DNA from: Blastocatellia bacterium | GTDB lineage: Bacteria; Acidobacteriota; Blastocatellia; HR10; J050 | NCBI GenBank assembly: GCA_026985075.1 | Contig: JALSQX010000080.1 | Location: forward strand, 32,501-96,500 | DNA length: 64,000 bases | Direction: 5' to 3' | Shown: piece by piece, positions 1-64,000 of the stretch | Position numbering within the stretch: position 1 is the stretch's first letter | Layout of the letters: every line of letters begins with the position of its first letter | Translations under genes and position numbers: made by a program | Notes under the pieces: model-generated | Database searches by the model: none | What the model was told of the DNA's origin: nothing | Seen by the model: the letters and a program-made list of their open reading frames with translations, nothing else

Positions 1-726
1 TCCAGATGTGGCGGCATTGCCTCAGACGTGACCTCCTGTGGCCGCTTCTTGATGCGCTTGAGCTTGGCCTTCTTAAGATGAGCCGTACACAGCCAATGGC
101 GAGATGGGGCGATGGCCTACTGGTCACTGCTCTTCTCGTCGCTGACCCATTCCTGAATCCCATACCGCTATTCCAACTCCCGGATCAACGGCTTGGCCGC
201 CTCGGCATCGTCTTCCTCCAGCAACCGGACCTCCAGCCAGTGTCCCGTGCCCACATCCACCACCATCACCACGTCCTCACTGTGGGGATGGCTCGGGGTC
301 GCCAGTCGTTGGCCGGTGCCGTCAATGCCCGCCACCCACACCGACCGTCGTCCCCGCTGAGGCAATCGCTGCGTCGCCGTCCCTGCCGCTTGTCCATCGC
401 GGGAGACCGACGACCTCGGGCGCCCCCACACGGGTCACCACGGCGGCCGTCTCCTCATAACTGAGCCCAGCGCATACAGCCGCACATCGAGCCGCCGCAC
501 CCGCTGAGTCCACTGATAGGAGGACTTCATCCCCTCCGGTTGGCCGGTCCACGTCGTCCCACACCGCCCACATTCCATTCGCCCTCTCTTGACTCGCCTC
601 CACCCGCGTATCGACCATGGCCCGTTCCCGATGCTGATGCCCATGCCTGCTCGGGGCGCCATACCGGGGAGACCGCCGATCCCCCTGCGCCTGTTGGCTG
701 ACGATGGGAATAATATATCGACGCAT
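1..726 (-). pseudogene. Decayed insertion-sequence transposase
   Basis: Three minus-strand reading frames give consecutive pieces of one protein. A zinc-ribbon start (ECGRCGTTW, near 575) is followed by LSYEETAAVVTRVGA near 465-425. Then come VAGIDGTGQRLA and VVMVVDVGTGHWLEVRLLEEDD (around 330-200), with an in-frame TAG at 168-170. The same frame continues past the stop to a basic CTAHLKKAKLKRIKKRPQE segment near 50 and runs off the window edge. A zinc ribbon, an HTH-like stretch and a D-containing beta segment are typical of DDE transposases. I cannot name the IS family. At least two frameshifts and two stops mean it is dead. Confidence 0.55.
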
Positions 727-838
727 ATGAATTTCCCCCGGTTATGGATCCCCTGTAGATTTTCCCCTGGCCGGAGGTGGGCATCAGAAGGTCGGTCGGG
801 GCCACGCGTTCAGTAATCTCCCTGTGGAATGGTTATAG

Positions 839-972
839 CGGACGGTCAAGTATGAGGAGACCTCTCTGCAAGAGTATAAGGTAGGCAGCCTGGCAGAAGC
901 TGGATCGGTATTTTGTTCGACAATCACGAGCGGTTGCATCAGGCACTGAATGATCGTCCTCTGGACAGTTAG
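839..972 (+). pseudogene. IS3-like transposase C-terminal remnant
   Basis: The plus strand reads RTVKYEETSLQEYKVGSLAEA and, after a frameshift near 905, FDNHERLHQALNDRP before a TAG at 970. This matches the end of the integrase-core (rve) domain of IS3-family transposases, where the motif is usually YNHERPHQALGYRTP. Only about 45 residues remain and no inverted repeat is obvious. It is a fossil next to another transposase remnant. Confidence 0.6.
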
Positions 973-1137
973 GTTTTGGCGCTCGGACCAGGGTCCAAGT
1001 CACTTTGGTCACGCCCACCGAGTTCCACCCCAGATCAGCCCATTTTTTATCCCAACATCGGGATCCACTTTAGGGATGAGCAATGTCTATATGTCATCAT
1101 CCAAAAGTTCATGGCACTTGGAATGAGGATTCCTCTC

Positions 1138-1365
1138 TTAACACCACCGTTCGTAACATCCCACGACAATAGCAACCAAGAGTGCAGCCTTAATCCTTGG
1201 AGGGAGGGGTGAACCCATCACTCGGCTACCATAGACCCTTGTACACCACACGAAAGCTACGGGATTCCTACACTGAGCCAAGGCTGATCCTTGCACTCCG
1301 AAATGTGGCGTGACAGCCACACTGATCACAGCCGCCTTTAAGAATCGTCTTCTGGTAAACTTCAT
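1138..1365 (-). pseudogene. Tat-signal secreted protein, truncated
   Basis: It starts with a twin-arginine signal (MKFTRRRFLKAAVISVAVT... ending in ALAQ) behind a GGAGGAA ribosome-binding site, 21 bases after the stop of the upstream helical-protein gene. Only about 45 unrecognisable residues follow the likely cleavage point before the stop. Tat substrates are usually full folded redox enzymes, so this is probably the 5' stump of a larger gene. The start at 1365 (third AUG of the cluster) has the best ribosome-binding-site spacing. The alternative is a genuine small exported protein. Confidence 0.45.
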
Positions 1366-1386
1366 CATTTCCTCCACCCAAGCTGT

Positions 1387-1782
1387 TTACCGCCCATACC
1401 TTTGAAGAAAAGGCCGGAAAATGACCTCGGCCTCTGGATCTTCCCTTGTCCAGCTTTCTATGAGATCGAGACTTTGCTCCATAACACTTGACTCAATCTG
1501 GAGGTCGAGCACCTCTAATTGACTCCCGTACTCCTGCATCACATCTCTCACTTCTCGACAAACGCTATCCGTGTCCTGAGTCTGAAGAAACCGAGCACGA
1601 AGTTGCTCAAGTTGGTGGCGATAATTCTCGGTCATGCTTTCTAAGCGCTCAACGATGTTGGGATCGCCTGATTGCATAATCCCACCGTTTATTTCCTCGA
1701 TCATTTGATTTTTCAAAGCCTCAAGATTTGTGTCTAACTGGTTCAAGAGGTCCAGAATTGCCTCCTGCGTTTCCTGACTCAT
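1387..1782 (-). CDS. Hypothetical all-helical protein
   Basis: A 131-residue acidic protein with no recognised family. The sequence is a near-continuous amphipathic helix rich in Glu, Gln and Leu (LDLLNQLDTNLEALKNQMIEE; ENYRHQLEQLRARFLQ), which suggests a coiled coil, with no signal peptide or membrane segment. The start at 1782 is chosen because AGGGGG lies 7 bases upstream; the frame remains open to 1827. It is followed at once by the Tat-signal gene and probably shares its transcript. Base composition is visibly AT-richer than in genes beyond 2.6 kb, and the gene lies on the far side of the abrupt 16S junction at about 1840. Confidence 0.6.
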   Translation of the reverse strand: MSQETQEAILDLLNQLDTNLEALKNQMIEEINGGIMQSGDPNIVERLESMTENYRHQLEQLRARFLQTQDTDSVCREVRDVMQEYGSQLEVLDLQIESSVMEQSLDLIESWTREDPEAEVIFRPFLQRYGR

Positions 1783-1840
1783 AGTTTGCCCCCTAAGTGC
1801 AACTAAGAATTCATTGGACTCCGACAAAGCCGAGAAATTC

Positions 1841-2206
<366 letters not shown>

Positions 2207-2313
2207 CCTCGGAAAGTCGTCGGCTGAAACTCGCCAGACAAACTGGGCCACGCTCTATCTAGTTTTCAAACATCAGTGCGATGTCTGCGCTTACCTCCAA
2301 TAGGCAAAACGAT

Positions 2314-2348
2314 ATTATACCAACAAGGGAAAGAGGAAAGCATGTCAA
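2314..2348 (-). promoter_or_regulatory. Probable rrn promoter
   Basis: The minus strand has a perfect -35 TTGACA (2348-2343) and a perfect -10 TATAAT (2319-2314), the latter preceded by TTGG. The spacer is 23 bases, well above the usual 16-18. The start would be about 100 bases upstream of the mature 16S 5' end, a normal leader length. Either the -35 match is coincidental or rRNA transcription here uses an odd promoter geometry. Confidence 0.55.
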
Positions 2349-2650
2349 GGGGGCCTTCTTTGTGCTAGGGAGTCTCCTTCCGGACCGGATTCGGCGCGCT
2401 CGGTTTTTCGGATGAAAAGAGATGTAACGCCCGCTGGCAATGGGCGCCACATCATCTTCACCACTCGTGCGAGCGGAAGCTCCCGGGCGATGCCCTCACT
2501 GCCCCCGTCTCCGACTCACCCTCAGAGAGTTCCACCTCTCCTTTGACGCCTTCGACGAGGAGTGGTCGGTCACCACCCAATCTTCTCGCTTTTTCATAGC
2601 GTCATCGTGTACAATGGATGGGCCCGTGAGGTTCTGACTTCGACACGTGC
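2349..2650. other. Intergenic region between rrn and accA
   Basis: Divergent upstream region. Apart from the rrn promoter at its left edge I see only a weak accA -10 candidate, TACAAT at 2610-2615, without a convincing -35. No small gene or RNA structure was recognised. Confidence 0.4.
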
Positions 2651-3640
2651 ATGGAAGAGGAATTTGAACAACTGGACGGCGAACGTCGCCAGCTCGAGCA
2701 GAAGATCGCCGAGCTTCTTCCTGTGGCCTCAACGGAGGAAGCTCGAAGGGAACTCCAGCGGCTGCGGACTCGCCTGCAACGCCTGGAAGAGCGCATCCTG
2801 GCTCACATGCCGGCGATGGGCCGCGTCAAACTGGCGCGCCACCCCGATCGACCGTATACCCTCGATTTCATCGAACGCCTTTTCACGGATTTTTCCGAAA
2901 TTCACGGTGATCGCCGATTCGCCGATGATCCAGCCATGGTGTGTGGCATGGCGCGTTTTCACGGCGAACCGGTCGTCGTCATCGGTCAACAGAAGGGGCG
3001 TGATCTGAAAGAACGCCAGTATCGCAATTTCGGGATGGCCAAGCCCGAGGGATATCGCAAGGCGTTACGAGCGATGAAACTGGCCGAGAAATTCAATCGC
3101 CCCGTATTCACTCTGATCGACACCCCAGGCGCTTACCCGGGTATCGATGCCGAAGAACGCGGACAGGCTGAAGCGATCGCCTACAATCTGCGGGAAATGG
3201 CTCGACTCCGGACACCCATCATCGTCACCATCACCGGCGAAGGGGGCTCTGGCGGCGCTCTGGGGATCGGCGTCGGCGACATCATCAATATGTTGGAGAA
3301 TGCCATCTACTCGGTGATCTCGCCCGAAGGCTGCGCAGCCATTTTATGGAAGGATGCCGGGCAGGCTGATAAGGCCGCTGAGGGATTGAAGTTGACGGCG
3401 CAGGACTTGCTCTCCCTCGGTCTCATTGACCGCATTGTTCCCGAACCGCGAGGGGGTGCCCATCTCGACTACGATGAAGCCGCGCGGCTCCTGGACACTT
3501 ATCTTGTCGAAGCACTGGCTCGGGTTAGCGAGCTTCCCATCGATGAGCTTCTCCAGCGCCGCTATGAGAAGTTTCGACGCATGGGGGCCTTCCAGGAAGC
3601 CACCGAAGAAATACTGCGCCAACTCACCAACGCCGGGTGA
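2651..3640 (+). CDS. accA: Acetyl-CoA carboxylase carboxyltransferase subunit alpha
   Basis: AccA pairs with AccD to form the carboxyltransferase that moves a carboxyl group from biotin to acetyl-CoA, giving malonyl-CoA for fatty acid synthesis in the cytoplasm. The 329-residue product has the family's helical N-terminus (MEEEFEQLDGERRQLEQKI) and HGDRRFADDPAMVCG. It also carries GQQKGRD, FTLIDTPGAYPG and the oxyanion-hole stretch GEGGSGGALGIGVGD near residue 197, then VISPEGCA. Length and order are normal for full-length AccA. No strong Shine-Dalgarno precedes the ATG. Neither accD nor a biotin gene is adjacent. Confidence 0.96.
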   Translation: MEEEFEQLDGERRQLEQKIAELLPVASTEEARRELQRLRTRLQRLEERILAHMPAMGRVKLARHPDRPYTLDFIERLFTDFSEIHGDRRFADDPAMVCGMARFHGEPVVVIGQQKGRDLKERQYRNFGMAKPEGYRKALRAMKLAEKFNRPVFTLIDTPGAYPGIDAEERGQAEAIAYNLREMARLRTPIIVTITGEGGSGGALGIGVGDIINMLENAIYSVISPEGCAAILWKDAGQADKAAEGLKLTAQDLLSLGLIDRIVPEPRGGAHLDYDEAARLLDTYLVEALARVSELPIDELLQRRYEKFRRMGAFQEATEEILRQLTNAG

Positions 3641-4001
3641 TCCCCGCTTCCCCGCAACTCGAAACCTCGCGTCATCCATCGAATACGGGGTTGGCTGGAA
3701 TCGCGCCATCGGGCCGGCGCTCTCGCCGGGAGGAGACCTGATGTCGCCTCGTCCCGCCGATGCGGCGATGTACACTGCGCCTTCCGCATCCCCTGATGCT
3801 CCCCTCACGCCTTCGACGGAGGGACCTCCTCAGAGAGCACGGCTCATGAACCTCATGGCTCACAAATGATGAACATCCAGAGGGGAGTGACACACAAGGA
3901 TCGAGCCCCAATTTCACTTCCGGCCAGCGGCCCCGCATCTCAAAGTTTGGGGGCGATAAGAACGATCGAGCCACTGCTTCACCTCTCGCGGTTGCAGCCG
4001 T
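3641..4001. other. Intergenic region, no gene recognised
   Basis: About 360 bases between convergent accA and thiE. Short open frames here lack ribosome-binding sites and any family resemblance. No rho-independent terminator with a U-tract was seen. Confidence 0.4.
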
Positions 4002-4628
4002 TCATTCTTCGCCGAGGGCGAGACGGAACTCTCGCGCTCGCCGAGTAATATCCGGCGCCCGCAGGAGCCCAGAGATGACGGCAACGGCATCGGCACCCGC
4101 TCGAATGACTTCGGGAGCGGTCTCTAATGTGATACCCCCAATGGCCACCAGTGGTTTCGTCACTGCCTGCCGGACCTGCCGCACCAACTCTAATCCCACA
4201 GCCGGTTGGTGATCGGACTTCGTTGAGGTGGGAAAGACGGGACCGATGGCGATGTAATCGATCGGATAACGATCAGCCGCCCGAGCTTGCGACAAATTAT
4301 GAGTGGAGCATCCAATGATCCTTCGCGGGCCCAGTAAGGCGCGCGCTTTGTCCGGCGGCAGATCATCCTGCCCCACATGGACGCCATCAGCGGCCACGGC
4401 CAAGGCAATATCGACGCGATCGTTGATGATGAGGGTCACTCCCGACTGGCGAGCCACACGCATCGCCGCCTGTGCGTCCTCGTAGAACTGGCGTGGCGGC
4501 GCCGTCTTATCCCGCAACTGAATGAGGCGAACCCCCGCCGCCGCCAACCGGCGAACCTGCTCGGTGTGGGAGAGTCCGGTCAGCTCCCGATCCGTGATGG
4601 CGTAGAGTCGAGGAAAACGGCTCACCAT
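4002..4628 (-). CDS. thiE: Thiamine-phosphate synthase
   Basis: ThiE condenses HMP pyrophosphate with the thiazole phosphate to make thiamine monophosphate. The protein is a TIM barrel with family motifs LYAITDR at the start, LIQLRDK, LIINDRVDIA, ADGVHVGQDDLP, GCSTHN, YIAIGPVFPTSTK, VAIGGIT and GADAVAVISGL at the phosphate-binding end. The start at 4628 is preferred because its ATG follows the upstream stop as TGAGATG, which suggests coupling; an ATG at 4661 would overlap the upstream gene. About 208 residues is the usual length. No other thiamine genes and no TPP riboswitch are visible nearby. Confidence 0.93.
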   Translation of the reverse strand: MVSRFPRLYAITDRELTGLSHTEQVRRLAAAGVRLIQLRDKTAPPRQFYEDAQAAMRVARQSGVTLIINDRVDIALAVAADGVHVGQDDLPPDKARALLGPRRIIGCSTHNLSQARAADRYPIDYIAIGPVFPTSTKSDHQPAVGLELVRQVRQAVTKPLVAIGGITLETAPEVIRAGADAVAVISGLLRAPDITRRAREFRLALGEE

Positions 4629-4629
4629 C

Positions 4630-5214
4630 TCAAGCAAACAATCGCTGTTCATCAACGGCATCGATCAGCGTCTGGTCGGGGACAAATCGCACCTGACACT
4701 GTCCGCGTTGGACCCGCCGTCCCCCATCATAAGCCAAGTAATGACAGACGAGTCGGAAAGCATTCCAGCCAAAGAAAACGTTGGGTCCCGGCAGGACGGT
4801 CAGGGCCCCGGTCAATGGGAGCAGGAGAAAATTAATGATCATCCACCGCCCATGATAGCGAACCTGGCAGTTGATGAATCGGCGGAAGAACCGACGGACG
4901 CGCTTCTCCCCCAAAGGGGGCGGATAGACGATCTCGACGGCCTGGGCCTTACGCACTTCGATGAGCAATGTCTCGTGAGGATCGATCTTCGATTCCAGAT
5001 ACCTGATGAGGCGCTGCACGGGAAGCAGCAATCCCCCATGAGCTCGGTCAATGGCCCCCCGAGTAGCCTCATAGGCTGATTTCAGTCTCCTCAAAAACCG
5101 GTGCCGGGGCTCCAGATCGGGTACCGGGAGTGCCGTCGGCCCCGGAGAGGAGAGTGAAAAGAACAGGCGCCGGCCGCGAACGTCGACTCGAATCCGAATG
5201 CCATGTTGCTTCAT
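4630..5214 (-). CDS. Putative membrane protein, Mit_KHE1-like
   Basis: A 194-residue protein of uncertain role. The N-terminal half is soluble and basic. It is followed by SKIDPHETLLIEVRKA and a hydrophobic hairpin near residues 125-155 containing LLPLTGALTVLPGPNVFFGW, then a basic tail. The combination of a DPHE-type segment and a P-GPN-FF-W-A-R hairpin resembles the family annotated as mitochondrial K+/H+ exchange-related (Mit_KHE1). I recognise this only by motif, so any role in ion exchange is inference. It is translationally coupled to thiE, but I see no functional link to thiamine. Confidence 0.5.
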   Translation of the reverse strand: MKQHGIRIRVDVRGRRLFFSLSSPGPTALPVPDLEPRHRFLRRLKSAYEATRGAIDRAHGGLLLPVQRLIRYLESKIDPHETLLIEVRKAQAVEIVYPPPLGEKRVRRFFRRFINCQVRYHGRWMIINFLLLPLTGALTVLPGPNVFFGWNAFRLVCHYLAYDGGRRVQRGQCQVRFVPDQTLIDAVDEQRLFA

Positions 5215-5371
5215 GTCGCCCGTTTAGATGCACGTCGTGGGCAGATGGTGCACGATCCAGTGGGACTGCCCGTCGAGGCTCGACATCCCCGTCTCTGACG
5301 GATCCTCTCGCCGCCTTTCAATCTGAAGAGCATCCCCAGATCGGCGCCCGCCCAGCGGAGCGCTCCGGCGC

Positions 5372-7123
5372 TCAATCGCTGGCCGCCAGTTCCTCTTCCA
5401 GTAACTGCCTCTCATAGAGATCGGCGTAAATTCCCCTCCGGGCCAGCAACTCTTCGTGGGTCCCCCGCTCTACGATTTCCCCATCTTCCAGAACGACGAT
5501 TTGATCGGCGTCTTTGACCGTAGAAATGCGATGGGAAATGATGATCGAGGTGCGGTCACGCATGATATCGCGCAGATGATGGAGGATGCGCCCCTCAGTT
5601 TGCGTATCGACCGATGAGAGCGCATCATCCAGGATCAGGATCTCCGGTCGGCGGATCACGGCGCGAGCGATGGCTGTCCGCTGTTTTTGTCCTCCGGAGA
5701 GGGCGATGCCGCGCTCGCCCACCAGTGTATCGTAACCCTGCGGAAATTCGGCCAGATCCCCGTCAAGACCAGCAATGCGAGCGGCCCGCTCAACGTCCGA
5801 CATCAATGCGCCGCGCGCCCCGAAGGCGATGTTCTCCCGCACCGTCACACCGAAGAGAAATGGCTCTTGGGGGACGAGCCCAATGGAGGTGCGTAATCGC
5901 CGGAGTTTGATCTTGCGCACGTCGATGCCGTCAATGAACAACCGGCCTTCGGGTGGGTCGATCAGTCGCGGGATGAGATGTACGAGCGTCGTCTTACCGG
6001 CTCCCGTCCGACCAACAACGGCCACTGTCTCTCCAGGTGCGATGAAGAGATTAATATTTTTCAACACGGGCCGGCCATTGTAATGGAACGTTAAGTTGCG
6101 GAATTCGATTTGGCCTTCCAGCGGGAGATCAACAGCATCAGGGGCATCTCTGATGAGAGGCTCGCGTTCAAAGATGTGATGAATGCGCTTCATGCTGGCC
6201 ATCCCGCGTTGAATGAGGTTCACGACGAATCCCAGGGCGATCATCGGCCAGATCAACCGTCCCATATAAAGATTGAACTCCACAAATTGGCCAACGTTAA
6301 TCTCGCCATTGAGCGTGAGATATCCGCCATACCAGAGGACGATGACAAAACCCAGTCCAATGAGCGTATGGAGTGAGGGGTAGAACAGGCCGCTCAGTTT
6401 GATAAGCGATATATTGCGTCGTACATACTCTCGATTGAGTTGGCGAAACGTTCGCACTTCCGCCTCCTCCTGAGCGTAAGCGCGCACCACACGAACGCCG
6501 GCGAAGTTCTCCTGCGCTCGGGCGCTCAGCGTGGCGAAGAATTCCTGAATCTTCTCGAAGCGCTCATGAATGCGCTGACCGAAATACTTGGTTGCGACAG
6601 AGACCAATGGTAATGGAGCCAGCGCGAGAAGGGTCAACTTGCCGCTGACCATGATCATCAGCGGCAAGGCAAAGATGAAAATGGCCAATGTTTGCATGGC
6701 ATACATGAGCGCCGGGCCGGCCATCATGCGCACGGCATTGAGATCATTGGTGGCCCGAGCCATCAAATCGCCGGTGCGGTAATTCTGGTAAAAGTGTAGA
6801 TCGAGTCGGAGTAAATGGGCGAAGAGATCATTACGCAGTTCATACTCGATATCCCGCGACATGCCGACCAGAATCCACCGTTGGAGGTAAAGGAAAATGC
6901 CGTGAATGAGAGCAATCCCGACGACGAGCAGCGCATACGCCAGGAGCTTCTGACGGCTGAAATTCTCGATCAACCCGTTGATGGCATAGCGGACGGCAAT
7001 GGGAGCAGTGATGCCCACAGCATTTCCGATGAAGACGCAAAAGATACCGAGAATCACGGCTCGTCGATGCCGTCGATGATAACGAAGTAATCGCCGCAGC
7101 GCCGGATGAAGATTTACTCTCAT
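5372..7123 (-). CDS. ABC exporter, fused permease-ATPase (MsbA/MdlB type)
   Basis: A half-transporter expected to act as a dimer in the inner membrane, exporting a lipid, peptide or drug that the sequence does not identify. Six transmembrane helices occupy roughly residues 20-310. The ATPase follows with Walker A GRTGAGKT near 370, signature LSGGQKQR near 475, Walker B ILILDDALSSVD near 495 and the switch histidine in IIISHR. All catalytic residues are present and the length is normal. I favour the ATG at 7123 (MRVNLHPALRR); a TTG at 7153 in the same frame is possible, and neither has a clear ribosome-binding site. Confidence 0.93.
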   Translation of the reverse strand: MRVNLHPALRRLLRYHRRHRRAVILGIFCVFIGNAVGITAPIAVRYAINGLIENFSRQKLLAYALLVVGIALIHGIFLYLQRWILVGMSRDIEYELRNDLFAHLLRLDLHFYQNYRTGDLMARATNDLNAVRMMAGPALMYAMQTLAIFIFALPLMIMVSGKLTLLALAPLPLVSVATKYFGQRIHERFEKIQEFFATLSARAQENFAGVRVVRAYAQEEAEVRTFRQLNREYVRRNISLIKLSGLFYPSLHTLIGLGFVIVLWYGGYLTLNGEINVGQFVEFNLYMGRLIWPMIALGFVVNLIQRGMASMKRIHHIFEREPLIRDAPDAVDLPLEGQIEFRNLTFHYNGRPVLKNINLFIAPGETVAVVGRTGAGKTTLVHLIPRLIDPPEGRLFIDGIDVRKIKLRRLRTSIGLVPQEPFLFGVTVRENIAFGARGALMSDVERAARIAGLDGDLAEFPQGYDTLVGERGIALSGGQKQRTAIARAVIRRPEILILDDALSSVDTQTEGRILHHLRDIMRDRTSIIISHRISTVKDADQIVVLEDGEIVERGTHEELLARRGIYADLYERQLLEEELAASD

Positions 7124-7348
7124 GGCTCGATTGACAGGCTCAATGATGCTCAAGCGGCAATTTTACAAAACGTGAATTCATTTGGAAACGGCATCGAGCG
7201 CGTCGAGAGCGAATCACTCCCACTTGGAGCGAGGTGGAGTACGCGCCTGAGGGAACGCGAGCCCATGCGAAACGCCATCCGGGCTCCAGCCGGCGCGATA
7301 CTCGCCCCATCACCCACCGACCCAGAGAATCGCGTCTCGATAGCTCTC

Positions 7349-8896
7349 TTATCGGATCAGCGCCAGCCAATGAGCGAAGAGCTTCTTGACGAACGGGGTC
7401 AACCGCGTCCGGTTGTAAGCATCAGCCGCCTTTCGAATGGCTTCCGCCTGCGTCGGATAGGGATGAATGACCGAGGAGAGACTTCCCAAACCGATGCCTT
7501 TGACCATGGCCAGCGTAAGTTCATTGATCATCTCGCCAGCATGGCGAGCAACGATGATGGCGCCGAGGATCTTGTCGGTTCCCTTCTTCACCGTGATCTT
7601 GACGAATCCTTCTTCCTCCCCATCAGTTATGGCTCGATCCACTTCGCTCATGGGCATCATGAACGTGTCCACGGACAGCCCTCGTTGCCGAGCATCTTTC
7701 TCCGATAATCCCACATGAGCGATTTCCGGATCCGTATAGGTGCACCAGGGGATGGTCAAAGCGCTCAGTTTCTTCCGGCCCATGAAGAGGGCATTTTGAA
7801 TGACGATTCGCGCTGTGGCGTCAGCCGTATGGGTGAATTTGTAAGGGAGGCAAATATCGCCAGCGGCGTAGATGCGCGGGTTCGTGGTTTGAAGGCGATC
7901 ATTGACCAGGACACCTTTTCGTCGATCATACTTCACTCCCACCGCCTCCAGATTGAGTCCTTCGACGTTCGGCGCGCGACCAACGCCGATGAGAATCTCA
8001 TCGACTACGATGCGATCATGCTTGCCCTCGGTTTCCAGGTGCAATTCTTTCCCTCCACCAGTCAACGTGACCCGAGTGAGCCTGGTACGCAATCGAACAT
8101 CTACTCCCTCTCGCCGGAACACCTCGGTGAGCATATGTGCCGCATCGGGATCCTCGCGAATGAGCAGTTGGGAGGACATCTCGACCAAGGTGACTTCCGA
8201 ACCGAGTCGACAGAACGTCTGGGCCATCTCACAGCCGATGGGCCCACCGCCGATGACGGCCAACCGCCGAGGCCGCTCGGTTAATGAAAAGACGGTCTCA
8301 TTGGTCAAGTATCCCGCCTCGGCCAACCCAGGGATTTGTGGTTCGACAGCGCGCGCGCCGGTGGCAATGACGGCTTTCTTAAACCGCAGCCTTTTGCCGG
8401 CGACGTCAATGGTGTCTGCCCCGGAGAATCGACCCTCTCCTAAGAACACATCCACGCCCAGCTCCTGGAAGCGCGCCGCCGAATCATGATGACTGATGCG
8501 CGCGCGGATCCGCCGCATCCGCTCCATGACGGCCGAAAAGTCGACCTCCACTCCCCAGGAGACCCGCACTCCGAACTCATGAGCGCGGCGAACGTCGGCG
8601 ACGGCGCGCGACGAACGGATGATCGATTTTGAGGGAACGCAGCCCACGTTGAGGCAATCGCCTCCCATCAAATTCTTTTCAATGAGAGCGACCTTCGCCC
8701 CCAGGCTGGCCGCGGCAGCGGCCGTCACCAATCCGGCCGTCCCGGCGCCAATGACGACCAGGTTGTATCGCTTGGCGGGTTCTGGATTCACCCAATGGGG
8801 TGGATGTACGTTGGCCACGAGGCGGACATTATGTTCGTCCCGAGGTCGCACGTCGGGAATGTCACTGCTGACCGTTAGGGATTCCGTCTTCGTCAT
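7349..8896 (-). CDS. MerA-like pyridine nucleotide-disulfide oxidoreductase
   Basis: An FAD/NAD(P)H flavoenzyme of the mercuric reductase/dihydrolipoamide dehydrogenase superfamily. It has an FAD-binding GAGTAGL near residue 50, the redox disulfide in GGDCLNVGCVPSKS (Cys81, Cys86), NAD-binding GGGPIGCE, and a C-terminal dimerisation domain with TDPEIAHVG. It lacks the N-terminal HMA domain and the C-terminal vicinal cysteine pair of true mercuric reductase, so mercury reduction should not be assumed. The start ATG lies right after the TVP38 stop (TGACATG) with GGAGG upstream, so the pair is coupled, a common pairing in bacteria. It is the last gene of the putative arsenosugar operon. Confidence 0.9.
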   Translation of the reverse strand: MTKTESLTVSSDIPDVRPRDEHNVRLVANVHPPHWVNPEPAKRYNLVVIGAGTAGLVTAAAAASLGAKVALIEKNLMGGDCLNVGCVPSKSIIRSSRAVADVRRAHEFGVRVSWGVEVDFSAVMERMRRIRARISHHDSAARFQELGVDVFLGEGRFSGADTIDVAGKRLRFKKAVIATGARAVEPQIPGLAEAGYLTNETVFSLTERPRRLAVIGGGPIGCEMAQTFCRLGSEVTLVEMSSQLLIREDPDAAHMLTEVFRREGVDVRLRTRLTRVTLTGGGKELHLETEGKHDRIVVDEILIGVGRAPNVEGLNLEAVGVKYDRRKGVLVNDRLQTTNPRIYAAGDICLPYKFTHTADATARIVIQNALFMGRKKLSALTIPWCTYTDPEIAHVGLSEKDARQRGLSVDTFMMPMSEVDRAITDGEEEGFVKITVKKGTDKILGAIIVARHAGEMINELTLAMVKGIGLGSLSSVIHPYPTQAEAIRKAADAYNRTRLTPFVKKLFAHWLALIR

Positions 8897-8897
8897 G

Positions 8898-9632
8898 TCA
8901 AGCCTCCACACTGGTCTCCTTCTCTTTCAGTTTCGTTCGAGCGTATCTCACCAGCACCACCAGGATGACGCCAGCCCCGACCAATGCTCCAATCAGCGTC
9001 CAAGGTATCTCTCCCCGAGCTATGCCGCTGAATATGGCATCCGCTCCCACGACATAGAGCACCGTGCCCGGCAGCATGCAGAGCCAGGACCAGAACACAT
9101 ACGTCCAGAATCGGACGCGCGTGAGCCCAAAGCCATAATTCAACAGGTTGAAGGGGAACAGGGGAACTAACCGCGTCAAGGCCACGATGATCGCGCCATG
9201 TCGTTCGGTCAGTTCGTCCAGCCGGCGAAACTTTTCGTTGGTGGAAAGCCAACGGGCGACGGCATCGCGGGCAAAATACCGGGCGACGAGAAAGGCCAAA
9301 CTCGCCCCCAGCGTCGACCCGAAGCTGACGACGATCACGCCGAGCAGAGAGCCGAACAGAGCCCCGGCAGCAACGGTCAAGGCCGATCCCGGAAGGGCGG
9401 CCACCACAGCTACAGTATAGAGGAAGACGAAGACCACCGGCCCCCACGCGCCCAATGATTCGATCCATTGGCGCAGCTCGCCTAATCGCTCGCCCACGCC
9501 GAATATTTTGGCCAGAACGAATACAATGATGAGCACGGTGAGGAGGGCGAGTGGCCTCCACCACCCTCGCGTTCGGCCTGCCGGGTTGGCCTCTCCCGTT
9601 TGAGGCGACACCTGAGGTTGGGATTTCATCAC
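8898..9632 (-). CDS. TVP38/TMEM64 family membrane protein
   Basis: An integral membrane protein of the VTT (DedA-like/SNARE-associated) superfamily. It has a hydrophobic helix near 27-45 and the family core from about residue 65: GPVVFVFLYTVAVVAALPGS, GALFGSLLGVIVVSFGSTLGA and the re-entrant LVPLFPFNLLNYGFG. Relatives are proposed lipid scramblases or membrane-homeostasis transporters. The start is GTG at 9632 (or ATG at 9629), just past the stop of the DUF547 gene with AAGGAG upstream. It is sandwiched between a DUF547 lipoprotein and a MerA-like flavoenzyme, which suggests an envelope redox or metal-handling module. Confidence 0.88.
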   Translation of the reverse strand: MMKSQPQVSPQTGEANPAGRTRGWWRPLALLTVLIIVFVLAKIFGVGERLGELRQWIESLGAWGPVVFVFLYTVAVVAALPGSALTVAAGALFGSLLGVIVVSFGSTLGASLAFLVARYFARDAVARWLSTNEKFRRLDELTERHGAIIVALTRLVPLFPFNLLNYGFGLTRVRFWTYVFWSWLCMLPGTVLYVVGADAIFSGIARGEIPWTLIGALVGAGVILVVLVRYARTKLKEKETSVEA

Positions 9633-10514
9633 TTACTGTCTCCTTTGCTCATTGAGCGACCAGTCATAATCGAGATACTCGATCTTGTATGCTCCTTTTT
9701 CCAGATACTCCCGGTCAGCAGGATCGAGATACCGACTGATGAAATGAAGCACGGCTCGTTCTTCTCGACGATGTCCCGGGAACCGCTCGTCGGTGCCATA
9801 CTGGTTAACGAAATCGCTCCCGAACCACTTGAAGATGGATGACAGAGAGACGATGCCTCTGCGGCGAGCGATGTGGAATTTCTCCGGGTTTGAGAGGAAT
9901 CGACGCGCTTGATCGTCGAGCTGCTCATCGAGGCGATCTCCGACATACGGTTCATTCCTGAGCGGCGGACACCCCATCGCTGCACAAACGAGGGCCATAT
10001 GGATGCGCGGCTCATGGAACTTCGCGCGGAGCACGTCATGCTCAATCTCGTCCAGCGTCATGGCCCGACCCATCACTTCAAATGTGAGCTCATCCCACAC
10101 GCCGGGAATCTGCCGAATGCTGTTCTTCGGATAGATGAGCGAAAAGCCGAATCGCGGCTTGATGGGATAATGGCTGACGATCGCTTTCACCGTCAAGGCG
10201 TTGTAGGCATTGATCCAAAAAGCGATCTTCTCCGCATTGCCCCACTGCTCGTAGGTATGAGGATCGAGAGCGGCCACCGCTTGAACGAAGGCATCCAATC
10301 GTTGGTGATCAGCTTTCAATCGGCGATACTCGACCAATCCCCGGTCATCGACATAGGCTTTGAGAACGACAGCATAGGGGGTGTAAGAGAATCGATCGCT
10401 CATCGCTCGGGTCGCCTTCGTCGCCCGCGGAAGCGGATCGCTCCCCGACGAACACCCTCCCCAAGCGAATCCGAGCACCACCAAAGCTGCACTCACGAGG
10501 ATCTTTTTATGCAT
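9633..10514 (-). CDS. DUF547 domain lipoprotein
   Basis: A 293-residue exported protein. The start MHKKILVSAALVV at 10514 is supported by AGGAGGAGG just upstream; the hydrophobic leader ends in a GGC lipobox-like site (Cys21). The DUF547 core is clear: EKIAFWINAYNALTVKAIVSHYP, FGFSLIYPKNSIRQIPGVW, LDEIEHDVLR, HMALVCAAMGCPPLRNEPY and a final VEYLDYDW-like strand (IEYLDYDW). The conserved His, Cys and Asn positions hint at an enzymatic, papain-like-fold activity, but no function is established to my knowledge. It lies 56 bases after arsS on the same strand. Confidence 0.88.
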   Translation of the reverse strand: MHKKILVSAALVVLGFAWGGCSSGSDPLPRATKATRAMSDRFSYTPYAVVLKAYVDDRGLVEYRRLKADHQRLDAFVQAVAALDPHTYEQWGNAEKIAFWINAYNALTVKAIVSHYPIKPRFGFSLIYPKNSIRQIPGVWDELTFEVMGRAMTLDEIEHDVLRAKFHEPRIHMALVCAAMGCPPLRNEPYVGDRLDEQLDDQARRFLSNPEKFHIARRRGIVSLSSIFKWFGSDFVNQYGTDERFPGHRREERAVLHFISRYLDPADREYLEKGAYKIEYLDYDWSLNEQRRQ

Positions 10515-10570
10515 CAGGTCCTCCTCCTGCACGTCATACCCTCAAATCGATCGTTCATTTGGCAAAAATC

Positions 10571-11524
10571 TCACACTAATGCCCCACGACAGGACGAACC
10601 GCGCCCGGCCGTACAACCGAAGCAGTGCAGGCCAGTGACGATCTTTCGTCGAATCAACGCCTCGGGATCACCATCCTGGACGCGCTTGGGGGCCCCATGA
10701 TCAACGGGCAGGTTCAGAGCCAGATTGAAATCACAATCATAAATGCGCCCGTCCCAATCGACGTTGATCTGATGCCGGCACATCAATCCCTCCACCGTCT
10801 CCGGATTGAACGACCGCTGCAACAGGTTCAGGTACTCCTGGTCCTTGCCCTGTCGCACCAGATCAACTTGGAACCGCCCAATCGGCATGTTGGTGATAGT
10901 CAACAGTCGGGTGAAAACGATGCCGAACCGAGCCCACAGCTCACGCCGGTAGTCCTCTTCCAACTTGGCCTGATCCGGTGGCAGAAAAGGTCCCACCGGG
11001 TTGTAAACCAGATTCAACGGGAGTTCGGGATCGCGCCCATAGCCGAGGTCGTTCAATAACCGGATGGCCTCGATGCTCTTCTCGTATACGCCCTTTCCGC
11101 GCTGGCGGCGAACGTTTTCCTCCAAATAGCACGGGAGCGAAGCAGTGAGGTGAACCCGGTGATCGCGGAAGAATTCAGGCATCGCCTCCATCTCGGGCAG
11201 CAACAGGACCGTCAAATTGGTCCGCACCTGCACCGTATGTCCGCGCTCCCGAAGGGCCACAATGAACCGGCGGAGATGAGGGTTGAGTTCCGGCGCGCCA
11301 CCGGTGATATCGATCAATTGCGCTCCCAGTTTGTGGGCGATGTCGATGATCGATTCCATCGTCGGCCAATCCATCATCTCCGTGCGTTGGGGAGAGGATT
11401 GGACGTGACAATGTACGCAGGCCTGATTACACTTCAGTCCCACGTTCACCTGTATGGTTTCAATGTCGATGCTGTATAATCCCTGACCGGTGAGTTCTGT
11501 GATTTTCTTCTCAAATTCATTCAT
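10571..11524 (-). CDS. arsS: Arsenosugar biosynthesis radical SAM protein ArsS
   Basis: A radical SAM enzyme expected to use adenosyl chemistry on a methylated arsenical to make 5'-deoxy-5'-dimethylarsinoyl-adenosine, the arsenosugar precursor. The [4Fe-4S] motif CNQACVHC is at residues 32-39. DITGGAPELNPH follows, and the Cys-rich C-terminal domain has GLMCRHQINVDWDGRIYDCDFN and GLHCFGCTAGRGSSCRG. This C-terminal block (DUF3641) defines the radical SAM/Cys-rich group, some members of which are selenoproteins. Here every relevant position is Cys. The ATG has GGAGGTGTGAGCC upstream. It sits in an arsM-PiT-arsS cluster, which strengthens the call. Confidence 0.9.
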   Translation of the reverse strand: MNEFEKKITELTGQGLYSIDIETIQVNVGLKCNQACVHCHVQSSPQRTEMMDWPTMESIIDIAHKLGAQLIDITGGAPELNPHLRRFIVALRERGHTVQVRTNLTVLLLPEMEAMPEFFRDHRVHLTASLPCYLEENVRRQRGKGVYEKSIEAIRLLNDLGYGRDPELPLNLVYNPVGPFLPPDQAKLEEDYRRELWARFGIVFTRLLTITNMPIGRFQVDLVRQGKDQEYLNLLQRSFNPETVEGLMCRHQINVDWDGRIYDCDFNLALNLPVDHGAPKRVQDGDPEALIRRKIVTGLHCFGCTAGRGSSCRGALV

Positions 11525-11611
11525 GGCTCACACCTCCGTGGCTTCCTGAGGAACGGGAAGCACGAGACGGATGTCGTATAACATGTGGCGCGAAATGTGC
11601 CGCGTGATATC

Positions 11612-12742
11612 TCATAAGACTCCTTGAGTCAACCAGAAAAGCCATCCGCCCAGGAGAGCTGCTAATGGGAGCGTGGTGATCCAAGCGGCCAGGATTTCCG
11701 CGACGGTCTTCCACCGAAACGCGCGATTGACCAAACCGATCCCGAAGATGGACCCACAAGAGACGTGCGTCGTTGACACGGGAAATCCCAATGGCGAGGC
11801 GAACAGCACGAGCAGTGCGGTGACCAGATTGGCCGTCAATCCCTGACCCGTGTTCAGATCGGTGATGCGCTTGCTCATCGTCTCGGCCACGCGACGCGCG
11901 TTGAGCACGCCTCCCAAGACCATCGCCGCGGCCACCAGGCTGAGTCCCCACGCGGAGTTCCAGGCGGGAGCTGCCAATAGCAAGGCGGCGATTTTTGGCG
12001 TATCGTTCACCGCCCGACTGAAACACACGGCGCCGGCGCTGAGGTAATGAACGGTATCCACACAGGTCTGCGCATCCACGCCGACGAATTGACCCTGATA
12101 CCGCTCGACGCATTGCTCTCTCTCGCCCACGGTCAAGCGCAATCCTGAGGCGGCGAACACGGCCGATCCATCGGGTTGAAGAGCAATCGGTTGTGGCGCC
12201 TGATCGGCCAAACACACGCAGGTGTGTTTGGTCACCCCCAGCGCGCGTCGCAGCTTCCGGAGCGGTATGTAGAGAGCCGCGGCCATCCCAATGGCGATGG
12301 CTGGACTGAGCAACAATGGTCCGGCAAAGGTATGCGTTACTGTTCCCCAACTGACGCCTTGCCCAGAAGCGACCAGAGCCACGCCGATCAGCGCGCCGGT
12401 CAATGCATGCGTCGTCGACGTCGGTAGTCCGAGCCGAGTGGCCAAGAAGATGGTGAACGCAGCGGCCATTCCCACGGCGATGAGCAAGTGTGAGGTGCCG
12501 ACGAGCGATGCGGGAACCAATCCTTTCCCGCTGAAGACGACCAGCAGCTTACTGGCGGCAAATACAGAGACGAGACTTCCAGCGGCCGTCGTCACCGTGG
12601 CCCAGAGCAAGGCTTTTTTATAACTCGTCGTGGCGCTCCCGTAGAGCGTGGCCACTCCTTTGAAGTTATCATTCGCTCCATTACTATAGGCCAACCACAA
12701 GACGGCGAGAATGAGAATGAATGTCGTCATAGGCTTCCCCAT
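11612..12742 (-). CDS. PiT-family inorganic phosphate transporter with Cys-rich loop
   Basis: A polytopic inner-membrane symporter of the PiT family with both family signatures: WLAYSNGANDNFKGVATLYG at the N-terminus and SRAVNDTPKIAALL in the second repeat, plus GLPTSTTHAL and GFPVSTTHVS. The central loop between the repeats (about residues 175-235) is cysteine-rich: KHTCVCL, REQCVERYQG, AQTCVD and GAVCFSR. Because phosphate and arsenate are analogues and the gene lies between arsM and arsS, an arsenate, methylarsenical or phosphate role is plausible but unproven. The start MGKPMTTF at 12742 is chosen over a GTG at 12763. Confidence 0.9.
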   Translation of the reverse strand: MGKPMTTFILILAVLWLAYSNGANDNFKGVATLYGSATTSYKKALLWATVTTAAGSLVSVFAASKLLVVFSGKGLVPASLVGTSHLLIAVGMAAAFTIFLATRLGLPTSTTHALTGALIGVALVASGQGVSWGTVTHTFAGPLLLSPAIAIGMAAALYIPLRKLRRALGVTKHTCVCLADQAPQPIALQPDGSAVFAASGLRLTVGEREQCVERYQGQFVGVDAQTCVDTVHYLSAGAVCFSRAVNDTPKIAALLLAAPAWNSAWGLSLVAAAMVLGGVLNARRVAETMSKRITDLNTGQGLTANLVTALLVLFASPLGFPVSTTHVSCGSIFGIGLVNRAFRWKTVAEILAAWITTLPLAALLGGWLFWLTQGVL

Positions 12743-12801
12743 CAAGCGGGCTCTCCCGCCCACGGTCTAGGTGAACAGAAAGGGAACATCGACACAGCGC
12801 A

Positions 12802-14016
12802 TTAACATCCTTCAGGTCCGCAATCGCATGCCGGCCCTTCGCTGAGGATCGTCTCCCGATATTCCAATCCTTTCGTCTCGCGCGGGTGTCGCGTTCCCGT
12901 TCGCTTACACTCGAAAGGCCCCGCCTCCTCGAGGGGAATGTCTTCATATGGAGGGACGGGAATGATGTCCCGGCTGTAGGGGCCATCCGGGTTGGTCAGA
13001 ATGTTGAACGTCTTGTCGCACACCGCCATCCGCTGACCCCGATAGTAAGTGTGTCCATCGTCATCGCGGACGAATTTCCATGGCCCCTTGTAGATGACGG
13101 CCTGGTTGCGCTCCAAGCAAGGGCCCTCCTTCCCTTTGAAGGCCCGAACGGTCATGGAGCGGAATTCAATCCCATCAATGACTTGCCAGGGTTCCTCCTG
13201 GCGGGTGAGGATTTCAATGCCGTAGAATCCGGCTTGCTCGAACATCTCCAAAAACTGATCTTCGCGAAACGCCCCGGCAATGCATCCACTCCACAATTCG
13301 GGATCGGCCAGAATGTTCGGCGTCGGATCCTCGTCACACACGATATCAGAGATCACGGCTCGCCCTCCTCGCTTCAGAACCCGGAAGATCTCAGAAAACA
13401 ACTTCTGCTTATCCTGAGGACGGACGAGGTTCAAGACACAATTGGAGACGACGACATCCACGCTGGCATCGGGGATGAGCGGTTCCTCTCGCCGCAGTCG
13501 TTCGCATTCGGCCTCGAAGTCGCTGAGCTGCTCCATGGATTGAACCGGATGTCGCCGCAGCCAGGCCTCGGCCCGCTCCAGATCAAGAGCCAGATCCTGG
13601 ATCTTTCCTTTGACGAAACGCACGTTCGCGTAACCGAGTTTCTCGGCCATCTCGGGAAGGTATTTCCTGGCCAAAGCGAGCATTTCGTCGTTGAAGTCGA
13701 CACCGATGACGGCCCCTTCCGGCCCCACCTTCTGAGCCAGAATATAACAAATCTTGCCCGCTCCCGATCCCAAATCGACGACCGTCTCACCAGTGGACAC
13801 GTATACAGAGGGATCGCCGCAGCCATAATCTTTCTCTACAATTTCCTGCGGCAATAACTTCAGGAAGCGATCATCATATTGAGTGGGACAGCATAACGCC
13901 GGTTGGGCCTGGCGCGCGCCCTCGCCATAACGGCGCAGGACTTCGCGCTCAACGTTGTGAAGGGACGTCCCTACGGGCACGGAACGACCACCATTCCCCG
14001 TTATGGGCTTGACCAT
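12802..14016 (-). CDS. arsM: ArsM-type arsenite S-adenosylmethionine methyltransferase
   Basis: A cytosolic Rossmann-fold methyltransferase of about 404 residues. An N-terminal cysteine region reads ALCCPTQYDD (Cys42, Cys43) and VEKDYGCGDPS (Cys66). The SAM site is VVDLGSGAGKICY near residues 79-91, with VIGVDFNDEML following. VVSNCVLNLV is next, and the tail ends CDCGPEGC. Conserved cysteines around the SAM site and the DYGCGDP motif are typical of the methyltransferase found beside ArsS in arsenosugar clusters. It would methylate As(III) ahead of ArsS. Related selenocysteine-containing methyltransferases are, I believe, known; this copy has Cys. AAGGAG precedes the ATG. Confidence 0.85.
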   Translation of the reverse strand: MVKPITGNGGRSVPVGTSLHNVEREVLRRYGEGARQAQPALCCPTQYDDRFLKLLPQEIVEKDYGCGDPSVYVSTGETVVDLGSGAGKICYILAQKVGPEGAVIGVDFNDEMLALARKYLPEMAEKLGYANVRFVKGKIQDLALDLERAEAWLRRHPVQSMEQLSDFEAECERLRREEPLIPDASVDVVVSNCVLNLVRPQDKQKLFSEIFRVLKRGGRAVISDIVCDEDPTPNILADPELWSGCIAGAFREDQFLEMFEQAGFYGIEILTRQEEPWQVIDGIEFRSMTVRAFKGKEGPCLERNQAVIYKGPWKFVRDDDGHTYYRGQRMAVCDKTFNILTNPDGPYSRDIIPVPPYEDIPLEEAGPFECKRTGTRHPRETKGLEYRETILSEGPACDCGPEGC

Positions 14017-14122
14017 AGTACGTGCTCCTTTCTGGCTAATGTTTCACCAATCTCCCTTCCTGTTCGTTCGTTGATGAGCTTACACCCTTTGTCGGCGTCA
14101 CCGGCGAGAACCTTACACGAAA

Positions 14123-14761
14123 TTATGACCGGAGTGGTTCACCAGAGCTTGGCGAAGAGGGTCCGCTCGATGTCCGGGTCGGGCTGGTCCCTCGATCGGG
14201 GCCCATCCCTCGCAGCAATTGCCTCATCTTCAATCTCGCCTTATGGAGCTGCGATTTGGCCGTCCCCACAGCAATGCCCAACATCTGGGCGATCTCCTCA
14301 TGTTGGTATCCTTCGATATCATGCAACACAAACACGGTGCGGTATCCCGGAGGGAGCCGAGCAATGGCCCTCTCCAGCGCAATACGATCTAACCACAGCC
14401 CGTCTCTGCGCGATCCAGGTGGCGCGCTCCCCGGCATGGGGCTGAGCCCACCATTCGCTTCGTATTTGAGCTGGCGTTGCTTGTGCCGCAGAAACATGAG
14501 GGCCGTGTTGACTGCCAATCGATAAAGCCATGTAGATAGCGCTGAATCTCCCCGAAAGGTCCCAATCTTCTGAAAGAGACGAATAAATACGTCCTGGGTG
14601 ACCTCTTCGGCGTCCAGGGGATCCCCCAGCATGCGCAAACAGATGGAATAGACCTTTCGGACGTGGGATCGATAGATCGTTTCAAATGCCCACTCATTGC
14701 CCGCCGCTGAGGCTTGGGCGAGCTCAAGATCGGTGCCCGGTATAGTGTCAGCGACTCTCAT
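14123..14761 (-). CDS. ECF-type RNA polymerase sigma factor
   Basis: A sigma-70 family factor with region 2 (YRSHVRKVYSICLRMLGD, AEEVTQDVFIRLFQKI, STWLYRLAVNTALMFLRHKQ) and region 4 (IARLPPGYRTVFVLHDIEGYQHEEIAQMLGIAVGTAKSQLHKAR). The start at 14761 follows GAGAGGAAAGTAGC; an upstream in-frame start would overlap the preceding CRP-like gene. No anti-sigma gene accompanies it, unlike the other ECF gene at 21 kb. It lies between the CRP-like regulator and arsM, 106 bases before arsM, so it may drive that operon, but no cognate promoter could be assigned. Confidence 0.92.
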   Translation of the reverse strand: MRVADTIPGTDLELAQASAAGNEWAFETIYRSHVRKVYSICLRMLGDPLDAEEVTQDVFIRLFQKIGTFRGDSALSTWLYRLAVNTALMFLRHKQRQLKYEANGGLSPMPGSAPPGSRRDGLWLDRIALERAIARLPPGYRTVFVLHDIEGYQHEEIAQMLGIAVGTAKSQLHKARLKMRQLLRGMGPDRGTSPTRTSSGPSSPSSGEPLRS

Positions 14762-14801
14762 GCTACTTTCCTCTCCCCGGGAGAATGGAGATGTCCCGAG
14801 G

Positions 14802-15659
14802 TCACTCATCACGGCCACCACGCGTCGGACATGGTGCCACAAGCCCTCGATGATCGTCCTCCGTAATAGGCCGGTGACGTGTGGATGATCCCTCGGCGTG
14901 GGAGCTACACCGTGCTCGGATCGTCGCTCCAGTCCATCGAACCATCTCCAGAGATGGCCTGAGGTGATATCGTGTCATCCCGCTCAGCTTCGACCGCCCT
15001 TCGCTCCAGAGTAGGTCCTCTCTTATAGAGATTTGACCGCGTCGATATGCAACCCAACGCTCACGGGCCAATGACGGCATCCAGTGCGAGACCGTTTCCC
15101 GATAGACCCCCAGAAGTTGAGCCAGTGTTTCATGTGTCACCCTGGCAATGTAAATACGCCCGTTCCTCCGGATCCCGAACTTCTCGGCTAACTTGAGGAT
15201 GACCACTCTCAATCGCTGCTCGACGGAATGAAAGGCCTGACTTTCGATTTCCTCCTCGAGGAGTCTGATCCGGTGACAAAGCAGTTGGAGGAACGAATGT
15301 GCCCACTGGCCGTCGCGCCAAATCAGTGTGCGGACGCGATCGATCGCGATGACGCCGACCGTGGTCGGCTCGCAGGTTATGGCCATCTCGGCGCGCTCCT
15401 CCCCGATCAGAGAGAGCTCTCCGAACACGTCGCCCTCCCCGAGGAGATAGAGAATCTTCTCTCTCCCCTGCCTCGATAAAAGGCTGATTTTCACCCTGCC
15501 GCTGATGATCATATATAACTCAGCCGCTCGAGCGCCGATGGTATAAATCGGTTGATTTTTACCATAATGCCTCTGGAGCGATTGACCGAATAACGTCGCC
15601 CATGAGTGGGAATGCCGCTCTCCGTCGGCTCTTCTGGATATCCGTCTCGTCGCCCGCAT
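14802..15659 (-). CDS. CRP/FNR-family transcription regulator
   Basis: A cyclic-nucleotide-binding-like beta barrel (IIRGRV-type GRVKISLLSRQGREKILYLL, GDVFGELSLIGEERAEM) is followed by a dimer helix and a winged HTH (VTHETLAQLLGVYRETVSHWM). No FNR-type iron-sulfur cysteines are seen in the sensor domain. At 285 residues it is about 50 longer than usual; the extra Arg-rich tail past the HTH does not look like a domain. It follows the receiver-only regulator by 27 bases and precedes the ECF sigma gene by 40, so the three regulators are probably co-transcribed. Confidence 0.9.
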   Translation of the reverse strand: MRATRRISRRADGERHSHSWATLFGQSLQRHYGKNQPIYTIGARAAELYMIISGRVKISLLSRQGREKILYLLGEGDVFGELSLIGEERAEMAITCEPTTVGVIAIDRVRTLIWRDGQWAHSFLQLLCHRIRLLEEEIESQAFHSVEQRLRVVILKLAEKFGIRRNGRIYIARVTHETLAQLLGVYRETVSHWMPSLARERWVAYRRGQISIREDLLWSEGRSKLSGMTRYHLRPSLEMVRWTGATIRARCSSHAEGSSTRHRPITEDDHRGLVAPCPTRGGRDE

Positions 15660-15686
15660 GATTCCTTTTCCCTCCCGATAGGGGAA

Positions 15687-16055
15687 TCACGTCCCCCCAG
15701 TTAACACACTCGATATCAATGCCACAATCGTCTCAGCCTCAAAAGGCTTACATATCAGCGCCACAATTTCGAGTTCCTCGAGCTCTCGACGAACATCTTG
15801 TTGACAGTGCGCCGTCATGACGATCACCGGCAGATGGGGAGTCTGTCGTCGGATGATACGCAAAACGTCATGACCTTGAATGCCAGGCAGTCGCAGATCC
15901 AACAAGACGAGATCGACGTCCGCGGCAGCCAGAAGGCTCAGTCCGGCCTCACCAGATTGAGCGGCAAGAACTTCATATCCTTCAGCCCTCAAGACCATAG
16001 CCAGAGCCTCGCTGAGCGTCTTGTCATCTTCGATGAGGAGGAGTGTCTGTTTCAT
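15687..16055 (-). CDS. Receiver-only response regulator
   Basis: A 122-residue stand-alone REC domain: acidic pocket LLIEDDKT, phosphoacceptor Asp in LVLLDLRLPG (about residue 53), MTAH for the conserved Thr and the conserved Lys in ICKPF. It has no output domain, so it probably acts through protein contact or phosphorelay. It is the first gene after the sigma-54 promoter at 16145-16161 and lies downstream of the NtrC-type regulator and PAS/GAF kinase operon, which could phosphorylate it and switch on its transcription. Confidence 0.92.
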   Translation of the reverse strand: MKQTLLLIEDDKTLSEALAMVLRAEGYEVLAAQSGEAGLSLLAAADVDLVLLDLRLPGIQGHDVLRIIRRQTPHLPVIVMTAHCQQDVRRELEELEIVALICKPFEAETIVALISSVLTGGT

Positions 16056-16144
16056 AACTCGATATCACATATCCCATGCTCTCCGGCACGCTTGTTGCAT
16101 TTTCGACGGCGGCGGCATTCCATGCAGAGCGAACATGAACGGAA

Positions 16145-16161
16145 TGGCAAATGTCATGCCA
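16145..16161 (-). promoter_or_regulatory. Sigma-54 (-24/-12) promoter
   Basis: The minus strand reads TGGCATGACATTTGCCA. The invariant GG (16160-16159) and GC (16148-16147) have the obligatory 10-base spacing, and the match to TGGCAC-N5-TTGC differs at one base. The predicted start near 16135 gives an 80-base leader to the receiver-only regulator. An NtrC-type activator is encoded immediately upstream and a palindrome lies 110 bases upstream. Confidence 0.65.
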
Positions 16162-16270
16162 GACGACGATGAAGAAAACCCAATCCGAGTAAACCGTTAT
16201 TCTTCTGCACGTTAGCGCCAAGCGAGGCTCGACCGCCCGAGGATGATCCCGTCAAAACATGTCAGGAATG

Positions 16271-16285
16271 TGAACAGCCTGTTCA
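16271..16285. promoter_or_regulatory. Candidate enhancer (UAS) palindrome
   Basis: TGAACAGCCTGTTCA is a perfect 7-1-7 inverted repeat, followed within 40 bases by further GAACA half-sites (CGAACAC, AGAACAT). Its centre is about 118 bases upstream of the -24 element of the sigma-54 promoter, the usual position for NtrC-family activator binding. The likely binder is the activator encoded at 16513-17889. Confidence 0.5.
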
Positions 16286-16399
16286 GATTGCGAACACGGG
16301 ATACTACCGGGAGAACATCACGGTAACCGCTCCTGACCAAATACGATGAGACGCCGACACTTGAGGCGTTCAATGTTTCGAGTTGGGGCGAAGAACACA

Positions 16400-16420
16400 C
16401 GCCGATCCCGAGAATCGGCG
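16400..16420 (-). terminator. Weak hairpin after NtrC-type gene
   Basis: CGCCGAT (16400-16406) pairs with ATCGGCG (16414-16420) around a 7-base loop, about 90 bases past the NtrC gene's stop on the minus strand. Only a GTGTGTTCTT stretch follows, not a clean U-run, so termination is uncertain. Confidence 0.3.
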
Positions 16421-16512
16421 GAACCCTCGTCCCCGCCCGGACCCATCAGAGGCTATACTCATTTATGTATTCCCGTCGATGGCATTGACGTGGTGGTATG
16501 AATCCCGGATAC

Positions 16513-17889
16513 TCATCGATGAACTTCGGAGGCCAACCCATATTTCTTCAACTTATTATAAAACGCCGTGCGGGAGATGCCCAGCAGCGCGGCTGCCGCT
16601 TGCTTGTTACCGCCGGTGCGAGCCAACGCGCGGCGAATCATCAGCTTTTCCATATTCTCCAGGCTCAGATCAGTGAGCGACTCTGAATCCCATCCCTCAC
16701 CGGTCTCGGCTTTTGAGGTCGGTCTCAGGCCAAGGTCACGAGCCTGGATGCGATCCCCGCGGGCACAAAGGACGGCGCGCTCGATCACGTGTTGGAGTTC
16801 GCGGACATTTCCGGGCCAGGAGTAGTTCAAGATGAGATCATACGCCTCGTCCGAGAACCCCCGGAGAGGCCGATTGTATTTGGCCACATATTCCTTAAAG
16901 AAGTGCTCGCATAAATAGGGGAGATCTTCCGCTCTCCTTCTGAGCGGAGGAAGTTCGATGATGACTGTACTCAACCGGTAGAAAAGATCCTGACGGAGGA
17001 GCTTTTCTTCCATCGCCTTCCGGGGATTCCGATTGGTTGTCGAGATGAGCCGAAAATCGGCCTCCCGTAACGTATCGCTTCCCACTGGCCGGTAATGACG
17101 CTCTTCGATCACGCGCAGGAGCTTGGCCTGGAGTTCCACAGGCATCTCGGTCACCTCGTCCAGTAAGAGAGTTCCGCCATGAGCCGCCGCAATGAGCCCT
17201 CGCCGTTCCACCGTCGCTCCGGTGAATGCGCCTTTGGTATGGCCGAAGAGTTCGCTCTCCATCAAATCTTTGGGCACAGCCGCACAGTTGATCGCAATGA
17301 ACGGGCCCTCGGCGCGCAGACTCTTCAAGTGAAGCGCCTGGGCCACCAGCTCTTTCCCCGTCCCACTCTCGCCAGCGATCATGACATTCACTTCGGTTCG
17401 GGCCACGCTCTCAATAGTATCGAACACATCTTGCATGGCCTTGCTCCGTCCAATGATGTTGGCGTACTCGTGGCGTTCGCTGAGCACGTGGCGCAATCGC
17501 TCATAGCGCGTTCGCAACCGTTGATGTTCCAGAGCCTTCTGCACCAGCAGATGAATCTCATCGGGCTCAAAAGGCTTGGTGATGAAATAGAATGCCCCCG
17601 CTCGCATAGCGTCAACTGCCAATTGGATTGTGCCATAGGCCGTGATGACGATGACTTCCGTCAGTGGGGATCGATGATGAATTTTGCCGAGGAGATCGAT
17701 CCCACTCCCATCGGGCAACTGGACGTCGACGATCGCCAGGTCATACTCTGTCACATCGAACTGTTTCAAAGCCGCACTCGCACTCATAGCCGACGCGACC
17801 CGATACCCGAAGCTGGACAACACGAGTTTCAGGCTGTCCACGAGTGAAGGCTCATCGTCGACGATGAGGATACTTGCTTGTGCCGTCAT
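16513..17889 (-). CDS. NtrC-family sigma-54-dependent response regulator
   Basis: A complete three-domain activator. The receiver (1-120) has phosphoacceptor Asp in LAIVDVQLPDG. The AAA+ domain has Walker A GESGTGKE, the sigma-54-contacting loop GAFTGA, Walker B GTLLLDEVTEM and RQDLFYRLS. The Fis-type HTH is NKQAAAALLGISRTAFYNKL. It should hydrolyse ATP to open sigma-54 promoters when phosphorylated. The start at 17889 is chosen because GGGAGG lies 8 bases upstream. It follows the PAS/GAF kinase by about 95 bases in one operon, and a sigma-54 promoter plus palindrome lie just downstream. Confidence 0.95.
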   Translation of the reverse strand: MTAQASILIVDDEPSLVDSLKLVLSSFGYRVASAMSASAALKQFDVTEYDLAIVDVQLPDGSGIDLLGKIHHRSPLTEVIVITAYGTIQLAVDAMRAGAFYFITKPFEPDEIHLLVQKALEHQRLRTRYERLRHVLSERHEYANIIGRSKAMQDVFDTIESVARTEVNVMIAGESGTGKELVAQALHLKSLRAEGPFIAINCAAVPKDLMESELFGHTKGAFTGATVERRGLIAAAHGGTLLLDEVTEMPVELQAKLLRVIEERHYRPVGSDTLREADFRLISTTNRNPRKAMEEKLLRQDLFYRLSTVIIELPPLRRRAEDLPYLCEHFFKEYVAKYNRPLRGFSDEAYDLILNYSWPGNVRELQHVIERAVLCARGDRIQARDLGLRPTSKAETGEGWDSESLTDLSLENMEKLMIRRALARTGGNKQAAAALLGISRTAFYNKLKKYGLASEVHR

Positions 17890-17983
17890 TGACCGGTCCT
17901 CCCTCAATCACGCCAGGAGTCTCGCACGGTGAACGAGAGAATGGCGTATCCCATGATTCCCTCCAGAGGCGGCGCCTCTCCGA

Positions 17984-20521
17984 TCACAACGTCAGAGAGA
18001 CGCGGACTACTGTTCCCACTCCTGGTTCACTCTGGACATGGATCCACCCTCCATGTTGATTGACGATCATGCTGGCGTTGACCAACCCCAATCCCATCCC
18101 ATGCGGCTTCGTCGTAAAGAAAGGATCGAAGATGCGTTCCAAGGTGGTGCGGTCCATTCCCTGACCGCGATCCCGGATACTCACGTGAACGACGTCGGCT
18201 CGCTCACCCGGGCGGTACTGGGGAATGTGAGAAAAGACGCCGCCCTGACGCGTTAATTCTTCGACCACGTCCTGTATTAAACAGTGTGCACGATAGGACG
18301 TCGTGACGTGGATTGTATCCCCCGCCGACGATGCCTCCAGCGCATTCAACAAAAGATTCAGGAATACCTTCTTGAGCTGTCGAGGATCAAAATCCCCCAC
18401 AGGAACATCGCTGGCTAATGTCGCTTCGATGGTGATGCTCTGATGTTGAACGTGCTCACTCACCAGTTCTATCACCTGACGTAATAGTTCATTGATGGAT
18501 GTCGGCTCCCGGTTGAGCGTCACTGGACGGGCGACGTTAACGATCTCATCAACTGTCGACTTGAGCTCATCAACTGTGTTGACGATTTTCGATATCACCT
18601 CGTTGGTTTCCCGTGGGACCCCTTTCATGGACTGAAGGTAGCGAACATAAAGGTTCAGGCTAGTCAGGGGATTCTTGATCTCATGAGCGATCTGCGCCGT
18701 CATGCGCCCGATGGCCGCCAATTGGGCCGAACGGGCCAATTCGCCGCGGAGCCTCTTCTCGGTGGTGATGTCGCGGATGGTCCCGACGCCACCAGTGGAC
18801 CTCCCGGCCTCATCGATGGTTGGCGATGCCGACAAAGAGAACGTGCCTGGAATAGCCAGGCGATCCGTCTCCCGGTAAATCACCCTTTGACGGGCCATCG
18901 CTTCCTGGAATATGCAGTCGGCCGGAGGAACTTCCTTCCCATACAACAGATGAAAAACTTTCTCGCCCTCGATGCGCTCAGGAGTCATATCGAACATCGT
19001 GGCCAAGGCCGGGTTCGCCCGCCTGATTGTCAATTCTCGATCGAAGACGAAGATCCCATCGGCCAGAGCTTCAAATGTGACTTCCCACTCCTCCTGCTGC
19101 CGTCTGACTTCCTGGAACAAATGAGCTTGCTGAATGGCGATGGCCAGGATATCGGCGATTTCCTCAGCAATAGTGATATGCTGCGGCGAGAAGGCGTTCG
19201 GACGATCCGACCCCAGATTGAGCGTGCCGATCAACTCCCCCTGCGCGATGAGTGGCACATTAACGAAGGAACGAAGACCTTCAACCCGTAACATACTGAT
19301 GACCGGCGGTTGAGGCTGGGCGTGAATATCATCAACGAGACGCACTTTCCCTCGTTGCAATTCATCGGTAATGCCGAAGACATCCATGGGAAGACGAATT
19401 CCCGCTCCCACTTGCGTTGTTCCCCGGGTGTGCGTGGCGATGATGATGCCCTCTTTGGCGCCAAAATCGAAGACGGACACACTGGCGCGAAGGCAAGGCA
19501 CCAGTTGCTGGATATGGCGCAATGCGGCTTCGGCAATTGCCTCGGACGATCGAGCGGCGAGGATGGCCCGATCGATCTCTCGCAATATCTCCAATCGCTG
19601 AGCCTGTTGCCGTAACGCCGCCTCGGCTCGTTGGCGTTCAGCGATCTGTTGTTTCAATCGGCGGTTAGCGTATGAAAGCTCGGCCGTGCGTTCCCGGACC
19701 CGGTGTTCCAGTTCCTCCCGTGCCCTGTTGAGCGCTTCTTCGGCTTGTTTCCGTTTGGTGATATCGCGAACCATGGCGATGAGACACCGCCGTCCCCGTA
19801 TGTTCACCGAAGAAGCTGAAATCTCCGCTGGAAGCGAGCGCCGCGTTTTGGTCATGCACGTGAGTTCGTTGGTCCAGCCATGTCCCGATCCCCAAACACG
19901 CTGTGAAAATCTCAAGAATTGCGGCATCTCATGGGGATGAATAGCCGACACGGGCAAGGACAGCAACTCCGCCCGAGAATACCCGAGCAATCGACAGGCT
20001 TGTGGATTCACATCAAGAATTTCGTCCCGCTCGGGATCGATGAGAAAGATCGCGTCGTTGGAAAAATCGAAAATCTTATGGAACGTCTCCTCGCTCTCTC
20101 GCAACGCTGCCTCGGCCCGTTTGCGCTCGATGATATCGACCATCATCGCTCGCCATTCTCGTGCTCGCCCCTGAGCATCCTTGATGAGCCGACCCGTTAA
20201 GCTGATCCAGACCGTACGCCCATCCGCCCGACGCATCTCCAATTCCTCATCGCAGATCTGCTCTCCCGCCTCTATTCGCCGTTGGAGTTGCCGGGCCTTT
20301 TCTTTCCCCGCTGGCGTATCGGCACACAGGTCCAGAATCGAACGACCGATCAACTCTTCCCAATCATATCCAAGCAATTCGACAACTCGCCGGTTGACCA
20401 TATGAATGCCCCCATCAAGGCCCAGGGAAAAATAGGCGAGAGGGGCATTCTCATAGAGATCCCTGAACCTCTCCTCGCTCTCCGGCGAGGGCTTTCCCGC
20501 CCAGTTGTCTATGTGGCTCAT
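17984..20521 (-). CDS. Cytoplasmic PAS-PAS-GAF-PAS sensor histidine kinase
   Basis: An 846-residue kinase without transmembrane helices. Two PAS/PAC domains occupy about residues 15-270, with RERTAELSYANRRLKQ as a coiled-coil linker. A GAF domain covers about 320-480, ending in LAIAIQQAHLFQEV, and a third PAS about 495-600. HisKA has IAHEIKNPLTSLNLY. HATPase_c has N-box LNLLLNALEAS, G1 DRGQGMD, F-box FDPFFTTK and G2 GMGLGL. It should sense a soluble ligand or redox state and phosphorylate the NtrC-type regulator encoded next. The start at 20521 has GAGGAG upstream; the frame is open to 20590. Confidence 0.93.
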   Translation of the reverse strand: MSHIDNWAGKPSPESEERFRDLYENAPLAYFSLGLDGGIHMVNRRVVELLGYDWEELIGRSILDLCADTPAGKEKARQLQRRIEAGEQICDEELEMRRADGRTVWISLTGRLIKDAQGRAREWRAMMVDIIERKRAEAALRESEETFHKIFDFSNDAIFLIDPERDEILDVNPQACRLLGYSRAELLSLPVSAIHPHEMPQFLRFSQRVWGSGHGWTNELTCMTKTRRSLPAEISASSVNIRGRRCLIAMVRDITKRKQAEEALNRAREELEHRVRERTAELSYANRRLKQQIAERQRAEAALRQQAQRLEILREIDRAILAARSSEAIAEAALRHIQQLVPCLRASVSVFDFGAKEGIIIATHTRGTTQVGAGIRLPMDVFGITDELQRGKVRLVDDIHAQPQPPVISMLRVEGLRSFVNVPLIAQGELIGTLNLGSDRPNAFSPQHITIAEEIADILAIAIQQAHLFQEVRRQQEEWEVTFEALADGIFVFDRELTIRRANPALATMFDMTPERIEGEKVFHLLYGKEVPPADCIFQEAMARQRVIYRETDRLAIPGTFSLSASPTIDEAGRSTGGVGTIRDITTEKRLRGELARSAQLAAIGRMTAQIAHEIKNPLTSLNLYVRYLQSMKGVPRETNEVISKIVNTVDELKSTVDEIVNVARPVTLNREPTSINELLRQVIELVSEHVQHQSITIEATLASDVPVGDFDPRQLKKVFLNLLLNALEASSAGDTIHVTTSYRAHCLIQDVVEELTRQGGVFSHIPQYRPGERADVVHVSIRDRGQGMDRTTLERIFDPFFTTKPHGMGLGLVNASMIVNQHGGWIHVQSEPGVGTVVRVSLTL

Positions 20522-20946
20522 TACGGAGCACTCCTCATCATCCAACGGCTCGAATCCCCCCCGCTTTTTGGTGAGGTGGGCAGACATCACAGGTGCTCGC
20601 TCTGCATCTTCTCATCGGCTGGTACCATTCTTCCTTAAAGATCGAGGGGCCACCATCCCACCGAAAAGCAGAACCACACGCTTCCCCTCCACGCCCACCC
20701 CAGGCCGGAGTGTAACAAATTTTACGTTTCCGGGCAACGATACGAGTTCGCACTCGGAGCGAACGCAACCGCCCAGCGAGAAGCAGCTTCACGCGACAGA
20801 AGCTTACACCCTCTCTGGTCGATTTGGCCGTTAGGATCACATAGCAGAGCGTCTGTATCACTCCTCCTGGCGAAGAGAGAGCCCTCGGGTGGCCATTCAT
20901 CCTCTCTGGACATTCGTCCGCGGCGCTCTTCTCGGGTTTCAGAGAC
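20522..20946. promoter_or_regulatory. Kinase upstream region with GTAA-N6-TTAC dyad
   Basis: About 425 bases between the anti-sigma-like gene and the kinase. The only structure noted is the dyad GTAACAAATTTTAC at 20712-20725, an AT-rich island roughly 190 bases upstream of the kinase start, which could be an operator or part of its promoter. No gene was recognised here. Confidence 0.3.
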
Positions 20947-21204
20947 TCACTTCCGGTGTCGGAGAGCTTCTTTGAGGCGTTGGCGAATCTCAGGAGGGAG
21001 GGAAGCCGAAGGCGAGCTCTCCTCATCATCTTGGTGGGCGTGACGGCGAAGCAGGTCTCTCATGAAGAGCAATTGTCGCTGATATCGGGTGCAGAAGCGG
21101 CAGATGAACAGGTGAAATTTCAAAGCCACCCGCCAGCGAGTGGGAAGGGGCTGATCCAGCGACTGGGAGATGAGTCGAGCCGCCTCTTTACATGAGAGGA
21201 ACAC
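20947..21204 (-). CDS. Small zf-HC2 anti-sigma-like protein
   Basis: An 85-residue protein with a zinc-binding anti-sigma motif: SCKEAARLISQSLDQPL and then HLFICRFC, i.e. Cys...HxxxCxxC. It is soluble, with no membrane helix, and has a charged tail. The start is GTG at 21204, two bases after the sigma gene's stop with AAGGAGA upstream, so it is coupled to the ECF gene and is its likely antagonist. A longer frame to 21291 would overlap the sigma gene. Confidence 0.8.
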   Translation of the reverse strand: MFLSCKEAARLISQSLDQPLPTRWRVALKFHLFICRFCTRYQRQLLFMRDLLRRHAHQDDEESSPSASLPPEIRQRLKEALRHRK

Positions 21205-21206
21205 GC

Positions 21207-21836
21207 CTAATTCTCCTTGGTTTTTCCACCAAACCAGTGAATTTCCAGGCAACGCCTCAACCGCATACGCGCGCGATGAAGCATCACCCAAAGGTTGGTC
21301 GCCGAAACATTCAAAACCTTACTGATTTCTTTATTGTCTAATCCCTCGATCTCGCGCAACACGAAGGCATCGGCCTGGCGCGTCGGGAGCTGCGAGAGAC
21401 AGCGAGCAAACACGTCCCAGAACTCCTTACGATTCAGGGCGGCTTCCGGATCGAGAATCCACTCGTCGGGCTTCAACTTCCACATGCCCATTCTGGTGAA
21501 AAATTCTTCGGTCAGCACGTCAGCAGAATCGCTGGTGTCAAAGGAGGGCTCGCGATGCCTCTGACGCAAATAATCGATGATCTTATGCTTCAGGATGCCC
21601 ACCAACCAGGTCCTTTCTGAGGAATGGCCGGCAAACTTACTCCGCGCTTCTAAGGCCGCCAGTAACGTCTCCTGGACGAGGTCCTCGGCCACATGCGGAT
21701 CGCGGATTCTGAACAGCGCATATCGATATAAGTAATCGCCATGCTGATCCACCCACGTTTCAGGATCAGAAGCTTGGGAGGAACCTCGCCTTTCAACATC
21801 GAGTCGAATGTCTCTATCCCTCCAATCCGCCATCAT
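21207..21836 (-). CDS. ECF-type RNA polymerase sigma factor
   Basis: A sigma-70 family factor with region 2 (YLYRYALFRIRDPHVAEDLVQ, FAGHSSERTWLVGILKHKIIDYLRQ) and region 4 (LSQLPTRQADAFVLREIEGLDNKEISKVLNVSATNLWVMLHRARMRLRRCL). Between them sits a long acidic linker (TSDSADVLTEEFF...KLKPDEWILDPEAALNR), a feature of ECFs paired with a small soluble zinc anti-sigma. It is coupled to the zf-HC2 gene immediately downstream. The start at 21836 (MMADWRD) is chosen from several options; SD support is weak. Confidence 0.9.
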   Translation of the reverse strand: MMADWRDRDIRLDVERRGSSQASDPETWVDQHGDYLYRYALFRIRDPHVAEDLVQETLLAALEARSKFAGHSSERTWLVGILKHKIIDYLRQRHREPSFDTSDSADVLTEEFFTRMGMWKLKPDEWILDPEAALNRKEFWDVFARCLSQLPTRQADAFVLREIEGLDNKEISKVLNVSATNLWVMLHRARMRLRRCLEIHWFGGKTKEN

Positions 21837-22012
21837 CCCGCTGGAATACTCGAAATCTTGCGCTCGATGAGCGAGCGCACCAGTCACTCACTTTACCCTC
21901 GATCGACCTTTCCCATCGAAGTGAACGACAGAGCGGGTAATCATAGTACAAGCATACGCCATTGACCAGCGCCCTCCTCGAAGAACCATTGTTGTCGGGG
22001 AATTGACGAAAG

Positions 22013-24106
22013 TCATCCACTCAGGGGCTGGGGATGCTTGTCCTCCTGGTTATTCCCAGTCTGAGCTGAACGGTGAATTGCCCGCGAAGGAAAACGCTCC
22101 TTGTAATACCAACGAGCGAGCCGCTCCGGAGCCACTCCCACCCAATAGGAGAGAATCAGGGCTTGATTCACGAACCACGTTTTCCAAATGCCCATTCTCT
22201 GCCAACGACGAGCCGACGTCTGAACGGCCGATGGCGCAATGACGATGCGTCCCCGTCGCCGTAGACGTCGAATGAGTTCGACATCCTCCATGATGGGACT
22301 GTCGGGATACCCCCCCACATGGCGAAACATCTCCGCCTTCAGAAAGATGGTCTGATCCCCATAGGGAGCCTGCAACACCTGGGCTCGCCAATTGGCCACT
22401 TTTTCGATGATGCGCAAACCCAGACCTGGAGCATCGATACCCAGGCGGAAAGCTCCGGCCACGACGCCTGGACGACTCAGGATCTCGCGGACGTGATGTT
22501 CAAAACGATGAGGCAGACGCGTATCGGCATGCAGGAACAGTAGGATCTCACCATCGGCCATCGCCGCGCCCACATTCATCTGCCGCCCTCGACCAGGCGT
22601 CGAGGTGACCACTTTGGCGCCCCATGATCGAGCGAGGGCCACCGTCTCGTCATTGCTGCCCCCGTCGACGATGATGACGTCTACACCGGCCGCTCCCTCC
22701 AGACTGCCTAATGTGGCCTTCACATTGGCGGCTTCGTTCAGGGTGGGAATGATGACGGAGATTCGTGACAACGGAGGAGGTTTTGCAGCGCTCTCTCGCT
22801 CACGATCCCAGATGGCGAGATCCTGGGGACGATCGACATCATCGAGCACCGTCAGGCGGTGGAAGGAGAGGCCGAGTCGGCGAATCACCTCTTGAGTCTC
22901 TTCCAACACACGCGCAGTTCCCCACGAGATGCCGTCGAATAATTGAGGAATGGGCCGCCGTAATCCCATGAGGTAGTAGCCCCCGTCGCGCGCCGGGCCT
23001 AACACCACATCGCTCCGGCGGAGATGGTCAAAAGCCTCGGCCATCAACTCCGCGGTGAGACCAGGACAATCCGCTCCGATGGCGATCACGCGATGCCGCC
23101 CCGCCCGAAAGGCCTCTTCGAAAGCGCGCTTGAGCCGCACACCCAAATCGCCCTCTCCCTGCCGACGATAGGAGAGGCCCACTCCCAGCCACCGGCTCAT
23201 GAGCCCATCGCGGCCACCCTCGTAGCGAATCTCAACGGCGAGCGGGCGTTGACGGGCCAGCGCGCGCACACGACGAAGCGTATGCTCGGTCATCTGGCGT
23301 TGCAGCTCAGCGGCTCCTTGAGGCCCCACCGCCGGGATGAGTCGCGTCTTCGTCCTTCCCGGCTCGGGATAACGGGTGAATACGATGATCTGCTCATGGA
23401 CGGGCATCTCGCGGAACCACGAATCGAGAGCCGCAACGAGAATGGTGGAGATGATCTTCACGCCGGCTCCGACGATGCCCTTGAGCGTGCCGGAAACTTT
23501 TGACCGTCCAATGCGACGCCGATACCGCACGGGCACTTCCAGAATGCGAATTCCCTTCCGCGCCGCTTTGATCTGCATCTCCACCGTCCAGCCATAATCA
23601 CGATCGCGCATCCCGAGAGCGCGCAGCGTCGAGTGGCGGATGGCGCGAAACGGACCGAGATCGGTATATCGAACTTTCCACAACCAACCAATGAGCGTAC
23701 AGGCAAGCCAATTGCCAAAGCGCGCTTGCACTGTCAGTGCGCCAGGTTCCCGCTCCCCTCGCGCGCGCGATCCAATCACAAAATCAGCTCGATCATCGAT
23801 GATGGGATCGACCAGTCGATCCATGTCCTCGGGATAATCGCTGTAATCCCCATCCAAAAAGACGATGATGTCCTGATCGTCGAGCCTGGCCAGACCCGCC
23901 AGGCAGGCGGCTCCATATCCTCGGCGAGGCTCACACACCACTTGAGCACCCTGTGCTCGGGCTAATTCGGCAGTTCGGTCCGTCGAACCGTTATCGGCGA
24001 CGATGACATCATCCACCCAATCCGGTATCGCCGAGAGAACCCGACCAATGGCTGATTCCTCGTTGAGCGCGGGAATGATCACGGCAATTTTGTGGCCTTT
24101 TCTCAT
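22013..24106 (-). CDS. Three-domain fusion: GT2 + transferase 1 + transferase 2
   Basis: A 697-residue soluble fusion. Residues 1-230 form a GT2 glycosyltransferase like dolichyl-phosphate sugar synthases (IIPALNEESAI, VADNGSTD, FLDGDYSDYP). Residues 236-440 are a DUF2064/TIGR04282-type nucleotidyltransferase-like domain (FTRYPEPGRTKTRL, IGADCPGL, ARDGGYYLMGL). Residues 448-690 are a TIGR04283-type GT2 (VIIPTLNEAANV, DGGSNDET, FLHADTRLP, APYGDQTIFL, PIMEDVEL). The last two families are named rSAM/selenodomain-associated transferases 1 and 2 and are usually separate genes. It is coupled to the GT-C gene (TGAGATG). I infer a role in sugar transfer, possibly on arsenosugars or their lipids. Confidence 0.9.
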   Translation of the reverse strand: MRKGHKIAVIIPALNEESAIGRVLSAIPDWVDDVIVADNGSTDRTAELARAQGAQVVCEPRRGYGAACLAGLARLDDQDIIVFLDGDYSDYPEDMDRLVDPIIDDRADFVIGSRARGEREPGALTVQARFGNWLACTLIGWLWKVRYTDLGPFRAIRHSTLRALGMRDRDYGWTVEMQIKAARKGIRILEVPVRYRRRIGRSKVSGTLKGIVGAGVKIISTILVAALDSWFREMPVHEQIIVFTRYPEPGRTKTRLIPAVGPQGAAELQRQMTEHTLRRVRALARQRPLAVEIRYEGGRDGLMSRWLGVGLSYRRQGEGDLGVRLKRAFEEAFRAGRHRVIAIGADCPGLTAELMAEAFDHLRRSDVVLGPARDGGYYLMGLRRPIPQLFDGISWGTARVLEETQEVIRRLGLSFHRLTVLDDVDRPQDLAIWDRERESAAKPPPLSRISVIIPTLNEAANVKATLGSLEGAAGVDVIIVDGGSNDETVALARSWGAKVVTSTPGRGRQMNVGAAMADGEILLFLHADTRLPHRFEHHVREILSRPGVVAGAFRLGIDAPGLGLRIIEKVANWRAQVLQAPYGDQTIFLKAEMFRHVGGYPDSPIMEDVELIRRLRRRGRIVIAPSAVQTSARRWQRMGIWKTWFVNQALILSYWVGVAPERLARWYYKERFPSRAIHRSAQTGNNQEDKHPQPLSG

Positions 24107-24107
24107 C

Positions 24108-25556
24108 TCAAGCGACCCTCATCACCTTCAACGCCCGGCGGCCAGCGCGCCACTCTCGAATCAAAAGATACCAGACGGGTACATACTCGAACCAGACAAT
24201 GCCGTAGTCGAAAATCCCCACACGCTCGTGGAGGTTGAAGTGAAATCTCAAATAGTAAAGCGGCAGCAAGGCGGTCAGCAGGAGCAGAGACCGTCGAGGG
24301 CGAATCGCCAAAAATGGAATGATCCAGACGTAGTACCAGGGGAATTGTGCCGGGCTGAGGAGGAAAACGGCAGCGACAATGAGAAGGGATCGCTCCCAGA
24401 GCTCTATCGATGTACGGTGGTCGCGGCGAACGAGCCAACCAATCCAACCGACCAGCACCATGGCGACCACCATGCGCGCTCCCCACCCTCCATAAGAAGC
24501 CGCGTATCCCATCAGTCTGGCCAGCGCTTCCATCCCCCAAAGGACGAGCATGAAGAACGCATCGTTCATTTCCCAATACTGACCGTAGACGAGAAATCCC
24601 GACTGTCGGTCGAGACCGGCACCGTAAATGGGAGCGAGCATGACGCCACCGAGCAGGGCGAGAAGGCTCACGGCCAGGATGAGACGTCGCCACTGCCTCA
24701 CCAGAGACCGCCAGATCACCGGCCCCAGGACGAGCGGCCAGATCTTGGTTGCCATCGCTATCCCCAAACAGCCGGTGGCCCAGAGAGGGCGACGGCGCAT
24801 CATGAGCCATAACGCCCCCAGAACGAACGGGAGCACGACTATATCCATGTGGCCGGAGTTGAAAATCTCTTTGACCAAAATCGGATTCCACCAGTACACC
24901 GCCAGCCAGAGCAGCGGCAGACGCAACTCGTGCACCACCATGGCCAGCAATCCCAAAGTCGCCACATCGAATCCCAGGAGGACGACTCGCCAGGAGAGAA
25001 GGCTCCACGGGCGAATCCAGTGAGCCAAGGCGAAGGCCGCCTGGCTCACGGGCGGGTAAACCGTTCGCAGGTGTGGATGATTCACTCGATCAATGACCTC
25101 GCCAGATTGCCGAGCGAGGCGGGCGAGTGAGGGAGGAACCACATGGAGCACCTCGCCATCGGTGAGGAATTGCTCCGGCGCGTAGGCATAAGGATTCGAT
25201 CCACTCGCCGTCACGCCTCCATCCCAGAGATAGCGATAATAGTCGTCTTCTAACATGGGAGTGGACGCCAAGAAAGCCACGCGCAGCAGCACTCCGACGA
25301 GGAACATCCATATCAATAATCCCTTACTCTGGGGAGCACGGGCGATCTCCCATACGGCCAACAGATAGAGGACGCCCGCCATCATCTCTATACCCACCAG
25401 AGCGATGATGGGATAGGAAGCGATATCGCGTTCGTAGGCAAATTGCGGAGAGAGCCAGAGAAGAAAGAAATGGAGGCCGACGAGTCCGGCGCCCGCCAGC
25501 CCCCAGCGCCAATACCAAGGCGTTAATCGAGGCACCTGAGAAGCGTGTGCCTCCAT
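24108..25556 (-). CDS. GT-C type polytopic glycosyltransferase
   Basis: A 482-residue membrane protein with about ten hydrophobic helices. The first periplasmic loop carries an acidic motif (MLEDDYYRYLWDG) typical of GT-C enzymes that use polyprenyl-phosphate sugars. NPYAYAPEQ and the stretch VYPPVSQAAFALAHWI follow, as in GT87/DUF2029 mannosyltransferase-like proteins. The sugar donor is probably the polyprenyl-phosphate sugar made by the GT2 domain of the gene fused downstream, with which it overlaps translationally. AGGAGGAGAGCA precedes the ATG. The acceptor is unknown. Confidence 0.82.
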   Translation of the reverse strand: MEAHASQVPRLTPWYWRWGLAGAGLVGLHFFLLWLSPQFAYERDIASYPIIALVGIEMMAGVLYLLAVWEIARAPQSKGLLIWMFLVGVLLRVAFLASTPMLEDDYYRYLWDGGVTASGSNPYAYAPEQFLTDGEVLHVVPPSLARLARQSGEVIDRVNHPHLRTVYPPVSQAAFALAHWIRPWSLLSWRVVLLGFDVATLGLLAMVVHELRLPLLWLAVYWWNPILVKEIFNSGHMDIVVLPFVLGALWLMMRRRPLWATGCLGIAMATKIWPLVLGPVIWRSLVRQWRRLILAVSLLALLGGVMLAPIYGAGLDRQSGFLVYGQYWEMNDAFFMLVLWGMEALARLMGYAASYGGWGARMVVAMVLVGWIGWLVRRDHRTSIELWERSLLIVAAVFLLSPAQFPWYYVWIIPFLAIRPRRSLLLLTALLPLYYLRFHFNLHERVGIFDYGIVWFEYVPVWYLLIREWRAGRRALKVMRVA

Positions 25557-25592
25557 TGCTCTCCTCCTGGAATCCTTGAGAACCGCCGCCGA

Positions 25593-26054
25593 CTATTTGG
25601 TTCCAGAACCTCGGACCCTGGTGCCCGAGCCTCTCGATTCTGGTTGTTTGGCCTTCTTGAAAGAAATCACTTCCAGGGTCTTATCTCCCTGGCGGAGGTG
25701 GCCCTTCACGATGATCTTCTCGCCCGGGCGAACGCGCCGAACGAGTTTCTCGCTCTGTTCCGAATCCCTGAGACGGAGCATCGCGCCCTGGAGGCCCCTC
25801 AATTCACGTCCTCCCGTGCTCGTCGCCCTGATGACCTTAATGGCATAGGTCGGATGGCCTTTCGTTGCCGACCCCATCTCCGGAAGAGCATGAAGCTCTC
25901 CTTCGATCTTCACGGTCTCCGTGCCCATGGACGTCTTACCCGCGCTTCCCTTGCTCTGGCTCCCGGACTGGGCATAGTCTAATCCACCCATGCTCATGAG
26001 CGCTATCATCAAGAGCGAAAAACCCAATGACCATACGGTTGCTCTCATATTCAT
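25593..26054 (-). CDS. Secreted hypothetical protein
   Basis: A 153-residue protein with a signal peptide (MNMRATVWSLGFSLLMIALM...YAQS) and a Ser/Gly/Lys-rich linker. A beta-rich domain (about 45-130) follows: VKIEGELHALPEMGS, YAIKVIRATST, MLRLRDSEQ, VRPGEKIIVKGHL. The pattern suggests an OB-like or DUF-type exported fold, but I cannot name a family. The tail repeats RGSGT. GGGAGG precedes the ATG. It is 37 bases upstream of the GT-C gene and could be co-transcribed. Confidence 0.6.
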   Translation of the reverse strand: MNMRATVWSLGFSLLMIALMSMGGLDYAQSGSQSKGSAGKTSMGTETVKIEGELHALPEMGSATKGHPTYAIKVIRATSTGGRELRGLQGAMLRLRDSEQSEKLVRRVRPGEKIIVKGHLRQGDKTLEVISFKKAKQPESRGSGTRVRGSGTK

Positions 26055-26162
26055 TTCGTTCCTCCCGAAAGATCAACTCTCTTCGCATCAAAGTTCGAGT
26101 AGTTGTCGGTCCAACGCCTCAATCCTTACACTCGCCTGAAATCCAAGTCGCGTCTACAGTAA

Positions 26163-26263
26163 CAACGAGGATGAGCGCCTCCCGCTCCCCCGGGTCCCTC
26201 GCCGACGAACACCGTCCCGCTGCTCGCCAAAGCAGCAACGAGGATGAGCGCCTCCCGCTCCCC
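26163..26263. repeat. 28-bp direct repeat, 73-bp period
   Basis: A 28-base sequence beginning CAACGAGGATGAGCGCC and ending CCGCTCCCC occurs at 26163-26190 and identically at 26236-26263, separated by 45 unrelated bases. Two copies only, so not a CRISPR. The surrounding 296 bases (26055-26350) contain no recognised gene. Confidence 0.75.
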
Positions 26264-26350
26264 GATGCTCGTCGTTCGCGATCCCCGAGGAGAAGAAAAA
26301 CGAGTCCCGTTCGTGCGATGCGCGTCGCCCGGTGAGCGACACCGTGCTCC

Positions 26351-27178
26351 CTAGTGAGCTTGTTTGAGGAGTTGCCTTTCCCTCAAGTCATCTTTGGTCC
26401 ACCGGTAGGGTAACTCCACGATGGTACCGGGCTCGGTGACGCGCTCGGCCGCCCTCAAACAATCGACCAAGATAGCTCGCTGCACCTGACGATCATGGAG
26501 ATCGCCAAACGTATACCCGAACGGATGGCGAATATAGAGGGCGCGCGAGGGCTTGACTAACTCGGTGATGCTGCGCACCAATGTGAGGGAGATGGTCGTC
26601 AACCCCGCCTCGTCAAAGACTCGTTGGATCAGTCCCACGGACTGATTGCATACCGGTCAGGCGGGGCTGAGAATGACCAGATCCACCCCATCCGCCTTGA
26701 GGTTCTCGGCCACTTCGGGGGCCGTTTGGCGGATCAACGGTTCCGTCTCCGCCACATAGCCCATGAAGGAAAAATGCCGAGGAGCCGCCGATCCGATGAT
26801 GCCCTCCGTGACCAGCTCGCGGAGCCGATCCAGAGGGAACACGGCATTCTTATCCTCACTCACCCGCTTGATGTCATACCCCACATGGGATAACCGCAAT
26901 TCGTCTAAACTCGCATCGCCCGGAATCTGACGATAGGAGGGATCTCCGATGGGGCTTCTCAAATTAAATGGTGGATCTGCCGCCGCATGGACACCGGCAG
27001 TGGTGACCAGAGCGATGCGGCACTCGGAGAGGGGTTTTCGTAATGGATTCACTCGAGTAGGATGATCGAAGCGAACCCAGTCAAACTGAGGATAGGCTTT
27101 TCGGCGAACGAACTGCTTCTCCAATTCCACGAAACTAGCATCTAATTCCGCTTCTCGATCCACGACTCTCTCATTCAT
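26351..27178 (-). CDS. GrdB-like selenoprotein with in-frame UGA (Sec174)
   Basis: A 275-residue protein related to selenoprotein B of the glycine/sarcosine/betaine/proline reductase family. The N-terminal part has CRIALVTTAGVH, RSPIGDPSYR, LRLSHVGYD and ISEDKNAVFPLDRL-like (VSEDKNAVFPLDRL) motifs. The TGA at 26659-26657 lies in DLVILSPA-U-PVCNQSVGLIQRVFDEAG, giving a UxxC redox motif exactly where the family carries Sec, and the frame stays open to 26351. A bacterial SECIS-type hairpin follows the UGA. The start at 27178 has GAGGAG upstream. An AhpD-like gene precedes it on the same strand. Substrate and redox partner are unknown. Confidence 0.88.
26628..26659 (-). promoter_or_regulatory. 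Bacterial SECIS element with UGA codon
   Basis: The UGA at 26659-26657 is followed by 10 bases and then a perfect 8-bp stem, ATCAGTCC (26646-26639) with GGACTGAT (26635-26628), closed by a 3-base GTG loop. The UGA-to-loop distance is 18 bases and the loop begins with G. Both fit the published bacterial SECIS rules (apical loop 16-37 bases after UGA, G in the first two loop positions). The hairpin lies within the coding sequence, as required for SelB-directed decoding. Confidence 0.8.
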
Positions 27179-27236
27179 GATGACGTGCTCCTCACGAAGA
27201 AGTGGGGGCTCAGCCCCCATTTTGAGACTTCTATAT

Positions 27237-27623
27237 TTACTTCAAATCAGACTCCACGCGCAAACCATCGAGGAACTTATTGATACCGCAGAACAGATCG
27301 ACAACCGCCAGGCCCTCCACAAGTTCTTTCTCAGAGACGCCCATGCGTCTCAACTGCGCCGTATGGGCATTTATGCAATACTCACAATTATTGACCGTGG
27401 AAACGGCCAGGGCGAGGAATTCCTTCGTCTTGGGGTCTAATTTACCCGGTCCCATGATTACCTTGAAACGATCCCAGGTCGTCTGGAGATAAGCTGGATG
27501 GACGGCCATAGCCTTGAACAGGTTGGAAACAAACGGAAGTCCGAATGTGCGTTTGATATCCTCATAGATCTCTTTCACTGTACCCGTGACGTGTTCTTCT
27601 GAAAGCAGTTTCACTCTCGCCAT
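27237..27623 (-). CDS. AhpD-like carboxymuconolactone decarboxylase family protein
   Basis: A 128-residue all-helical protein of the AhpD/CMD family with the redox motif CEYCINAH (Cys80, Cys83) typical of alkylhydroperoxidase-like members, preceded by LDPKTKEFLALAVSTVNN. It probably acts as a thiol peroxidase or disulfide shuttle in the cytoplasm. The start at 27623 has GAGGAGG just upstream; an upstream in-frame start would add an unlikely leader. It lies 58 bases before the GrdB-like selenoprotein and is likely its redox partner. A CRP-like gene is divergent. Confidence 0.9.
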   Translation of the reverse strand: MARVKLLSEEHVTGTVKEIYEDIKRTFGLPFVSNLFKAMAVHPAYLQTTWDRFKVIMGPGKLDPKTKEFLALAVSTVNNCEYCINAHTAQLRRMGVSEKELVEGLAVVDLFCGINKFLDGLRVESDLK

Positions 27624-27932
27624 ATTTTTCCCTCCTCTAGTGAATGTCGTGATCTGAGATAATATAGGCACCATCATACCGACGACCTTCATCGGCTTCA
27701 GTGAACGCCATTACACAATCGCACGTCCGCTTACGCTGTCTGAGGCAGGGCCCGGCTTGAGCCGTGACCGCCTTGACCTGAAGGAGCCCGTTGAATGAAC
27801 TGGCGAGAATTCTCTCTCTCCACCACCAAGCTCGATTCCCCACCCACAGCGTACGCTGCGTCACAGACAACGGCCCGGTGTCCCGAGCATACTCAGAGAT
27901 GCGCACTTTAGAGCGCATAGGAGGATGGAGCG

Positions 27933-28628
27933 ATGAAGAGCTCATGGTATGTTCGGCAAATCAACATGCCTGGCTGCTTGGGAGACGATGAGGATCTCCG
28001 GGCGATCTCTGACATCACGCCGAAACGAGAGTATGAGGCCAGCGAGATCATCTATTATGGAGGTGATCACGCCGACGCACTGTACATCATTAAGCGAGGC
28101 CAAGTCACGCTGTCGGCTTTCTCATTGGAAGGAAAGGAAAAGATTCTGGAGATCCTCCACGAGGGAGATATCTTCGGTGAGATGTTCCTCGGCGAGGAGG
28201 AGCGCGGTCATCGGCAGGCCAAGGCGGTCACCAAAGTGACTCTTTGCATCATGACCCGGCGGGCCTTTCTGGAACTCGGTCGGCGAAAGCCACAAGCGGT
28301 CATGGATTTCATGAGCGTGTTCATGAAGCGACTGCGTGACTTGCAGAAAGAGGTGGAAGATTTTGCCTTCACTACGGCTCGAGAGCGGTTCATCAAGCTT
28401 CTGGGTAAATTGTGCGACGAATACGAGACGACTAAAGAGCGCGATCCGCACACCTGCGTGGTGCGGTTCTCTCAAGATGAATTAGCCCATTTGTTGGGCC
28501 TCACCCGTGAGCGGGTCAATGCCTTGGTGCAGGAATTCAAACGCGAGGGACTCGTTCAATCTCACTACGGATACGTCACCGTCAATCGGAATCAGCTTCA
28601 GGAGTTCCTCGGCCGCTTTCAGTATTAA
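27933..28628 (+). CDS. CRP/FNR-family transcription regulator
   Basis: A 231-residue regulator with a cNMP-like barrel (ALYIIKRGQVTLSAFSLEGKEKIL, GDIFGEMFLGEEERG), a dimerisation helix and a winged HTH (FSQDELAHLLGLTRERVNALV). Cysteines are not arranged as an FNR iron-sulfur cluster. AGGAGG precedes the ATG. It is divergent from the AhpD-selenoprotein pair across a 309-base region, so it probably controls them, perhaps in response to a redox signal, although no clear palindromic operator was found between them. Confidence 0.92.
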   Translation: MKSSWYVRQINMPGCLGDDEDLRAISDITPKREYEASEIIYYGGDHADALYIIKRGQVTLSAFSLEGKEKILEILHEGDIFGEMFLGEEERGHRQAKAVTKVTLCIMTRRAFLELGRRKPQAVMDFMSVFMKRLRDLQKEVEDFAFTTARERFIKLLGKLCDEYETTKERDPHTCVVRFSQDELAHLLGLTRERVNALVQEFKREGLVQSHYGYVTVNRNQLQEFLGRFQY

Positions 28629-28978
28629 TCCGATTCTCGGGAGGCCGCTTGCTCACGGCATGGAAATCTGCCTTCGCGTAACCAACCGGCTGACTCGTGT
28701 TCGATGAATCTCCCCCGTGATGTCCGGGGAATGACGATGCTGGGCGAGTGTTCGTCCGAGATCAGATGAGTCTCAGCGAGCGCCTCCGTTTGAGCGGCTG
28801 ACACCGCCATATCGGCACCTTGCGAATTGGCTCCGATGAAAGCGGACCAAGATAGCGCACCGTCGCCCTCGGTCGTCCCCCCTGCCCGTTAATGATTACA
28901 GATCCTCTCTACGAGCATTTTCGAAGTCCCAGAGCCACCATAGAGTGGCATTCTTCCGATGAGGAATTCAAAGCCTGA
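28629..28978. other. Intergenic region, no gene recognised
   Basis: About 350 bases between the convergent CRP-like gene and a zinc-ribbon gene. No open frame with a ribosome-binding site, RNA gene or terminator with a U-tract was recognised. Confidence 0.4.
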
Positions 28979-29200
28979 TCATCGAAGAGACTCTCCATCA
29001 GTTAAACGCCGCCCAGAATCATGAATGAAGGAGTGAATGAGTTGCTCAGCATCAAATTCATACCCACACTGGCGACATCGAGCGGTGGGCAAACAGCGAC
29101 TGGCGTCTAAGTCACACCGCAGCTTGAGATCGAAATTCTTCGCCGAGCAGAATGGACATTCTGCCGTCAGAAGCACGCGTTGTATATCCTCGAGTGTCAT
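28979..29200 (-). CDS. Small zinc-ribbon protein
   Basis: A 73-residue protein with two Cys pairs forming a likely zinc ribbon: AECPFCSAKNFDLKLRCD and TARCRQCGYEFDAE (CxxC...CxxC). A GGGAGGAAACATTA ribosome-binding site supports the ATG at 29200. There is no signal or membrane segment. It stands alone between intergenic regions, so no role can be assigned beyond metal binding. Confidence 0.7.
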   Translation of the reverse strand: MTLEDIQRVLLTAECPFCSAKNFDLKLRCDLDASRCLPTARCRQCGYEFDAEQLIHSFIHDSGRRLTDGESLR

Positions 29201-29575
29201 TAATGTTTCCTCCCTGACTGAGTGAATGGACCCAAGCCATTAACCTCTCCCACCAATGAATGCAGGATGCAGCAGGGAAGTCTCCGGTGATCAGCACAGC
29301 CCCTTTCCAGGGAAATCGTCAAAATAATTGATTGCTCCCGCTGTGAATCCGCCCGTGGTTGGTTGATGCCTCGTTCCCATCACCACCAGCATATCCTCGA
29401 TGGGCTGATAAAGAATATGAACTCTTCCACAGTGAGGTGAATTCGGAGCTTCCCCCGATCACATTTCGGGGCCGCCAGGCTACTATACTGAACATGACTG
29501 ACATTGATGCACTATTCGAAGACCACCCCCATCTCATCCTTTGAGGAGAAGGCATGTTCCGTCTTTCATCGTCCT
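29201..29575. other. Intergenic region upstream of zinc-ribbon gene
   Basis: About 375 bases. A lone TATAGT on the minus strand near 29488 could be a -10 for the zinc-ribbon gene but has no good -35. Nothing else was recognised. Confidence 0.3.
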
Positions 29576-30697
29576 TCACCGATGGAGATGCGTGTTGGGG
29601 AACGCGGCAATCCAAGCAAACCAGTAGGCCGATCGTACCGGTAAAGGCTCTAATCGCTCACCGGCCAACGGACCATCGATGGCCCGACCGCCCAGATTCC
29701 ACACGCTCCCGGTTTGCTCATCGATGATCCTTCCCATTCGAAGCTTGAATCGCAACAGACGCCCACCGATTTGGCGGCGATAGGCCGCTCCAGCCCCATG
29801 ATGAGCGAATATCACTATAGCGAGATCGCCAATCGCGTCGTTGATGACGCGCAGGCGCCGACTCTCCAGAGAATAGGCATAAGCTCTCCCATTCACTTCC
29901 AACCCGAGAATTCTCGTCGCCGGTCGGAGCCGCGAATCAAGAAATACCCGTTGCGCTACCGGATAAGGTGCTCTTCGCTGTCGATTGAGCAAAAACCGAT
30001 AGCGGTCACCATAAGCATCTCGATCATAATCGATGGAGTACCCCGTTTCCGGAGAGAGAACGAAGCCATCCGGATAGAGCTTCCGCCACTCCTCCCAGGT
30101 GAGCATCATGGAGGCGAGTGGGCGCAACCGCTCTCCGGTGAGGGCACCAATGATGGCTCGACCGGACACTTGATACCACCACGAATAGGTCTGACGATCG
30201 TACAGCACCAAATTGGACTGGTAGAGGGCGCTGGTATTGCCGAACGTCAACACCCGATGGCCCACTCGACGACTGAATACGATGCCGCTCCGACACAGGG
30301 GACAATAGGTCACCAGAATGGGTTCACCGCCAACGATATCATTGATGACCTCATGAAGATTCAGGATGCGGATCGGATAGGCTTTGGCTTCTCGTCCTAT
30401 CTGGACGCTGAGCACCCAATCGTCATGGCGCAAAAATCGGGCTTCTTTCACCGGAATGAATCGAGGATGATCGAGCGGGGGAATGCCATCGCGCACCCGA
30501 TGAATGAGCTGAGGACTGGCTTTGCTGAGAGGAACCGGCGGGCGTCCGGGAATGAACGTGTCCAGGAACACCTCGTCGAGCGGAACGCTATGTCGGCTCA
30601 TATCGGGCTGCTGAAGAAGAATAGGGAGCAACGCGAACAGGAGCCAGAGGCCGAGACAGGTCATCCCTTCGGTTGAGTCGCTCTTCACCCTTGGCAT
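29576..30697 (-). CDS. DUF3179 domain protein, exported
   Basis: A 373-residue protein with a short N-terminal hydrophobic helix (about 13-30) followed by a DUF3179 domain: DEVFLDTFIPGRPPVPL-type entry, HEVINDIVGGEPILVTYCPLCRSGIVFSR with two conserved Cys, LTFGNTSALYQSNLVLYDRQT and TGYSIDYDRDAYGDRY. The C-terminal part repeats the domain with LLRFKLRMGRIIDEQTGSVWNL. Function is not established; the CPLC motif may bind metal or form a disulfide. GGAGGGGAGG precedes the ATG at 30697. No operon partner. Confidence 0.88.
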   Translation of the reverse strand: MPRVKSDSTEGMTCLGLWLLFALLPILLQQPDMSRHSVPLDEVFLDTFIPGRPPVPLSKASPQLIHRVRDGIPPLDHPRFIPVKEARFLRHDDWVLSVQIGREAKAYPIRILNLHEVINDIVGGEPILVTYCPLCRSGIVFSRRVGHRVLTFGNTSALYQSNLVLYDRQTYSWWYQVSGRAIIGALTGERLRPLASMMLTWEEWRKLYPDGFVLSPETGYSIDYDRDAYGDRYRFLLNRQRRAPYPVAQRVFLDSRLRPATRILGLEVNGRAYAYSLESRRLRVINDAIGDLAIVIFAHHGAGAAYRRQIGGRLLRFKLRMGRIIDEQTGSVWNLGGRAIDGPLAGERLEPLPVRSAYWFAWIAAFPNTHLHR

Positions 30698-31646
30698 CTC
30701 AAATCCTCCCCTCCATTGTAATGGTCACATCGACGCACCTCCTGTTAAGTTGATCACGTTCCCGAAAAAGAAGTGAGCGTTCAGGCTCGCTCAATGTATG
30801 ATCCCTCTCTGAAGACAACCGAGGGCGAAGAATCTCCATCTCTCGGCGAGCTTCTCATCAGCTCCTCGACCTCGTGTCTTCGGTAGTCACGATAACAGTC
30901 TTAACCTCATTCATGCGATATCTTAATGAAGGCGCCAAGGGAGAATAGTTGATATGATCAGGACGAGACGACTGACACGAGTAACTACGGTGTGGGCGAT
31001 CATGGGCGTCATCCCCGCAGCCCTTCATCCCCCAAGCGCATCCTGGGCATCGAGATCCTCTATCCAGCAACCAACATCACAGAGTGGGGAGGTCAAACTC
31101 GGCGCCAATTTGGTGAACACATTTGTGACAGTCAGAGACCAGGCCGAATTGGCCCCGGATCATCGCTGTTGAGCTCCTGCTGTCAGATTGATGAGCAAGA
31201 AACCCGAGAGCACCAAACAGCCGATGATCATACTCGTTCTCCTGTTGAGATGGCTTCGATTTATCATAATTTTTAACAATGGAGTGGAAGCACCTGCATC
31301 GTACGCGACTCGGCCAACCGTCCCCATATATCTTGAGACAGGACCGGCCAAGTTGCATGATGAGAGTTGGTTTTGGTATTGACCTGTGCACCTCAATGGT
31401 GATTGGTCTCCCCCGTCGAGACGGGAGCAAATACACCCTTCACAAGAGAGCGAGGGAAATCCTAGCAAGCCAATTCCGCGAACTCGAGGGGGCCTTATCG
31501 AGCAGATGTGACCAGTGCCTCGACTCACTCCCCTGCCTGTTTAACAGGGGATAAATGAGGTGAACTCGCGACCTCAAGTTCGATGATCATGTCGCATAAA
31601 AATTCTCTCGAGAGCGAATTCTCCGACCATTCCTGGGCACATGGCA
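30698..31646. other. Long intergenic region with a VWFA fossil
   Basis: About 950 bases. It holds a TGAGCG-N8-CGCTCA dyad at about 30772-30791 and the VWFA remnant listed separately at 30954. The rest contains only short frames of low coding quality, including a signal-peptide-like minus-strand end (MIIGCLVLSGFLLINLTAGA, near 31220) that stops at once. It looks like decayed sequence. Confidence 0.4.
30954..31172 (+). pseudogene. Remnant of a VWFA-related secreted protein
   Basis: A signal-peptide-like start (MIRTRRLTRVTTVWAIMGVI... ASWAS) leads into VKLGANLVNTFVTVRDQAEL. This resembles the N-terminal beta domain that precedes the VWA domain in acidobacterial VWFA-related proteins (compare LDVNLVTVPVTVMDPYERF at 57 kb). 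The frame stops after 72 residues and the rest of the domain is gone. AAGGGAGAA lies upstream of the ATG. Confidence 0.4.
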
Positions 31647-33104
31647 TTAGGAGTTGACCCCTTCCCTCAACTGCTCAGTGATGGCGTTCCCCCTCGTGGT
31701 GGCGAGAGTCATAGCAGAAGCTGAGTGATCGGGCTGCAGGGAGGCCTCAGTGGTCATCACCCGATGATTCAAGCCATTATTGAGGCCGTATGATAGCGCC
31801 CAATTGATGCCCAAGTTGATCGTCCAGAGAACGAGACGGCGCTTGTTGAGGGGCCACCCTCCCAACCGCCGATAAATCGAACGAGGACGATAGAACATCT
31901 TCCAGGCGCGACGGTAGACCTGCTCAACTTCGTGCCGGGCGAGGCGTGCGGGTTCGAAGACCAGATTCCCATAGGTATAATCGGTCCAATCGTGATTGAA
32001 GATGCGATCCTGAGCCAGCAACTCTTCTCGCAATCGTGTTCCGGGCAATGGAGTCATGATACTGAATTGGGCGAATTCCAGTTGAGCTTCGATGGCCAAC
32101 TCGACCGTTTTCTCGATAGTTTCCACCGTATCGGTCTCCAAACCGACGATGAACGATCCCCAGACGGCGATTCCATGTTCGCGGATACGACGAATGGCGG
32201 CGAGCATCTTCTCGGGCGCCGCATTACACCCGCCCAGTTTCCGGAATTCCGGACTCAAGAAGCTCTCCAACCCAATGAACAGAAACTTACATCCGCTCTC
32301 TTCGGCCAACCGAAGCATCTCTTCGTCGCGAGCGATGTTGATCGTCGCCTGTGAACCCCACTTGATTTTCAAGGGGATGAGCGCCTTCATCAACGCGCGA
32401 GCATGTTTAGGATGGCCATTGATGATATCATCGACGAAGAAAAGCTTCTTGGCTCCCGTGGCTTCAATCTCGGCGACGACATCCTCGATGGGACGGACGC
32501 GGAATTTCTGCCCGTTGATCGCCGTCACCGAACAAAAGTTGCAATCGAACGGGCACCCTCGCGAGGTTTGAATAGTATAGGGGACGAGATATTTCTCCCG
32601 TCGAATCAAATCCCAGCGCGGCAGTGGGTGATGTTCCATCGGTGGCAGGCGTCGAGGGCGATAGAGGCGCTGGAGACGCCCTCGACGAAAATCGTCGATG
32701 ATCTCCGGCCACGTCTCGTCCGCTTCTCCGATGGCCACGGCATCGCAATGGTGGAGCGCTTCCTCGGGCAACACGGTGGGATGGTTCCCCCCCATGACGA
32801 CGGTACTTCCTCGCGCGCGAAAGCGATCGGCGATCTGATAGGCGACATTGGCATTTCCGGTGAGGCTGGTGATCCCGACCAGGTCCGCCTCCACAGTGTC
32901 GTCGATGGGCTCGACGCATCCATCCATGATCTTCACTTCCACATCCGATGGCGTGTAAGCGGCCAATAGCGCGAGATTCAGAGGCGGGAACAGACTAGTG
33001 GCCTCGAAATTCAGGTGCTTCCTCATGAATGGGAACCGCCCGAGGATCTTGGGAACATGGTAACCGTTAAACACGTTGCTGGGATTGATCAACAGTACTT
33101 TCAT
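31647..33104 (-). CDS. B12-binding radical SAM protein
   Basis: A 485-residue cytosolic enzyme. An N-terminal cobalamin-binding-like Rossmann domain (KVLLINPSNVFNGYHVPKIL, PPLNLALLAAYTP, GITSLTGNANVAYQIAD, VVMGGNHPTVLPEEAL) is followed by a radical SAM core with SRGCPFDCNFCSVT, then KKLFFVDDIINGHP and FIGLESF. A C-terminal helical tail is typical of HpnP/BchE-like methylases. It may catalyse methylation or rearrangement of an unactivated carbon, for example in hopanoid or bacteriochlorophyll-type chemistry, but the substrate is not revealed. It has its own sigma-70 promoter. Confidence 0.9.
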   Translation of the reverse strand: MKVLLINPSNVFNGYHVPKILGRFPFMRKHLNFEATSLFPPLNLALLAAYTPSDVEVKIMDGCVEPIDDTVEADLVGITSLTGNANVAYQIADRFRARGSTVVMGGNHPTVLPEEALHHCDAVAIGEADETWPEIIDDFRRGRLQRLYRPRRLPPMEHHPLPRWDLIRREKYLVPYTIQTSRGCPFDCNFCSVTAINGQKFRVRPIEDVVAEIEATGAKKLFFVDDIINGHPKHARALMKALIPLKIKWGSQATINIARDEEMLRLAEESGCKFLFIGLESFLSPEFRKLGGCNAAPEKMLAAIRRIREHGIAVWGSFIVGLETDTVETIEKTVELAIEAQLEFAQFSIMTPLPGTRLREELLAQDRIFNHDWTDYTYGNLVFEPARLARHEVEQVYRRAWKMFYRPRSIYRRLGGWPLNKRRLVLWTINLGINWALSYGLNNGLNHRVMTTEASLQPDHSASAMTLATTRGNAITEQLREGVNS

Positions 33105-33133
33105 TCGGTCTCCTCCCATCGAGTGGTGGCCGT

Positions 33134-33162
33134 ACTATATCACTCCCCTTTTTCAACCGCAA
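33134..33162 (-). promoter_or_regulatory. Sigma-70 promoter of radical SAM gene
   Basis: Minus-strand -35 TTGCGG (33162-33157) and -10 TATAGT (33139-33134) are separated by exactly 17 bases. The predicted start near 33127 leaves a short leader with GGAGGAG before the ATG at 33104. The remaining 33163-33513 stretch holds no recognised gene. Confidence 0.6.
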
Positions 33163-33513
33163 GGCCGACGACATGGAGTCCCCCTCCGGGAGGTCGGAAA
33201 GCGGGTCGTCTTCATTGGGACGACGCCAATGCCTACATCGGGCCCGATGCTCTGCACAGTGGTATCGAACTCGGCGAAAGTTCCCCTGCTCAGGGTGCGC
33301 TGCCAAGGAAGCCACCCCGTCCCAAACCCGCGTGAGGCTGTTATGGCTTCCCCGCCATCGGTTGACCATCGCATGTGATAATTTTGCCCACAGTCCATCC
33401 AACGGCTCTATTGTGTCGCCAGTCGTTCGTCTCGACACCTGAGAAGCGAAGCGCCGGGCGGGAGCGATGCGCGTCGGACATCTCTCTCACCCAGCGCCGA
33501 TGCCCATCGGGCG

Positions 33514-36500
33514 TCAGAATGAGATGCTCAATCCAACCTGGACTGCCCGCGAGAGTCCTTGGGAAAAACTGCCCGAGCCCAACCCGAGCTTGTTGCTTCG
33601 CGTCCCGCGCACGGTTCCGTTGATCTGTCCAGGCGAGCCACCGAGTATCCCGCTGAGCTGTCCGAAATTGGCCACGTTGAACACGTTGAAGACTTCGACG
33701 AACGGCTCAATATCGATGCGCTCTCCGTACAGGAACGTTTTCTTGGAGATGCGCAGGTCGGTGGTGATGAACGAATCATTCTCCACCTGATTCGATGGTG
33801 CCAGGGGAATCGGTTGGATGACGAACCCCAGTGCCCGCAACTGGTCGGCGGTGAACACGCCAGCCTGAACGAGCGCTCGAGCCGCTGGCGTCAGCGTGCC
33901 GGCAAAGCTACTATTGAAAACCGTGAGGCGCTCGTTCAGCTCACCGCCATCTTGAATATCGCGCCCGAATGAACCACGTTCGGCGCCGGGCAGGATGTCA
34001 CTCGTCGTTCCGTCACCATCCAGATCGGTGAAGAAGATCTCATTAGCTGATCCGGCGCGTCCGAATTGAGGAAGCAGCGGCGTCGTGGGCCGCGCCGTGT
34101 TCACCCGCCAGATACTGGCCAACGTGAAACCATGCGGTAACTCGATGATGGAGTTGATGGTCAACTGATGGGTTCGATCCAATGCCGATGGCCCTTTGGC
34201 TCGTGGATTGAGGAAGTCATCGTTGAACGCCGTCCCGGTGATGAAATCCTGATCGCCGACGATGGCGTTGAATCGGGACAGCGCATAGGACACCTGCAGG
34301 AACAGACTCTTCACGTAGGGAGCGGGATTGGTGAAATTGCCGGTGAGTTGAAATTGAAGGGCGTTATACTCGGAGATCCCCGAGGTCAGAATGACATCGA
34401 TGTCACTGTAATCGGGGAATTCTCCGGCGAAGGCGTTCCCCAACCCGCTGAACAGACCGAACGATTCCCCGGCCGCAATGGCTTGATCAACGCCGGCCAG
34501 GCCGGGCGCGAATCCCGCGGCCATCAGTTGCGCATCTCGAAGAGCAGCGGCCGTGGCCGCATTGAGGGTATCGGCGGCGAATGTTCGGTTGAAATCGCGA
34601 ACCACGTTGGTGTGGACGGCGCGGTTGCGGATGTAATCGACCGAAACGACCACTCCAGGGCGAATTTCCTGTTGAACGCCCACATTGACCTGGAAGGCGT
34701 AGGGTGTAGAGAACTCCTGATTGAAAATCGGTCCCGCCGCCGTCGTCTTGGACGCTTCCAACAATGAAGGGGCGCTGGGATCAAGTGGTATGCTCCGCGA
34801 TACCTGCTGGAACAACTGCTGAAGCAAGCCAATCTCATCGATGACCTCGCCGAGCGGCCGACCCAGCAGATCATTGACGTTGATCGTGGAGACCGGCTGT
34901 CCATTGGCGGCGAGCAGTCGACCTTGCTCATCGAGGCTATCGAATGGGGGCACGGCCACGGCAAATCCCAAGCCCACCGGCAGCCGATCGGTGCGATCGA
35001 AGATGGCATTGTTGAAGATCTGCGTCTCATAGAAAATGCCCGCTCCACCACGAATGACCGTCTTACCCGTGCCGAACGGGTCCCAGGCAATGCCCAACTG
35101 AGGCCCGAAGTTATTATGATCGCTGCGGGTGGGACGAGACTGCCCGCGCCCGACGAGGAACTCCAGATCCCGCGCCCCGGGCAAATCGTCGTTGACCTGA
35201 CCGGTATCCAGCTCGTAGCGCACGCCATAATTGATGGTGAGATTGGGACGCGCGCGCCAGCTATCGCCTACATACCAGGCATACCGCGTATTGTTGATCC
35301 CTCCCATGGAGCGCTCGTTATTGGCGATCTCGGTGAATGAGCCCTGCCCATTGCCGAAAATGATGAAACTGATCGGATACTGGAGGGGATCCAGGGGATC
35401 ATCGCCCCGGGCGATGATCTGCTCGCGAATATCCTGGCTGAAACTTCCCCGCACTTCCGGACCAACTCCGAAGAAACTGGCAAAGAGATTGACCCGGGTG
35501 TACTTGACCTCAGCTCCACTCCGGATTGTATGACTCCCTCGCGTGTAGGTGAGGTCGTATTTCCACTGATCATCGGTCTGGAAGGTCATTTGCGGCGCCA
35601 GACGATTGGGCCCGGTGAACAACTCCCGTCGGCCATTGAGGGCGATGGACACGGGGACACCATTAGAGGCGAAGAATTCCGGAAGACCGAGCGTAGCGGG
35701 AACGATCTGATTGTCGAAACTGGTGCGCCCATAACGGAAAGAATGCGTCATCTGACCGGTGGTGGCGTCGGCGCCGATGGCGATGACGTTGGTGTTGTTA
35801 TCGTTCACGAATGGCGCGCAGCAGGTGGCCGCTCCACCGAAACCGGTGGCCGCATCGTTGGAGTCATGAGTGAAACGGCCAAACAGTCGTAGACGATCGG
35901 TCACTTGCCAGTCGAGCCGAAAAAGCCCCTCATTCTCATTAAACGGAGTGGAGACCGCTCGCGAGAAGTTGGGGAAGTTGGTCGGTCGGGTGAACGTGGT
36001 TCCATCCTGATTGGTCTTCTCGAAGTTGGCGAAGAAGAACAAGCGATCGGGTATGAATGGACCGCCGAAGCGAAATCCCGCCTGCTCACGATCGAATTCC
36101 GCCCCCTTCAGTTGGGCATCGATGGTGGGGTCGCCGGTCAGCGTGGATGGGTTGGCCGCAATCTCCTCGTCCCGGTAGAAGACGAAACCACGCCCGTGAA
36201 ACTCGTTCGAACCGCTTCTGGTGATGATGTTCACCGACCCCGATGACGTCAAACTGGTCGAGAGATCGAGCGTGGACTGACTGAGCTGGAACTCCTGAAG
36301 CGCATCTTGCGAGATGTTCTGGGTGGTCGTTCCCACCGTCTCGTCCGAGATATCCAGCCCATCGATCTGGATGCGGGTGACGCGACCAGTTCGCCCCCCG
36401 ATAGAAATTCCCGTGAATTGATTTTTGGTGGGATCGAACGTCCCGCCGTCGACGATCTGGACGCCCGGTTCCAGTTGCGCCAGATCCAAGAAGTTGCGAC

Positions 36501-36969
36501 CGTTCAATGGAAGCTCATCGATCTGCCGGGCAACCACGACGCCCTCGACGGTGGCCGTCGTGGTGTTAACCTGCACTTCAGCTTCGGCCTCCACAGTGAC
36601 CACTTCAGTCGGGGAGCCCACCTCCAGACTGACATCTCCGGGAACGACTTCGCCGACTTTGACCACGACCTGGCGCACCGCCGCTTTGAACCCGGGCGCT
36701 TCGACTTTGACTTCAAATCGCCCCGGCTGAAGCGCCGAAAAGAAGTACTTGCCGCCCCCGCCCGTCGTGGTCATCAACACCCGACCGGTTCGCCCTTCGG
36801 TGATGGAGACGGTCGCACCAGGGATGACGGCCCCAACGGGGTCGGTGACGATTCCTTCAATGCTCCCTGTTGACACTTGAGCATTTGTACCCTCCGGCAT
36901 AGCAAAGATGGCCGCCACCAGTAATGCGACAGCGACGACCAACCACCTTGACGTCGAACAGCCTGTCAT
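33514..36969 (-). CDS. TonB-dependent Oar-like receptor with CarboxypepD_reg domain
   Basis: A 1151-residue outer-membrane protein. The signal peptide (about 1-30) is followed by a carboxypeptidase-regulatory-like domain (GSIEGIVTDPVGAVIPGATVSI ... YFFSALQPGRFEVKVEAPGF). A plug-like region follows (IDELPLNGRNFLDLAQLEPGV, IQIDGLDISDETVG, GSVNIITRSGSNEFHGRGF), then a large beta barrel ending in a terminal Phe (QVGLSISF). Such receptors are expanded in Acidobacteriota and take up polymers or siderophores. GGAGGAG precedes the ATG. A sigma-54 promoter and palindrome lie upstream and a degenerate sigma-54 activator is the next gene upstream on the same strand. Confidence 0.93.
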   Translation of the reverse strand: MTGCSTSRWLVVAVALLVAAIFAMPEGTNAQVSTGSIEGIVTDPVGAVIPGATVSITEGRTGRVLMTTTGGGGKYFFSALQPGRFEVKVEAPGFKAAVRQVVVKVGEVVPGDVSLEVGSPTEVVTVEAEAEVQVNTTTATVEGVVVARQIDELPLNGRNFLDLAQLEPGVQIVDGGTFDPTKNQFTGISIGGRTGRVTRIQIDGLDISDETVGTTTQNISQDALQEFQLSQSTLDLSTSLTSSGSVNIITRSGSNEFHGRGFVFYRDEEIAANPSTLTGDPTIDAQLKGAEFDREQAGFRFGGPFIPDRLFFFANFEKTNQDGTTFTRPTNFPNFSRAVSTPFNENEGLFRLDWQVTDRLRLFGRFTHDSNDAATGFGGAATCCAPFVNDNNTNVIAIGADATTGQMTHSFRYGRTSFDNQIVPATLGLPEFFASNGVPVSIALNGRRELFTGPNRLAPQMTFQTDDQWKYDLTYTRGSHTIRSGAEVKYTRVNLFASFFGVGPEVRGSFSQDIREQIIARGDDPLDPLQYPISFIIFGNGQGSFTEIANNERSMGGINNTRYAWYVGDSWRARPNLTINYGVRYELDTGQVNDDLPGARDLEFLVGRGQSRPTRSDHNNFGPQLGIAWDPFGTGKTVIRGGAGIFYETQIFNNAIFDRTDRLPVGLGFAVAVPPFDSLDEQGRLLAANGQPVSTINVNDLLGRPLGEVIDEIGLLQQLFQQVSRSIPLDPSAPSLLEASKTTAAGPIFNQEFSTPYAFQVNVGVQQEIRPGVVVSVDYIRNRAVHTNVVRDFNRTFAADTLNAATAAALRDAQLMAAGFAPGLAGVDQAIAAGESFGLFSGLGNAFAGEFPDYSDIDVILTSGISEYNALQFQLTGNFTNPAPYVKSLFLQVSYALSRFNAIVGDQDFITGTAFNDDFLNPRAKGPSALDRTHQLTINSIIELPHGFTLASIWRVNTARPTTPLLPQFGRAGSANEIFFTDLDGDGTTSDILPGAERGSFGRDIQDGGELNERLTVFNSSFAGTLTPAARALVQAGVFTADQLRALGFVIQPIPLAPSNQVENDSFITTDLRISKKTFLYGERIDIEPFVEVFNVFNVANFGQLSGILGGSPGQINGTVRGTRSNKLGLGSGSFSQGLSRAVQVGLSISF

Positions 36970-37052
36970 AGTGTTTTCTCCTCCTGCAGATATTTACCAT
37001 CGTGAGTTCCTCAGCTGGGATGACTCGCCGGCCTCTTTGAAAGAAACAAATG

Positions 37053-37068
37053 TGCAAATGCCGTGCCG
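37053..37068 (-). promoter_or_regulatory. Sigma-54 promoter of TonB receptor
   Basis: The minus strand reads CGGCACGGCATTTGCA: GGCAC-N5-TTGCA with GG (37067-37066) and GC (37055-37054) correctly spaced; only the leading T of the consensus is replaced by C. The predicted start near 37043 gives a 74-base leader to the receptor ATG at 36969. Confidence 0.65.
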
Positions 37069-37211
37069 TTCTCCCCGGCCGAAAATCCGACGAGCTTTGA
37101 CGAACTTTCGGCTCGATGCGCGCTGGCTTTCCCGCCCGCCTCTCTTCAGTTAGCTGATGAATGTAGCCCCCCTTCCAACTGGCACGGAGGATAGAGGGGC
37201 GGCCGAGACCT

Positions 37212-37223
37212 CCGAAACTTCGG
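37212..37223. promoter_or_regulatory. Candidate enhancer palindrome upstream of TonB receptor
   Basis: CCGAAACTTCGG is a perfect 5-2-5 inverted repeat whose centre is about 150 bases upstream of the -24 element, in the normal range for a sigma-54 enhancer site. It is short, so chance occurrence is possible. Confidence 0.35.
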
Positions 37224-37317
37224 GGAGACATTCAAAATTTTGGATGGGGGTGAGAACGAGGCTAACTGGCCGGATGAGTGACCAGGAGAAACAATGCTGA
37301 TCCGCCAAGCGATGAGT

Positions 37318-38361
37318 CTACTTGAATATGTTGACGTCGATTCCGTATCGTTTGAGTTTCGTATTGAGGGTGGTTCGTTTGAGGCCGAGGAGACGGGCTG
37401 CTTTCGACTGGTGACCATGACATCGCTTCAGGGCAGCGCAGAGAAATGCTTTCTCCACGCGATCGAGTTCCTGACCGAGGTCGATGCCCGTCGGAGAGAG
37501 GAGCGGCTCGTCCAAGCTGGCTGACGTCTTCAGATGAGCCGGTAAGAGTTCAGGAGTGAGCTGGGGAGGCGTCGAGCGCATCACCATGCCGTTGATAACC
37601 CGCTTCAACTCTCCAACGTTGCCCGGCCACGGGTACCGTTGCAACACGTCGAGCGTTTCGCCGCCGAGTTCCCTCATCTCTCTCCCCGATGCCCGGCACG
37701 CCTCATCGATGAAGTATCGGCAGAGCGGCTCAATATCAACCCGTCGCTGGCGCAACGGGGGAATGGAGATCACATCGGCGAGAGCCAAGGAAGACCGATT
37801 CACCGTCCACGTCTCCTTGGACTTCAGCCGAATGTGAGGCGTCACTCCGAGAATCACCCGCACATCAGCTTCCTCCAGGAGGGGATCTCCCGAGCGACGA
37901 AACTCCTGATAGCGAATCAATCGAGCCAGCTCGGTCTTGATCAACGTCGATGCCACAGCGATACTGCTGATATACAGGGTCCCCCCTCGAGCCGCTTCCA
38001 CCAATCCCCGTTGGATACGATTGCCGCCGGAAGAGAGCGCCCGAATCGAACCAAATAAAGCAGCTTCAGCCGCCGCCTCCGAGATAGGGTCACAGGCGAA
38101 GGTCACAAAGGGTCTCCGACAACGAGCGCTACATTGATGGATCAACCGGGCCAAAAACTCCTTCCCGACACCCGGTTCTCCCTCGATCATCACAGCGGCG
38201 TCATGAGCGGCATGGGCGGCGACGGCTTTGCGCGCTCGGTCGGCCCACTGACCAAGGCCGATTAATCTCTCCTTGATGAGACAAACGATGTCACTCTGAT
38301 CACGGTCTCCAGAGTCAGCGGGATGGCCGCCAGAGTTGGGCTTGATCATTGGCACGGACAT
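37318..38361 (-). CDS. Degenerate sigma-54 activator (AAA+ and Fis HTH)
   Basis: A 347-residue protein with the central AAA+ domain and Fis-type HTH of sigma-54 activators but no receiver domain. Walker A is present (EGEPGVGKE), as are PWPGNVGELKRVI and the HTH (HQSKAARLLGLKRTTLNTKLKRYG). The GAFTGA loop is replaced by SIRALSSGG (after ALFG), and Walker B, normally TLFLDE, reads TLYISS, lacking both acidic residues. ATP hydrolysis and sigma-54 contact should be lost. It may instead be a repressor or DNA-binding partner of another activator. GGGAGG precedes the ATG. Confidence 0.85.
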   Translation of the reverse strand: MSVPMIKPNSGGHPADSGDRDQSDIVCLIKERLIGLGQWADRARKAVAAHAAHDAAVMIEGEPGVGKEFLARLIHQCSARCRRPFVTFACDPISEAAAEAALFGSIRALSSGGNRIQRGLVEAARGGTLYISSIAVASTLIKTELARLIRYQEFRRSGDPLLEEADVRVILGVTPHIRLKSKETWTVNRSSLALADVISIPPLRQRRVDIEPLCRYFIDEACRASGREMRELGGETLDVLQRYPWPGNVGELKRVINGMVMRSTPPQLTPELLPAHLKTSASLDEPLLSPTGIDLGQELDRVEKAFLCAALKRCHGHQSKAARLLGLKRTTLNTKLKRYGIDVNIFK

Positions 38362-38427
38362 GTCCTTTTCCTCCCCTGCTCCCCAGGCGCATGGATCAGC
38401 TCATGAGGATGGATGAACGCGCCCGTT

Positions 38428-38892
38428 TCATGTGGTCGCCGGCTGGACGACAACGACGCCGATCATCCCCGCTCCCTCATGGGGAATACAGAAGTAGCGG
38501 TACGTACCGGGCACCTTGAAGGTATGCTGGAATTGCCCCCCAGGTTTAATATTGCCGGAATTGAACGGCTTGGCGCCGGGAGGCAGAGCGGCGTCTTCGG
38601 GTTTAGCCGCCAGAGCTGGATCGCCGGTCACCGTATGGACGAGAAGGGAGGCGCTTTTCCACCGGACCGTCTCGCCCGCTTTGATCGTGACGCGGGCCGG
38701 CTCGAAGGTGAGCTGATCAGTCATTTTGACGACCGCGGCCGGTTTTTTGGGAGTGGCCTCCCCGACTCGGCGACCTATCCCCTCGGCTCCAGCGGCCAGC
38801 AGAAGCACCCAGATGATGGTCAGCCCCACCCATTGTTGCTTCAAGAGATACTCGCCGAACCGGATGATGATGAGCCACGCGCGCTCAACCAC
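38428..38892 (-). CDS. Membrane-anchored cupredoxin (plastocyanin-like)
   Basis: A 154-residue protein with a hydrophobic N-terminal anchor (WVGLTIIWVLLLAAG) and a C-terminal cupredoxin domain. The type-1 copper ligands are visible: His in LLVHTV, and Cys, His and Met in YFCIPHEGAGM. It should be an electron carrier facing the periplasm. The start is GTG at 38892, overlapping the stop of the upstream gene by 8 bases, so the two are translationally coupled and probably function together. Confidence 0.9.
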   Translation of the reverse strand: MVERAWLIIIRFGEYLLKQQWVGLTIIWVLLLAAGAEGIGRRVGEATPKKPAAVVKMTDQLTFEPARVTIKAGETVRWKSASLLVHTVTGDPALAAKPEDAALPPGAKPFNSGNIKPGGQFQHTFKVPGTYRYFCIPHEGAGMIGVVVVQPATT

Positions 38893-39883
38893 GCCGCCCT
38901 TTGACCTCCAGGTTCTCGAACATCACATGCCAGAAAGGCAATTCCACGCCGTTGGGCAAGGTGAAGCCGGTTTTGACCGGGCTGGGGATGAATCGTCCTT
39001 CTTTCATCACAGGCTTGAACGGCGCCACCATGAGATGAAACTGCTGACGCGTCGGCGTCACTTCACGATCAAAGGCTAGTCGGTACCCCTGAGTTCGGAC
39101 GTACTCGGTCAACATGCCATGCACTAAGCGGGGGTGATCCAGTACCTTCCCGTTTTTGCTCACCGATCCCATCCCCCAGAACGCAAAATAGGTGAACTCG
39201 GTGGGCATGAGCGCGGTCCCCAATCGGGTGAAACCATGCAACAGATGGTTGGTCACCACGCCGCCAAAGGTGGGGAACTCCACGCCATGGGTGGCCAACA
39301 TCTGGCAGCACTGCACCGTATAGGTATTCCCTTTCTTGTCTCTCCAACTCGCCTCCATACGCACCGAGTCGTGACTCTGAGCGGCATCGGTAGCCGTGGC
39401 GTCAACGGCCTCGAGGCGAAGCTTCCCATCGGCCATGACGATGTACTTATCGCCGAACGGTGACTTCTTCTTCATCACCGTGTATCTGCTTTCTTGGACG
39501 TCGCGAAGTATGGGTGGAACGCCGTTGATGCCTGGAGTCCCCCCATAAGCGCGAGGAAGCCGAGGCGTGCCGAATACATCCTTGTCGAGTCGTCGATGGT
39601 CAGGCAGGGCCACGAAGACGCCGCCCTCGGATTGTCGGATGCGGACCTTCACCGGTCCACCGAGCAGACCGAGTGGATCTTGAACGCCTCGATGCGCTTG
39701 AAGATAACCACGGGCCGGAGCTAACGCCTGGAGCATTTTTATCGCGGCCATGTTTCCAGAGGCTTGCCGGGTTACCGCTGGAGCTTCTCTGCCAGCCGAC
39801 AGCACCAATCCAGCGATGAGACCGAGTAACAATCCGGGAACAAAAATGATGACATTTCGTCGGAATACATGCTTTCTTTTCAC
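38885..39883 (-). CDS. Hypothetical exported protein coupled to cupredoxin
   Basis: A 332-residue protein with one N-terminal transmembrane helix (VIIFVPGLLLGLIAGLVL) and a soluble exported domain. It contains the cysteine pair VQCCQMLATHGVEFPTFGGVV and a histidine/Met-containing stretch NHLLHGFTRLGTALMPTEFTYFAFWGMG. I recognise no family. It is coupled to the cupredoxin gene downstream and may be its redox partner, or bind copper through the CC and His residues. The start is GTG at 39883 behind GGAGGTGACAAGAAG. A strong dyad lies in its leader and a CRP-like palindrome further upstream. Confidence 0.75.
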   Translation of the reverse strand: MKRKHVFRRNVIIFVPGLLLGLIAGLVLSAGREAPAVTRQASGNMAAIKMLQALAPARGYLQAHRGVQDPLGLLGGPVKVRIRQSEGGVFVALPDHRRLDKDVFGTPRLPRAYGGTPGINGVPPILRDVQESRYTVMKKKSPFGDKYIVMADGKLRLEAVDATATDAAQSHDSVRMEASWRDKKGNTYTVQCCQMLATHGVEFPTFGGVVTNHLLHGFTRLGTALMPTEFTYFAFWGMGSVSKNGKVLDHPRLVHGMLTEYVRTQGYRLAFDREVTPTRQQFHLMVAPFKPVMKEGRFIPSPVKTGFTLPNGVELPFWHVMFENLEVKGRRG

Positions 39884-39906
39884 CTTCTTGTCACCTCCAA
39901 ATCAGT

Positions 39907-39929
39907 AGCGCAAGATGGCATCTTGTGCT
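39907..39929. promoter_or_regulatory. Long dyad operator or leader hairpin
   Basis: AGCGCAAGATG and CATCTTGTGCT form an 11-bp inverted repeat around a single G, with one G:U-type mismatch. It lies 24-46 bases upstream of the GTG start of the 332-residue gene, where bound protein would block the transcript start or ribosome access. The one-base centre argues for an operator rather than an RNA hairpin. Confidence 0.5.
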
Positions 39930-40067
39930 ACGGCATTGTTCATTGTTCGTAGTGGGTTGACGATTCATGAGCGATTCCTATGGATATCGGCACCATTGAT
40001 CCGGGTTCCATCTCCGGTGTTTTCATGCATGTTAGACGGCATTTTATGTCGAAGCGGGGTGATGAGC

Positions 40068-40083
40068 TGTGACGCGAATCACA
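40068..40083. promoter_or_regulatory. CRP/FNR-type binding site
   Basis: TGTGACGCGAATCACA matches the full E. coli CRP consensus half-sites (TGTGA-N6-TCACA) with no mismatch. It lies 185 bases upstream of the cupredoxin-operon start and about 245 bases before the thioredoxin-like gene, and a CRP/FNR regulator is encoded at 40778. The rest of the 39884-40326 region holds no recognised gene. Confidence 0.55.
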
Positions 40084-40326
40084 TTCCCAATTTTTTATCC
40101 TCAGGCCTCCCCCAGCACGAACAGGAACTGGTATCTAGCTTACTGAATGGGAGCGAACTCGAGAGCCATAATCATTCAATGAGCCGCATATCTGGGTACG
40201 TGCGAAGGGAGGGGCTCGCCCACTCTTTTGAGATTTCGTGGAGCTTTGAATGTGTGCCTGTTGGACATCGGTCACGAGCGATACTGAAGTCTGGCTCCGC
40301 CTGGTCGTCCTGCTGTTGGCCAGGAC

Positions 40327-40695
40327 ATGATGGGTCTCAACGCGCATCGTGCACAGAAGAAAGCGACTCAAATCCAATCCAGTACCTCTACAGCCAAGAT
40401 GATGACGTCTAGGGAACCATTCCAGGAAGAACAACACGCCGCTCCGGTGCTTCAAGTCTATGTGGCCAGCCACTGCCCGATGTGCGATGAAGCGGAACGG
40501 TTGGCTCGAACTGTGGCCGGCCAATTCCCTCAATTGATTGTTGAAGTCATCGACTTAGATCGGGCAGTCACGCCCCCTTCGGAGATTTTCGCCGTTCCAA
40601 CCTATGTACTCAATCGACGCGTCTGTTTCTTGGGAAATCCGGAGCCCGAGGAGCTTTGTGCTCTCTTACGGAACCTGCTCGACGACGAGCCATGA
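40327..40695 (+). CDS. Thioredoxin/glutaredoxin-like protein
   Basis: A small thioredoxin-fold protein whose core is about 70 residues: LQVYVASHCPMCDEAERLA with redox motif CPMC, a beta strand (IVEVIDLDRA) and the cis-proline FAVPTYVLN, then FLGNPEPEELCALL. It probably handles disulfides in the cytoplasm. The N-terminus is uncertain: starts at 40327 or 40399/40402 are possible and none has a strong ribosome-binding site. It lies 82 bases before a CRP/FNR regulator on the same strand and downstream of the CRP-type palindrome. Confidence 0.85.
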   Translation: MMGLNAHRAQKKATQIQSSTSTAKMMTSREPFQEEQHAAPVLQVYVASHCPMCDEAERLARTVAGQFPQLIVEVIDLDRAVTPPSEIFAVPTYVLNRRVCFLGNPEPEELCALLRNLLDDEP

Positions 40696-40777
40696 GATGG
40701 TCATGCTCATGGACAAAGGAGGGAACGTGTGGTACGGTGTGGGTCAGTTAAACTGAGGAGAGGAGGAGAACCCGGAG

Positions 40778-41542
40778 ATGCCAAATCCATTCTCGAGGTT
40801 CACCAAACGGGGTGCGACGCGAACGCGGGAAGCTCCCCCTTCTGATGTTCCAGCTGATGCCCTCCTGGCCACACAACGGCTGAGCGAAAAAATCGCCTAT
40901 CTCTCTGCGATGAAAATTTTCCAAGACCTGAGCCAGGAGGAACTGAAGGAACTGGAACGCTCCATCTCCATGGTGAGTTGTCCGGCCGGCCGCGTATTCT
41001 ACGTCCCCGGTGAGACGGGCGAGGTATTGTTCTTGCTCAAGAAAGGCCGCGTGCAACTGTATCGTCTCTCGCCCGATGGGCGAAAGCTCACCGTGAAGAT
41101 CCTGGAGCCCATGACCTTTTTCGGCGAGATGGGCATTCTGGGACAAGGCATGCATGATACCTTCGCCGAAGCAATGGACGATTGCCTCATCTGTGTGATG
41201 AGTCGCCGAGATGTTCAGCATCTCCTGCTGAGCAAACCCACTGTGGCCATGCGCATCTGCGAGGAGATGGCCGCCCGGCTGATGGAGAGAGAGCGTCAAT
41301 TGGAGGAAGTCGTCTTCAAGGGCGTATTGCCGCGACTTGCCGGATTGTTGCTCCGGTTGGCCGGCGAGAGTGACCAGGTATCAGGCTACAGCCACCAGGA
41401 GTTGGGAGAAATGCTCGGCGTGTATCGCGAGACGGTCACTCATGCGCTCGATCAATTGAAAGCGATGGGTCTGGTCGAGATTCATCGCAAGCGGATCAAG
41501 CTGCTCCACCGCGACAAGTTGGCCGAGATTGCCAAGGAGTGA
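40778..41542 (+). CDS. CRP/FNR-family transcription regulator
   Basis: A 254-residue regulator with a cNMP-like barrel (GEVLFLLKKGRVQLYRLSPDG, MTFFGEMGILGQGMHD), a dimer helix and a winged HTH (YSHQELGEMLGVYRETVTHAL). An N-terminal 45-residue basic, Pro/Ala-rich extension is unusual. GAGGAGGAG precedes the ATG. There is one Cys in the barrel (ISMVSCPAG) and others near CLICVM, not in an FNR cluster pattern. It is the nearest candidate to bind the CRP-type palindrome at 40068. Confidence 0.92.
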   Translation: MPNPFSRFTKRGATRTREAPPSDVPADALLATQRLSEKIAYLSAMKIFQDLSQEELKELERSISMVSCPAGRVFYVPGETGEVLFLLKKGRVQLYRLSPDGRKLTVKILEPMTFFGEMGILGQGMHDTFAEAMDDCLICVMSRRDVQHLLLSKPTVAMRICEEMAARLMERERQLEEVVFKGVLPRLAGLLLRLAGESDQVSGYSHQELGEMLGVYRETVTHALDQLKAMGLVEIHRKRIKLLHRDKLAEIAKE

Positions 41543-41641
41543 ACGAGACGTCCGGGAGAGAGCCCGCGGCCACCGGTGCTCGTTCGCCAGATGCCGGCGA
41601 GGCGATGAGCATCTCCGGGCGTGCCCCCCCGACGAGCGCGC

Positions 41642-42841
41642 TCACCGCAACGGAACTCTTCCAGCAGCCATCGCTTCCCGTCCGGCGGCATCGGTGACCG
41701 TGAGTCGGACCGAGTACGGTCTCACTCCCGGAAAGGTCACCTGAGGCAAAGCTGAGGTGGAACTCGTTCCGTTCTCAAAACGCGCGCTTTGTATCCTCCA
41801 GGAGTAGCGGAGTCGGATACCGGTTGAGCCACTGGAATCGAAACTGACGATGGTGCGAAAACCGTCTCCTCGAGGCACAGACGGGGGCGAGAAGGTGAAG
41901 GCGGCCGTCGGCGGTCCGGGATCTACGGGCACCGTGCCGCGAACGGTCGCCGTTCGCCCTTGATCATCGGTGACCGTCAAAGTCACCGAATAGTCGGCCA
42001 GACCCGGAAATGTCACTTGCGGGGTGGCATCCTGAGCATCGGTCCCATTGACAAATGTCCCGTTCGGAATATCCCAATCGAACATCAATCCCGATCCTTG
42101 TGAGGAACGGGCATCGAAGGTGACCACCGTCTGATGGTCATCGCCAGGAGGGATGAATGCCGGATGGAAATCGAAACTCGCTACCGGCTCCCCCATCTCC
42201 AACTCTACGCGACTACTGGCCGTGGCTCGACGTCCCTGTTGATCGACCACTGTCAATGTCACATCGTAATTGGCCAGCCCGGGGAAGGTGACCTCAGGAT
42301 TGGGGCTATTGGGCCCGGTGCCGTTAACGAATGTCCCGGCGGGAACATCCCAGAAGAAGGTCAAGCCCTCGCCGACCGAAGGGGCACTGCTGAACCGCAC
42401 GACGGTCTGGTTCCCATCCATCGGTGGAATTCTCGCCGGGGAGAACATAAAACTGGCCGTGGGCGGTCCGGTGGCCGAAGGGATGACGCCCGCCATGGTC
42501 GCGATTTGCCCTTGTTCATCGGTGACCTGCAAGATGACCGTGTAAGCCGCTGTGCCGGGGAACGTCACTCGGGGATGCGCGCTCAGGGGTGTCGTCCCAC
42601 TGACGAACGTGCCCTCGTCGACCCTCCAGACCAAACGGATATTCTCTCCCATCGAACTGGTGGCGTCCAGTACGACGGGCGTCTGATTTCCATCGCCCAG
42701 TGGCACGAACGAAGGCGCGAACAGGAAGCGAGCCACGGGCGGCATTTGCGTGATCGCCTCGGTCGGTCCCATCATAGCGAACCAGAGCGCCGAGATGGCG
42801 AACATCAGGAACTTCACTACGGGTGAAATTGCTCTCTTCAT
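41642..42841 (-). CDS. Secreted four-repeat PKD-domain protein
   Basis: A 399-residue exported protein with a signal peptide (about 1-30). Four tandem repeats of about 90 residues follow, each a PKD-like beta sandwich: PVARFLFAPSFVPLGDGNQT ... LVWRVDEGTFVSGT ... RVTFPGTAAYTVILQVTDEQG. The cores diverge from the classical WDFGDG motif (here W-R/D-x-E/P-x-GTF). It ends right after the fourth repeat, with no sorting or anchor domain. It probably mediates surface or protein contacts. It follows the metzincin gene on the same strand and may share its sigma-54 promoter. GGAGGGGG precedes the ATG. Confidence 0.85.
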   Translation of the reverse strand: MKRAISPVVKFLMFAISALWFAMMGPTEAITQMPPVARFLFAPSFVPLGDGNQTPVVLDATSSMGENIRLVWRVDEGTFVSGTTPLSAHPRVTFPGTAAYTVILQVTDEQGQIATMAGVIPSATGPPTASFMFSPARIPPMDGNQTVVRFSSAPSVGEGLTFFWDVPAGTFVNGTGPNSPNPEVTFPGLANYDVTLTVVDQQGRRATASSRVELEMGEPVASFDFHPAFIPPGDDHQTVVTFDARSSQGSGLMFDWDIPNGTFVNGTDAQDATPQVTFPGLADYSVTLTVTDDQGRTATVRGTVPVDPGPPTAAFTFSPPSVPRGDGFRTIVSFDSSGSTGIRLRYSWRIQSARFENGTSSTSALPQVTFPGVRPYSVRLTVTDAAGREAMAAGRVPLR

Positions 42842-42931
42842 AACCCCCTCCAGGTCAAGGACCCTATCACGAGTCTTCTTCCGGAATCTGTAATCACGCT
42901 AACACTCGCCATCACCCTGCATTCACCACTC

Positions 42932-43570
42932 TCAGTTGTCCTGCGGATGGGGACGGGATCGAATCATCTTCAGGTGTGTGGCAGTGAACCGCTTCTCCAT
43001 TTTGGCCGAGCAGCGCTCCATGATTCCTCCCGTCCCATCCAGGAGTCCGAACTGATGGCCGCGCTCGTGGACAACGGTGGCATTCAGACAGACCAGCCCC
43101 AGCATTCGCTCGATCTCCCGAATCGTCCTGACATAAATGGTCGATCCACCAATCCGGATGAGGGAATGATCGAACGTGATGGCTCCCACGGTGCGACCTA
43201 ACTCGGCCATCCACATCATTCCCCCAGCCAATACGGCGTCACGGCGAGAACGGGCACCGCCCATGGCCCATATCGCCGCTCCCTGAGCGACTCGCTCGAA
43301 GGTGACTCCTTGATACGCTCCTTGCAGATAAACCACCCAGAAATCCGGCGTACTCTCATAATCCTGATCGCAAAAGATCTGATGAGGATGCTCCCGTCGC
43401 TCGACATGCTCATCAAACTCGGCTCGGCTCGACGGCAAGTCGTACACCGGTCGAATATAGGCGGGAGCATAGAGATTCTTACGCTCATCGTCGCTGGTCT
43501 GCATGAGGGAGAACGGCGTCGCCCGTTGTCTCTCTATCCCCACCGGAGGGGCCTTCTGACCTTTCAGCAC
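42932..43570 (-). CDS. Metzincin-type metalloprotease domain (3' part of split gene)
   Basis: A zinc metalloprotease domain with the extended motif HERGHQFGLLD (HExxHxxGxxD; three zinc ligands and catalytic Glu) and a following GIMERC Met-turn. Upstream is DFWVVYLQGAYQGV. The family usually carries a long N-terminal extracellular region ending in VWRRLHVEVDSM. Here that region is in a different frame in the overlapping ORF at 43485-44537. The product shown has no signal peptide of its own, so the two are probably one protein separated by a single frameshift within 43485-43570. Confidence 0.75.
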   Translation of the reverse strand: MLKGQKAPPVGIERQRATPFSLMQTSDDERKNLYAPAYIRPVYDLPSSRAEFDEHVERREHPHQIFCDQDYESTPDFWVVYLQGAYQGVTFERVAQGAAIWAMGGARSRRDAVLAGGMMWMAELGRTVGAITFDHSLIRIGGSTIYVRTIREIERMLGLVCLNATVVHERGHQFGLLDGTGGIMERCSAKMEKRFTATHLKMIRSRPHPQDN

Positions 43571-44537
43571 TCTCGCCGTCCGTCATGGCATCTTCCATAT
43601 CAACGTGTTCCAGACGTTCGCTGCGCCTCCGCATCTTCATTGTGGACTGACCTGGCATGGAATCGACTTCCACGTGCAGCCGCCTCCACACGGTCAATAG
43701 TTCGGTGGTCACAGCCTCATCTCCTTCCAGATGTCGCGCTCGAGCCCCAGCCAGAACGTTTTCCGTCAGCGAATCCCTGATCTCCTGTCCCTTGACGACC
43801 AACCGCTGGATCAACGCCCGGTCGACGCTGGCCACGACTTTGAAGTTATCTCCAGGCTGCATGGTGACGATGAAAACGGCGGTGACCGAGCCTCGAGCAT
43901 CTGTCTCCATAGCGACAGACTGATTGGGGATGAATCCTTCCAGCATTCCGATATTCAGGATCGGGTCAGTCGGACGGGCCAACGTATGTTGATTATCACC
44001 CCCCCGTCCAGTGGCGAACAATCCACTGGAATCATCGACATCGAATGATCGTAAGAAGATGGTGACCCCGGCGGTGGGAGGGCGAACGCGCACCCGAACG
44101 AGGACTTGCCGGAACTCATGCGCTTTGAGCCCAGGCTGTCGTGCCCCCGGGAAGATGCGCTTGCCCCCTCCGAATTGCGCGGGATTCTCGTCCAACGAAT
44201 TCGCATAAGGAATCCATTCTACAGTGATGATTCTCGGCTCGCACCGCAACCCCTCCGCTCGTCGAGAGGTCACCTCGCTCCGAGCTTTCCTCTCGATGAG
44301 CGGACTCATCTCATCCGCACAGACGGAGAGCGCGGGAACGTCATCTCGGCCGGTATCCGCATGAGCCGGGGTACCGATCAGTGAGGCAATTCCACGAAAG
44401 ACTCCCTCTATCCTCCGGTGGGATACCGCGCCGCGGGCTTTCGCTGTCACCAGAACGAGCACGAGCAAAGAGACGACCATCAGGTGACGTTTGCGAAAAT
44501 GCCATCCTGGTGTCCAGAAAGAAGCGAATTCTCCCAT
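43485..44537 (-). CDS. Secreted N-terminal part of metzincin protein (frame-split)
   Basis: A 350-residue exported region. The start at 44537 (MGEFASFWTPGW) has GGAGGAGAGGAT immediately upstream, followed by a signal peptide (HLMVVSLLVLVLVTAKARG). The body is beta-rich (RIITVEWIPYANSLDENPAQFGG, FRQVLVRVRVRPPTAGVTIFLRSFDVDDSSG) and has an Ig-like GSVTAVFIVTMQPGDNFKVVASVD. LLTVWRRLHVEVDSM is a sequence that in relatives continues directly into the metalloprotease. After it the frame runs about 55 low-complexity residues to a stop at 43485. It is headed by a perfect sigma-54 promoter. Confidence 0.75.
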   Translation of the reverse strand: MGEFASFWTPGWHFRKRHLMVVSLLVLVLVTAKARGAVSHRRIEGVFRGIASLIGTPAHADTGRDDVPALSVCADEMSPLIERKARSEVTSRRAEGLRCEPRIITVEWIPYANSLDENPAQFGGGKRIFPGARQPGLKAHEFRQVLVRVRVRPPTAGVTIFLRSFDVDDSSGLFATGRGGDNQHTLARPTDPILNIGMLEGFIPNQSVAMETDARGSVTAVFIVTMQPGDNFKVVASVDRALIQRLVVKGQEIRDSLTENVLAGARARHLEGDEAVTTELLTVWRRLHVEVDSMPGQSTMKMRRRSERLEHVDMEDAMTDGESAERSEGPSGGDRETTGDAVLPHADQRR

Positions 44538-44740
44538 ATCCTCTCCTCCATGCCCTCTCTTTCGAGGTGGCGTCCTCGCCCACTCATCCGGGCCTGAAGA
44601 GATGCCCGATCTCCGAGCGGCGAGTCGCAAGCCCGAGACCGGTACGAACCGCTGAAGGCCCAATTTCAGAAGAGGATGCGTATCGGCCTCAACCTTCCAT
44701 CCATCCTCGTTCGGCCTCGCTCTCAGCCTCTCCGATCTCT

Positions 44741-44757
44741 TTGCAAACTTCGTGCCA
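44741..44757 (-). promoter_or_regulatory. Perfect-consensus sigma-54 promoter
   Basis: The minus strand reads TGGCACGAAGTTTGCAA, an exact match to TGGCAC-N5-TTGCA with GG (44756-44755) and GC (44744-44743) correctly spaced. The predicted start near 44731 leaves a leader of about 190 bases before the secreted-protein ATG at 44537. A long palindrome lies about 131 bases upstream. Confidence 0.8.
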
Positions 44758-44879
44758 CCGTATTCGTAGAATCACCCTCATCCGGTTAACCGACTCTCCC
44801 TCCAGGGATTACTGCCCGAGAAGTGGGGATTCCTCCCGCCCGTGGACGAGGCGTCATCGTGTCAGCAATGCGAACACGT

Positions 44880-44896
44880 TGTCCACATTGTGGACA
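44880..44896. promoter_or_regulatory. Enhancer palindrome for sigma-54 promoter
   Basis: TGTCCACATTGTGGACA is a perfect 8-1-8 inverted repeat. Its centre (44888) is about 131 bases upstream of the -24 element, an ideal distance for an NtrC-type activator. It shares no sequence with the palindromes at 16271 or 37212, which suggests a different activator that is not obvious in the window. Confidence 0.6.
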
Positions 44897-45125
44897 CCCC
44901 GCTTCCCATCTCCCTCCACTTCTTCGTACCAGGCCCACCAACGTTCGGGAACGTCTGGATGGAGGGCGATTCAGCCCGCCAGGTGGGAACAGCGCCACTC
45001 GACGCCGTCGGTTTCGTCACTGCGCCCCAGCCAGCGAGAGGCTTCAGCGGCGAAGAACCATGAACACAACAGGTTGTAAAAAGCAGTAAAAAGTCCCCGC
45101 CCGCCGTCGAGAGAAGGGATGTGTA

Positions 45126-45154
45126 TTCACGGCAGACGCCGTCTGATGTATACT
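45126..45154 (+). promoter_or_regulatory. Sigma-70 promoter with palindrome in spacer
   Basis: -35 TTCACG (45126-45131) and -10 TATACT (45149-45154) are 17 bases apart. The spacer contains the perfect 6-1-6 palindrome CAGACGCCGTCTG (45133-45145). A protein bound there would occlude or remodel the promoter. The predicted start near 45161 lies upstream of the ATG at 45182. Confidence 0.6.
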
Positions 45155-45181
45155 GATAGAGCATCGTGTCATGCATCGGGA

Positions 45182-46828
45182 ATGATGACGAGGCTGAAGG
45201 AACTTCTCAAACAGCATATGCTCTGGGTTGGATTTCTGGCCGTACTCGGTCCTCTGCTCATCATCCTCGGACTGCAGTATAAGTCGCTGGCCAAGCTGGA
45301 GAGGACGTCGGCGGCGGCGCGACGAGCCATGCTGAAGAATTTCCTGGAAGCGGTGGCCACTGAAGCGGAGTACTTCTACCGGACGGATGCCGAGCGCATC
45401 CTGAATATTTCACCCACCGTGTTCACCGAGGGTCGGCTTCAGAAGATGGCCCATTATTTCAAAAAGAGGGGATGCCGGGCCGAGAAGCAATTCTTCCTGG
45501 CCGACTTCACCAGACGAGGGGATCCTTCGGTGCAGTTTTACAATCCCCGTCTCCACGTCATGGAGCCTCATTGCCGCGAGCCTTCGGTCGAGCGCGCCGT
45601 CAAAGTCGCCTGCGCTCCCTGGTATTTGCTCAGTTGGAAGAAGACGGCGCTGGACTCGGCGACCTTAGAAGTGAATGAACGGGATACGCAGAACCGAATC
45701 ATTCTCAATCCGATCACTGACGAAGCCTCTCGCGTCGTCGGCGTGGCCGGGATGATCGTCGATGCCGGTTATTTCAAGGATGTCTATCTCCCCCGCCTGA
45801 TCAAGAAGACCTTGCCCAAGTTCTTCTCCGACCACGAACAAGAGGAAGTGGTCGTCACCGTCCGCGATGGGAACGGTCGCTTGATCTATGCGATCCCCCA
45901 TCCGGTTGAGGGAGAAGGTGACGAGGTGACGGTCCCCCTACAATTCATATTCAAAGACTGGCGATTGGGTATTCGAGGGCGCTTCATGACCACTGAGGAG
46001 TTGGCGCGACGACACTTTTTCATCAATCTGTCGCTGTCCATCTTGATGACGATGGTGTTGATCGGCGGGATTGTCCTGGCTCTACGGACGGCTTCTCGCG
46101 AGATGAAACTCTCCAAGATGAAGACTGATTTCGTCTCCAACGTCTCTCATGAACTTCGCACGCCGCTGGCGTCCATTCGTGTGTTCGGCGAATTCCTGAG
46201 ACTGGGCCGGGTCGCTGAACCGGAAAAGGTTCGTCAATATGGACAGTACATTGAGACCGAGAGTCAACGGTTGACGCAACTCATCAACAATATTCTCGAT
46301 TTTTCTCGCATCGAGTCGGGCCAGAAAACGTATCGCTTCGAGCGAGTCGACGTGACCGACATCGTGACCGAAACGTTGAACCTGCTCCAGGTGCGCTTCC
46401 GGCAAGATGGCTTTCAGGTTCACTTCCGCCCCTCGGCCGAACCGCTGCCCCCCGTGGTCATTGATCCCGACGCTATTGCTCGAGCGTTCATCAATCTTCT
46501 GGACAACGCTATCAAGTATTCCGGTTCGGCGAAAGAAGTGCTCGTTCGGTTGGGACGAGACAAGCGCCATGTGACCATCTCAGTGACCGATTACGGAATC
46601 GGAATCCCGCGAGAGGAGCAAGAGAAGATCTTCGAAAAGTTCCACCGCGTGACCACGGGCCTGGTCCATGACGTGAAAGGGAGCGGCCTGGGACTGTCCA
46701 TCGTCAAGCATATCGTCCAGGCTCATGGGGGGCGGGTCACCGTTCAGAGCGAGCCGGGCCGAGGAAGCACGTTCACCATCCATCTCCCCATCAGCGACGG
46801 TTCACATTCGGCGAGCGGTGATGAGTGA
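45182..46828 (+). CDS. Membrane sensor histidine kinase
   Basis: A kinase of about 548 residues. The first transmembrane helix ([18 protein letters not shown]) is followed by a periplasmic sensor of about 240 residues with a Cys-containing region ([27 protein letters not shown]), then a second helix ([23 protein letters not shown]). HisKA has [18 protein letters not shown], and HATPase_c has N-box [25 protein letters not shown] and [16 protein letters not shown]. It pairs with the OmpR-type regulator 42 bases downstream. The start is placed after the predicted transcription start at 45161; the frame is open to 45119. Confidence 0.95.
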
Positions 46829-46870
46829 TGGATTGCCGAGATCCACTGATCGCCTGAAGGGGAACAGGAC

Positions 46871-47551
46871 ATGCCGAGAGTTTTGATCATCGAAGACGAT
46901 CCGTCCATGGCCGTGGCCCTCCGCGATGGGTTCGAGTATGAGGGCTATAGCGTCGACGTCGCCGAAGACGGGGTCACGGGGCTGCGATTAGCTTCAGAGC
47001 AGGCATGGGATCTCATCATCCTCGATGTGATGCTCCCGGCGCTGAGCGGTCTCGACCTGTGCAAGCAGCTCAGAGCCCGTGGGAATGAGGTCCCGATCAT
47101 CATGTTGACCGCTCGCGGTCAGGAAATGGACAAAGTGCTGGGATTGAAACTGGGAGCCGATGACTATGTGACCAAGCCGTTCAGCTTCGTGGAATTAATG
47201 GCTCGCGTGGAGGCCGTTCTGCGTCGAGCGACCAGACGAGCAGAATCGGTGCGGACTTACGCATTTGGCGATATTACGCTGGACTTCGAGAAACTGGAGG
47301 CCACCAAAGGAGGACAGCCGCTGGAGTTATCCCACCGTGAATTCGAGATCCTGAAATATCTCATCGAGCACCGGGGCGACGTGGTCACCCGGGATCAGTT
47401 ATTGAACGCCGTATGGGGATATGAGGACTTTCCTTTCACCCGAACCGTGGACATGCATATTGCCAAGCTGCGAAAGAAGATCGAGGACAACCCCGGTGCT
47501 CCTCGCTATATCATCACCGTCCATCGCCTCGGCTATAAGTTCATCGGCTAG
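46871..47551 (+). CDS. OmpR/PhoB-family response regulator
   Basis: A 226-residue regulator with an N-terminal receiver ([10 protein letters not shown], phosphoacceptor Asp in [32 protein letters not shown]). The C-terminal winged helix has [33 protein letters not shown] and [17 protein letters not shown], ending YKFIG. AGGGGAACAGG precedes the ATG. It is the cognate partner of the membrane kinase just upstream. The palindrome in that operon's promoter could be its autoregulatory site, but OmpR-type proteins usually bind direct repeats. Confidence 0.96.
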
Positions 47552-47562
47552 TTCGTACGCCT

Positions 47563-47584
47563 GGCCCCCAGCCCCTGGGGTGCC
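47563..47584. terminator. GC-rich hairpin between convergent genes
   Basis: CCCCAG (47566-47571) pairs with CTGGGG (47575-47580) around CCC, extended by GGC (47563-47565) and GCC (47582-47584) with one bulge. It lies just after the response-regulator stop and before the convergent inositol-phosphate synthase. It has no U-tract, so it is at best a weak or rho-assisted terminator. Confidence 0.3.
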
Positions 47585-47638
47585 GCGCCGTTCGGATTCC
47601 CGGATCGGGGAGCCACCGAGAGCCGGAGGCCACGGCCA

Positions 47639-48955
47639 TCAATCGTAATACTCCAATCCCAAGTGAGTGATGAGCTCCTCGCCCCGCAAGTGACGCAGTG
47701 TGTTTTTCAATTTCATTAACTGAATGAACAGATCATGCTCCGGATAGAGTCCCGGAGCGGTCATCGGGCTTTTGAAGTAAAAACTCAACCACTCCTGGAT
47801 CCCTCGCATGCCACATCGCTGGGCGAGATCCAGGAATAATACCAGATCGAGGACGATGGGCGCCGCCAGAATGGAATCGCGGCAGAGGAAATTGATCTTG
47901 ATTTGCATGGGATAACCGAGCCATCCGAAGATGTCGATGTTATCCCATCCCTCTTTGTTGTCCCCGCGAGGCGGATAGTAGTTGATGCGGACGACGTGAG
48001 TGAAATCCTGATAGAGTTGAGGATAGACCTGCGGTTGAAGAATATACTCCAGCACGGAGAGTTTCGACTCTTCCTTGGTCTTGAAACTCTCGGGATCATC
48101 CAGCACCTCGCCATCGCGATTGCCCAGGATATTGGTCGAGTACCAGCCACGAAGCCCCAGAAGGCGCGCTTTGAGGCCCGGCGCGATGATCGTCTTCATC
48201 AGCGTCTGACCGGTTTTAAAATCCTTCCCCGCAATAGGGACTCCGCGCTCGTGCGCCAGATCGATTAACGCCGGAATATCCACCGTCAGATTGGGCGCCC
48301 CATTGGCGAAGGGAATGCCCAACTGGAGCGCCGCATACGCGTAGATCATCGAGGGCGAGATGGAAGGGGCATTCTCCTTCATCGCCCGCTCGAAGGCGTC
48401 GATCGATCGATGTGCGGCATCCGGCTTCATGTAGACCTCGGTCGAGGCACACCAGATCATCACTAACCGCGTACATCCGTTTTTGGTCTTGAACTCGCTG
48501 ATCTCTTCCATCAACTGCTGAGCCAGCTCGTACTTATTGACGCCCGTTTTGACATTGGGGCCGGAGAGCTTTTTCACGTACTGGCGATCGAACACGGCTT
48601 TCATCGGTTTCGTCTTCCGCAGCGGGCCTTTGAGCTTCTCGATGAGCTCCCGCTCTAATACGCCGGCTTTCAGGGCCGCCTCATAGGCATCGTCGGGGAA
48701 GATATCCCATGTTCCGAACACCAGATCGTCCAATTCGGCCAGAGGGACAAAATCTTTGATCCTGGGGACTCGCCCCTCAGTTCGCTTTCCCAGTCGGATG
48801 GTGCCCATTTGCGTCAAACTGCCAATAGGTTGACCGAGTCCCCGCCGAACCGCCTCCACACCGGCGATGAACGTTGTGCTGACCGCTCCCTGACCAACCA
48901 GGAGTACCCCCAGCTTCCCCTTCGGCTCTTTGATCTGAACGCCTTTTTCGATCAT
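47639..48955 (-). CDS. ino1: Myo-inositol-1-phosphate synthase
   Basis: An NAD-dependent enzyme that isomerises glucose-6-phosphate to inositol-3-phosphate, feeding phosphatidylinositol, inositol-based osmolytes or mycothiol-like compounds. The 438-residue protein has the Rossmann GVLLVGQGAVSTTFIAGV, TRLVMIWCASTEV, PFANGAPNLTVDIPALIDLA and GVPIAGKDFKTGQTLMKTIIAPGLK with catalytic lysines. RGWYSTNILGNRDGEVL and MQIKINFLCRDSILAAPIVLDL follow. The start at 48955 has AGGAGGAGAC upstream. No other inositol genes are adjacent; it is convergent with the two-component pair. Confidence 0.95.
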   Translation of the reverse strand: MIEKGVQIKEPKGKLGVLLVGQGAVSTTFIAGVEAVRRGLGQPIGSLTQMGTIRLGKRTEGRVPRIKDFVPLAELDDLVFGTWDIFPDDAYEAALKAGVLERELIEKLKGPLRKTKPMKAVFDRQYVKKLSGPNVKTGVNKYELAQQLMEEISEFKTKNGCTRLVMIWCASTEVYMKPDAAHRSIDAFERAMKENAPSISPSMIYAYAALQLGIPFANGAPNLTVDIPALIDLAHERGVPIAGKDFKTGQTLMKTIIAPGLKARLLGLRGWYSTNILGNRDGEVLDDPESFKTKEESKLSVLEYILQPQVYPQLYQDFTHVVRINYYPPRGDNKEGWDNIDIFGWLGYPMQIKINFLCRDSILAAPIVLDLVLFLDLAQRCGMRGIQEWLSFYFKSPMTAPGLYPEHDLFIQLMKLKNTLRHLRGEELITHLGLEYYD

Positions 48956-49309
48956 AGTCTCCTCCTTCCTCACGTTCCTCAGGTCGGCATGCTCAGCGAT
49001 TTTAGTCCCTCAATGACGGAGGAAGCAAGGCCCGCCGGGGTTCAGGGCGGACACCTCACCCATAGTAGAGAGGTACCGGGACGGCGGAGACTCGTTCGCC
49101 GGACATCCCTCGGCGATGCCCCTCTGAACAGTTATCTTCCCAATAGTCAACAACATCGAGCCTGGGAGCGGCTTTTGACACTCGTCGTGGAGGGCCGTCC
49201 CCGCGCCTTCCAGTGAACGACCCGGCCACTTTTTCCGTCCACCTCCCCTTGTCGTCTCTTTCATTTCCCATTAGTATATCTCGGCGTTTGACGAGGAGGA
49301 GCCGAGATC
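48956..49309 (+). promoter_or_regulatory. Upstream region with sigma-70 promoter of uspA-like gene
   Basis: Within this divergent 354-base region TTGTCG (49249-49254) and TAGTAT (49272-49277) are spaced by exactly 17 bases on the plus strand, 33 bases before the universal stress gene's ATG. Nothing else was recognised; no small gene or terminator is evident. Confidence 0.45.
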
Positions 49310-50233
49310 ATGGTACGAATAGAGAAGATCCTCTTTCCGACGGATTTTTCCGAGCCGTCTAACCACGCTCTTCCCTACGCGGTGGCGCTCGCCGCCACGT
49401 ATGGGGCGAAGCTCTACGTGCTCCATGTCATTACGCTGTTCGAACACGATCCCTACGAGCCCCATCATACGTTCCCCGACATCAACGGCTATCGCAAGCA
49501 GATCCAAGCCGCGGCGGAGGCCAAGACGGGAGAAATGGCCGCTCGTATCAGCCAGGGACCCGGTCAACTCCAGGTCGAAAAGATCGTCGAACGAGGTGTC
49601 GCACCGTACGAGATCATTCTGGATGTCGCCGAGCGCGAGGCCGTCGACCTCATCGTGCTCGCCACGCACGGTCGCTCCGGTCTGGCTCGATTTCTGCTGG
49701 GGAGCGTGACCGAAAAGATTATTCGGTTCGCCCGCTGTCCGGTGCTGGTGGTGAAGCAGCACGAACATGAATTCGTCGATCCCCAGACGGGCCTTCTCAA
49801 ACTGCGGACGATTCTGGTTCCCATCGATTTCTCCGCGGCCTCAGAGCGGGCTCTGCACTACGGAGCATCCTTGGCCGAACAATTCGGCGCCCAGTTACGG
49901 CTCGTCCATGTCCTGGATGTTCGTATCAATCCGAGCTATTATGCCACCGGCGTGGATTCCATTTTCCAGATCAACCCCGAGATGAGAGATCGCCTGGAAC
50001 ACAAACTCCGCGATTTCGCCCGGGAGATCATCGCCGAACATCAATCCGTGGAGTATGTGATTCTGGAAGGCAAGGCCCACGCGGAAATCGATCGGTATGC
50101 TCGAAAGGAAGCCATCGACGTGATCGTCATGGGGACACATGGGTACGAGGAGATTGGCGATTATTTGCTGGGCAGCACGACCGAACGCGTGGTTCGCCAC
50201 GCCCCCTGTCCCGTACTGGTGACCCATCAATAA
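49310..50233 (+). CDS. Tandem-domain universal stress protein
   Basis: A 307-residue protein made of two UspA domains (about 1-150 and 158-307). Each starts with an alpha/beta strand (KILFPTDFSEPSNHALPYAV; TILVPIDFSAASERALHYGA) and ends with an ATP-binding glycine motif (ATHGRSGLARFLLGSVTEKI; GTHGYEEIGDYLLGSTTERV). It is a cytoplasmic stress protein, probably nucleotide-binding, whose specific role cannot be read from sequence. GAGGAGGAG precedes the ATG. The next gene, a sodium symporter, follows after 128 bases on the same strand. Confidence 0.95.
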   Translation: MVRIEKILFPTDFSEPSNHALPYAVALAATYGAKLYVLHVITLFEHDPYEPHHTFPDINGYRKQIQAAAEAKTGEMAARISQGPGQLQVEKIVERGVAPYEIILDVAEREAVDLIVLATHGRSGLARFLLGSVTEKIIRFARCPVLVVKQHEHEFVDPQTGLLKLRTILVPIDFSAASERALHYGASLAEQFGAQLRLVHVLDVRINPSYYATGVDSIFQINPEMRDRLEHKLRDFAREIIAEHQSVEYVILEGKAHAEIDRYARKEAIDVIVMGTHGYEEIGDYLLGSTTERVVRHAPCPVLVTHQ

Positions 50234-50361
50234 TCCCGAGTGCTGATGAGTGGAGCGGAGCGTTCACACCCGCACAGGCGATATGGTTCAACGGCGCGGA
50301 TTCCGGTGATCCAGCAATACTCGCTGAGCGCCGACCGTCCAAGATACGTAAGGAGGCACAG

Positions 50362-51732
50362 ATGACGACACCCTCATCTGGACGTGGAGCCTGGGGATCG
50401 AGATTGGGTTTCGTCCTCGCGGCTGCCGGCTCGGCCATTGGTCTGGGGAACGTGTGGCGGTTCCCCACTATGGCGGGCAAAAGCGGGGGAGCGGCATTCG
50501 TGTTGATCTATCTTCTCTGTGTGTTATTCATCGGACTCCCGGTGCTCCTGGCGGAATTGACCGTTGGCCGGCGCACGCAGAAGAATCCCGTCGGCGCCTT
50601 CGAACGATTAGCGCCGGAGACGGGTTGGAGGTGGGTGGGCGCGCTGGGCGTGTTGACCGGGGTGGTCATCCTCTCCTACTACAGCGTGGTCGCCGGGTGG
50701 ACGATTGGATACATTGTCGAAACCTTATCCGGCACGTTCAACAATATCCAGAGCCCCGATGCCGTCACTCGGGCGTTCACCGGGTTGATCGGCAATCCGG
50801 TGGTGGCCCTCGCCCTGCACGCCCTGTTCATGGCCCTGACCATGTTCGTGGTGCTGGGAGGCGTTCAAGGAGGGATCGAACGGTGGACGAAGATCCTCAT
50901 GCCCGTCCTATTCCTCATCCTCATCCTGCTCGTCATTCGATCGGTCACTCTCGACGGAGCCGAAAAGGGCCTCTCGTTCTATCTCAAACCAGACTTCTCA
51001 CAGGTGACGGGAACGACCTTTCTCAATGCCATGGGGCAGGCGTTCTTCTCATTGAGTTTGGGAATGGGAGCGATGATCACGTATGGCAGTTACCTCTCCC
51101 GTCGGGATGATCTGGTCTCTTCGGCTGTGTGGGTGAGCCTGGCCGATACCCTCATCGCCGTCCTGGCCGGGTTCGCCATCTTCCCCGCTCTGTTCACCAT
51201 CCCCGGTCTTGAGCCCACCGAAGGGGCGGGGTTGGTCTTCCTGGTCTTGCCCAACATCTTCGACAAAATCCCCGGAGGGCTCTTCTTCGGAGCGGGCTTC
51301 TTCCTCCTTCTGGCCATCGCCGCTTTGACGTCTTCGATCTCACTGCTGGAAGTCGTCGTCGCCTACTTCATCGATGAGAAAGGCTGGACGCGGAGAAGAG
51401 CGGTCATCGTGCTGGGAAGCGTCGCCTTCCTTCTCGGCGTCCCTTCGGCGCTGGGCAATGGAGCGGTGGCGGCGCTCTCTCGCCTCCCGGTGGTGAATCA
51501 ATCGTTCCTCGATTTCATGGATATGCTGTTTGGGAACTTCTCGCTGACCATTGGGGCTCTCTTGCTCTCCCTGTTCGTCGGGTGGCGGTGGGGGACCGGC
51601 CGCGCACTGGAAGAGATCCGACTCAGCAACCCGGAAACGTGGTTTGGCCGTCTCTGGGCACTCCTGATTCGCTTCCTGTGTCCCCTGGCCATCGGGGCGA
51701 TTCTGGTGAATTTGATTCTGGAGACGATCTGA
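50362..51732 (+). CDS. Neurotransmitter:sodium symporter family transporter
   Basis: A 456-residue inner-membrane Na+/amino-acid symporter of the NSS (LeuT/MhsT) family. The first helix carries the family signature SAIGLGNVWRFPTMAGKSGGAAF with unwound GN-WRFP that binds Na+ and substrate. Later features are LLAELTVGRRTQKNP and FFSLSLGMGAMITYGSYL (TM6). The protein has about eleven to twelve helices. AAGGAGG precedes the ATG. It is 22 bases upstream of an AGCS-type symporter, so the two form an amino-acid uptake operon. Substrate cannot be assigned. Confidence 0.95.
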   Translation: MTTPSSGRGAWGSRLGFVLAAAGSAIGLGNVWRFPTMAGKSGGAAFVLIYLLCVLFIGLPVLLAELTVGRRTQKNPVGAFERLAPETGWRWVGALGVLTGVVILSYYSVVAGWTIGYIVETLSGTFNNIQSPDAVTRAFTGLIGNPVVALALHALFMALTMFVVLGGVQGGIERWTKILMPVLFLILILLVIRSVTLDGAEKGLSFYLKPDFSQVTGTTFLNAMGQAFFSLSLGMGAMITYGSYLSRRDDLVSSAVWVSLADTLIAVLAGFAIFPALFTIPGLEPTEGAGLVFLVLPNIFDKIPGGLFFGAGFFLLLAIAALTSSISLLEVVVAYFIDEKGWTRRRAVIVLGSVAFLLGVPSALGNGAVAALSRLPVVNQSFLDFMDMLFGNFSLTIGALLLSLFVGWRWGTGRALEEIRLSNPETWFGRLWALLIRFLCPLAIGAILVNLILETI

Positions 51733-51754
51733 TCCTACTGGAGGACGCAATCGC

Positions 51755-53176
51755 ATGGACAGCTTCTGGGAAACGCTCAAACGATGGATTCCGACGGTCG
51801 CTGACGATTACGTCTGGGGGTGGGGCCCGGATGTGTTCTTCGGCATCCCTTTGATGGTTGTGCTCCTGCTCGGGACGGGCATTGTGCTCTCGCTGGTTAC
51901 CGGATTCGTTCAACTGCGACGATTCCGGCGAGCGGCCTCGCTGGTCATGGCTGGTGCGTTCAAAAAAGACCAGACTGAGGACATCCAGGGTGACATCACT
52001 CCGTTTCAAGCCTTGATGACGGCGCTCTCATCGACGGTGGGCAACGGCAACATCGCCGGCGTCGCGACGGCGATCGCCACCGGTGGGCCAGGAGCCGTGT
52101 TCTGGATGTGGATCACCGCCGTCTTCGGCATGGCCACCAAATATTCTGAAGCGCTGTTGGGGGTGAGATTCCGGAGAGTCGCCGAGGATGGATCGATGGC
52201 CGCCGGCCCGATGTATTACTGCGAGTACGGCATTGGTGGGCGGCTGGGTCGCGTTCTGGGCGTCTTCTTCGCCATCAATGGGACGCTGGCCTGCTTGATC
52301 GGCACGGGAAATATGTTCCAGACCAACTCCATGGCCGTCGCCCTCCACGCTCAATTCGGCGTCCCCCAGTGGGTGACCGGCGCCATCGTGACTTTCCTGG
52401 CTGGCTCGGTGATCATCGGTGGCATCAAGCGCATCGCGCAGGTGGCCGAGCGCCTGGTGCCGACGATGATCATCTTTTACTTTGCCGGCGCCCTCATCAT
52501 CATTCTGTGGAAGATCGCTGAGGTTCCCGCCGCGCTGGCCCTCATCGTGGAGTCGGCGTTCTCTCCTCGGGCCGTCCTGGGGGGCGCCATCGGCATCGGC
52601 ATCCGAGAAGCCATTCGATTTGGCGTGGCCCGCGGCATCTTGAGCAATGAATCGGGCTTGGGCAGTGCGCCCATCGTTCACGGCGCGGCCAAGACGAGTC
52701 CTCTTCGCCAGGGTCAGATCGCCATCATGGAGACGTTCATCGACACCATCGTCGTCTGTACGCTCACCGGTCTGGTCATCACGCTCACCGGGGCCTACCA
52801 GCAGGGACCGCTCTTCCGGCCGCCGGAGGTCGCCCTCAACAGCATTGACATGACCACCTGGGCGTTCAATCAAGTTCTTCCCTTCGGGGGAATTGTGGTG
52901 GCCCTGGCCTCGCTGCTGTTCGGATTCTCGACGTTGCTCGGATGGTGTTACTACGGAGAGCAGTGCCTGGAATACCTGTTCGGATTACGCATCACCACGG
53001 TCTACAGAGTCACGTTCATCCTCCTCATGTTTCTCGGTTCGCTCCCCTCGCAAGAGGGAATCCAAGTGATCGTCAAAATCGGCGACATCGGCAACGCGTT
53101 CATGGCTGTGCCCAATCTCATCGCGTTGCTGCTTCTGGCCAATGTTGTTCGACAGCTCACTTGGGAGAAGCAATGA
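51755..53176 (+). CDS. Sodium:alanine symporter (AGCS family)
   Basis: A 473-residue inner-membrane symporter of the AGCS family that imports alanine or glycine with Na+. Family motifs are FQALMTALSSTVGNGNIAGVATAI, GGPGAVFWMWITAVFGMATKYSE, GPMYYCEYG, GRVLGVFFAI and GIRFGVARGILSNESGLGSAP-type text (RFGVARGILSNESGLGSAPI). CTLTGLVITLTGAY and FSTLLGWCYYGEQCLEYLFG follow. GGAGGACG lies upstream of the ATG, 22 bases after the NSS gene. A hairpin follows about 70 bases after the stop. Confidence 0.95.
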   Translation: MDSFWETLKRWIPTVADDYVWGWGPDVFFGIPLMVVLLLGTGIVLSLVTGFVQLRRFRRAASLVMAGAFKKDQTEDIQGDITPFQALMTALSSTVGNGNIAGVATAIATGGPGAVFWMWITAVFGMATKYSEALLGVRFRRVAEDGSMAAGPMYYCEYGIGGRLGRVLGVFFAINGTLACLIGTGNMFQTNSMAVALHAQFGVPQWVTGAIVTFLAGSVIIGGIKRIAQVAERLVPTMIIFYFAGALIIILWKIAEVPAALALIVESAFSPRAVLGGAIGIGIREAIRFGVARGILSNESGLGSAPIVHGAAKTSPLRQGQIAIMETFIDTIVVCTLTGLVITLTGAYQQGPLFRPPEVALNSIDMTTWAFNQVLPFGGIVVALASLLFGFSTLLGWCYYGEQCLEYLFGLRITTVYRVTFILLMFLGSLPSQEGIQVIVKIGDIGNAFMAVPNLIALLLLANVVRQLTWEKQ

Positions 53177-53245
53177 CTTTGGCCCCGCCCGACCATGGGC
53201 TGGGCGTTCCGGATCCCAGGCGAACGTGAACGAGCGGGAACGGTC

Positions 53246-53267
53246 GCCGAGACCATGGGTCTCCGGC
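53246..53267 (+). terminator. Bulged hairpin after symporter operon
   Basis: GCCG-AGACC (53246-53254) pairs with GGTCT-CGGC (53258-53267, one bulged C) around an ATG loop, 70 bases past the AGCS stop. It has no U-tract, so termination would be weak or rho-dependent. Confidence 0.35.
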
Positions 53268-53436
53268 TACCCCGTCCCGAGTGTCTGTGGGGGAATACTG
53301 AGAGATTCGCTCGTCGTCAAGGGGCCACTGCGAACGAATGATGATCCATCGGTGACCGAATGAGGGCCGTCACGGGGAGGAAGCCGTATCCGTTCGGCGA
53401 TCGACCAATAACGAATCCGGCGATGCTGGCGCTCCT

Positions 53437-54063
53437 ATGAAGGTCGTCCAGGATCGATCACCGACCAGACATCTCCAACTCGCTCAGGGGCTTGGTCAGC
53501 GCGGATGGGCTCTCTGTGAGGACTTCCTCCATCCCACCGTCGTGCGCGCCCTGGCCGCCGAATGCCGCCAGCGATGGCGAGCGGGAGCCTTCCGGCCAGC
53601 CCGCATCGGGACGGGAAAGACGCTTCAGCTCCGACCGGATATTCGCGGCGACCATATTCTCTGGCTCGACGAGGCCCAACTGACGGCGGCCGAGCGCCAT
53701 TATCTCGATGAACTGGAACGTCTCAGATTAGCCATCAACCGCACACTGTTTCTGGGATTGTTCAGCCTGGAAGCACACTTGACCGTGTATCCGAAAGGCG
53801 CCTTCTATCGGCGGCATCGCGATCAATTCCACGATAACCGACAACGAATCGTCACCGGCGTTCTCTACTTGAACGAGCAGTGGCGAGCCAGCGATGGGGG
53901 ACAGCTCAGGCTATATCCGACGGAACGAGAAACCGGAGCGGCAGTCGAGATTTGGCCTCGCGCGGGGACGCTGGTCATCTTCCTCAGCGCCATGCCTCAC
54001 GAGGTGCTGCCCACGCGGCGCGAGCGAATGAGCATCACCGGATGGTTCAAAAGGCGCAGTTGA
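53437..54063 (+). CDS. 2-oxoglutarate/Fe(II)-dependent oxygenase (P4Hc-like)
   Basis: A 208-residue cytosolic oxygenase of the prolyl-4-hydroxylase-like group. It has the iron-binding HxD...H facial triad: H and D in YRRHRDQFH and H in AMPHEVLPTR. The 2-oxoglutarate-binding Arg is probably in TRRERMSITGWF. Beta-helix text includes RIVTGVLYLNEQWRASDGGQLRLYP and GTLVIFL. Its substrate could be a protein or small molecule. The start has no obvious Shine-Dalgarno. It is separated from the symporters by 260 bases and precedes an anti-sigma-like gene. Confidence 0.88.
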   Translation: MKVVQDRSPTRHLQLAQGLGQRGWALCEDFLHPTVVRALAAECRQRWRAGAFRPARIGTGKTLQLRPDIRGDHILWLDEAQLTAAERHYLDELERLRLAINRTLFLGLFSLEAHLTVYPKGAFYRRHRDQFHDNRQRIVTGVLYLNEQWRASDGGQLRLYPTERETGAAVEIWPRAGTLVIFLSAMPHEVLPTRRERMSITGWFKRRS

Positions 54064-54264
54064 GATGTCCCCTCCCCGGCTCTTCGATGGCGTCCCTCGG
54101 ACTCGCCGCGTCCGATGAGCTCGCCGCCAATCGGGCGGGGATGTTGCACAGCGAGAGTCCGTTCATTAAAATGGGTGGAGGCGCGGGCGAAATGATGAGC
54201 GAAATTTGGGAACCAAGACGGAAAACGCTCCCGTTCCTCAGATCGTCGGAGGGGAGGTCCTCAC

Positions 54265-55263
54265 ATGCCCAATGAACTCCGGCCACTCAATCTCTTCGCT
54301 GACCCGCTCCCCCGTCCGTCGCCCAAAGATGGGGAGAAGGTGCCCCATGCCGATCTGGAGCAGCTCAGGGACTATCACCGCCAGCGCCTCTCCGAGCAAG
54401 AGAGCGAGCGACTCCGGAGCCATCTGGCACAATGCTCGGACTGCGCCGACCGACTCGCTAAGCTGGAGGACTTCTTTGGCCAGATGCCCCCTGATGCCTC
54501 CCCCGAAGAGATCATCGAGCGCTGGCAACACTTTCAGGCGACCCTGTCACCTTCTCTACCTCGCCCCACACCTCCAGCCGCAGAGAGCGACGTGGAAGAG
54601 GAGGCCCCGCGCTGGCGCCGGGCGCCGAAAGGATTCGTCTCCCGGCGAACGCTCATCAAGGTGGCGACTTCGCTCACCCTCTTGGTCATCATCTCGACCG
54701 GATTCGCCCTCTACGACTGGTGGCAAGCGCGCCTGGCCCGACAGGATCTCGATGCTGCCGAGGAGCGCGTGTCCCGATTGTGGAACGATCTTCAGTCATT
54801 GGAGCGCGAGCACCAGATGTTGAAGGCTTCCCATGCCGAGCAACTGGCGGCCCTCAACGAGCGAGTGAAACGGTTGACCGGCCCCCACCTGAATTGGCCC
54901 GTTTTTGAAATCTATCCTCGAGAGGTCCTCTCTCGATTGGGAAGCTCGATGAACGAGGTGACGCTCGCTTCATCGGTGGACGGGTTCAGTCTCATTCTCA
55001 ATGTTGAGAATCAAACTCGCTATCCGGAATATCGATTGGAAATCGTCGATGCCGAGAATACGATCATCTGGCAAGGGAGCGGTCTGCAGAGAAATGCATT
55101 GAATGCCTTCACGCTCGCGTTGACGCGAGACCTGCTCCCCGGCGATCATTACACGCTCAAGATTTACGGAAAGCGAGGCTCCCGGTTGGTACTTCTGGAG
55201 GTCTATCCCCTTCGAATCCGACAACGACCAGCGACAGCCCCCTCCCCATCCACTCGGCATTGA
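54265..55263 (+). CDS. Membrane zf-HC2 anti-sigma-like protein with coiled coil
   Basis: A 332-residue protein. The cytoplasmic N-terminus has a zf-HC2-type motif LRSHLAQCSDCADRLAKL. A basic stretch (RRAPKGFVSRRTLIK) precedes one transmembrane helix (VATSLTLLVIISTGFALY). A coiled coil (about 165-215, RQDLDAAEERVSRLWNDLQSL) and an extracytoplasmic beta domain (about 225-325: SLILNVENQTRYPEYRLEI) follow. The layout suits an anti-sigma or sensor linking outside signals to a sigma factor, but no sigma gene is adjacent. GGGGAGG precedes the ATG. It stands alone. Confidence 0.75.
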   Translation: MPNELRPLNLFADPLPRPSPKDGEKVPHADLEQLRDYHRQRLSEQESERLRSHLAQCSDCADRLAKLEDFFGQMPPDASPEEIIERWQHFQATLSPSLPRPTPPAAESDVEEEAPRWRRAPKGFVSRRTLIKVATSLTLLVIISTGFALYDWWQARLARQDLDAAEERVSRLWNDLQSLEREHQMLKASHAEQLAALNERVKRLTGPHLNWPVFEIYPREVLSRLGSSMNEVTLASSVDGFSLILNVENQTRYPEYRLEIVDAENTIIWQGSGLQRNALNAFTLALTRDLLPGDHYTLKIYGKRGSRLVLLEVYPLRIRQRPATAPSPSTRH

Positions 55264-55347
55264 CCGGCCTTCCCCTGTCTCTTATTGCCAGGGATGCTCT
55301 CAGAGAGTCAGGAAATTGACTCGCCTCCCCCTGTCGGCGGGCATCAT

Positions 55348-55374
55348 TTGACACGACCTGACGCTCGATAATAA
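55348..55374 (+). promoter_or_regulatory. Sigma-70 promoter of ybgC
   Basis: A perfect -35 TTGACA (55348-55353) is followed by TAATAA (55369-55374, spacer 15); TAAAGT (55372-55377, spacer 18) is an alternative -10. The ATG of the thioesterase gene is at 55439. Confidence 0.45.
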
Positions 55375-55438
55375 AGTACTTCCGGCCCGGGAAGAGACGG
55401 GTATTGGCGACGAGAGAGGCGCGTCAGGGAAAGAATTC

Positions 55439-55849
55439 ATGACCTCAGAATCGGTCACAGAAACGCCGCTGCGCGTGCGCTATGCAGAAACTGACCAGAT
55501 GGGCATCGTCTACCACGCCAACTTCTTCGTTTGGTTCGAGGTCGGTCGCGTCGATTACTGCCGTCGTCGCGGTCTCGATTATCACGAATTAGAGCAGCAG
55601 CAAGGTCTTCATCTGGCCGTTTGTGAGGCGCGCTGTCGCTATATTCGTCCAGCTCGATTCGACGAGGAGATCATCGTACAGACTTCGTTGAAGCGCCTGC
55701 GCCGGCGGTCGCTGACGTTTTCCTATCGCGTCCTCCGAATGACCGACCGAGCGGTGTTGGCCGAAGGAGAGACGGTTCACATCGTCGTGAACCGGGACGG
55801 CCGACCGCGCTCGCTGCCCGCCTCATTCGCCCGTTTGCTCCAGCCTTGA
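55439..55849 (+). CDS. ybgC: YbgC-family acyl-CoA thioesterase
   Basis: A 136-residue hotdog-fold thioesterase. Family motif RVRYAETDQMGIVYHANFFVWFEVGR contains the catalytic Asp and conserved Tyr/His, followed by ARCRYIRPARFDEEIIVQTSLKRL. It hydrolyses short- or long-chain acyl-CoA in the cytoplasm and in other bacteria is linked to the Tol-Pal system, but no tol genes are here. The next gene, a RodZ-like protein, follows after about 90 bases on the same strand. Confidence 0.92.
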   Translation: MTSESVTETPLRVRYAETDQMGIVYHANFFVWFEVGRVDYCRRRGLDYHELEQQQGLHLAVCEARCRYIRPARFDEEIIVQTSLKRLRRRSLTFSYRVLRMTDRAVLAEGETVHIVVNRDGRPRSLPASFARLLQP

Positions 55850-55938
55850 CAGGCGGGAGGTTTCACGCCATATTAGTCTCGGCGTGAGAGTTGGATATGC
55901 GCAGAGACGACCGAGACATCTCCAACGACAGGGGGTCA

Positions 55939-56874
55939 ATGCCCACGCTGGGTGAGCAACTCAAGCGGAAGCGCGAGGAACGCGGCATCGAATTGAGCGA
56001 GATTTCTCAGGCCACGTGCATCGGCCTTCGCTTCCTCCGCGCCATCGAAGAGGACGACTTCCAATCGCTCCCCGGAGGATTATTCACCCGCTCATTCATC
56101 CGCGCCTACGCGCGCTATGTCGGCATGGACGAAACCACGGCCATAGAGCTCTACTACCAGCAAATCGGACCTGAGGTGCAGAAATCGTATGATCTCCCGA
56201 GCACGGCTCTCCCCCATCGTGGACGCTCATCGAGTTGGGCCAATGTCACCATCGCCTCAGCCGTCTTGGTTGTCCTGGTGATTGGCGGCATCGCCGGCTG
56301 GCATTACCTTCGCCGCGCGGGGCTGACCCGGGAACCGGGTCCTGCTCCACCGACGGGCGAGGCCACCGTCGCTTCGCCCCGGCCCACCCCCGAAGAGGGC
56401 GAAGCGCGCTCGCCGCGACGGCGCGCCGGTGAGATCCCGAAGGTGACGAAAAAGCGATCGCCTTCCAGCTCACCGGAAAACAAGAAGAAAAAACAACCCG
56501 CGGAGCCCCCATCGGATGCTCGTCCTCCGCACTCACGGCCATCGACGTCCCTCACGCCTCCTCGAGTTCTGCCTACCATCTCCCGCTCGACGCCGTCTCA
56601 GTCGCGCCCCCAGCTTCGGATGAGCGTCGTCGCCCGGGGAGACTCTCAGATCTCAATTCAAACTGACGAATCAGACCCACAAACGGTGACCTTGCCCCGA
56701 GGCCACACGCGGATCTTCACGGCCAATGACCGCCTGATCATCTCCACCGATACGCCGTCACAGTTGAGTATCACCATCAATGGACACCAGATCCGGCTCC
56801 CCCCACAGACGTCGGCGACTGAGAAGGTGATCATCACTCCACACAATCTGAATCGTTTCATCGCTCACCGATAG
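55939..56874 (+). CDS. RodZ-like HTH membrane protein
   Basis: A 311-residue protein. The N-terminal HTH_25-type domain (TLGEQLKRKREERGIELSEI, TCIGLRFLRAIEEDDFQSLPGGLFTRSFIRAYARYVG) is the cytoplasmic part of RodZ, which links MreB to the membrane for cell shape. One transmembrane helix follows near residue 105 (VTIASAVLVVLVIGGIAGW), then a Pro/Lys/Ser-rich linker and a C-terminal DUF4115-like beta domain (about 215-310). The start at 55939 has AGGGGG 5 bases upstream. No mre genes are adjacent, so the cell-shape role is inferred only from architecture. Confidence 0.85.
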   Translation: MPTLGEQLKRKREERGIELSEISQATCIGLRFLRAIEEDDFQSLPGGLFTRSFIRAYARYVGMDETTAIELYYQQIGPEVQKSYDLPSTALPHRGRSSSWANVTIASAVLVVLVIGGIAGWHYLRRAGLTREPGPAPPTGEATVASPRPTPEEGEARSPRRRAGEIPKVTKKRSPSSSPENKKKKQPAEPPSDARPPHSRPSTSLTPPRVLPTISRSTPSQSRPQLRMSVVARGDSQISIQTDESDPQTVTLPRGHTRIFTANDRLIISTDTPSQLSITINGHQIRLPPQTSATEKVIITPHNLNRFIAHR

Positions 56875-56951
56875 ACGCCGGGGGTTCTGCGTTCATTGGC
56901 ACGCGCTCAGGATCCTCATTGCTCGCTGTGGCGAGCGCCAGCTTTTTGGTT

Positions 56952-56957
56952 TATAAT
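56952..56957 (+). promoter_or_regulatory. -10 element of VWFA operon
   Basis: A perfect TATAAT lies 22 bases before the first VWFA gene's ATG in an AT-rich stretch. The corresponding -35 (TGGCGA about 17 bases upstream) is poor. Confidence 0.35.
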
Positions 56958-56978
56958 GGGAACATCTGATGGGGGATC

Positions 56979-57944
56979 ATGATGATGGCCAGGCAACGAA
57001 CGATGGACATGGAGCGAAGCATCACCATCACGGTCGTCTTTGGCTTTCTCAGTCTCGCATTGCTCGGCGCGAGCGCTTGGGCTCAGGGGAATCCCCCCTC
57101 CTCGCAGCAGGCCCCTCCGGTGAGATTGGACGTGAACCTGGTCACCGTCCCGGTGACCGTCATGGATCCGTACGAACGGTTCGTGACCGGATTGCGCAAA
57201 GAACATTTCGAGATCTATGACGAGAAAGTGAAACAGGAGATCGTCTTCTTCGCCGAAGAAGATGCTCCGGTGACCATCGGCATCGTCTTCGATGTATCCG
57301 GAAGCATGAAAGAGAAAATCAACCGCGCCCGTATCGCGCTCAAGCGATTCATCGATCACTCCCATCCCGATGATGAATTCTTCCTCATCGGCTTCAACCA
57401 TCGTGCGGAATTGCTGCAGGATTTCACCAAGAGCGGCGATCAAATCACCTCGCGGTTGGTTCTGGTCGAGCCGGGTGGCCGCACGGCTCTTTACGACGCC
57501 ACTTACTTGGCCATCGAGAAGGTGGCGCACGGTCATCACCAGCGTCATGCGATCTTGATCATCAGCGATGGTCAGGACAATTCCTCACGGTACACGTATC
57601 GTCAGCTTCGTGATCTGATCAAGGAGACGGGCGTTCAGATCTATGCCATCGGCATATTCCGACTGTACAACCAATCGGTCACTGAGGTCGCCTTCGGTCG
57701 CGCCGTTCTCGAGGAGATCACCTCGATGACCGGTGGACGGGCGTTCTTCCCCAATAGTCCAATCGAGCTGGATGACGTGATCACTCGTATCGCCCTGGAA
57801 CTCCGTCATCAATATAACCTGGGATTCTATCCCACCAATGTGGCGCTCGATGGTGATTGGCACAAGCTGCGCGTGAGGGTTAAGCCGCCGCGCGGTCTGC
57901 CGCGCCTGCACGTCCGCGCCAGGGAGGGATATTATGCCAAGTGA
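56979..57944 (+). CDS. VWFA-related secreted protein (acidobacterial type)
   Basis: A 321-residue exported protein. A signal peptide (about 1-36, ending ASAWAQ) is followed by a short beta region (LDVNLVTVPVTVMDPYERF, GLRKEHFEIYDEKVKQEIVFF). A VWA domain has the MIDAS DxSxS motif in FDVSGSMKEK, a Thr/Asp-bearing PGGRTALYDAT and ILIISDGQDN. It ends NLGFYPTNVALDGDWHKLRVRV-like text, a strand typical of the acidobacterial VWFA family. Such proteins are extracytoplasmic, metal-dependent interaction modules of unknown partner. GGGGGATC lies before the ATG. Its stop overlaps the next VWFA start by 11 bases. Confidence 0.92.
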   Translation: MMMARQRTMDMERSITITVVFGFLSLALLGASAWAQGNPPSSQQAPPVRLDVNLVTVPVTVMDPYERFVTGLRKEHFEIYDEKVKQEIVFFAEEDAPVTIGIVFDVSGSMKEKINRARIALKRFIDHSHPDDEFFLIGFNHRAELLQDFTKSGDQITSRLVLVEPGGRTALYDATYLAIEKVAHGHHQRHAILIISDGQDNSSRYTYRQLRDLIKETGVQIYAIGIFRLYNQSVTEVAFGRAVLEEITSMTGGRAFFPNSPIELDDVITRIALELRHQYNLGFYPTNVALDGDWHKLRVRVKPPRGLPRLHVRAREGYYAK

Positions 57945-59016
57945 TCGCCCGCCGCGCGCCGAAGCGAGAACGGCCGCCGTCTGTAAGCCCTCCCTCTCAA
58001 GAAGGGGTGAACGTTTCATCTTCCTGTTGATGATCATCGTCGGCCTCATCGGGGGGAGCGATGCCGCCACCTTCTCGCCCGTACAGCGGAACGGAAAGCC
58101 GAGCAGCTCGACACAGCAACCTTCCGGGGCGGTCGAACTCTCCTCGGAGCTGGTCGTCCTGAACGTGACGGTGGTCAACCAGGCCAATCAGCCGATCACC
58201 GACTTGACCAAGGATGACTTCGTCGTCTACGAAGACAATGTGCGACAAGAGATCGCTTTTTTCAGCCAGGAGGAGGTGCCGGCCAGCCTGGGATTGGTCA
58301 TTGATACCAGCCGGAGCATGGCGCGGAAGTTGAATAGGGTCATCGCCGCCGCTTTGAAGCTCGTTCGCGAGAGTCACGAGGATGACGAGATCTTCGTCGT
58401 CCAATTCAAAGCGGAGGCCGAACTCCTCCACGATTTCACCAATAACATCGACGAGATCGAGGACGCGCTCAGCGATCTGGTTGCTCATGGCCAGACGGCT
58501 TTGCTGGATGCCGTCTACCTCTCTGTCGAGCATGCCCAAAAACACGGGCGCTATCGGCGAAAAGCTATCATCGTGATCACTGATGGCGAGGAGCGAGACA
58601 GCTACTACACGCGGGAACAGGTCCTCGAACTGCTGCGGGAATCGGACGTCCAGGTGTACGTGATCGGCTTCCCCCAGGGACTCGATATGGATCGCTATAA
58701 TATCTTTCGCGGGACGGGACGTCGAAAGATGGGGCGACGTGAGCGGCGGGCGCGAAAGTTGTTAGACACACTGGCCAAAGTCACTGGCGGGCGAGCCTTT
58801 TATCCCGAGCGCCTGAGCGACCTGGAGTCTATCGCCCACGCCATCGCGCATGAGCTGCGCACGCAGTATATCATCGGCTACTATCCAACCCGTTCGGAGC
58901 GGGATGGAACCTGGCGATCCGTGCGCGTGGTGGTCAAACCGGATCAGAAAGGGGGCCGACGCATCGCTCGTACGCGATCGGGTTATTATGCTACGGCTCG
59001 ACCCACCGCTCCATGA
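57934..59016 (+). CDS. VWFA-related secreted protein (acidobacterial type)
   Basis: A 360-residue relative of the preceding gene, overlapping it by 11 bases and so translationally coupled. It has a basic leader, a hydrophobic signal (FIFLLMIIVGLIGGSDA) and the N-terminal beta domain (SELVVLNVTVVNQANQPITDL). Its VWA domain has MIDAS residues in IDTSRSMARK and IIVITDGEERDS. The core carries a long insertion with RRKMGRRERRARKLLD. It ends QYIIGYYPTRSERDGTWRSVRV. It probably forms a complex with the other VWFA protein. Confidence 0.9.
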   Translation: MPSDRPPRAEARTAAVCKPSLSRRGERFIFLLMIIVGLIGGSDAATFSPVQRNGKPSSSTQQPSGAVELSSELVVLNVTVVNQANQPITDLTKDDFVVYEDNVRQEIAFFSQEEVPASLGLVIDTSRSMARKLNRVIAAALKLVRESHEDDEIFVVQFKAEAELLHDFTNNIDEIEDALSDLVAHGQTALLDAVYLSVEHAQKHGRYRRKAIIVITDGEERDSYYTREQVLELLRESDVQVYVIGFPQGLDMDRYNIFRGTGRRKMGRRERRARKLLDTLAKVTGGRAFYPERLSDLESIAHAIAHELRTQYIIGYYPTRSERDGTWRSVRVVVKPDQKGGRRIARTRSGYYATARPTAP

Positions 59017-59103
59017 TCGAGCTGCTCTTCCGCCCACGACTCGAGGGCGATCGACGTCGTTTTCCCGGCCCAATAACGAACGCTCGAGGAGGAGGCTTGT
59101 GGT

Positions 59104-60561
59104 ATGCAGAGATGGCAACGATATCTGGTGGAGGGACTCGGTATGATCATACTGCTCGGCCCACCTCTCTATGCAAAGGGTCAGGTGAAGGAACGCTGGA
59201 GCACCAGGGAGAGCCGGGAATCTCTCGGCCTGACGATATATAACATCAACCTCGGCCTGGTGACCGAGCGACGAGTGATCGAACTCCCCAAGGGCCAGGT
59301 GGAACTCCGATTCACCGACATTCCCAGGGCCATTGATGTCACTTCGGTGCAAGTGACATCGCTCACCGATCGGGATGGTCTCTCTCTCATCGAACAACAA
59401 TATCACTTCGATCCCCTCACTCCCGAGACGCTCCTGAAACACTACGTGGGGAAGGAGGTCATCCTGGTGGGCACCCGCCTGGAGGAGAACACGGAGACGC
59501 TTCAATCCCAGCGGGCCACCTTGCTCTCTTACGAGCAGAATCAGGCAGTGTGGAAGATCGGCAGCGAGATCGTGATCAATCCCTCGTATCGCGAAATCCA
59601 CTTCCCCACACTCCCTGATGGAGTGATGCCGCGACCAACCCTCGTGTGGCTCCTGAACAATGGCCATTCGGGCCGACAGACGATCGAGGTGAGTTATTTG
59701 ACCGAGGGTCTCAACTGGCACGCGCATTACATTCTCCACCTCCGACCGGAGGGAACGCAGGCCGACTTGAACGGATGGGTGACCATCACGAATCAGAGCG
59801 GAACCACCTACGAGAACGCCGACCTCAGTCTCATCGCCGGCCAACCGCGACGGGTGAGCGAACGGCCATCTCCACGTTATCCGGGAGCCATACACGCGAT
59901 GGCCGCCAAGCCTCCGGTAGAAGAACAATTCGCCGAACGGCGCTTCTTCGAATATCACCTCTATCGTCTGAGTCGACGAACGAGCCTCCCCGATCAGCAC
60001 TCCAAGCAGCTGGAGTTGATCAGTGCTTCGGACGTGCGGTTGACCAAAGAGTATGTGATTAACGGGCAACGCACCTACTATCGCCAGCGGTTACGCCCAG
60101 GCCAACCGCTCAGAGAGGACGTAGAAGTCACCGTCAGATTCGATAACACAGCGGAGAATCACCTGGGGGTGGCTCTTCCCGCCGGCGTCGTGCGCGTGTA
60201 CCAGGCGGACGCCGAAGAGCATGAGCGGTTCATCGGAGAGGATCAGATTTCACATACGCCCGAGGGAGAACCCATTCGCGTCCAGGTGGGCACGACCTTT
60301 GACATCGTCGCCGAGCGAAAACAAACCGAATATCAGAAAATGGCTGACCGCCTGTTCGAATCGGCGTTCGAGCTCACCATCCGGAATCGGAAACAGCAGA
60401 ACGTCACCGTGCTCGTCAACGAGCCCATCGGCGGCGATTGGGAGATCATCCGCGCCAATTACCCTTACGAGAAAACGTCGGCGGGATCCGTTCAATTCAC
60501 CGTGCCCGTCGCCGCTCAAGGTGAGGCGACGCTCGTGTATCGGGTGAGGGTCCGGTATTGA
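59104..60561 (+). CDS. DUF4139 domain protein, exported
   Basis: A 485-residue exported protein. A signal peptide (LVEGLGMIILLGPPLYAKG) is followed by beta-rich regions with YNINLGLVTERRVIELPKG, SYLTEGLNWHAHYIL and NGWVTITNQSGTTYENADLSLIAG. These are landmarks of the DUF4139/MuiA-type family. The C-terminal half reads RVYQADAEEHERFIGEDQISHTPEGE. Function is unknown; relatives are linked to surface or mucoidy traits. It lies 87 bases after the second VWFA gene with GAGGAGG upstream, so the three genes likely form one operon for an extracytoplasmic complex. Confidence 0.88.
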   Translation: MQRWQRYLVEGLGMIILLGPPLYAKGQVKERWSTRESRESLGLTIYNINLGLVTERRVIELPKGQVELRFTDIPRAIDVTSVQVTSLTDRDGLSLIEQQYHFDPLTPETLLKHYVGKEVILVGTRLEENTETLQSQRATLLSYEQNQAVWKIGSEIVINPSYREIHFPTLPDGVMPRPTLVWLLNNGHSGRQTIEVSYLTEGLNWHAHYILHLRPEGTQADLNGWVTITNQSGTTYENADLSLIAGQPRRVSERPSPRYPGAIHAMAAKPPVEEQFAERRFFEYHLYRLSRRTSLPDQHSKQLELISASDVRLTKEYVINGQRTYYRQRLRPGQPLREDVEVTVRFDNTAENHLGVALPAGVVRVYQADAEEHERFIGEDQISHTPEGEPIRVQVGTTFDIVAERKQTEYQKMADRLFESAFELTIRNRKQQNVTVLVNEPIGGDWEIIRANYPYEKTSAGSVQFTVPVAAQGEATLVYRVRVRY

Positions 60562-60582
60562 GATGAGGTCTACGAAGCGAAC

Positions 60583-62130
60583 TCACCGATCGGCTCGCGG
60601 CTCGAAGAAACGACTCTCGATCTCCCCAGCCATATCTTCGGCCTGCTCAATCAACGCCACGGCCTTGGCGTAAATCTGCTGCCCGAGCGCCTCATCGGTG
60701 ATCTGCTCGGAACGAGCAATGAGATCGAAGCACGCCCCCTTCACTCCAGCCATAGCCAATTGAGCGGCCAGAGCGATTCCCACCGCCAGGTCCCCGGCGC
60801 TCGTCTCCATCATGCTCCTGAGCCGGCGAAGGATTCGGACCATCTCGTCGGCCATCTCCAACGATCGGGCCACGGCGGGCGGCTCTGCTCGGTCACCGGC
60901 GCTTTCTCTTCGGTCGAGGTCAGGTTGATCAATCGACGTCCGATCATGACCATAACGCGCTTCGTCGCTGATCTTGGCGCCGAGCGCCCTCTCGAGTCCA
61001 TCCAGTTGATCAATGAGGGACTGGAGCTTTTCTCTCTCCGCGTCCGCCTGGCGGTCGCCAGACGTCAAGCGAGCGACGAGTCGTCCCATGCTGGCGGCGA
61101 GCATCCCGCTGATGGTGGCGGCGCCCGACCAGTCGGGCGCTGATGTTCCCGCTCCGAGGTGATCGATGAACCGCCTCAACGAGGCGGAGATATTCGACCC
61201 ACGCTGGGAGGTTCTCTGCCGTTGGGAGAGCGCGGCGTGAAGCCGATTCTCGAGCACCTGATCGCGGTGGACTCCACGCAACTGCAAATGACGCGCGGCA
61301 CAAGCGTCCAATGCCGCTTGAGGCACGAGCCCCACAATTTCACTCTCCTGGACGGTCACTCCATAGTAGTCAGCCTCGCGTTTGACGAACTCGAACGCCT
61401 GAAAGAGCGGCGTGGCTTCATAATTGACGAGGTTCATGGAGACCTGCACGAGACCGCGTTCTTTCAACTCGAATCCCAAGGCCTTGACGTATCGCAGGCC
61501 TCCATCACGGCCCCGCACGGCCTGGGCGATGGCCTGAGCTATGGTCACATCGGTCGTGCGCAGGTTCACGTTGAAGGCGATGAGCGGCGCGCGGGCTCCC
61601 ACGACCGTCGCGCCCGCCGTCGGATGCAAGCGACGTGGACCGAAATCGGGCGCACGATCGGCGTCCGTTTGAATGGCCTGGCGAAGACCTTCGAATTCCC
61701 CACGACGGATATAGGCCAGATCTTCCCGCTCCGGTCTGGTGGCCGCTCGTTCATAAAGGTATACGGGGATATTCAATTCTTCGGCGATGCGCCGACCGAC
61801 ACGTCGAGCCAGCTCGATGCACTCATCCATCGTCACGTTGCGGATGGGCACAAAGGGGATGACATCAGTGGCCCCAATGCGAGGATGAACGCCCTGGTGC
61901 TCGTTCAGGTCAATCAGTTCAGCCGCCTTCCGAGCGGCCCGGAAAGCGGCTTCGGCCACTGCATCGGGTTCGCCGACAAATGTAATGACCGACCGATTAT
62001 GGTCCGGGTCCATCTGTCGATCGATGACGATGACATCGGAGACCGATTCAATCGCCGAAACAATCTGCTCGACGATCGCCGGTCGCCTTCCCTCACTGAA
62101 ATTGGGGACGCATTCGACGATCTTCTCCAC
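60583..62130 (-). CDS. ftcD: Bifunctional glutamate formimidoyltransferase / FTHF cyclodeaminase
   Basis: A 515-residue fusion enzyme of histidine degradation and folate C1 metabolism. Residues 1-180 hold the formiminotransferase N domain (IVECVPNFSEGR, DRQMDPDHNRSVITFVG, EHQGVHPRIGATDVIPF) and 181-300 its C subdomain (AFNVNLRT, QVSMNLVNYEATPLFQAFE). Residues about 325-515 are the cyclodeaminase domain (SGMLAASMGRLVARLTSGD, EMADEMVRILRRL, GDLAVGIALAAQLAMAGVKG). It transfers the formimino group from formiminoglutamate to tetrahydrofolate, then deaminates it. The start is GTG at 62130 with GGAG upstream. No hut genes are adjacent. Confidence 0.94.
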   Translation of the reverse strand: MEKIVECVPNFSEGRRPAIVEQIVSAIESVSDVIVIDRQMDPDHNRSVITFVGEPDAVAEAAFRAARKAAELIDLNEHQGVHPRIGATDVIPFVPIRNVTMDECIELARRVGRRIAEELNIPVYLYERAATRPEREDLAYIRRGEFEGLRQAIQTDADRAPDFGPRRLHPTAGATVVGARAPLIAFNVNLRTTDVTIAQAIAQAVRGRDGGLRYVKALGFELKERGLVQVSMNLVNYEATPLFQAFEFVKREADYYGVTVQESEIVGLVPQAALDACAARHLQLRGVHRDQVLENRLHAALSQRQRTSQRGSNISASLRRFIDHLGAGTSAPDWSGAATISGMLAASMGRLVARLTSGDRQADAEREKLQSLIDQLDGLERALGAKISDEARYGHDRTSIDQPDLDRRESAGDRAEPPAVARSLEMADEMVRILRRLRSMMETSAGDLAVGIALAAQLAMAGVKGACFDLIARSEQITDEALGQQIYAKAVALIEQAEDMAGEIESRFFEPRADR

Positions 62131-62222
62131 CAGTCACTCCACCGAGGTTAGGGATTCCGAGCGCCCTTTCGCGCTTCCGGATGCTCCCCTCCACTGCGCC
62201 ACTGGCGACGTCCGCCCCGCGG

Positions 62223-63566
62223 TCACCGGCCGGGCTGTCGCCCAATGCGCTTGGGCCGCTTTTGTTGCCCTGTGCGCCGCTTGAGACGCTCAATGGCCAG
62301 TGTGGTCGCGCGAACCAGTTCGGCATCTTGAGCTCGAAGCAAGGGTTGCAACCGGTCAATGGCCTCTCGAGGGCCCACTCGCCCGAGCGCTTCCACGATC
62401 CACTTCAACCCGGGAAGCGAGGATTGACGAAGATAAGGATACAGATCCCTCGGATCGACTTCCAACAGATACTCATAGGCCTGCTGCCGCCGACCGGTGT
62501 CCAAGTCCAAAACGATCGCCTCGATGTACTCCCGTCGCCCCAATTTATAGAGGGCGAAGGCCTGCGCCAGTTTCACCCCATCGTTCCGCTCACGCAGCCG
62601 GCTCCGCGAAATGCGCTCGACAAATTGGGGATCGCCCACCCGAGCCAGCCCCTCGTACGCGTACCGCCGGTGATCCACTACGGCCGAAGAAAGGTTGGCC
62701 ACGAAGATATCCACGGCGGCAGGATCGCCAATCAACGCCAGAGCTTGCAAGGCCAGCTTCCTCGTTTTCAGATCCGGACTCGATCGATACACGTCCATCA
62801 GCTTGGCGACGGCAGCCTCGGATCTGAGAATCCCTATGGCCATCAACGCCTGATAGCGCACATCGGCATCATCATCATCGAGGAATGGGATGATGAATGA
62901 AGCGGCCGCCGGATCCTCCAGTTTGATGAACGTCCGCAGGATCTCGACGCGGAGGAAACTGTTGGCGAACATGAGATTCCCCAGTCTGGGAATGGCGCTC
63001 GTCGCTCGAAGCACGCCCAGAGCGCGAATAGCCGATGTCTTCACCTCCCGGTCGCGATCCCGCAGGGCGACGTTGACGAGAGCATCGATGATGCTGGGAT
63101 GCACCCGCGTATACGGCTCGACAATCGTGGCCTCATAAGTGCTCAGGAACGGATTGAGCCATTGGAGCCCTTGCCGACGCGCGGTGATGAAATCGATATT
63201 GCGCTCGATGTAATACATCACCAGCCCCACGATGGCCGCCTGCCGGACGCTGCCCTCTCCATCATCGAGAGCGGCAATCAGCGCCGGAATCGCCGCCTCA
63301 TCTTTGATCAATCCCAACGACCGCGCGGCCAGCCGTCGAACTTGGGCATCATCGTCATGGCGCAATGCCTCTATGAGCGGCTGCACGGCAATCCGTTCGC
63401 GTCGATGACCGAGCTTCTCGGCCGCTTCGCGGCGAGATTTCACCAGAGGACTATGCAGATTGGCGATCAACTCCTCGGTGGTTTGAGCGGCCGCATGGAG
63501 GGGCGCTAGTGCCAGAGAGACCCCCAGCGCCAGAATGATCAGTGAAACCTGTGGACGCGTTTCCAT
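62223..63566 (-). CDS. Exported HEAT-repeat protein
   Basis: A 447-residue protein with a signal peptide (VSLIILALGVSLALAPLHAAAQ). HEAT/PBS-lyase repeats then cover most of the length: SRREAAEKLGHRRERIAVQPLIEAL, RRLAARSLGLIKDEAAIPALIAAL, VKTSAIRALGVLRATSAIPRLGNL, VRYQALMAIGILRSEAAVAKLMDV, and about five more. The Arg/Lys-rich C-terminal tail (RRTGQQKRPKRIGRQ) is unusual. It is probably a periplasmic scaffold. The start at 63566 has AAAGGAG upstream; an upstream in-frame start at 63608 is less likely. Confidence 0.85.
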   Translation of the reverse strand: METRPQVSLIILALGVSLALAPLHAAAQTTEELIANLHSPLVKSRREAAEKLGHRRERIAVQPLIEALRHDDDAQVRRLAARSLGLIKDEAAIPALIAALDDGEGSVRQAAIVGLVMYYIERNIDFITARRQGLQWLNPFLSTYEATIVEPYTRVHPSIIDALVNVALRDRDREVKTSAIRALGVLRATSAIPRLGNLMFANSFLRVEILRTFIKLEDPAAASFIIPFLDDDDADVRYQALMAIGILRSEAAVAKLMDVYRSSPDLKTRKLALQALALIGDPAAVDIFVANLSSAVVDHRRYAYEGLARVGDPQFVERISRSRLRERNDGVKLAQAFALYKLGRREYIEAIVLDLDTGRRQQAYEYLLEVDPRDLYPYLRQSSLPGLKWIVEALGRVGPREAIDRLQPLLRAQDAELVRATTLAIERLKRRTGQQKRPKRIGRQPGR

Positions 63567-63633
63567 GGTTGCTCCTTTCGGCGAAGTCAACCACACCCAC
63601 TCTGACATCTCCCACCATCGGACAACCGTTGTA

Positions 63634-63664
63634 AGGATATGTTGACCTCCGCGCGCCTGTCAAC
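63634..63664 (-). promoter_or_regulatory. Sigma-70 promoter of HEAT-repeat gene with dyad
   Basis: Minus-strand -35 TTGACA (63663-63658) and -10 TATCCT (63639-63634) with an 18-base spacer. The spacer and -35 lie within an inverted repeat, GTTGAC (63641-63646) and GTCAAC (63659-63664), which could be a repressor site. The start would be near 63627. Confidence 0.5.
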
Positions 63665-63898
63665 GTATGGTGAGATCATTCGCCCACCCGATGCGCGCTC
63701 AGAAAAGGGCACAGGACAACCAATGATTGAGCCGGCCCGGACCTGTTTGCTCTCGCCGATGGTGATCGAATGCTCGTTCCTCGATGAGATGAGTCATCCC
63801 GGCATGCAATGGGGTGTTGTCCCGAACGCGTCAGCTCCTTGAGGAAAACATTGCTCGGGAAGGCGAGATCCCCTATGATGAGGGGAAGGAGGGAATGC

Positions 63899-64000
63899 AT
63901 GAGAGGGATCATCGCTATCCTGGCGGGGATAGGACTCTATATCTCAGCCTATTTCACGCTCGTCGCTTATGGCGTCGTGAATCCGGCGACGCGCCTGGTG
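63899..64000 (+). CDS. Membrane protein, N-terminal part (cut by window edge)
   Basis: The frame opens with an ATG behind GAAGGAGGGAATGC and encodes MRGIIAILAGIGLYISAYF followed by TLVAYGVVNPATRLV, a hydrophobic first helix. The window ends after 34 residues. The text vaguely resembles the first helix of vitamin K epoxide reductase-like proteins, but this cannot be decided here. Confidence 0.6.
   Translation, partial: MRGIIAILAGIGLYISAYFTLVAYGVVNPATRLV

Follow-up and report, generated by a model that had tools for sequence, protein, structure and literature searches.

How can a transporter of the phosphate-carrying PiT/PHO4 family come to lie between two genes for organoarsenical synthesis, and does it still import phosphate there or does it carry something that the pathway makes? 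The window, the whole 64,000-nucleotide stretch analysed here, holds a tight minus-strand run of genes in the order arsM-PiT-arsS-DUF547-VTT-FAD oxidoreductase, with arsM first. The earlier note had described an arsM-PiT-arsS cluster, and all three genes are found where it had placed them. The run and the two regulatory genes before it are as follows, in the order of transcription.

14802..15659, minus strand: Crp/Fnr-type regulator, overlapping the ECF sigma gene (profile match)
14123..14842, minus strand: ECF sigma factor, directly upstream of the arsM operon (profile match; in the same place in the sister genome L017)
12802..14016, minus strand: arsM-like arsenite methyltransferase, 404 aa, with a Cys-rich tail ACDCGPEGC (profile models, PDB matches, motifs)
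11612..12763, minus strand, probable start ATG 12730: PiT/PHO4-family transporter of a Cys-triad subfamily (PF01384, predicted structure)
10571..11524, minus strand: arsS, radical SAM / DUF3641, 317 aa (TIGR04167)
9633..10532, minus strand: DUF547 protein (profile match; recurrent neighbour, 25/82 clustered loci)
8898..9632, minus strand: VTT (TVP38/TMEM64-type) membrane protein (profile match; recurrent neighbour)
7349..8911, minus strand: FAD-containing oxidoreductase, MerA-like (NF004991; recurrent neighbour, 30/82 clustered loci)

The ECF sigma factor may possibly regulate the arsM-PiT-arsS operon; promoter and terminator scans gave scores barely above those of shuffled sequences. The oxidoreductase reaches 868 bits with NF004991 (cut-off 620) and stays under the MerA cut-off (TIGR02053, 435 against 454.45 bits), so that it is not a MerA by this model.

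Are the two flanking enzymes what their names say? ArsS was identified by a TIGR04167 score over the curated cut-off, a radical SAM CX3CX2C motif, and a DUF3641 domain with GCxxGxGSSC. The window protein scores 421 bits where 300 are required, its Pfam domains are Radical_SAM and DUF3641 (178 bits), and its motifs read CNQACVHC and FGCTAGRGSSC. The methyltransferase reaches none of the curated models (NF040538, 332 bits against a cut-off of 500; NF008823, 187 against 263; NF038099, 126 against 400), and it is an ArsM-like enzyme outside the trained arsenite-methyltransferase models. Its best PDB matches are solved ArsM structures, and in the alignment with PDB 4KW7 it keeps the cysteines of YGCG, SNC and C(I/L), which we take to be the arsenic sites of that enzyme. 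The motifs by which the two enzymes had been recognised, CC (42-43) and GCG (65-67) in ArsM, radical SAM and GCTAG-GSSC in ArsS, are present as described.

The middle protein is a PiT by family and by fold: it scores 215 bits with PF01384 (gathering score 33.7), and its AF2 model, with a mean pLDDT of 82, has PDB 6L85 as the top match (TM-score 0.73/0.68). With TmPiT (6L85), E. coli PitA and human PiT2 it shares the fold, the two-repeat plan, both signature Asp residues and the S-T-T-H motifs. It departs from these PiT/PHO4/SLC20 carriers in Lys24, Arg239 and a mostly Asn column at 301, and in an insert of the central loop with a C-x-C and a further Cys. Its cysteines stand at 171, 173, 207, 223, 236 and 325. 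The earlier note had pointed to several loop cysteines (CVC, C, C, C); the part of this that holds is a set of three, because only 171, 173 and 207 of them are conserved, each being Cys in 81 of 83 aligned rows, while Cys stands in 2 rows at 223 and in 26 at 236, where the next helix begins. The codons are these.

12212..12220, minus strand: C171-x-C173 of the thiol triad
12110..12112, minus strand: C207, third member of the triad

Of the 140 rows of the subfamily, 134 have Cys in all three columns, whereas none of 60 canonical PiTs does. The loop cysteines were thus not found to be common in unrelated PiTs, which would have spoken against the note, and its remark that this loop is unlike that of plain phosphate PiT proteins is borne out. 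As a mark of the ars-linked PiTs alone the Cys loop has to be rejected, since 60 of 66 members without local ArsM or ArsS carry the triad as well. It is intact in all 74 linked members; the six with a broken triad are all unlinked, and four of these lack all three cysteines. It is to be noted that pLDDT falls below 50 at 170-174 and 196-206, where a meeting of the three thiols is not modelled reliably, and therefore the geometry of the triad is not argued from structure. At the start of the loop the net charge is positive (mean +3.1), in keeping with a cytosolic position, and we infer that the central loop lies on that side of the membrane.

Is the position of this gene between arsM and arsS an accident? 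The window PiT belongs to a distinct PHO4/PiT subfamily spread across many phyla. ArsM, ArsS or both turn up in the fetched DNA of 39 of the 80 nearest relatives, which by their record titles come from many phyla. In two genome sets sampled evenly, ArsM or ArsS lies within 1.5 kb of 24/65 subfamily PiTs and of 0/60 canonical ones (Fisher p 1.2e-8, with kinship ignored). Where a genome has both the subfamily PiT and ArsS, the pair lies within 5 kb in 5/10 and 11/23 cases in two samples, and the co-occurrence of the two genes has p 4.8e-4 in one phylum sample and 3.4e-3 in another. For generic ArsM the co-occurrence is borderline, 24/44 against 80/202 (p 0.050), by NF008823, a model that splits ArsM of the window type and hits the window protein, at its 187 bits, in two stretches. 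In five of 37 'ArsS' loci (L048, L055, L069, L073, L085) the match is no ArsS but an ArsM with a fused radical SAM/SPASM-type domain, the first three checked directly and the other two judged by matching layout; a separate locus clustering has ArsS in 32 loci. The genomic link of the subfamily to ArsM/ArsS is real and crosses phyla.

It might be imagined that the PiT is a passenger, caught by chance in a gene-dense detoxification operon and with no part in organoarsenical synthesis. In one phylum sample 36 of 46 ArsS genomes have no subfamily PiT, which fits such a view and by which a dependence of ArsS on the PiT is rejected. However, the same set of neighbours is met again in many phyla, and once more on a plasmid, and dN/dS against the nearest relative is 0.10 for the PiT (0.08 for arsM and 0.03 for arsS), by which all three genes are under purifying selection. 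We regard a mere passenger as very improbable.

The other side of the linkage is that about half of the subfamily, 66 of the 140 rows of its tree, is unlinked, which counts against an arsenical carrier. The unlinked PiTs have no neighbour in common apart from a sulfatase-like gene (5/63) and cytochrome-type genes (3-4). Among the nearest relatives, 41 have no ArsM/ArsS close by; 25 of these come from genomes without any ArsS, and 10 of the 25 have no ArsM-like match either, many of these genomes being MAGs. No phage relatives were found. As about half of the subfamily is unlinked and most ArsS genomes are without the PiT, any substrate named for it stays putative. Could the subfamily carry another generally needed anion, such as an oxyanion of sulfur or a phosphonate-like compound, and have been repeatedly recruited to ars clusters, with the triad as a structural zinc site? 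The many unlinked members in unrelated contexts and the triad that most of them keep agree with this, as does a model score, the sole basis of comparison here, of 70.5 bits with the PiT-related CysP-type sulfate permease (cut-off 400) beside 80.5 bits with PitA, both far under their cut-offs. Such a general carrier is less easily reconciled with the significant linkage to ArsM/ArsS, with the co-occurrence with ArsS in both phylum samples, or with the confinement of triad loss to unlinked members, and we hold it to be unlikely.

What does the substrate region tell us? Three codons mark the changes.

12659..12661, minus strand: Lys24 in NGANDNFKG (Lys in 140/140 subfamily rows)
12014..12016, minus strand: Arg239 in SRAVNDTPKI (Arg in 140/140)
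11828..11830, minus strand: Asn301 (Asn in 134/140, Ser in the other 6)

In canonical PiTs the same columns hold Asn (59/59 readable), His (60/60) and Glu (56/60). The window protein thus falls outside the canonical phosphate PiTs, with their GANDVANA-type signatures and C-terminal-signature His, as Arg replaces the His. That His aligns with His502 of human PiT2, and the H502A change is reported to lower phosphate transport from 44.96 to 2.36 pmol/oocyte-hour, that is, nearly to abolish it (PMC3126765). The changes argue against plain phosphate uptake, and hence against uptake of arsenate, one of the cargoes that the earlier note had suggested beside a methylated arsenical and a thiol-bound product; they point to no particular substrate. 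D21, S105, D243 and S319 are kept in common with the phosphate carriers, which counts against an arsenical carrier.

The plasmid NZ_CP096121.1 bears on the same question. It carries nearly the whole cassette (ArsS, a VTT-FAD fusion, DUF547, TIGR04283, TIGR04282, a methyltransferase, the PiT, mtnP and a sterol desaturase); the arsS-PiT cassette is thus mobile, and its PiT retains the triad, the Lys and the Arg. Here mtnP adjoins the PiT, and MTAP-like genes occur in some other loci. The main rival to an arsenical carrier is a PiT that still imports inorganic phosphate, feeding an MtnP-like phosphorolysis of the ArsS product or serving arsenate-tolerant uptake, while the triad senses arsenic and shuts the carrier. 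Besides mtnP, the PiT fold, the PHO4 family membership, the signature Asp and the STTH motifs speak for it; the Arg in place of the His needed in human PiT2, the replacement of Asn24 and Glu301, and a canonical PiT that the window genome has besides, on a different contig, speak against it, and we consider it doubtful.

The reading that we prefer, held tentatively and at somewhat less than even chance, is that the PiT carries an oxyanion of the organoarsenical pathway and has a cytosolic thiol site for trivalent arsenic. ArsM would methylate As(III) and ArsS would add a 5'-deoxyadenosyl group. The PiT-fold carrier, its binding region re-tooled by Asn24 to Lys, His239 to Arg and Glu301 to Asn, would then move an oxyanion of arsenosugar-type chemistry across the inner membrane, most likely a pentavalent methylated or sugar-linked arsenical, outward and possibly in exchange for phosphate. 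The most likely ligand of the triad is trivalent arsenic, either a product of ArsM or arsenic on offer to it, and the triad would gate or feed the carrier. A bolder form of the idea, which we think improbable, is a new class of PiT-derived organoarsenical exporters or exchangers gated by trivalent arsenic on the three-cysteine cytosolic loop. Loss of the acid at 301 and gain of Lys24 and Arg239 would in this case have freed a phosphate importer from its coupling to cations and made it a carrier, by efflux or antiport, of pentavalent arsenicals, methylated or linked to sugar.

Known systems offer partial parallels. Arsenosugar clusters consist of ArsM and TIGR04167 ArsS, with the TIGR04282/TIGR04283 glycosyltransferases as named by NCBIfam; the window shares with them an ArsS over the cut-off, an ArsM-like enzyme and the DUF547, VTT and FAD-oxidoreductase neighbours, and differs in having the subfamily PiT built in. 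No glycosyltransferase lies directly in the window operon, and no description of a PiT in arsenosugar clusters was found in the open-access papers searched. A precedent for such a carrier is arsQML of Burkholderia gladioli, which is described as placing a permease that exports the organoarsenical arsinothricin beside arsM and a radical SAM gene (PMC8552651), and the window operon likewise unites an ArsM, a radical SAM enzyme and a membrane transporter, but ArsQ is there annotated as GntP-related and the radical SAM enzyme is ArsL.

What, then, does this subfamily mean for the life of arsenic in bacteria? Five residues, K24, R239, C171, C173 and C207, allow its members to be told from other PiTs, and its definition corrects the annotation 'phosphate transporter'; in the sole annotated record examined, that of NZ_CP096121.1, the PiT is labelled a plain inorganic phosphate transporter. 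The subfamily is a natural experiment on substrate change in a phosphate carrier, and a direct candidate for the exit or movement of arsenosugar-type organoarsenicals in bacterial cells.

The gene for a PHO4/PiT-family transporter (hereafter PiT) lies between arsM and arsS in a tightly packed gene run on the minus strand of the window, from 14016 down to 7349, in which, by coordinates, gaps of 38, 87, 38 and 0 bases are followed by a 14-base overlap. The genes upstream of the run encode an ECF sigma factor and a regulator of the Crp type.

14123-15659, ECF sigma factor and Crp-type regulator genes, mutually overlapping, just upstream of arsM
12802-14016, minus strand, arsM
11612-12763 (probable start 12730), minus strand, PiT
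10571-11524, minus strand, arsS
9633-10532, minus strand, DUF547 gene
8898-9632, minus strand, VTT gene
7349-8911, minus strand, FAD oxidoreductase gene

The gene order, including both regulators, is the same in a sister genome (L017). By eye, a sigma-like and a Crp-like ORF adjoin PiT at another locus (L215), and sigma-like genes are recurrent in other PiT loci. ArsS of the window scores 421 bits, above the curated cut-off of 300. Its ArsM is ArsM-like, scoring below all curated ArsM cut-offs, and the catalytic-region cysteines align with a solved ArsM. The window PiT is a PHO4 member, and its predicted structure (mean pLDDT 82) best matches TmPiT (PDB 6L85) and gives no reliable geometry at the central loop, where a cysteine triad (C171-x-C173 and C207) is found.

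What kind of PiT is this? Relatives were gathered by one genome scan, of which the best 80 loci of 526 confirmed candidates were taken; this set was chosen for similarity to the PiT of the window and is biased to its clade. Profile searches added relatives from two evenly drawn samples, which span two phyla and are free of this bias: one of 297 genomes from the phylum of the window and one of 246 genomes from the phylum to which a Phycisphaerae relative belongs. Controls were 30 + 30 PF01384 members, high-scoring among the matches listed. Judged from sequence, the Cys-triad PiTs are a distinct PiT subfamily. All 140 subfamily rows of the tree have Lys at residue 24 and Arg at 239, with Asn (134/140) or Ser (6/140) at 301, whereas canonical PiTs have Asn (59/59 readable), His (60/60) and Glu (56/60), respectively. 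Lys246 was rejected as a hallmark, since 49 of the 60 canonical PiTs share it. In a tree made by a quick method, and subject to a long-branch warning, one branch separates the subfamily from nine canonical PiTs.

In the first set each triad cysteine is conserved in 81 of the 83 rows; the whole triad is kept in 17 of 18 fetched subfamily PiTs of Acidobacteriota (in the exception, L206, Tyr replaces the first Cys) and in 28 of 30 from the second phylum, some of whose genomes overlap the first set. It was found in none of the 60 canonical PiTs of the control sets, most of these proteins being without the loop altogether. Among the 140 rows, all 74 that have ArsM, ArsS or one of two other cluster genes no more than 8 kb away carry the full triad, versus 60/66 of the remainder (p 0.0097, ignoring shared ancestry). 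Four of the six exceptions (L064, L092, L365, L374) lack all three cysteines together, keep Lys24 and Arg239, and have no ArsM/ArsS nearby; this joint loss suggests that the cysteines form one joint site. These four are natural triad-less variants for experiments. The loop starts with a mean net charge of +3.1, and positively charged loops are cytosolic by the positive-inside rule; therefore, the triad loop is probably in the cytosol. The large loop of human PiT2 is also cytosolic, according to an excerpt of PMC3126765.

How tightly is the subfamily linked to arsenic genes? Among the best 80 of 526 relatives, the fetched stretch holds ArsM and/or ArsS in 39 and neither in 41; 16 of these 41 genomes have ArsS elsewhere, 15 of the remaining 25 have an ArsM-like gene and 10 have neither, absences being soft because many genomes surveyed are MAGs. 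ArsS occurs in 10/22 subfamily-PiT genomes versus 36/275 others in the window's phylum (p 4.8e-4), and in 23/44 versus 59/202 in the second (p 3.4e-3), both p values ignoring shared ancestry; where both genes occur, they lie within 5 kb in 5/10 and 11/23 genomes. ArsM or ArsS is within 1.5 kb of PiT at 24 of 65 subfamily loci from the even samples and at 0 of 60 canonical loci. That PiT is a mere passenger seems very improbable. On the tree, linkage needs at least 28 changes against 48.8 in shuffles, and thus is clustered yet often gained or lost. PiT is paired with ArsM alone at some loci (e.g. L100, L101, L211-L214) and elsewhere lies beside or near a fusion of an N-terminal radical SAM/SPASM-type domain with a C-terminal ArsM domain, in Omnitrophota, Scalindua and Elusimicrobia records:

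L048:15283-17907, fusion ORF
L055:7405-9951, fusion ORF
L069:11106-13664, fusion ORF
L034:11034-13043, fusion ORF, running off the contig

This fusion is possibly a second kind of C-As bond-forming enzyme. From these pairings, what the subfamily shares is a link to arsenic methylation, often combined with radical SAM chemistry, and not to ArsS alone. By eye, unlinked triad PiTs adjoin a large molybdopterin-oxidoreductase-like ORF and a radical SAM gene (L031, L006), or lie directly downstream of a low-molecular-weight phosphatase/arsenate-reductase-like gene (L072:9473-9976).

The association also occurs on a plasmid. One of 72,556 plasmid records, NZ_CP096121.1 of Acinetobacter portensis (mobilizable plasmid pJNE5-X3_NDM-1), has a PiT relative at E 1e-30, within a nearly complete arsenosugar cassette with transposase genes near (L273, NZ_CP096121.1:135397-152452). 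Its annotation runs through arsS, a TVP38-FAD oxidoreductase fusion, DUF547, TIGR04283 and TIGR04282 arsenosugar glycosyltransferases, a methyltransferase, PiT, mtnP and sterol desaturase. The PiT, annotated as an inorganic phosphate transporter, has the triad, Lys24 and Arg239. As far as gene content tells, the arsenosugar cassette with a subfamily PiT is a mobile one. Annotation of the ArsS loci on plasmids of Hymenobacter, Thiodictyon, Pseudanabaena and Burkholderia glumae gives no PiT near ArsS in these four; that of B. glumae has an MFS transporter. Burkholderia plasmids make up 47 of the 52 plasmid records with an ArsS match (H3-H48, H53), and on the BGR1 plasmid ArsS is accompanied by S-methyl-5'-thioadenosine phosphorylase, an MFS transporter and a sigma-70 family factor.

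What, then, does this PiT carry? Like phosphate carriers, it keeps the signature Asp and Ser/Thr residues, and it is conceivable, though rather unlikely, that it still takes up phosphate. Unlike them, it has His239 replaced by Arg, Asn24 by Lys and Glu301 by Asn; in human PiT2, losing the C-terminal-signature His nearly abolishes phosphate transport (PMC3126765, in part). An acid lost and a base gained would fit a carrier that is no longer coupled to cations and takes a different anion. That this is some anion outside arsenic chemistry is doubtful to about the same degree as phosphate uptake. Given the neighbour genes, an oxyanion of arsenic chemistry would be the most economical cargo. Part of PMC12159101 reports arsenic adenosylation for ArsS. 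Three cytosolic thiols would fit a trivalent arsenic site. Our tentative favourite, held at somewhat below even chances, is that PiTs of this subfamily may carry an arsenic-chemistry oxyanion and have a putative thiol site for trivalent arsenic.

Follow-up and report, generated by a model that had tools for sequence, protein, structure and literature searches.

A UGA-interrupted, stand-alone relative of PrdB and GrdB in an acidobacterium: comparative evidence for selenocysteine and a possible link to peroxidases

Selenocysteine (Sec, U) is the rare 21st amino acid, and the selenoproteins PrdB and GrdB, which carry it in a UxxC motif, have long been known. Marine surveys reported 42 (PMC1088965) and later 235 (PMC2398784) Sec-containing sequences that were filed as 'proline reductase PrdB', and a survey of 2006 counted only three selenoprotein families for the phylum of the bacterium considered here (PMC1794560). 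A review of selenoprotein operons lists pairs of a peroxiredoxin (Prx) with a SELENOW-like protein and of a Prx-like with an AhpD-like protein, the pair of a peroxiredoxin with a GrdB-like protein being absent from it (PMC13188914). Sec-containing 'PrdB'-type proteins are thus already known, and the gene described below, from a Blastocatellia bacterium (Acidobacteriota), adds another member. What may be new is the occurrence of such a PrdB-like protein without PrdA, together with a sister operon linked to peroxiredoxin; neither was found in the literature searched, which does not prove their absence from it. The gene lies in a stretch of 64,000 nucleotides (the window) within a draft genome of 105 contigs that is estimated to be 98.7% complete, and the nearest relatives of this genome are metagenome-assembled. 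The gene very probably encodes a genuine selenoprotein whose motif is U-x-x-C (probability about 0.95), because TGA and Cys exchange at one position among homologues, a SECIS hairpin co-varies, the codons past the TGA are under purifying selection, and the same genome holds the full Sec machinery.

A single in-frame UGA and the means to decode it

The minus-strand frame of 275 codons runs from an ATG at 27178, with a Shine-Dalgarno sequence (GAGGAG) 9 nt 5' of it, to a TAG at 26351-26353, and its sole interruption is one TGA in the context SPA-U-PVCNQS (Table 1), much as the first-pass annotation had read it. Under translation table 11 the same DNA yields two ORFs, one of 187 aa (26657-27220), whose start is taken at an upstream ATG with no visible Shine-Dalgarno sequence, and one of 95 aa (26351-26638), which is the division that had been foreseen for a simple gene caller. 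The comparison set out here confirms UGA-encoded selenocysteine at a place where standard gene calling splits the gene into two broken ones.

Table 1. Features of the locus, in window coordinates
Feature	Coordinates	Strand	Basis
Selenoprotein gene, 275 aa, stand-alone PrdB/GrdB-C-terminal-like (PF07355), Sec174/Cys177 (UxxC)	26351..27178	-	TGA=U translation and profile matches
In-frame UGA, predicted to be decoded as selenocysteine (residue 174)	26657..26659	-	TGA retained in relatives of 91% and 73% identity; U/C column in homologues
Bacterial SECIS hairpin, ATCAGTCC-GTG-GGACTGAT	26628..26646	-	Geometry, covariation, synonymous-codon null, non-Sec control
AhpD/carboxymuconolactone-decarboxylase family protein, 128 aa, NNCEYCINAH CxxC	27237..27623	-	PF02627 and TIGR00778 matches
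CRP/FNR-family regulator, oriented divergently from the AhpD-selenoprotein pair	27933..28628	+	Also beside the pair in L025 and L026

The TGA is retained, in the context SPA/APA-U-PVCNQS, in two independent assemblies, a J050 acidobacterial genome (L025, 91% identity) and a more distant one (L026, 73%). Between the window gene and L025 the post-TGA codons show a dN of 0.022 and a dS of 0.47 (dN/dS about 0.05): the codons downstream of the TGA are under purifying selection and strongly constrained. A survey of the phylum found a relative in 102 of 396 genomes, most with one TGA, and in 53 aligned homologues the Sec codon falls in a single column that holds U or C and rarely S, D or E; the TGA-free homologues have Cys there in several cases and Ser, Asp or Glu less often. 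Sec or Cys is replaced by Glu, Asp or Ser in the relatives of L055, L058, L071, L072, L080 and L081, and such replacements imply that a simple selenol or thiol role would not suit every member. A cation-diffusion-facilitator-like gene, named by eye, adjoins the relatives of L071 (Glu), L072 (Asp), L074 (Cys) and L082 (Cys), which hints at a changed function. Another relative (L066:2463-3122, genome G219) has two in-frame TGAs nine bases apart, CPA-U-PI-U-HQS, and one hairpin whose loop lies 17 nt past the second TGA; this UxxU pair is possibly a diselenide site.

The Sec pathway that the first-pass annotation took to be implied was found complete in the same genome, with a tRNA-Sec (72.8 bits, TCA anticodon), SelB (371 bits), SelA (577 bits) and SelD (369 bits), the SelD gene itself containing an in-frame TGA. 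SelB was present in all the Sec-form genomes searched and in most of the non-Sec ones (44 of 48 over the cut-off), and the four genomes without it carry TGA-free homologues; as a discriminator of the Sec forms, its presence can be called only consistent. Wholesale reassignment of UGA was rejected, because UGA is the ordinary stop of 16 of the 25 window genes.

The hairpin downstream of the UGA

Downstream of the TGA, 10 nt are followed by ATCAGTCC (26646-26639), the loop GTG (26638-26636) and GGACTGAT (26635-26628), which form a perfect stem of 8 bp, and the hairpin segment has a minimum free energy (MFE) of -11.0 kcal/mol. The bSECIS model allows a loop of 3-9 nt, a stem of 4-16 bp, a G among the first two nucleotides of the loop, a spacing of 16-37 nt and an MFE <= -7.5 (PMC13188914), and the hairpin lies within all of these limits, so that the perfect stem, the GTG loop and the published geometry claimed for it all stand. 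Its stem had been placed 18 bases past the UGA; that distance is true of the loop, whereas the stem begins after 10 nt.

The hairpin alone was rejected as proof of a SECIS element, since 53 of the 2574 TGA triplets within the window (about 2%) have an equally good hairpin score and the wider fold of 53 nt is unexceptional (z -0.82). A SECIS match by itself is weak evidence, and what goes beyond chance here is comparative. Among 20 distinct sequences 95% of the pair cells of the stem do pair. The covariation score is 0.377; shuffling yields 0.166 +/- 0.023, and none of the slid controls exceeds 0.126. Synonymous recoding with the amino acids kept gave a mean of 5.5 of 8 pairs, compared with 7.7 observed, and the observed pairing exceeded the null mean in every one of the 29 genes, which are related and hence not independent trials. 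In 12 non-Sec homologues only 3-7 of the 8 pairs form, the stem being largely lost. These comparisons show that selection acts on the hairpin at the RNA level.

The contrary reading, that the UGA is a real stop, a sequencing error or part of a decaying pseudogene and that the hairpin arose by chance, draws on the frequency of such hairpins in the window and on the unexceptional regional fold. It is scarcely credible in the face of a TGA that recurs in independent assemblies, of Cys in the same column of homologues, of the co-varying stem, of purifying selection on the codons beyond the TGA and of a complete Sec machinery. The first-pass annotation had itself named three hazards, namely homologues that terminate at the UGA, a sequencing error at 26657-26659, and a genome without Sec machinery, and none of them was encountered; pseudogene and sequencing error were rejected on the retention of the TGA in relatives and the purifying selection beyond it. 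With a UGA that aligns with Cys or Sec, bSECIS geometry, and tRNA-Sec, SelA, SelB and SelD in one genome, its principal claim of a genuine selenoprotein is upheld, and selenocysteine insertion is as well established as sequence evidence allows.

Neighbours, a sister subfamily and a proposed role

The AhpD-like gene lies 58 nt upstream of the selenoprotein gene on the same strand, and its product is likely to be a co-transcribed redox partner, while the divergent CRP/FNR-family protein is possibly a local regulator. In L025 the regulator, an intact AhpD-like gene and the selenoprotein gene are all kept; in L026 the regulator is kept and the AhpD-like gene is truncated, and the other loci have neither. 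Being confined to the two closest relatives, the conservation of the AhpD-like neighbour is a weak clue. The neighbours of other relatives include a purine permease (L091, L093, L101) and an MttB-like methyltransferase, named by eye (L031, L034, L085), so that partner and substrate may differ between groups. In part this comparison draws on loci where the gene itself showed a UPxC match; no GrdE-like pyruvoyl gene was found near any of the relatives examined.

Some further observations concern the surroundings of these genes. In L026 (1552-3981) the AhpD-like gene ends after about 47 residues and continues into an unrelated frame of 809 aa, which represents a rearrangement or a misassembly between the AhpD-like and selenoprotein genes, and about 3.4 kb downstream of the relative (8192-8566) there is a redoxin-like frame with the active site UPYCRKQ, a candidate selenoprotein. 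In the window, an isolated 16S rRNA fragment on the minus strand (1811-2157) matches model positions 48-357 only, and no other copy of this part of the 16S rRNA was found in the genome; the fragment is an rRNA remnant or an assembly join.

The strongest clue to the role of the protein is the peroxiredoxin linkage of a sister subfamily. These paralogues, with the motif TGG-U-P(x)VC-HR, also occur in the genome studied here, where one (L064:6228-6881, minus strand, contig C44) is preceded by a peroxiredoxin gene (L064:7012-7467, minus strand). In 10 of 11 loci, this genome included, a peroxiredoxin gene immediately precedes the paralogue; the other nine of these 10 are L075, L076, L078, L079, L107, L108, L110, L111 and L115. 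Nine of the 10 peroxiredoxins have TPVU, which makes them candidate selenoproteins too; in L076, Cys takes the place of Sec in peroxiredoxin and paralogue alike.

A mechanism may be proposed as follows. On reaching the UGA at codon 174, the ribosome would be served by SelB with Sec-tRNA bound to the hairpin just downstream, and selenocysteine would be inserted, giving a product of 275 residues with a Sec174-Pro-Val-Cys177 active site, as the comparison of homologues suggests. Related to PrdB and to the C-terminal portion of GrdB, the product would stand alone, acting without a pyruvoyl partner. In an AlphaFold model (pLDDT 90.2, pTM 0.90) Sec174 lies between a strand (167-171) and a helix (175-190), and a UxxC pair placed where a helix begins is characteristic of thiol/selenol redox sites. 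From this predicted position at the helix N-terminus, after the central strand, Sec174 as a selenolate could attack an oxidised or electrophilic substrate; Cys177 would resolve the selenenyl-sulfide, which a thioredoxin-type donor would then reduce. In the alignment (275-residue numbering) D79, R83, D109 and P115 are invariant, and N111, E189, P211, R212, G221, G225 and Q233 nearly so. No chain in the PDB was similar by sequence, and none by fold (no E <= 0.001).

A thiol/selenol redox role is favoured because of the AhpD-like neighbour and because of the paralogues that follow peroxiredoxin genes. We tentatively prefer, at somewhat less than even odds, peroxide/thiol redox chemistry with the AhpD-like protein over amino-acid fermentation; against this redox role it counts that the AhpD neighbour is common only to the two closest relatives and that the neighbours of the others differ. 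For stand-alone PrdB-like proteins as a group, the peroxiredoxin context lends a peroxidase-linked role a plausibility that is about the same or slightly lower.

Comparison with PrdB, GrdB and related selenoproteins

The first-pass annotation called the protein GrdB-like, which is right in so far as it belongs to the PF07355 (GRDB) superfamily (52.8 bits; gathering score 22), the match covering only profile positions 216-345 of 347. It is, however, nearer to PrdB (TIGR04483, 175.5 bits, E 1e-51) than to GrdB (54 bits), the GrdB-type NCBIfam models (TIGR01917/01918) giving 53-60 bits, below their cut-offs. True membership of either family was rejected, the equivalog cut-offs having been missed and PrdA being absent. 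Since the protein fails the PrdB cut-off of 300 bits and its genome lacks PrdA (TIGR04480, cut-off 700 bits; best matches 32.6 and 24 bits), it would by the tests made be neither a D-proline nor a glycine reductase, although its chemistry may be like that of PrdB and GrdB.

As a true D-proline reductase PrdB, the selenol would attack a proline that PrdA holds through its pyruvoyl group, opening the ring to 5-aminovalerate. By far the best NCBIfam match, a similar length, the UxxC motif and the label used in the surveys (PMC1088965, PMC2398784) speak for this function, which is nevertheless very improbable given the score far under the cut-off, the near-complete genome in which the two weak TIGR04480 matches are GrdE/G-like genes, and the relatives examined, which have no GrdE-like pyruvoyl gene nearby. 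Those two genes belong to a glycine/betaine/sarcosine-reductase-type operon of this acidobacterium (L063:4341-12159; contig C53:28340-36158), which comprises component C beta, a thioredoxin-like ORF, GrdA (Sec), two GrdB (Sec) and the two GrdE/G-like subunits, which also resemble fluoroacetate reductase FarE. That the window protein is an extra substrate subunit of this complex, passing glycine-, betaine- or sarcosine-like substrates to GrdA, would fit the presence of the complex and the MttB-like methyltransferase near some relatives. It is unlikely, if less so than the proline reductase function, as the alignment of the protein is confined to the final third of the GRDB profile, the gene lies on a different contig, and the GrdB of this genome have U-x-x-C-x-x-C (UGTCTRC, UATCSRC) where the window protein has UPVCNQS and no third Cys. 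The redox role that we prefer has a narrower form, a selenol reductase that recycles a peroxidase, namely the peroxiredoxin in the paralogues and the AhpD-like protein here. The recurrent peroxiredoxin operon, including its all-Cys version, and the AhpD-like CxxC protein encoded upstream, both in the window and in L025, make it a tentative possibility, short of an even chance; against it, the subfamily of the window protein has a partner unlike that of the paralogues, and only close relatives conserve it.

Compared with PrdB, then, the window protein has a similar length, the UxxC motif and the same kind of SECIS-directed insertion, and can be aligned over residues 57-276 of a 289-residue reading, and it differs in its sub-threshold score and in the missing PrdA partner. 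With GrdB it shares homology to the C-terminal part and Sec and Cys in UxxC, and it differs in having no N-terminal part, no full-length GrdB domain, no third Cys of UxxCxxC and no adjoining grd genes. The TGG-U-P(x)VC-HR paralogues are homologous, stand-alone proteins of the same genome with Sec in the same column, yet they are only 37% identical, mostly have UxxxC spacing, sit in the peroxiredoxin operon and have no clear version of the hairpin of the window gene. It is a tentative possibility, again short of an even chance, that the free-standing PrdB/GrdB-like selenoproteins form a separate selenol redox class servicing peroxidases (an AhpD-like protein in the window, a Sec-peroxiredoxin for the sister subfamily) and are not amino-acid reductases at all; if so, the survey label 'proline reductase' would be wrong for this group. 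'PrdB' proteins do occur without a proline reductase partner, and the recurring operon of two selenoproteins, a peroxiredoxin and a GrdB-like protein, makes the function testable. The marine 'PrdB' selenoproteins, common in seawater, in Sec and Cys forms and with UxxC (PMC1088965, PMC2398784), probably belong, as likened by description, to the same broad group, from which the window protein stands apart in being acidobacterial and in having an AhpD-like neighbour.
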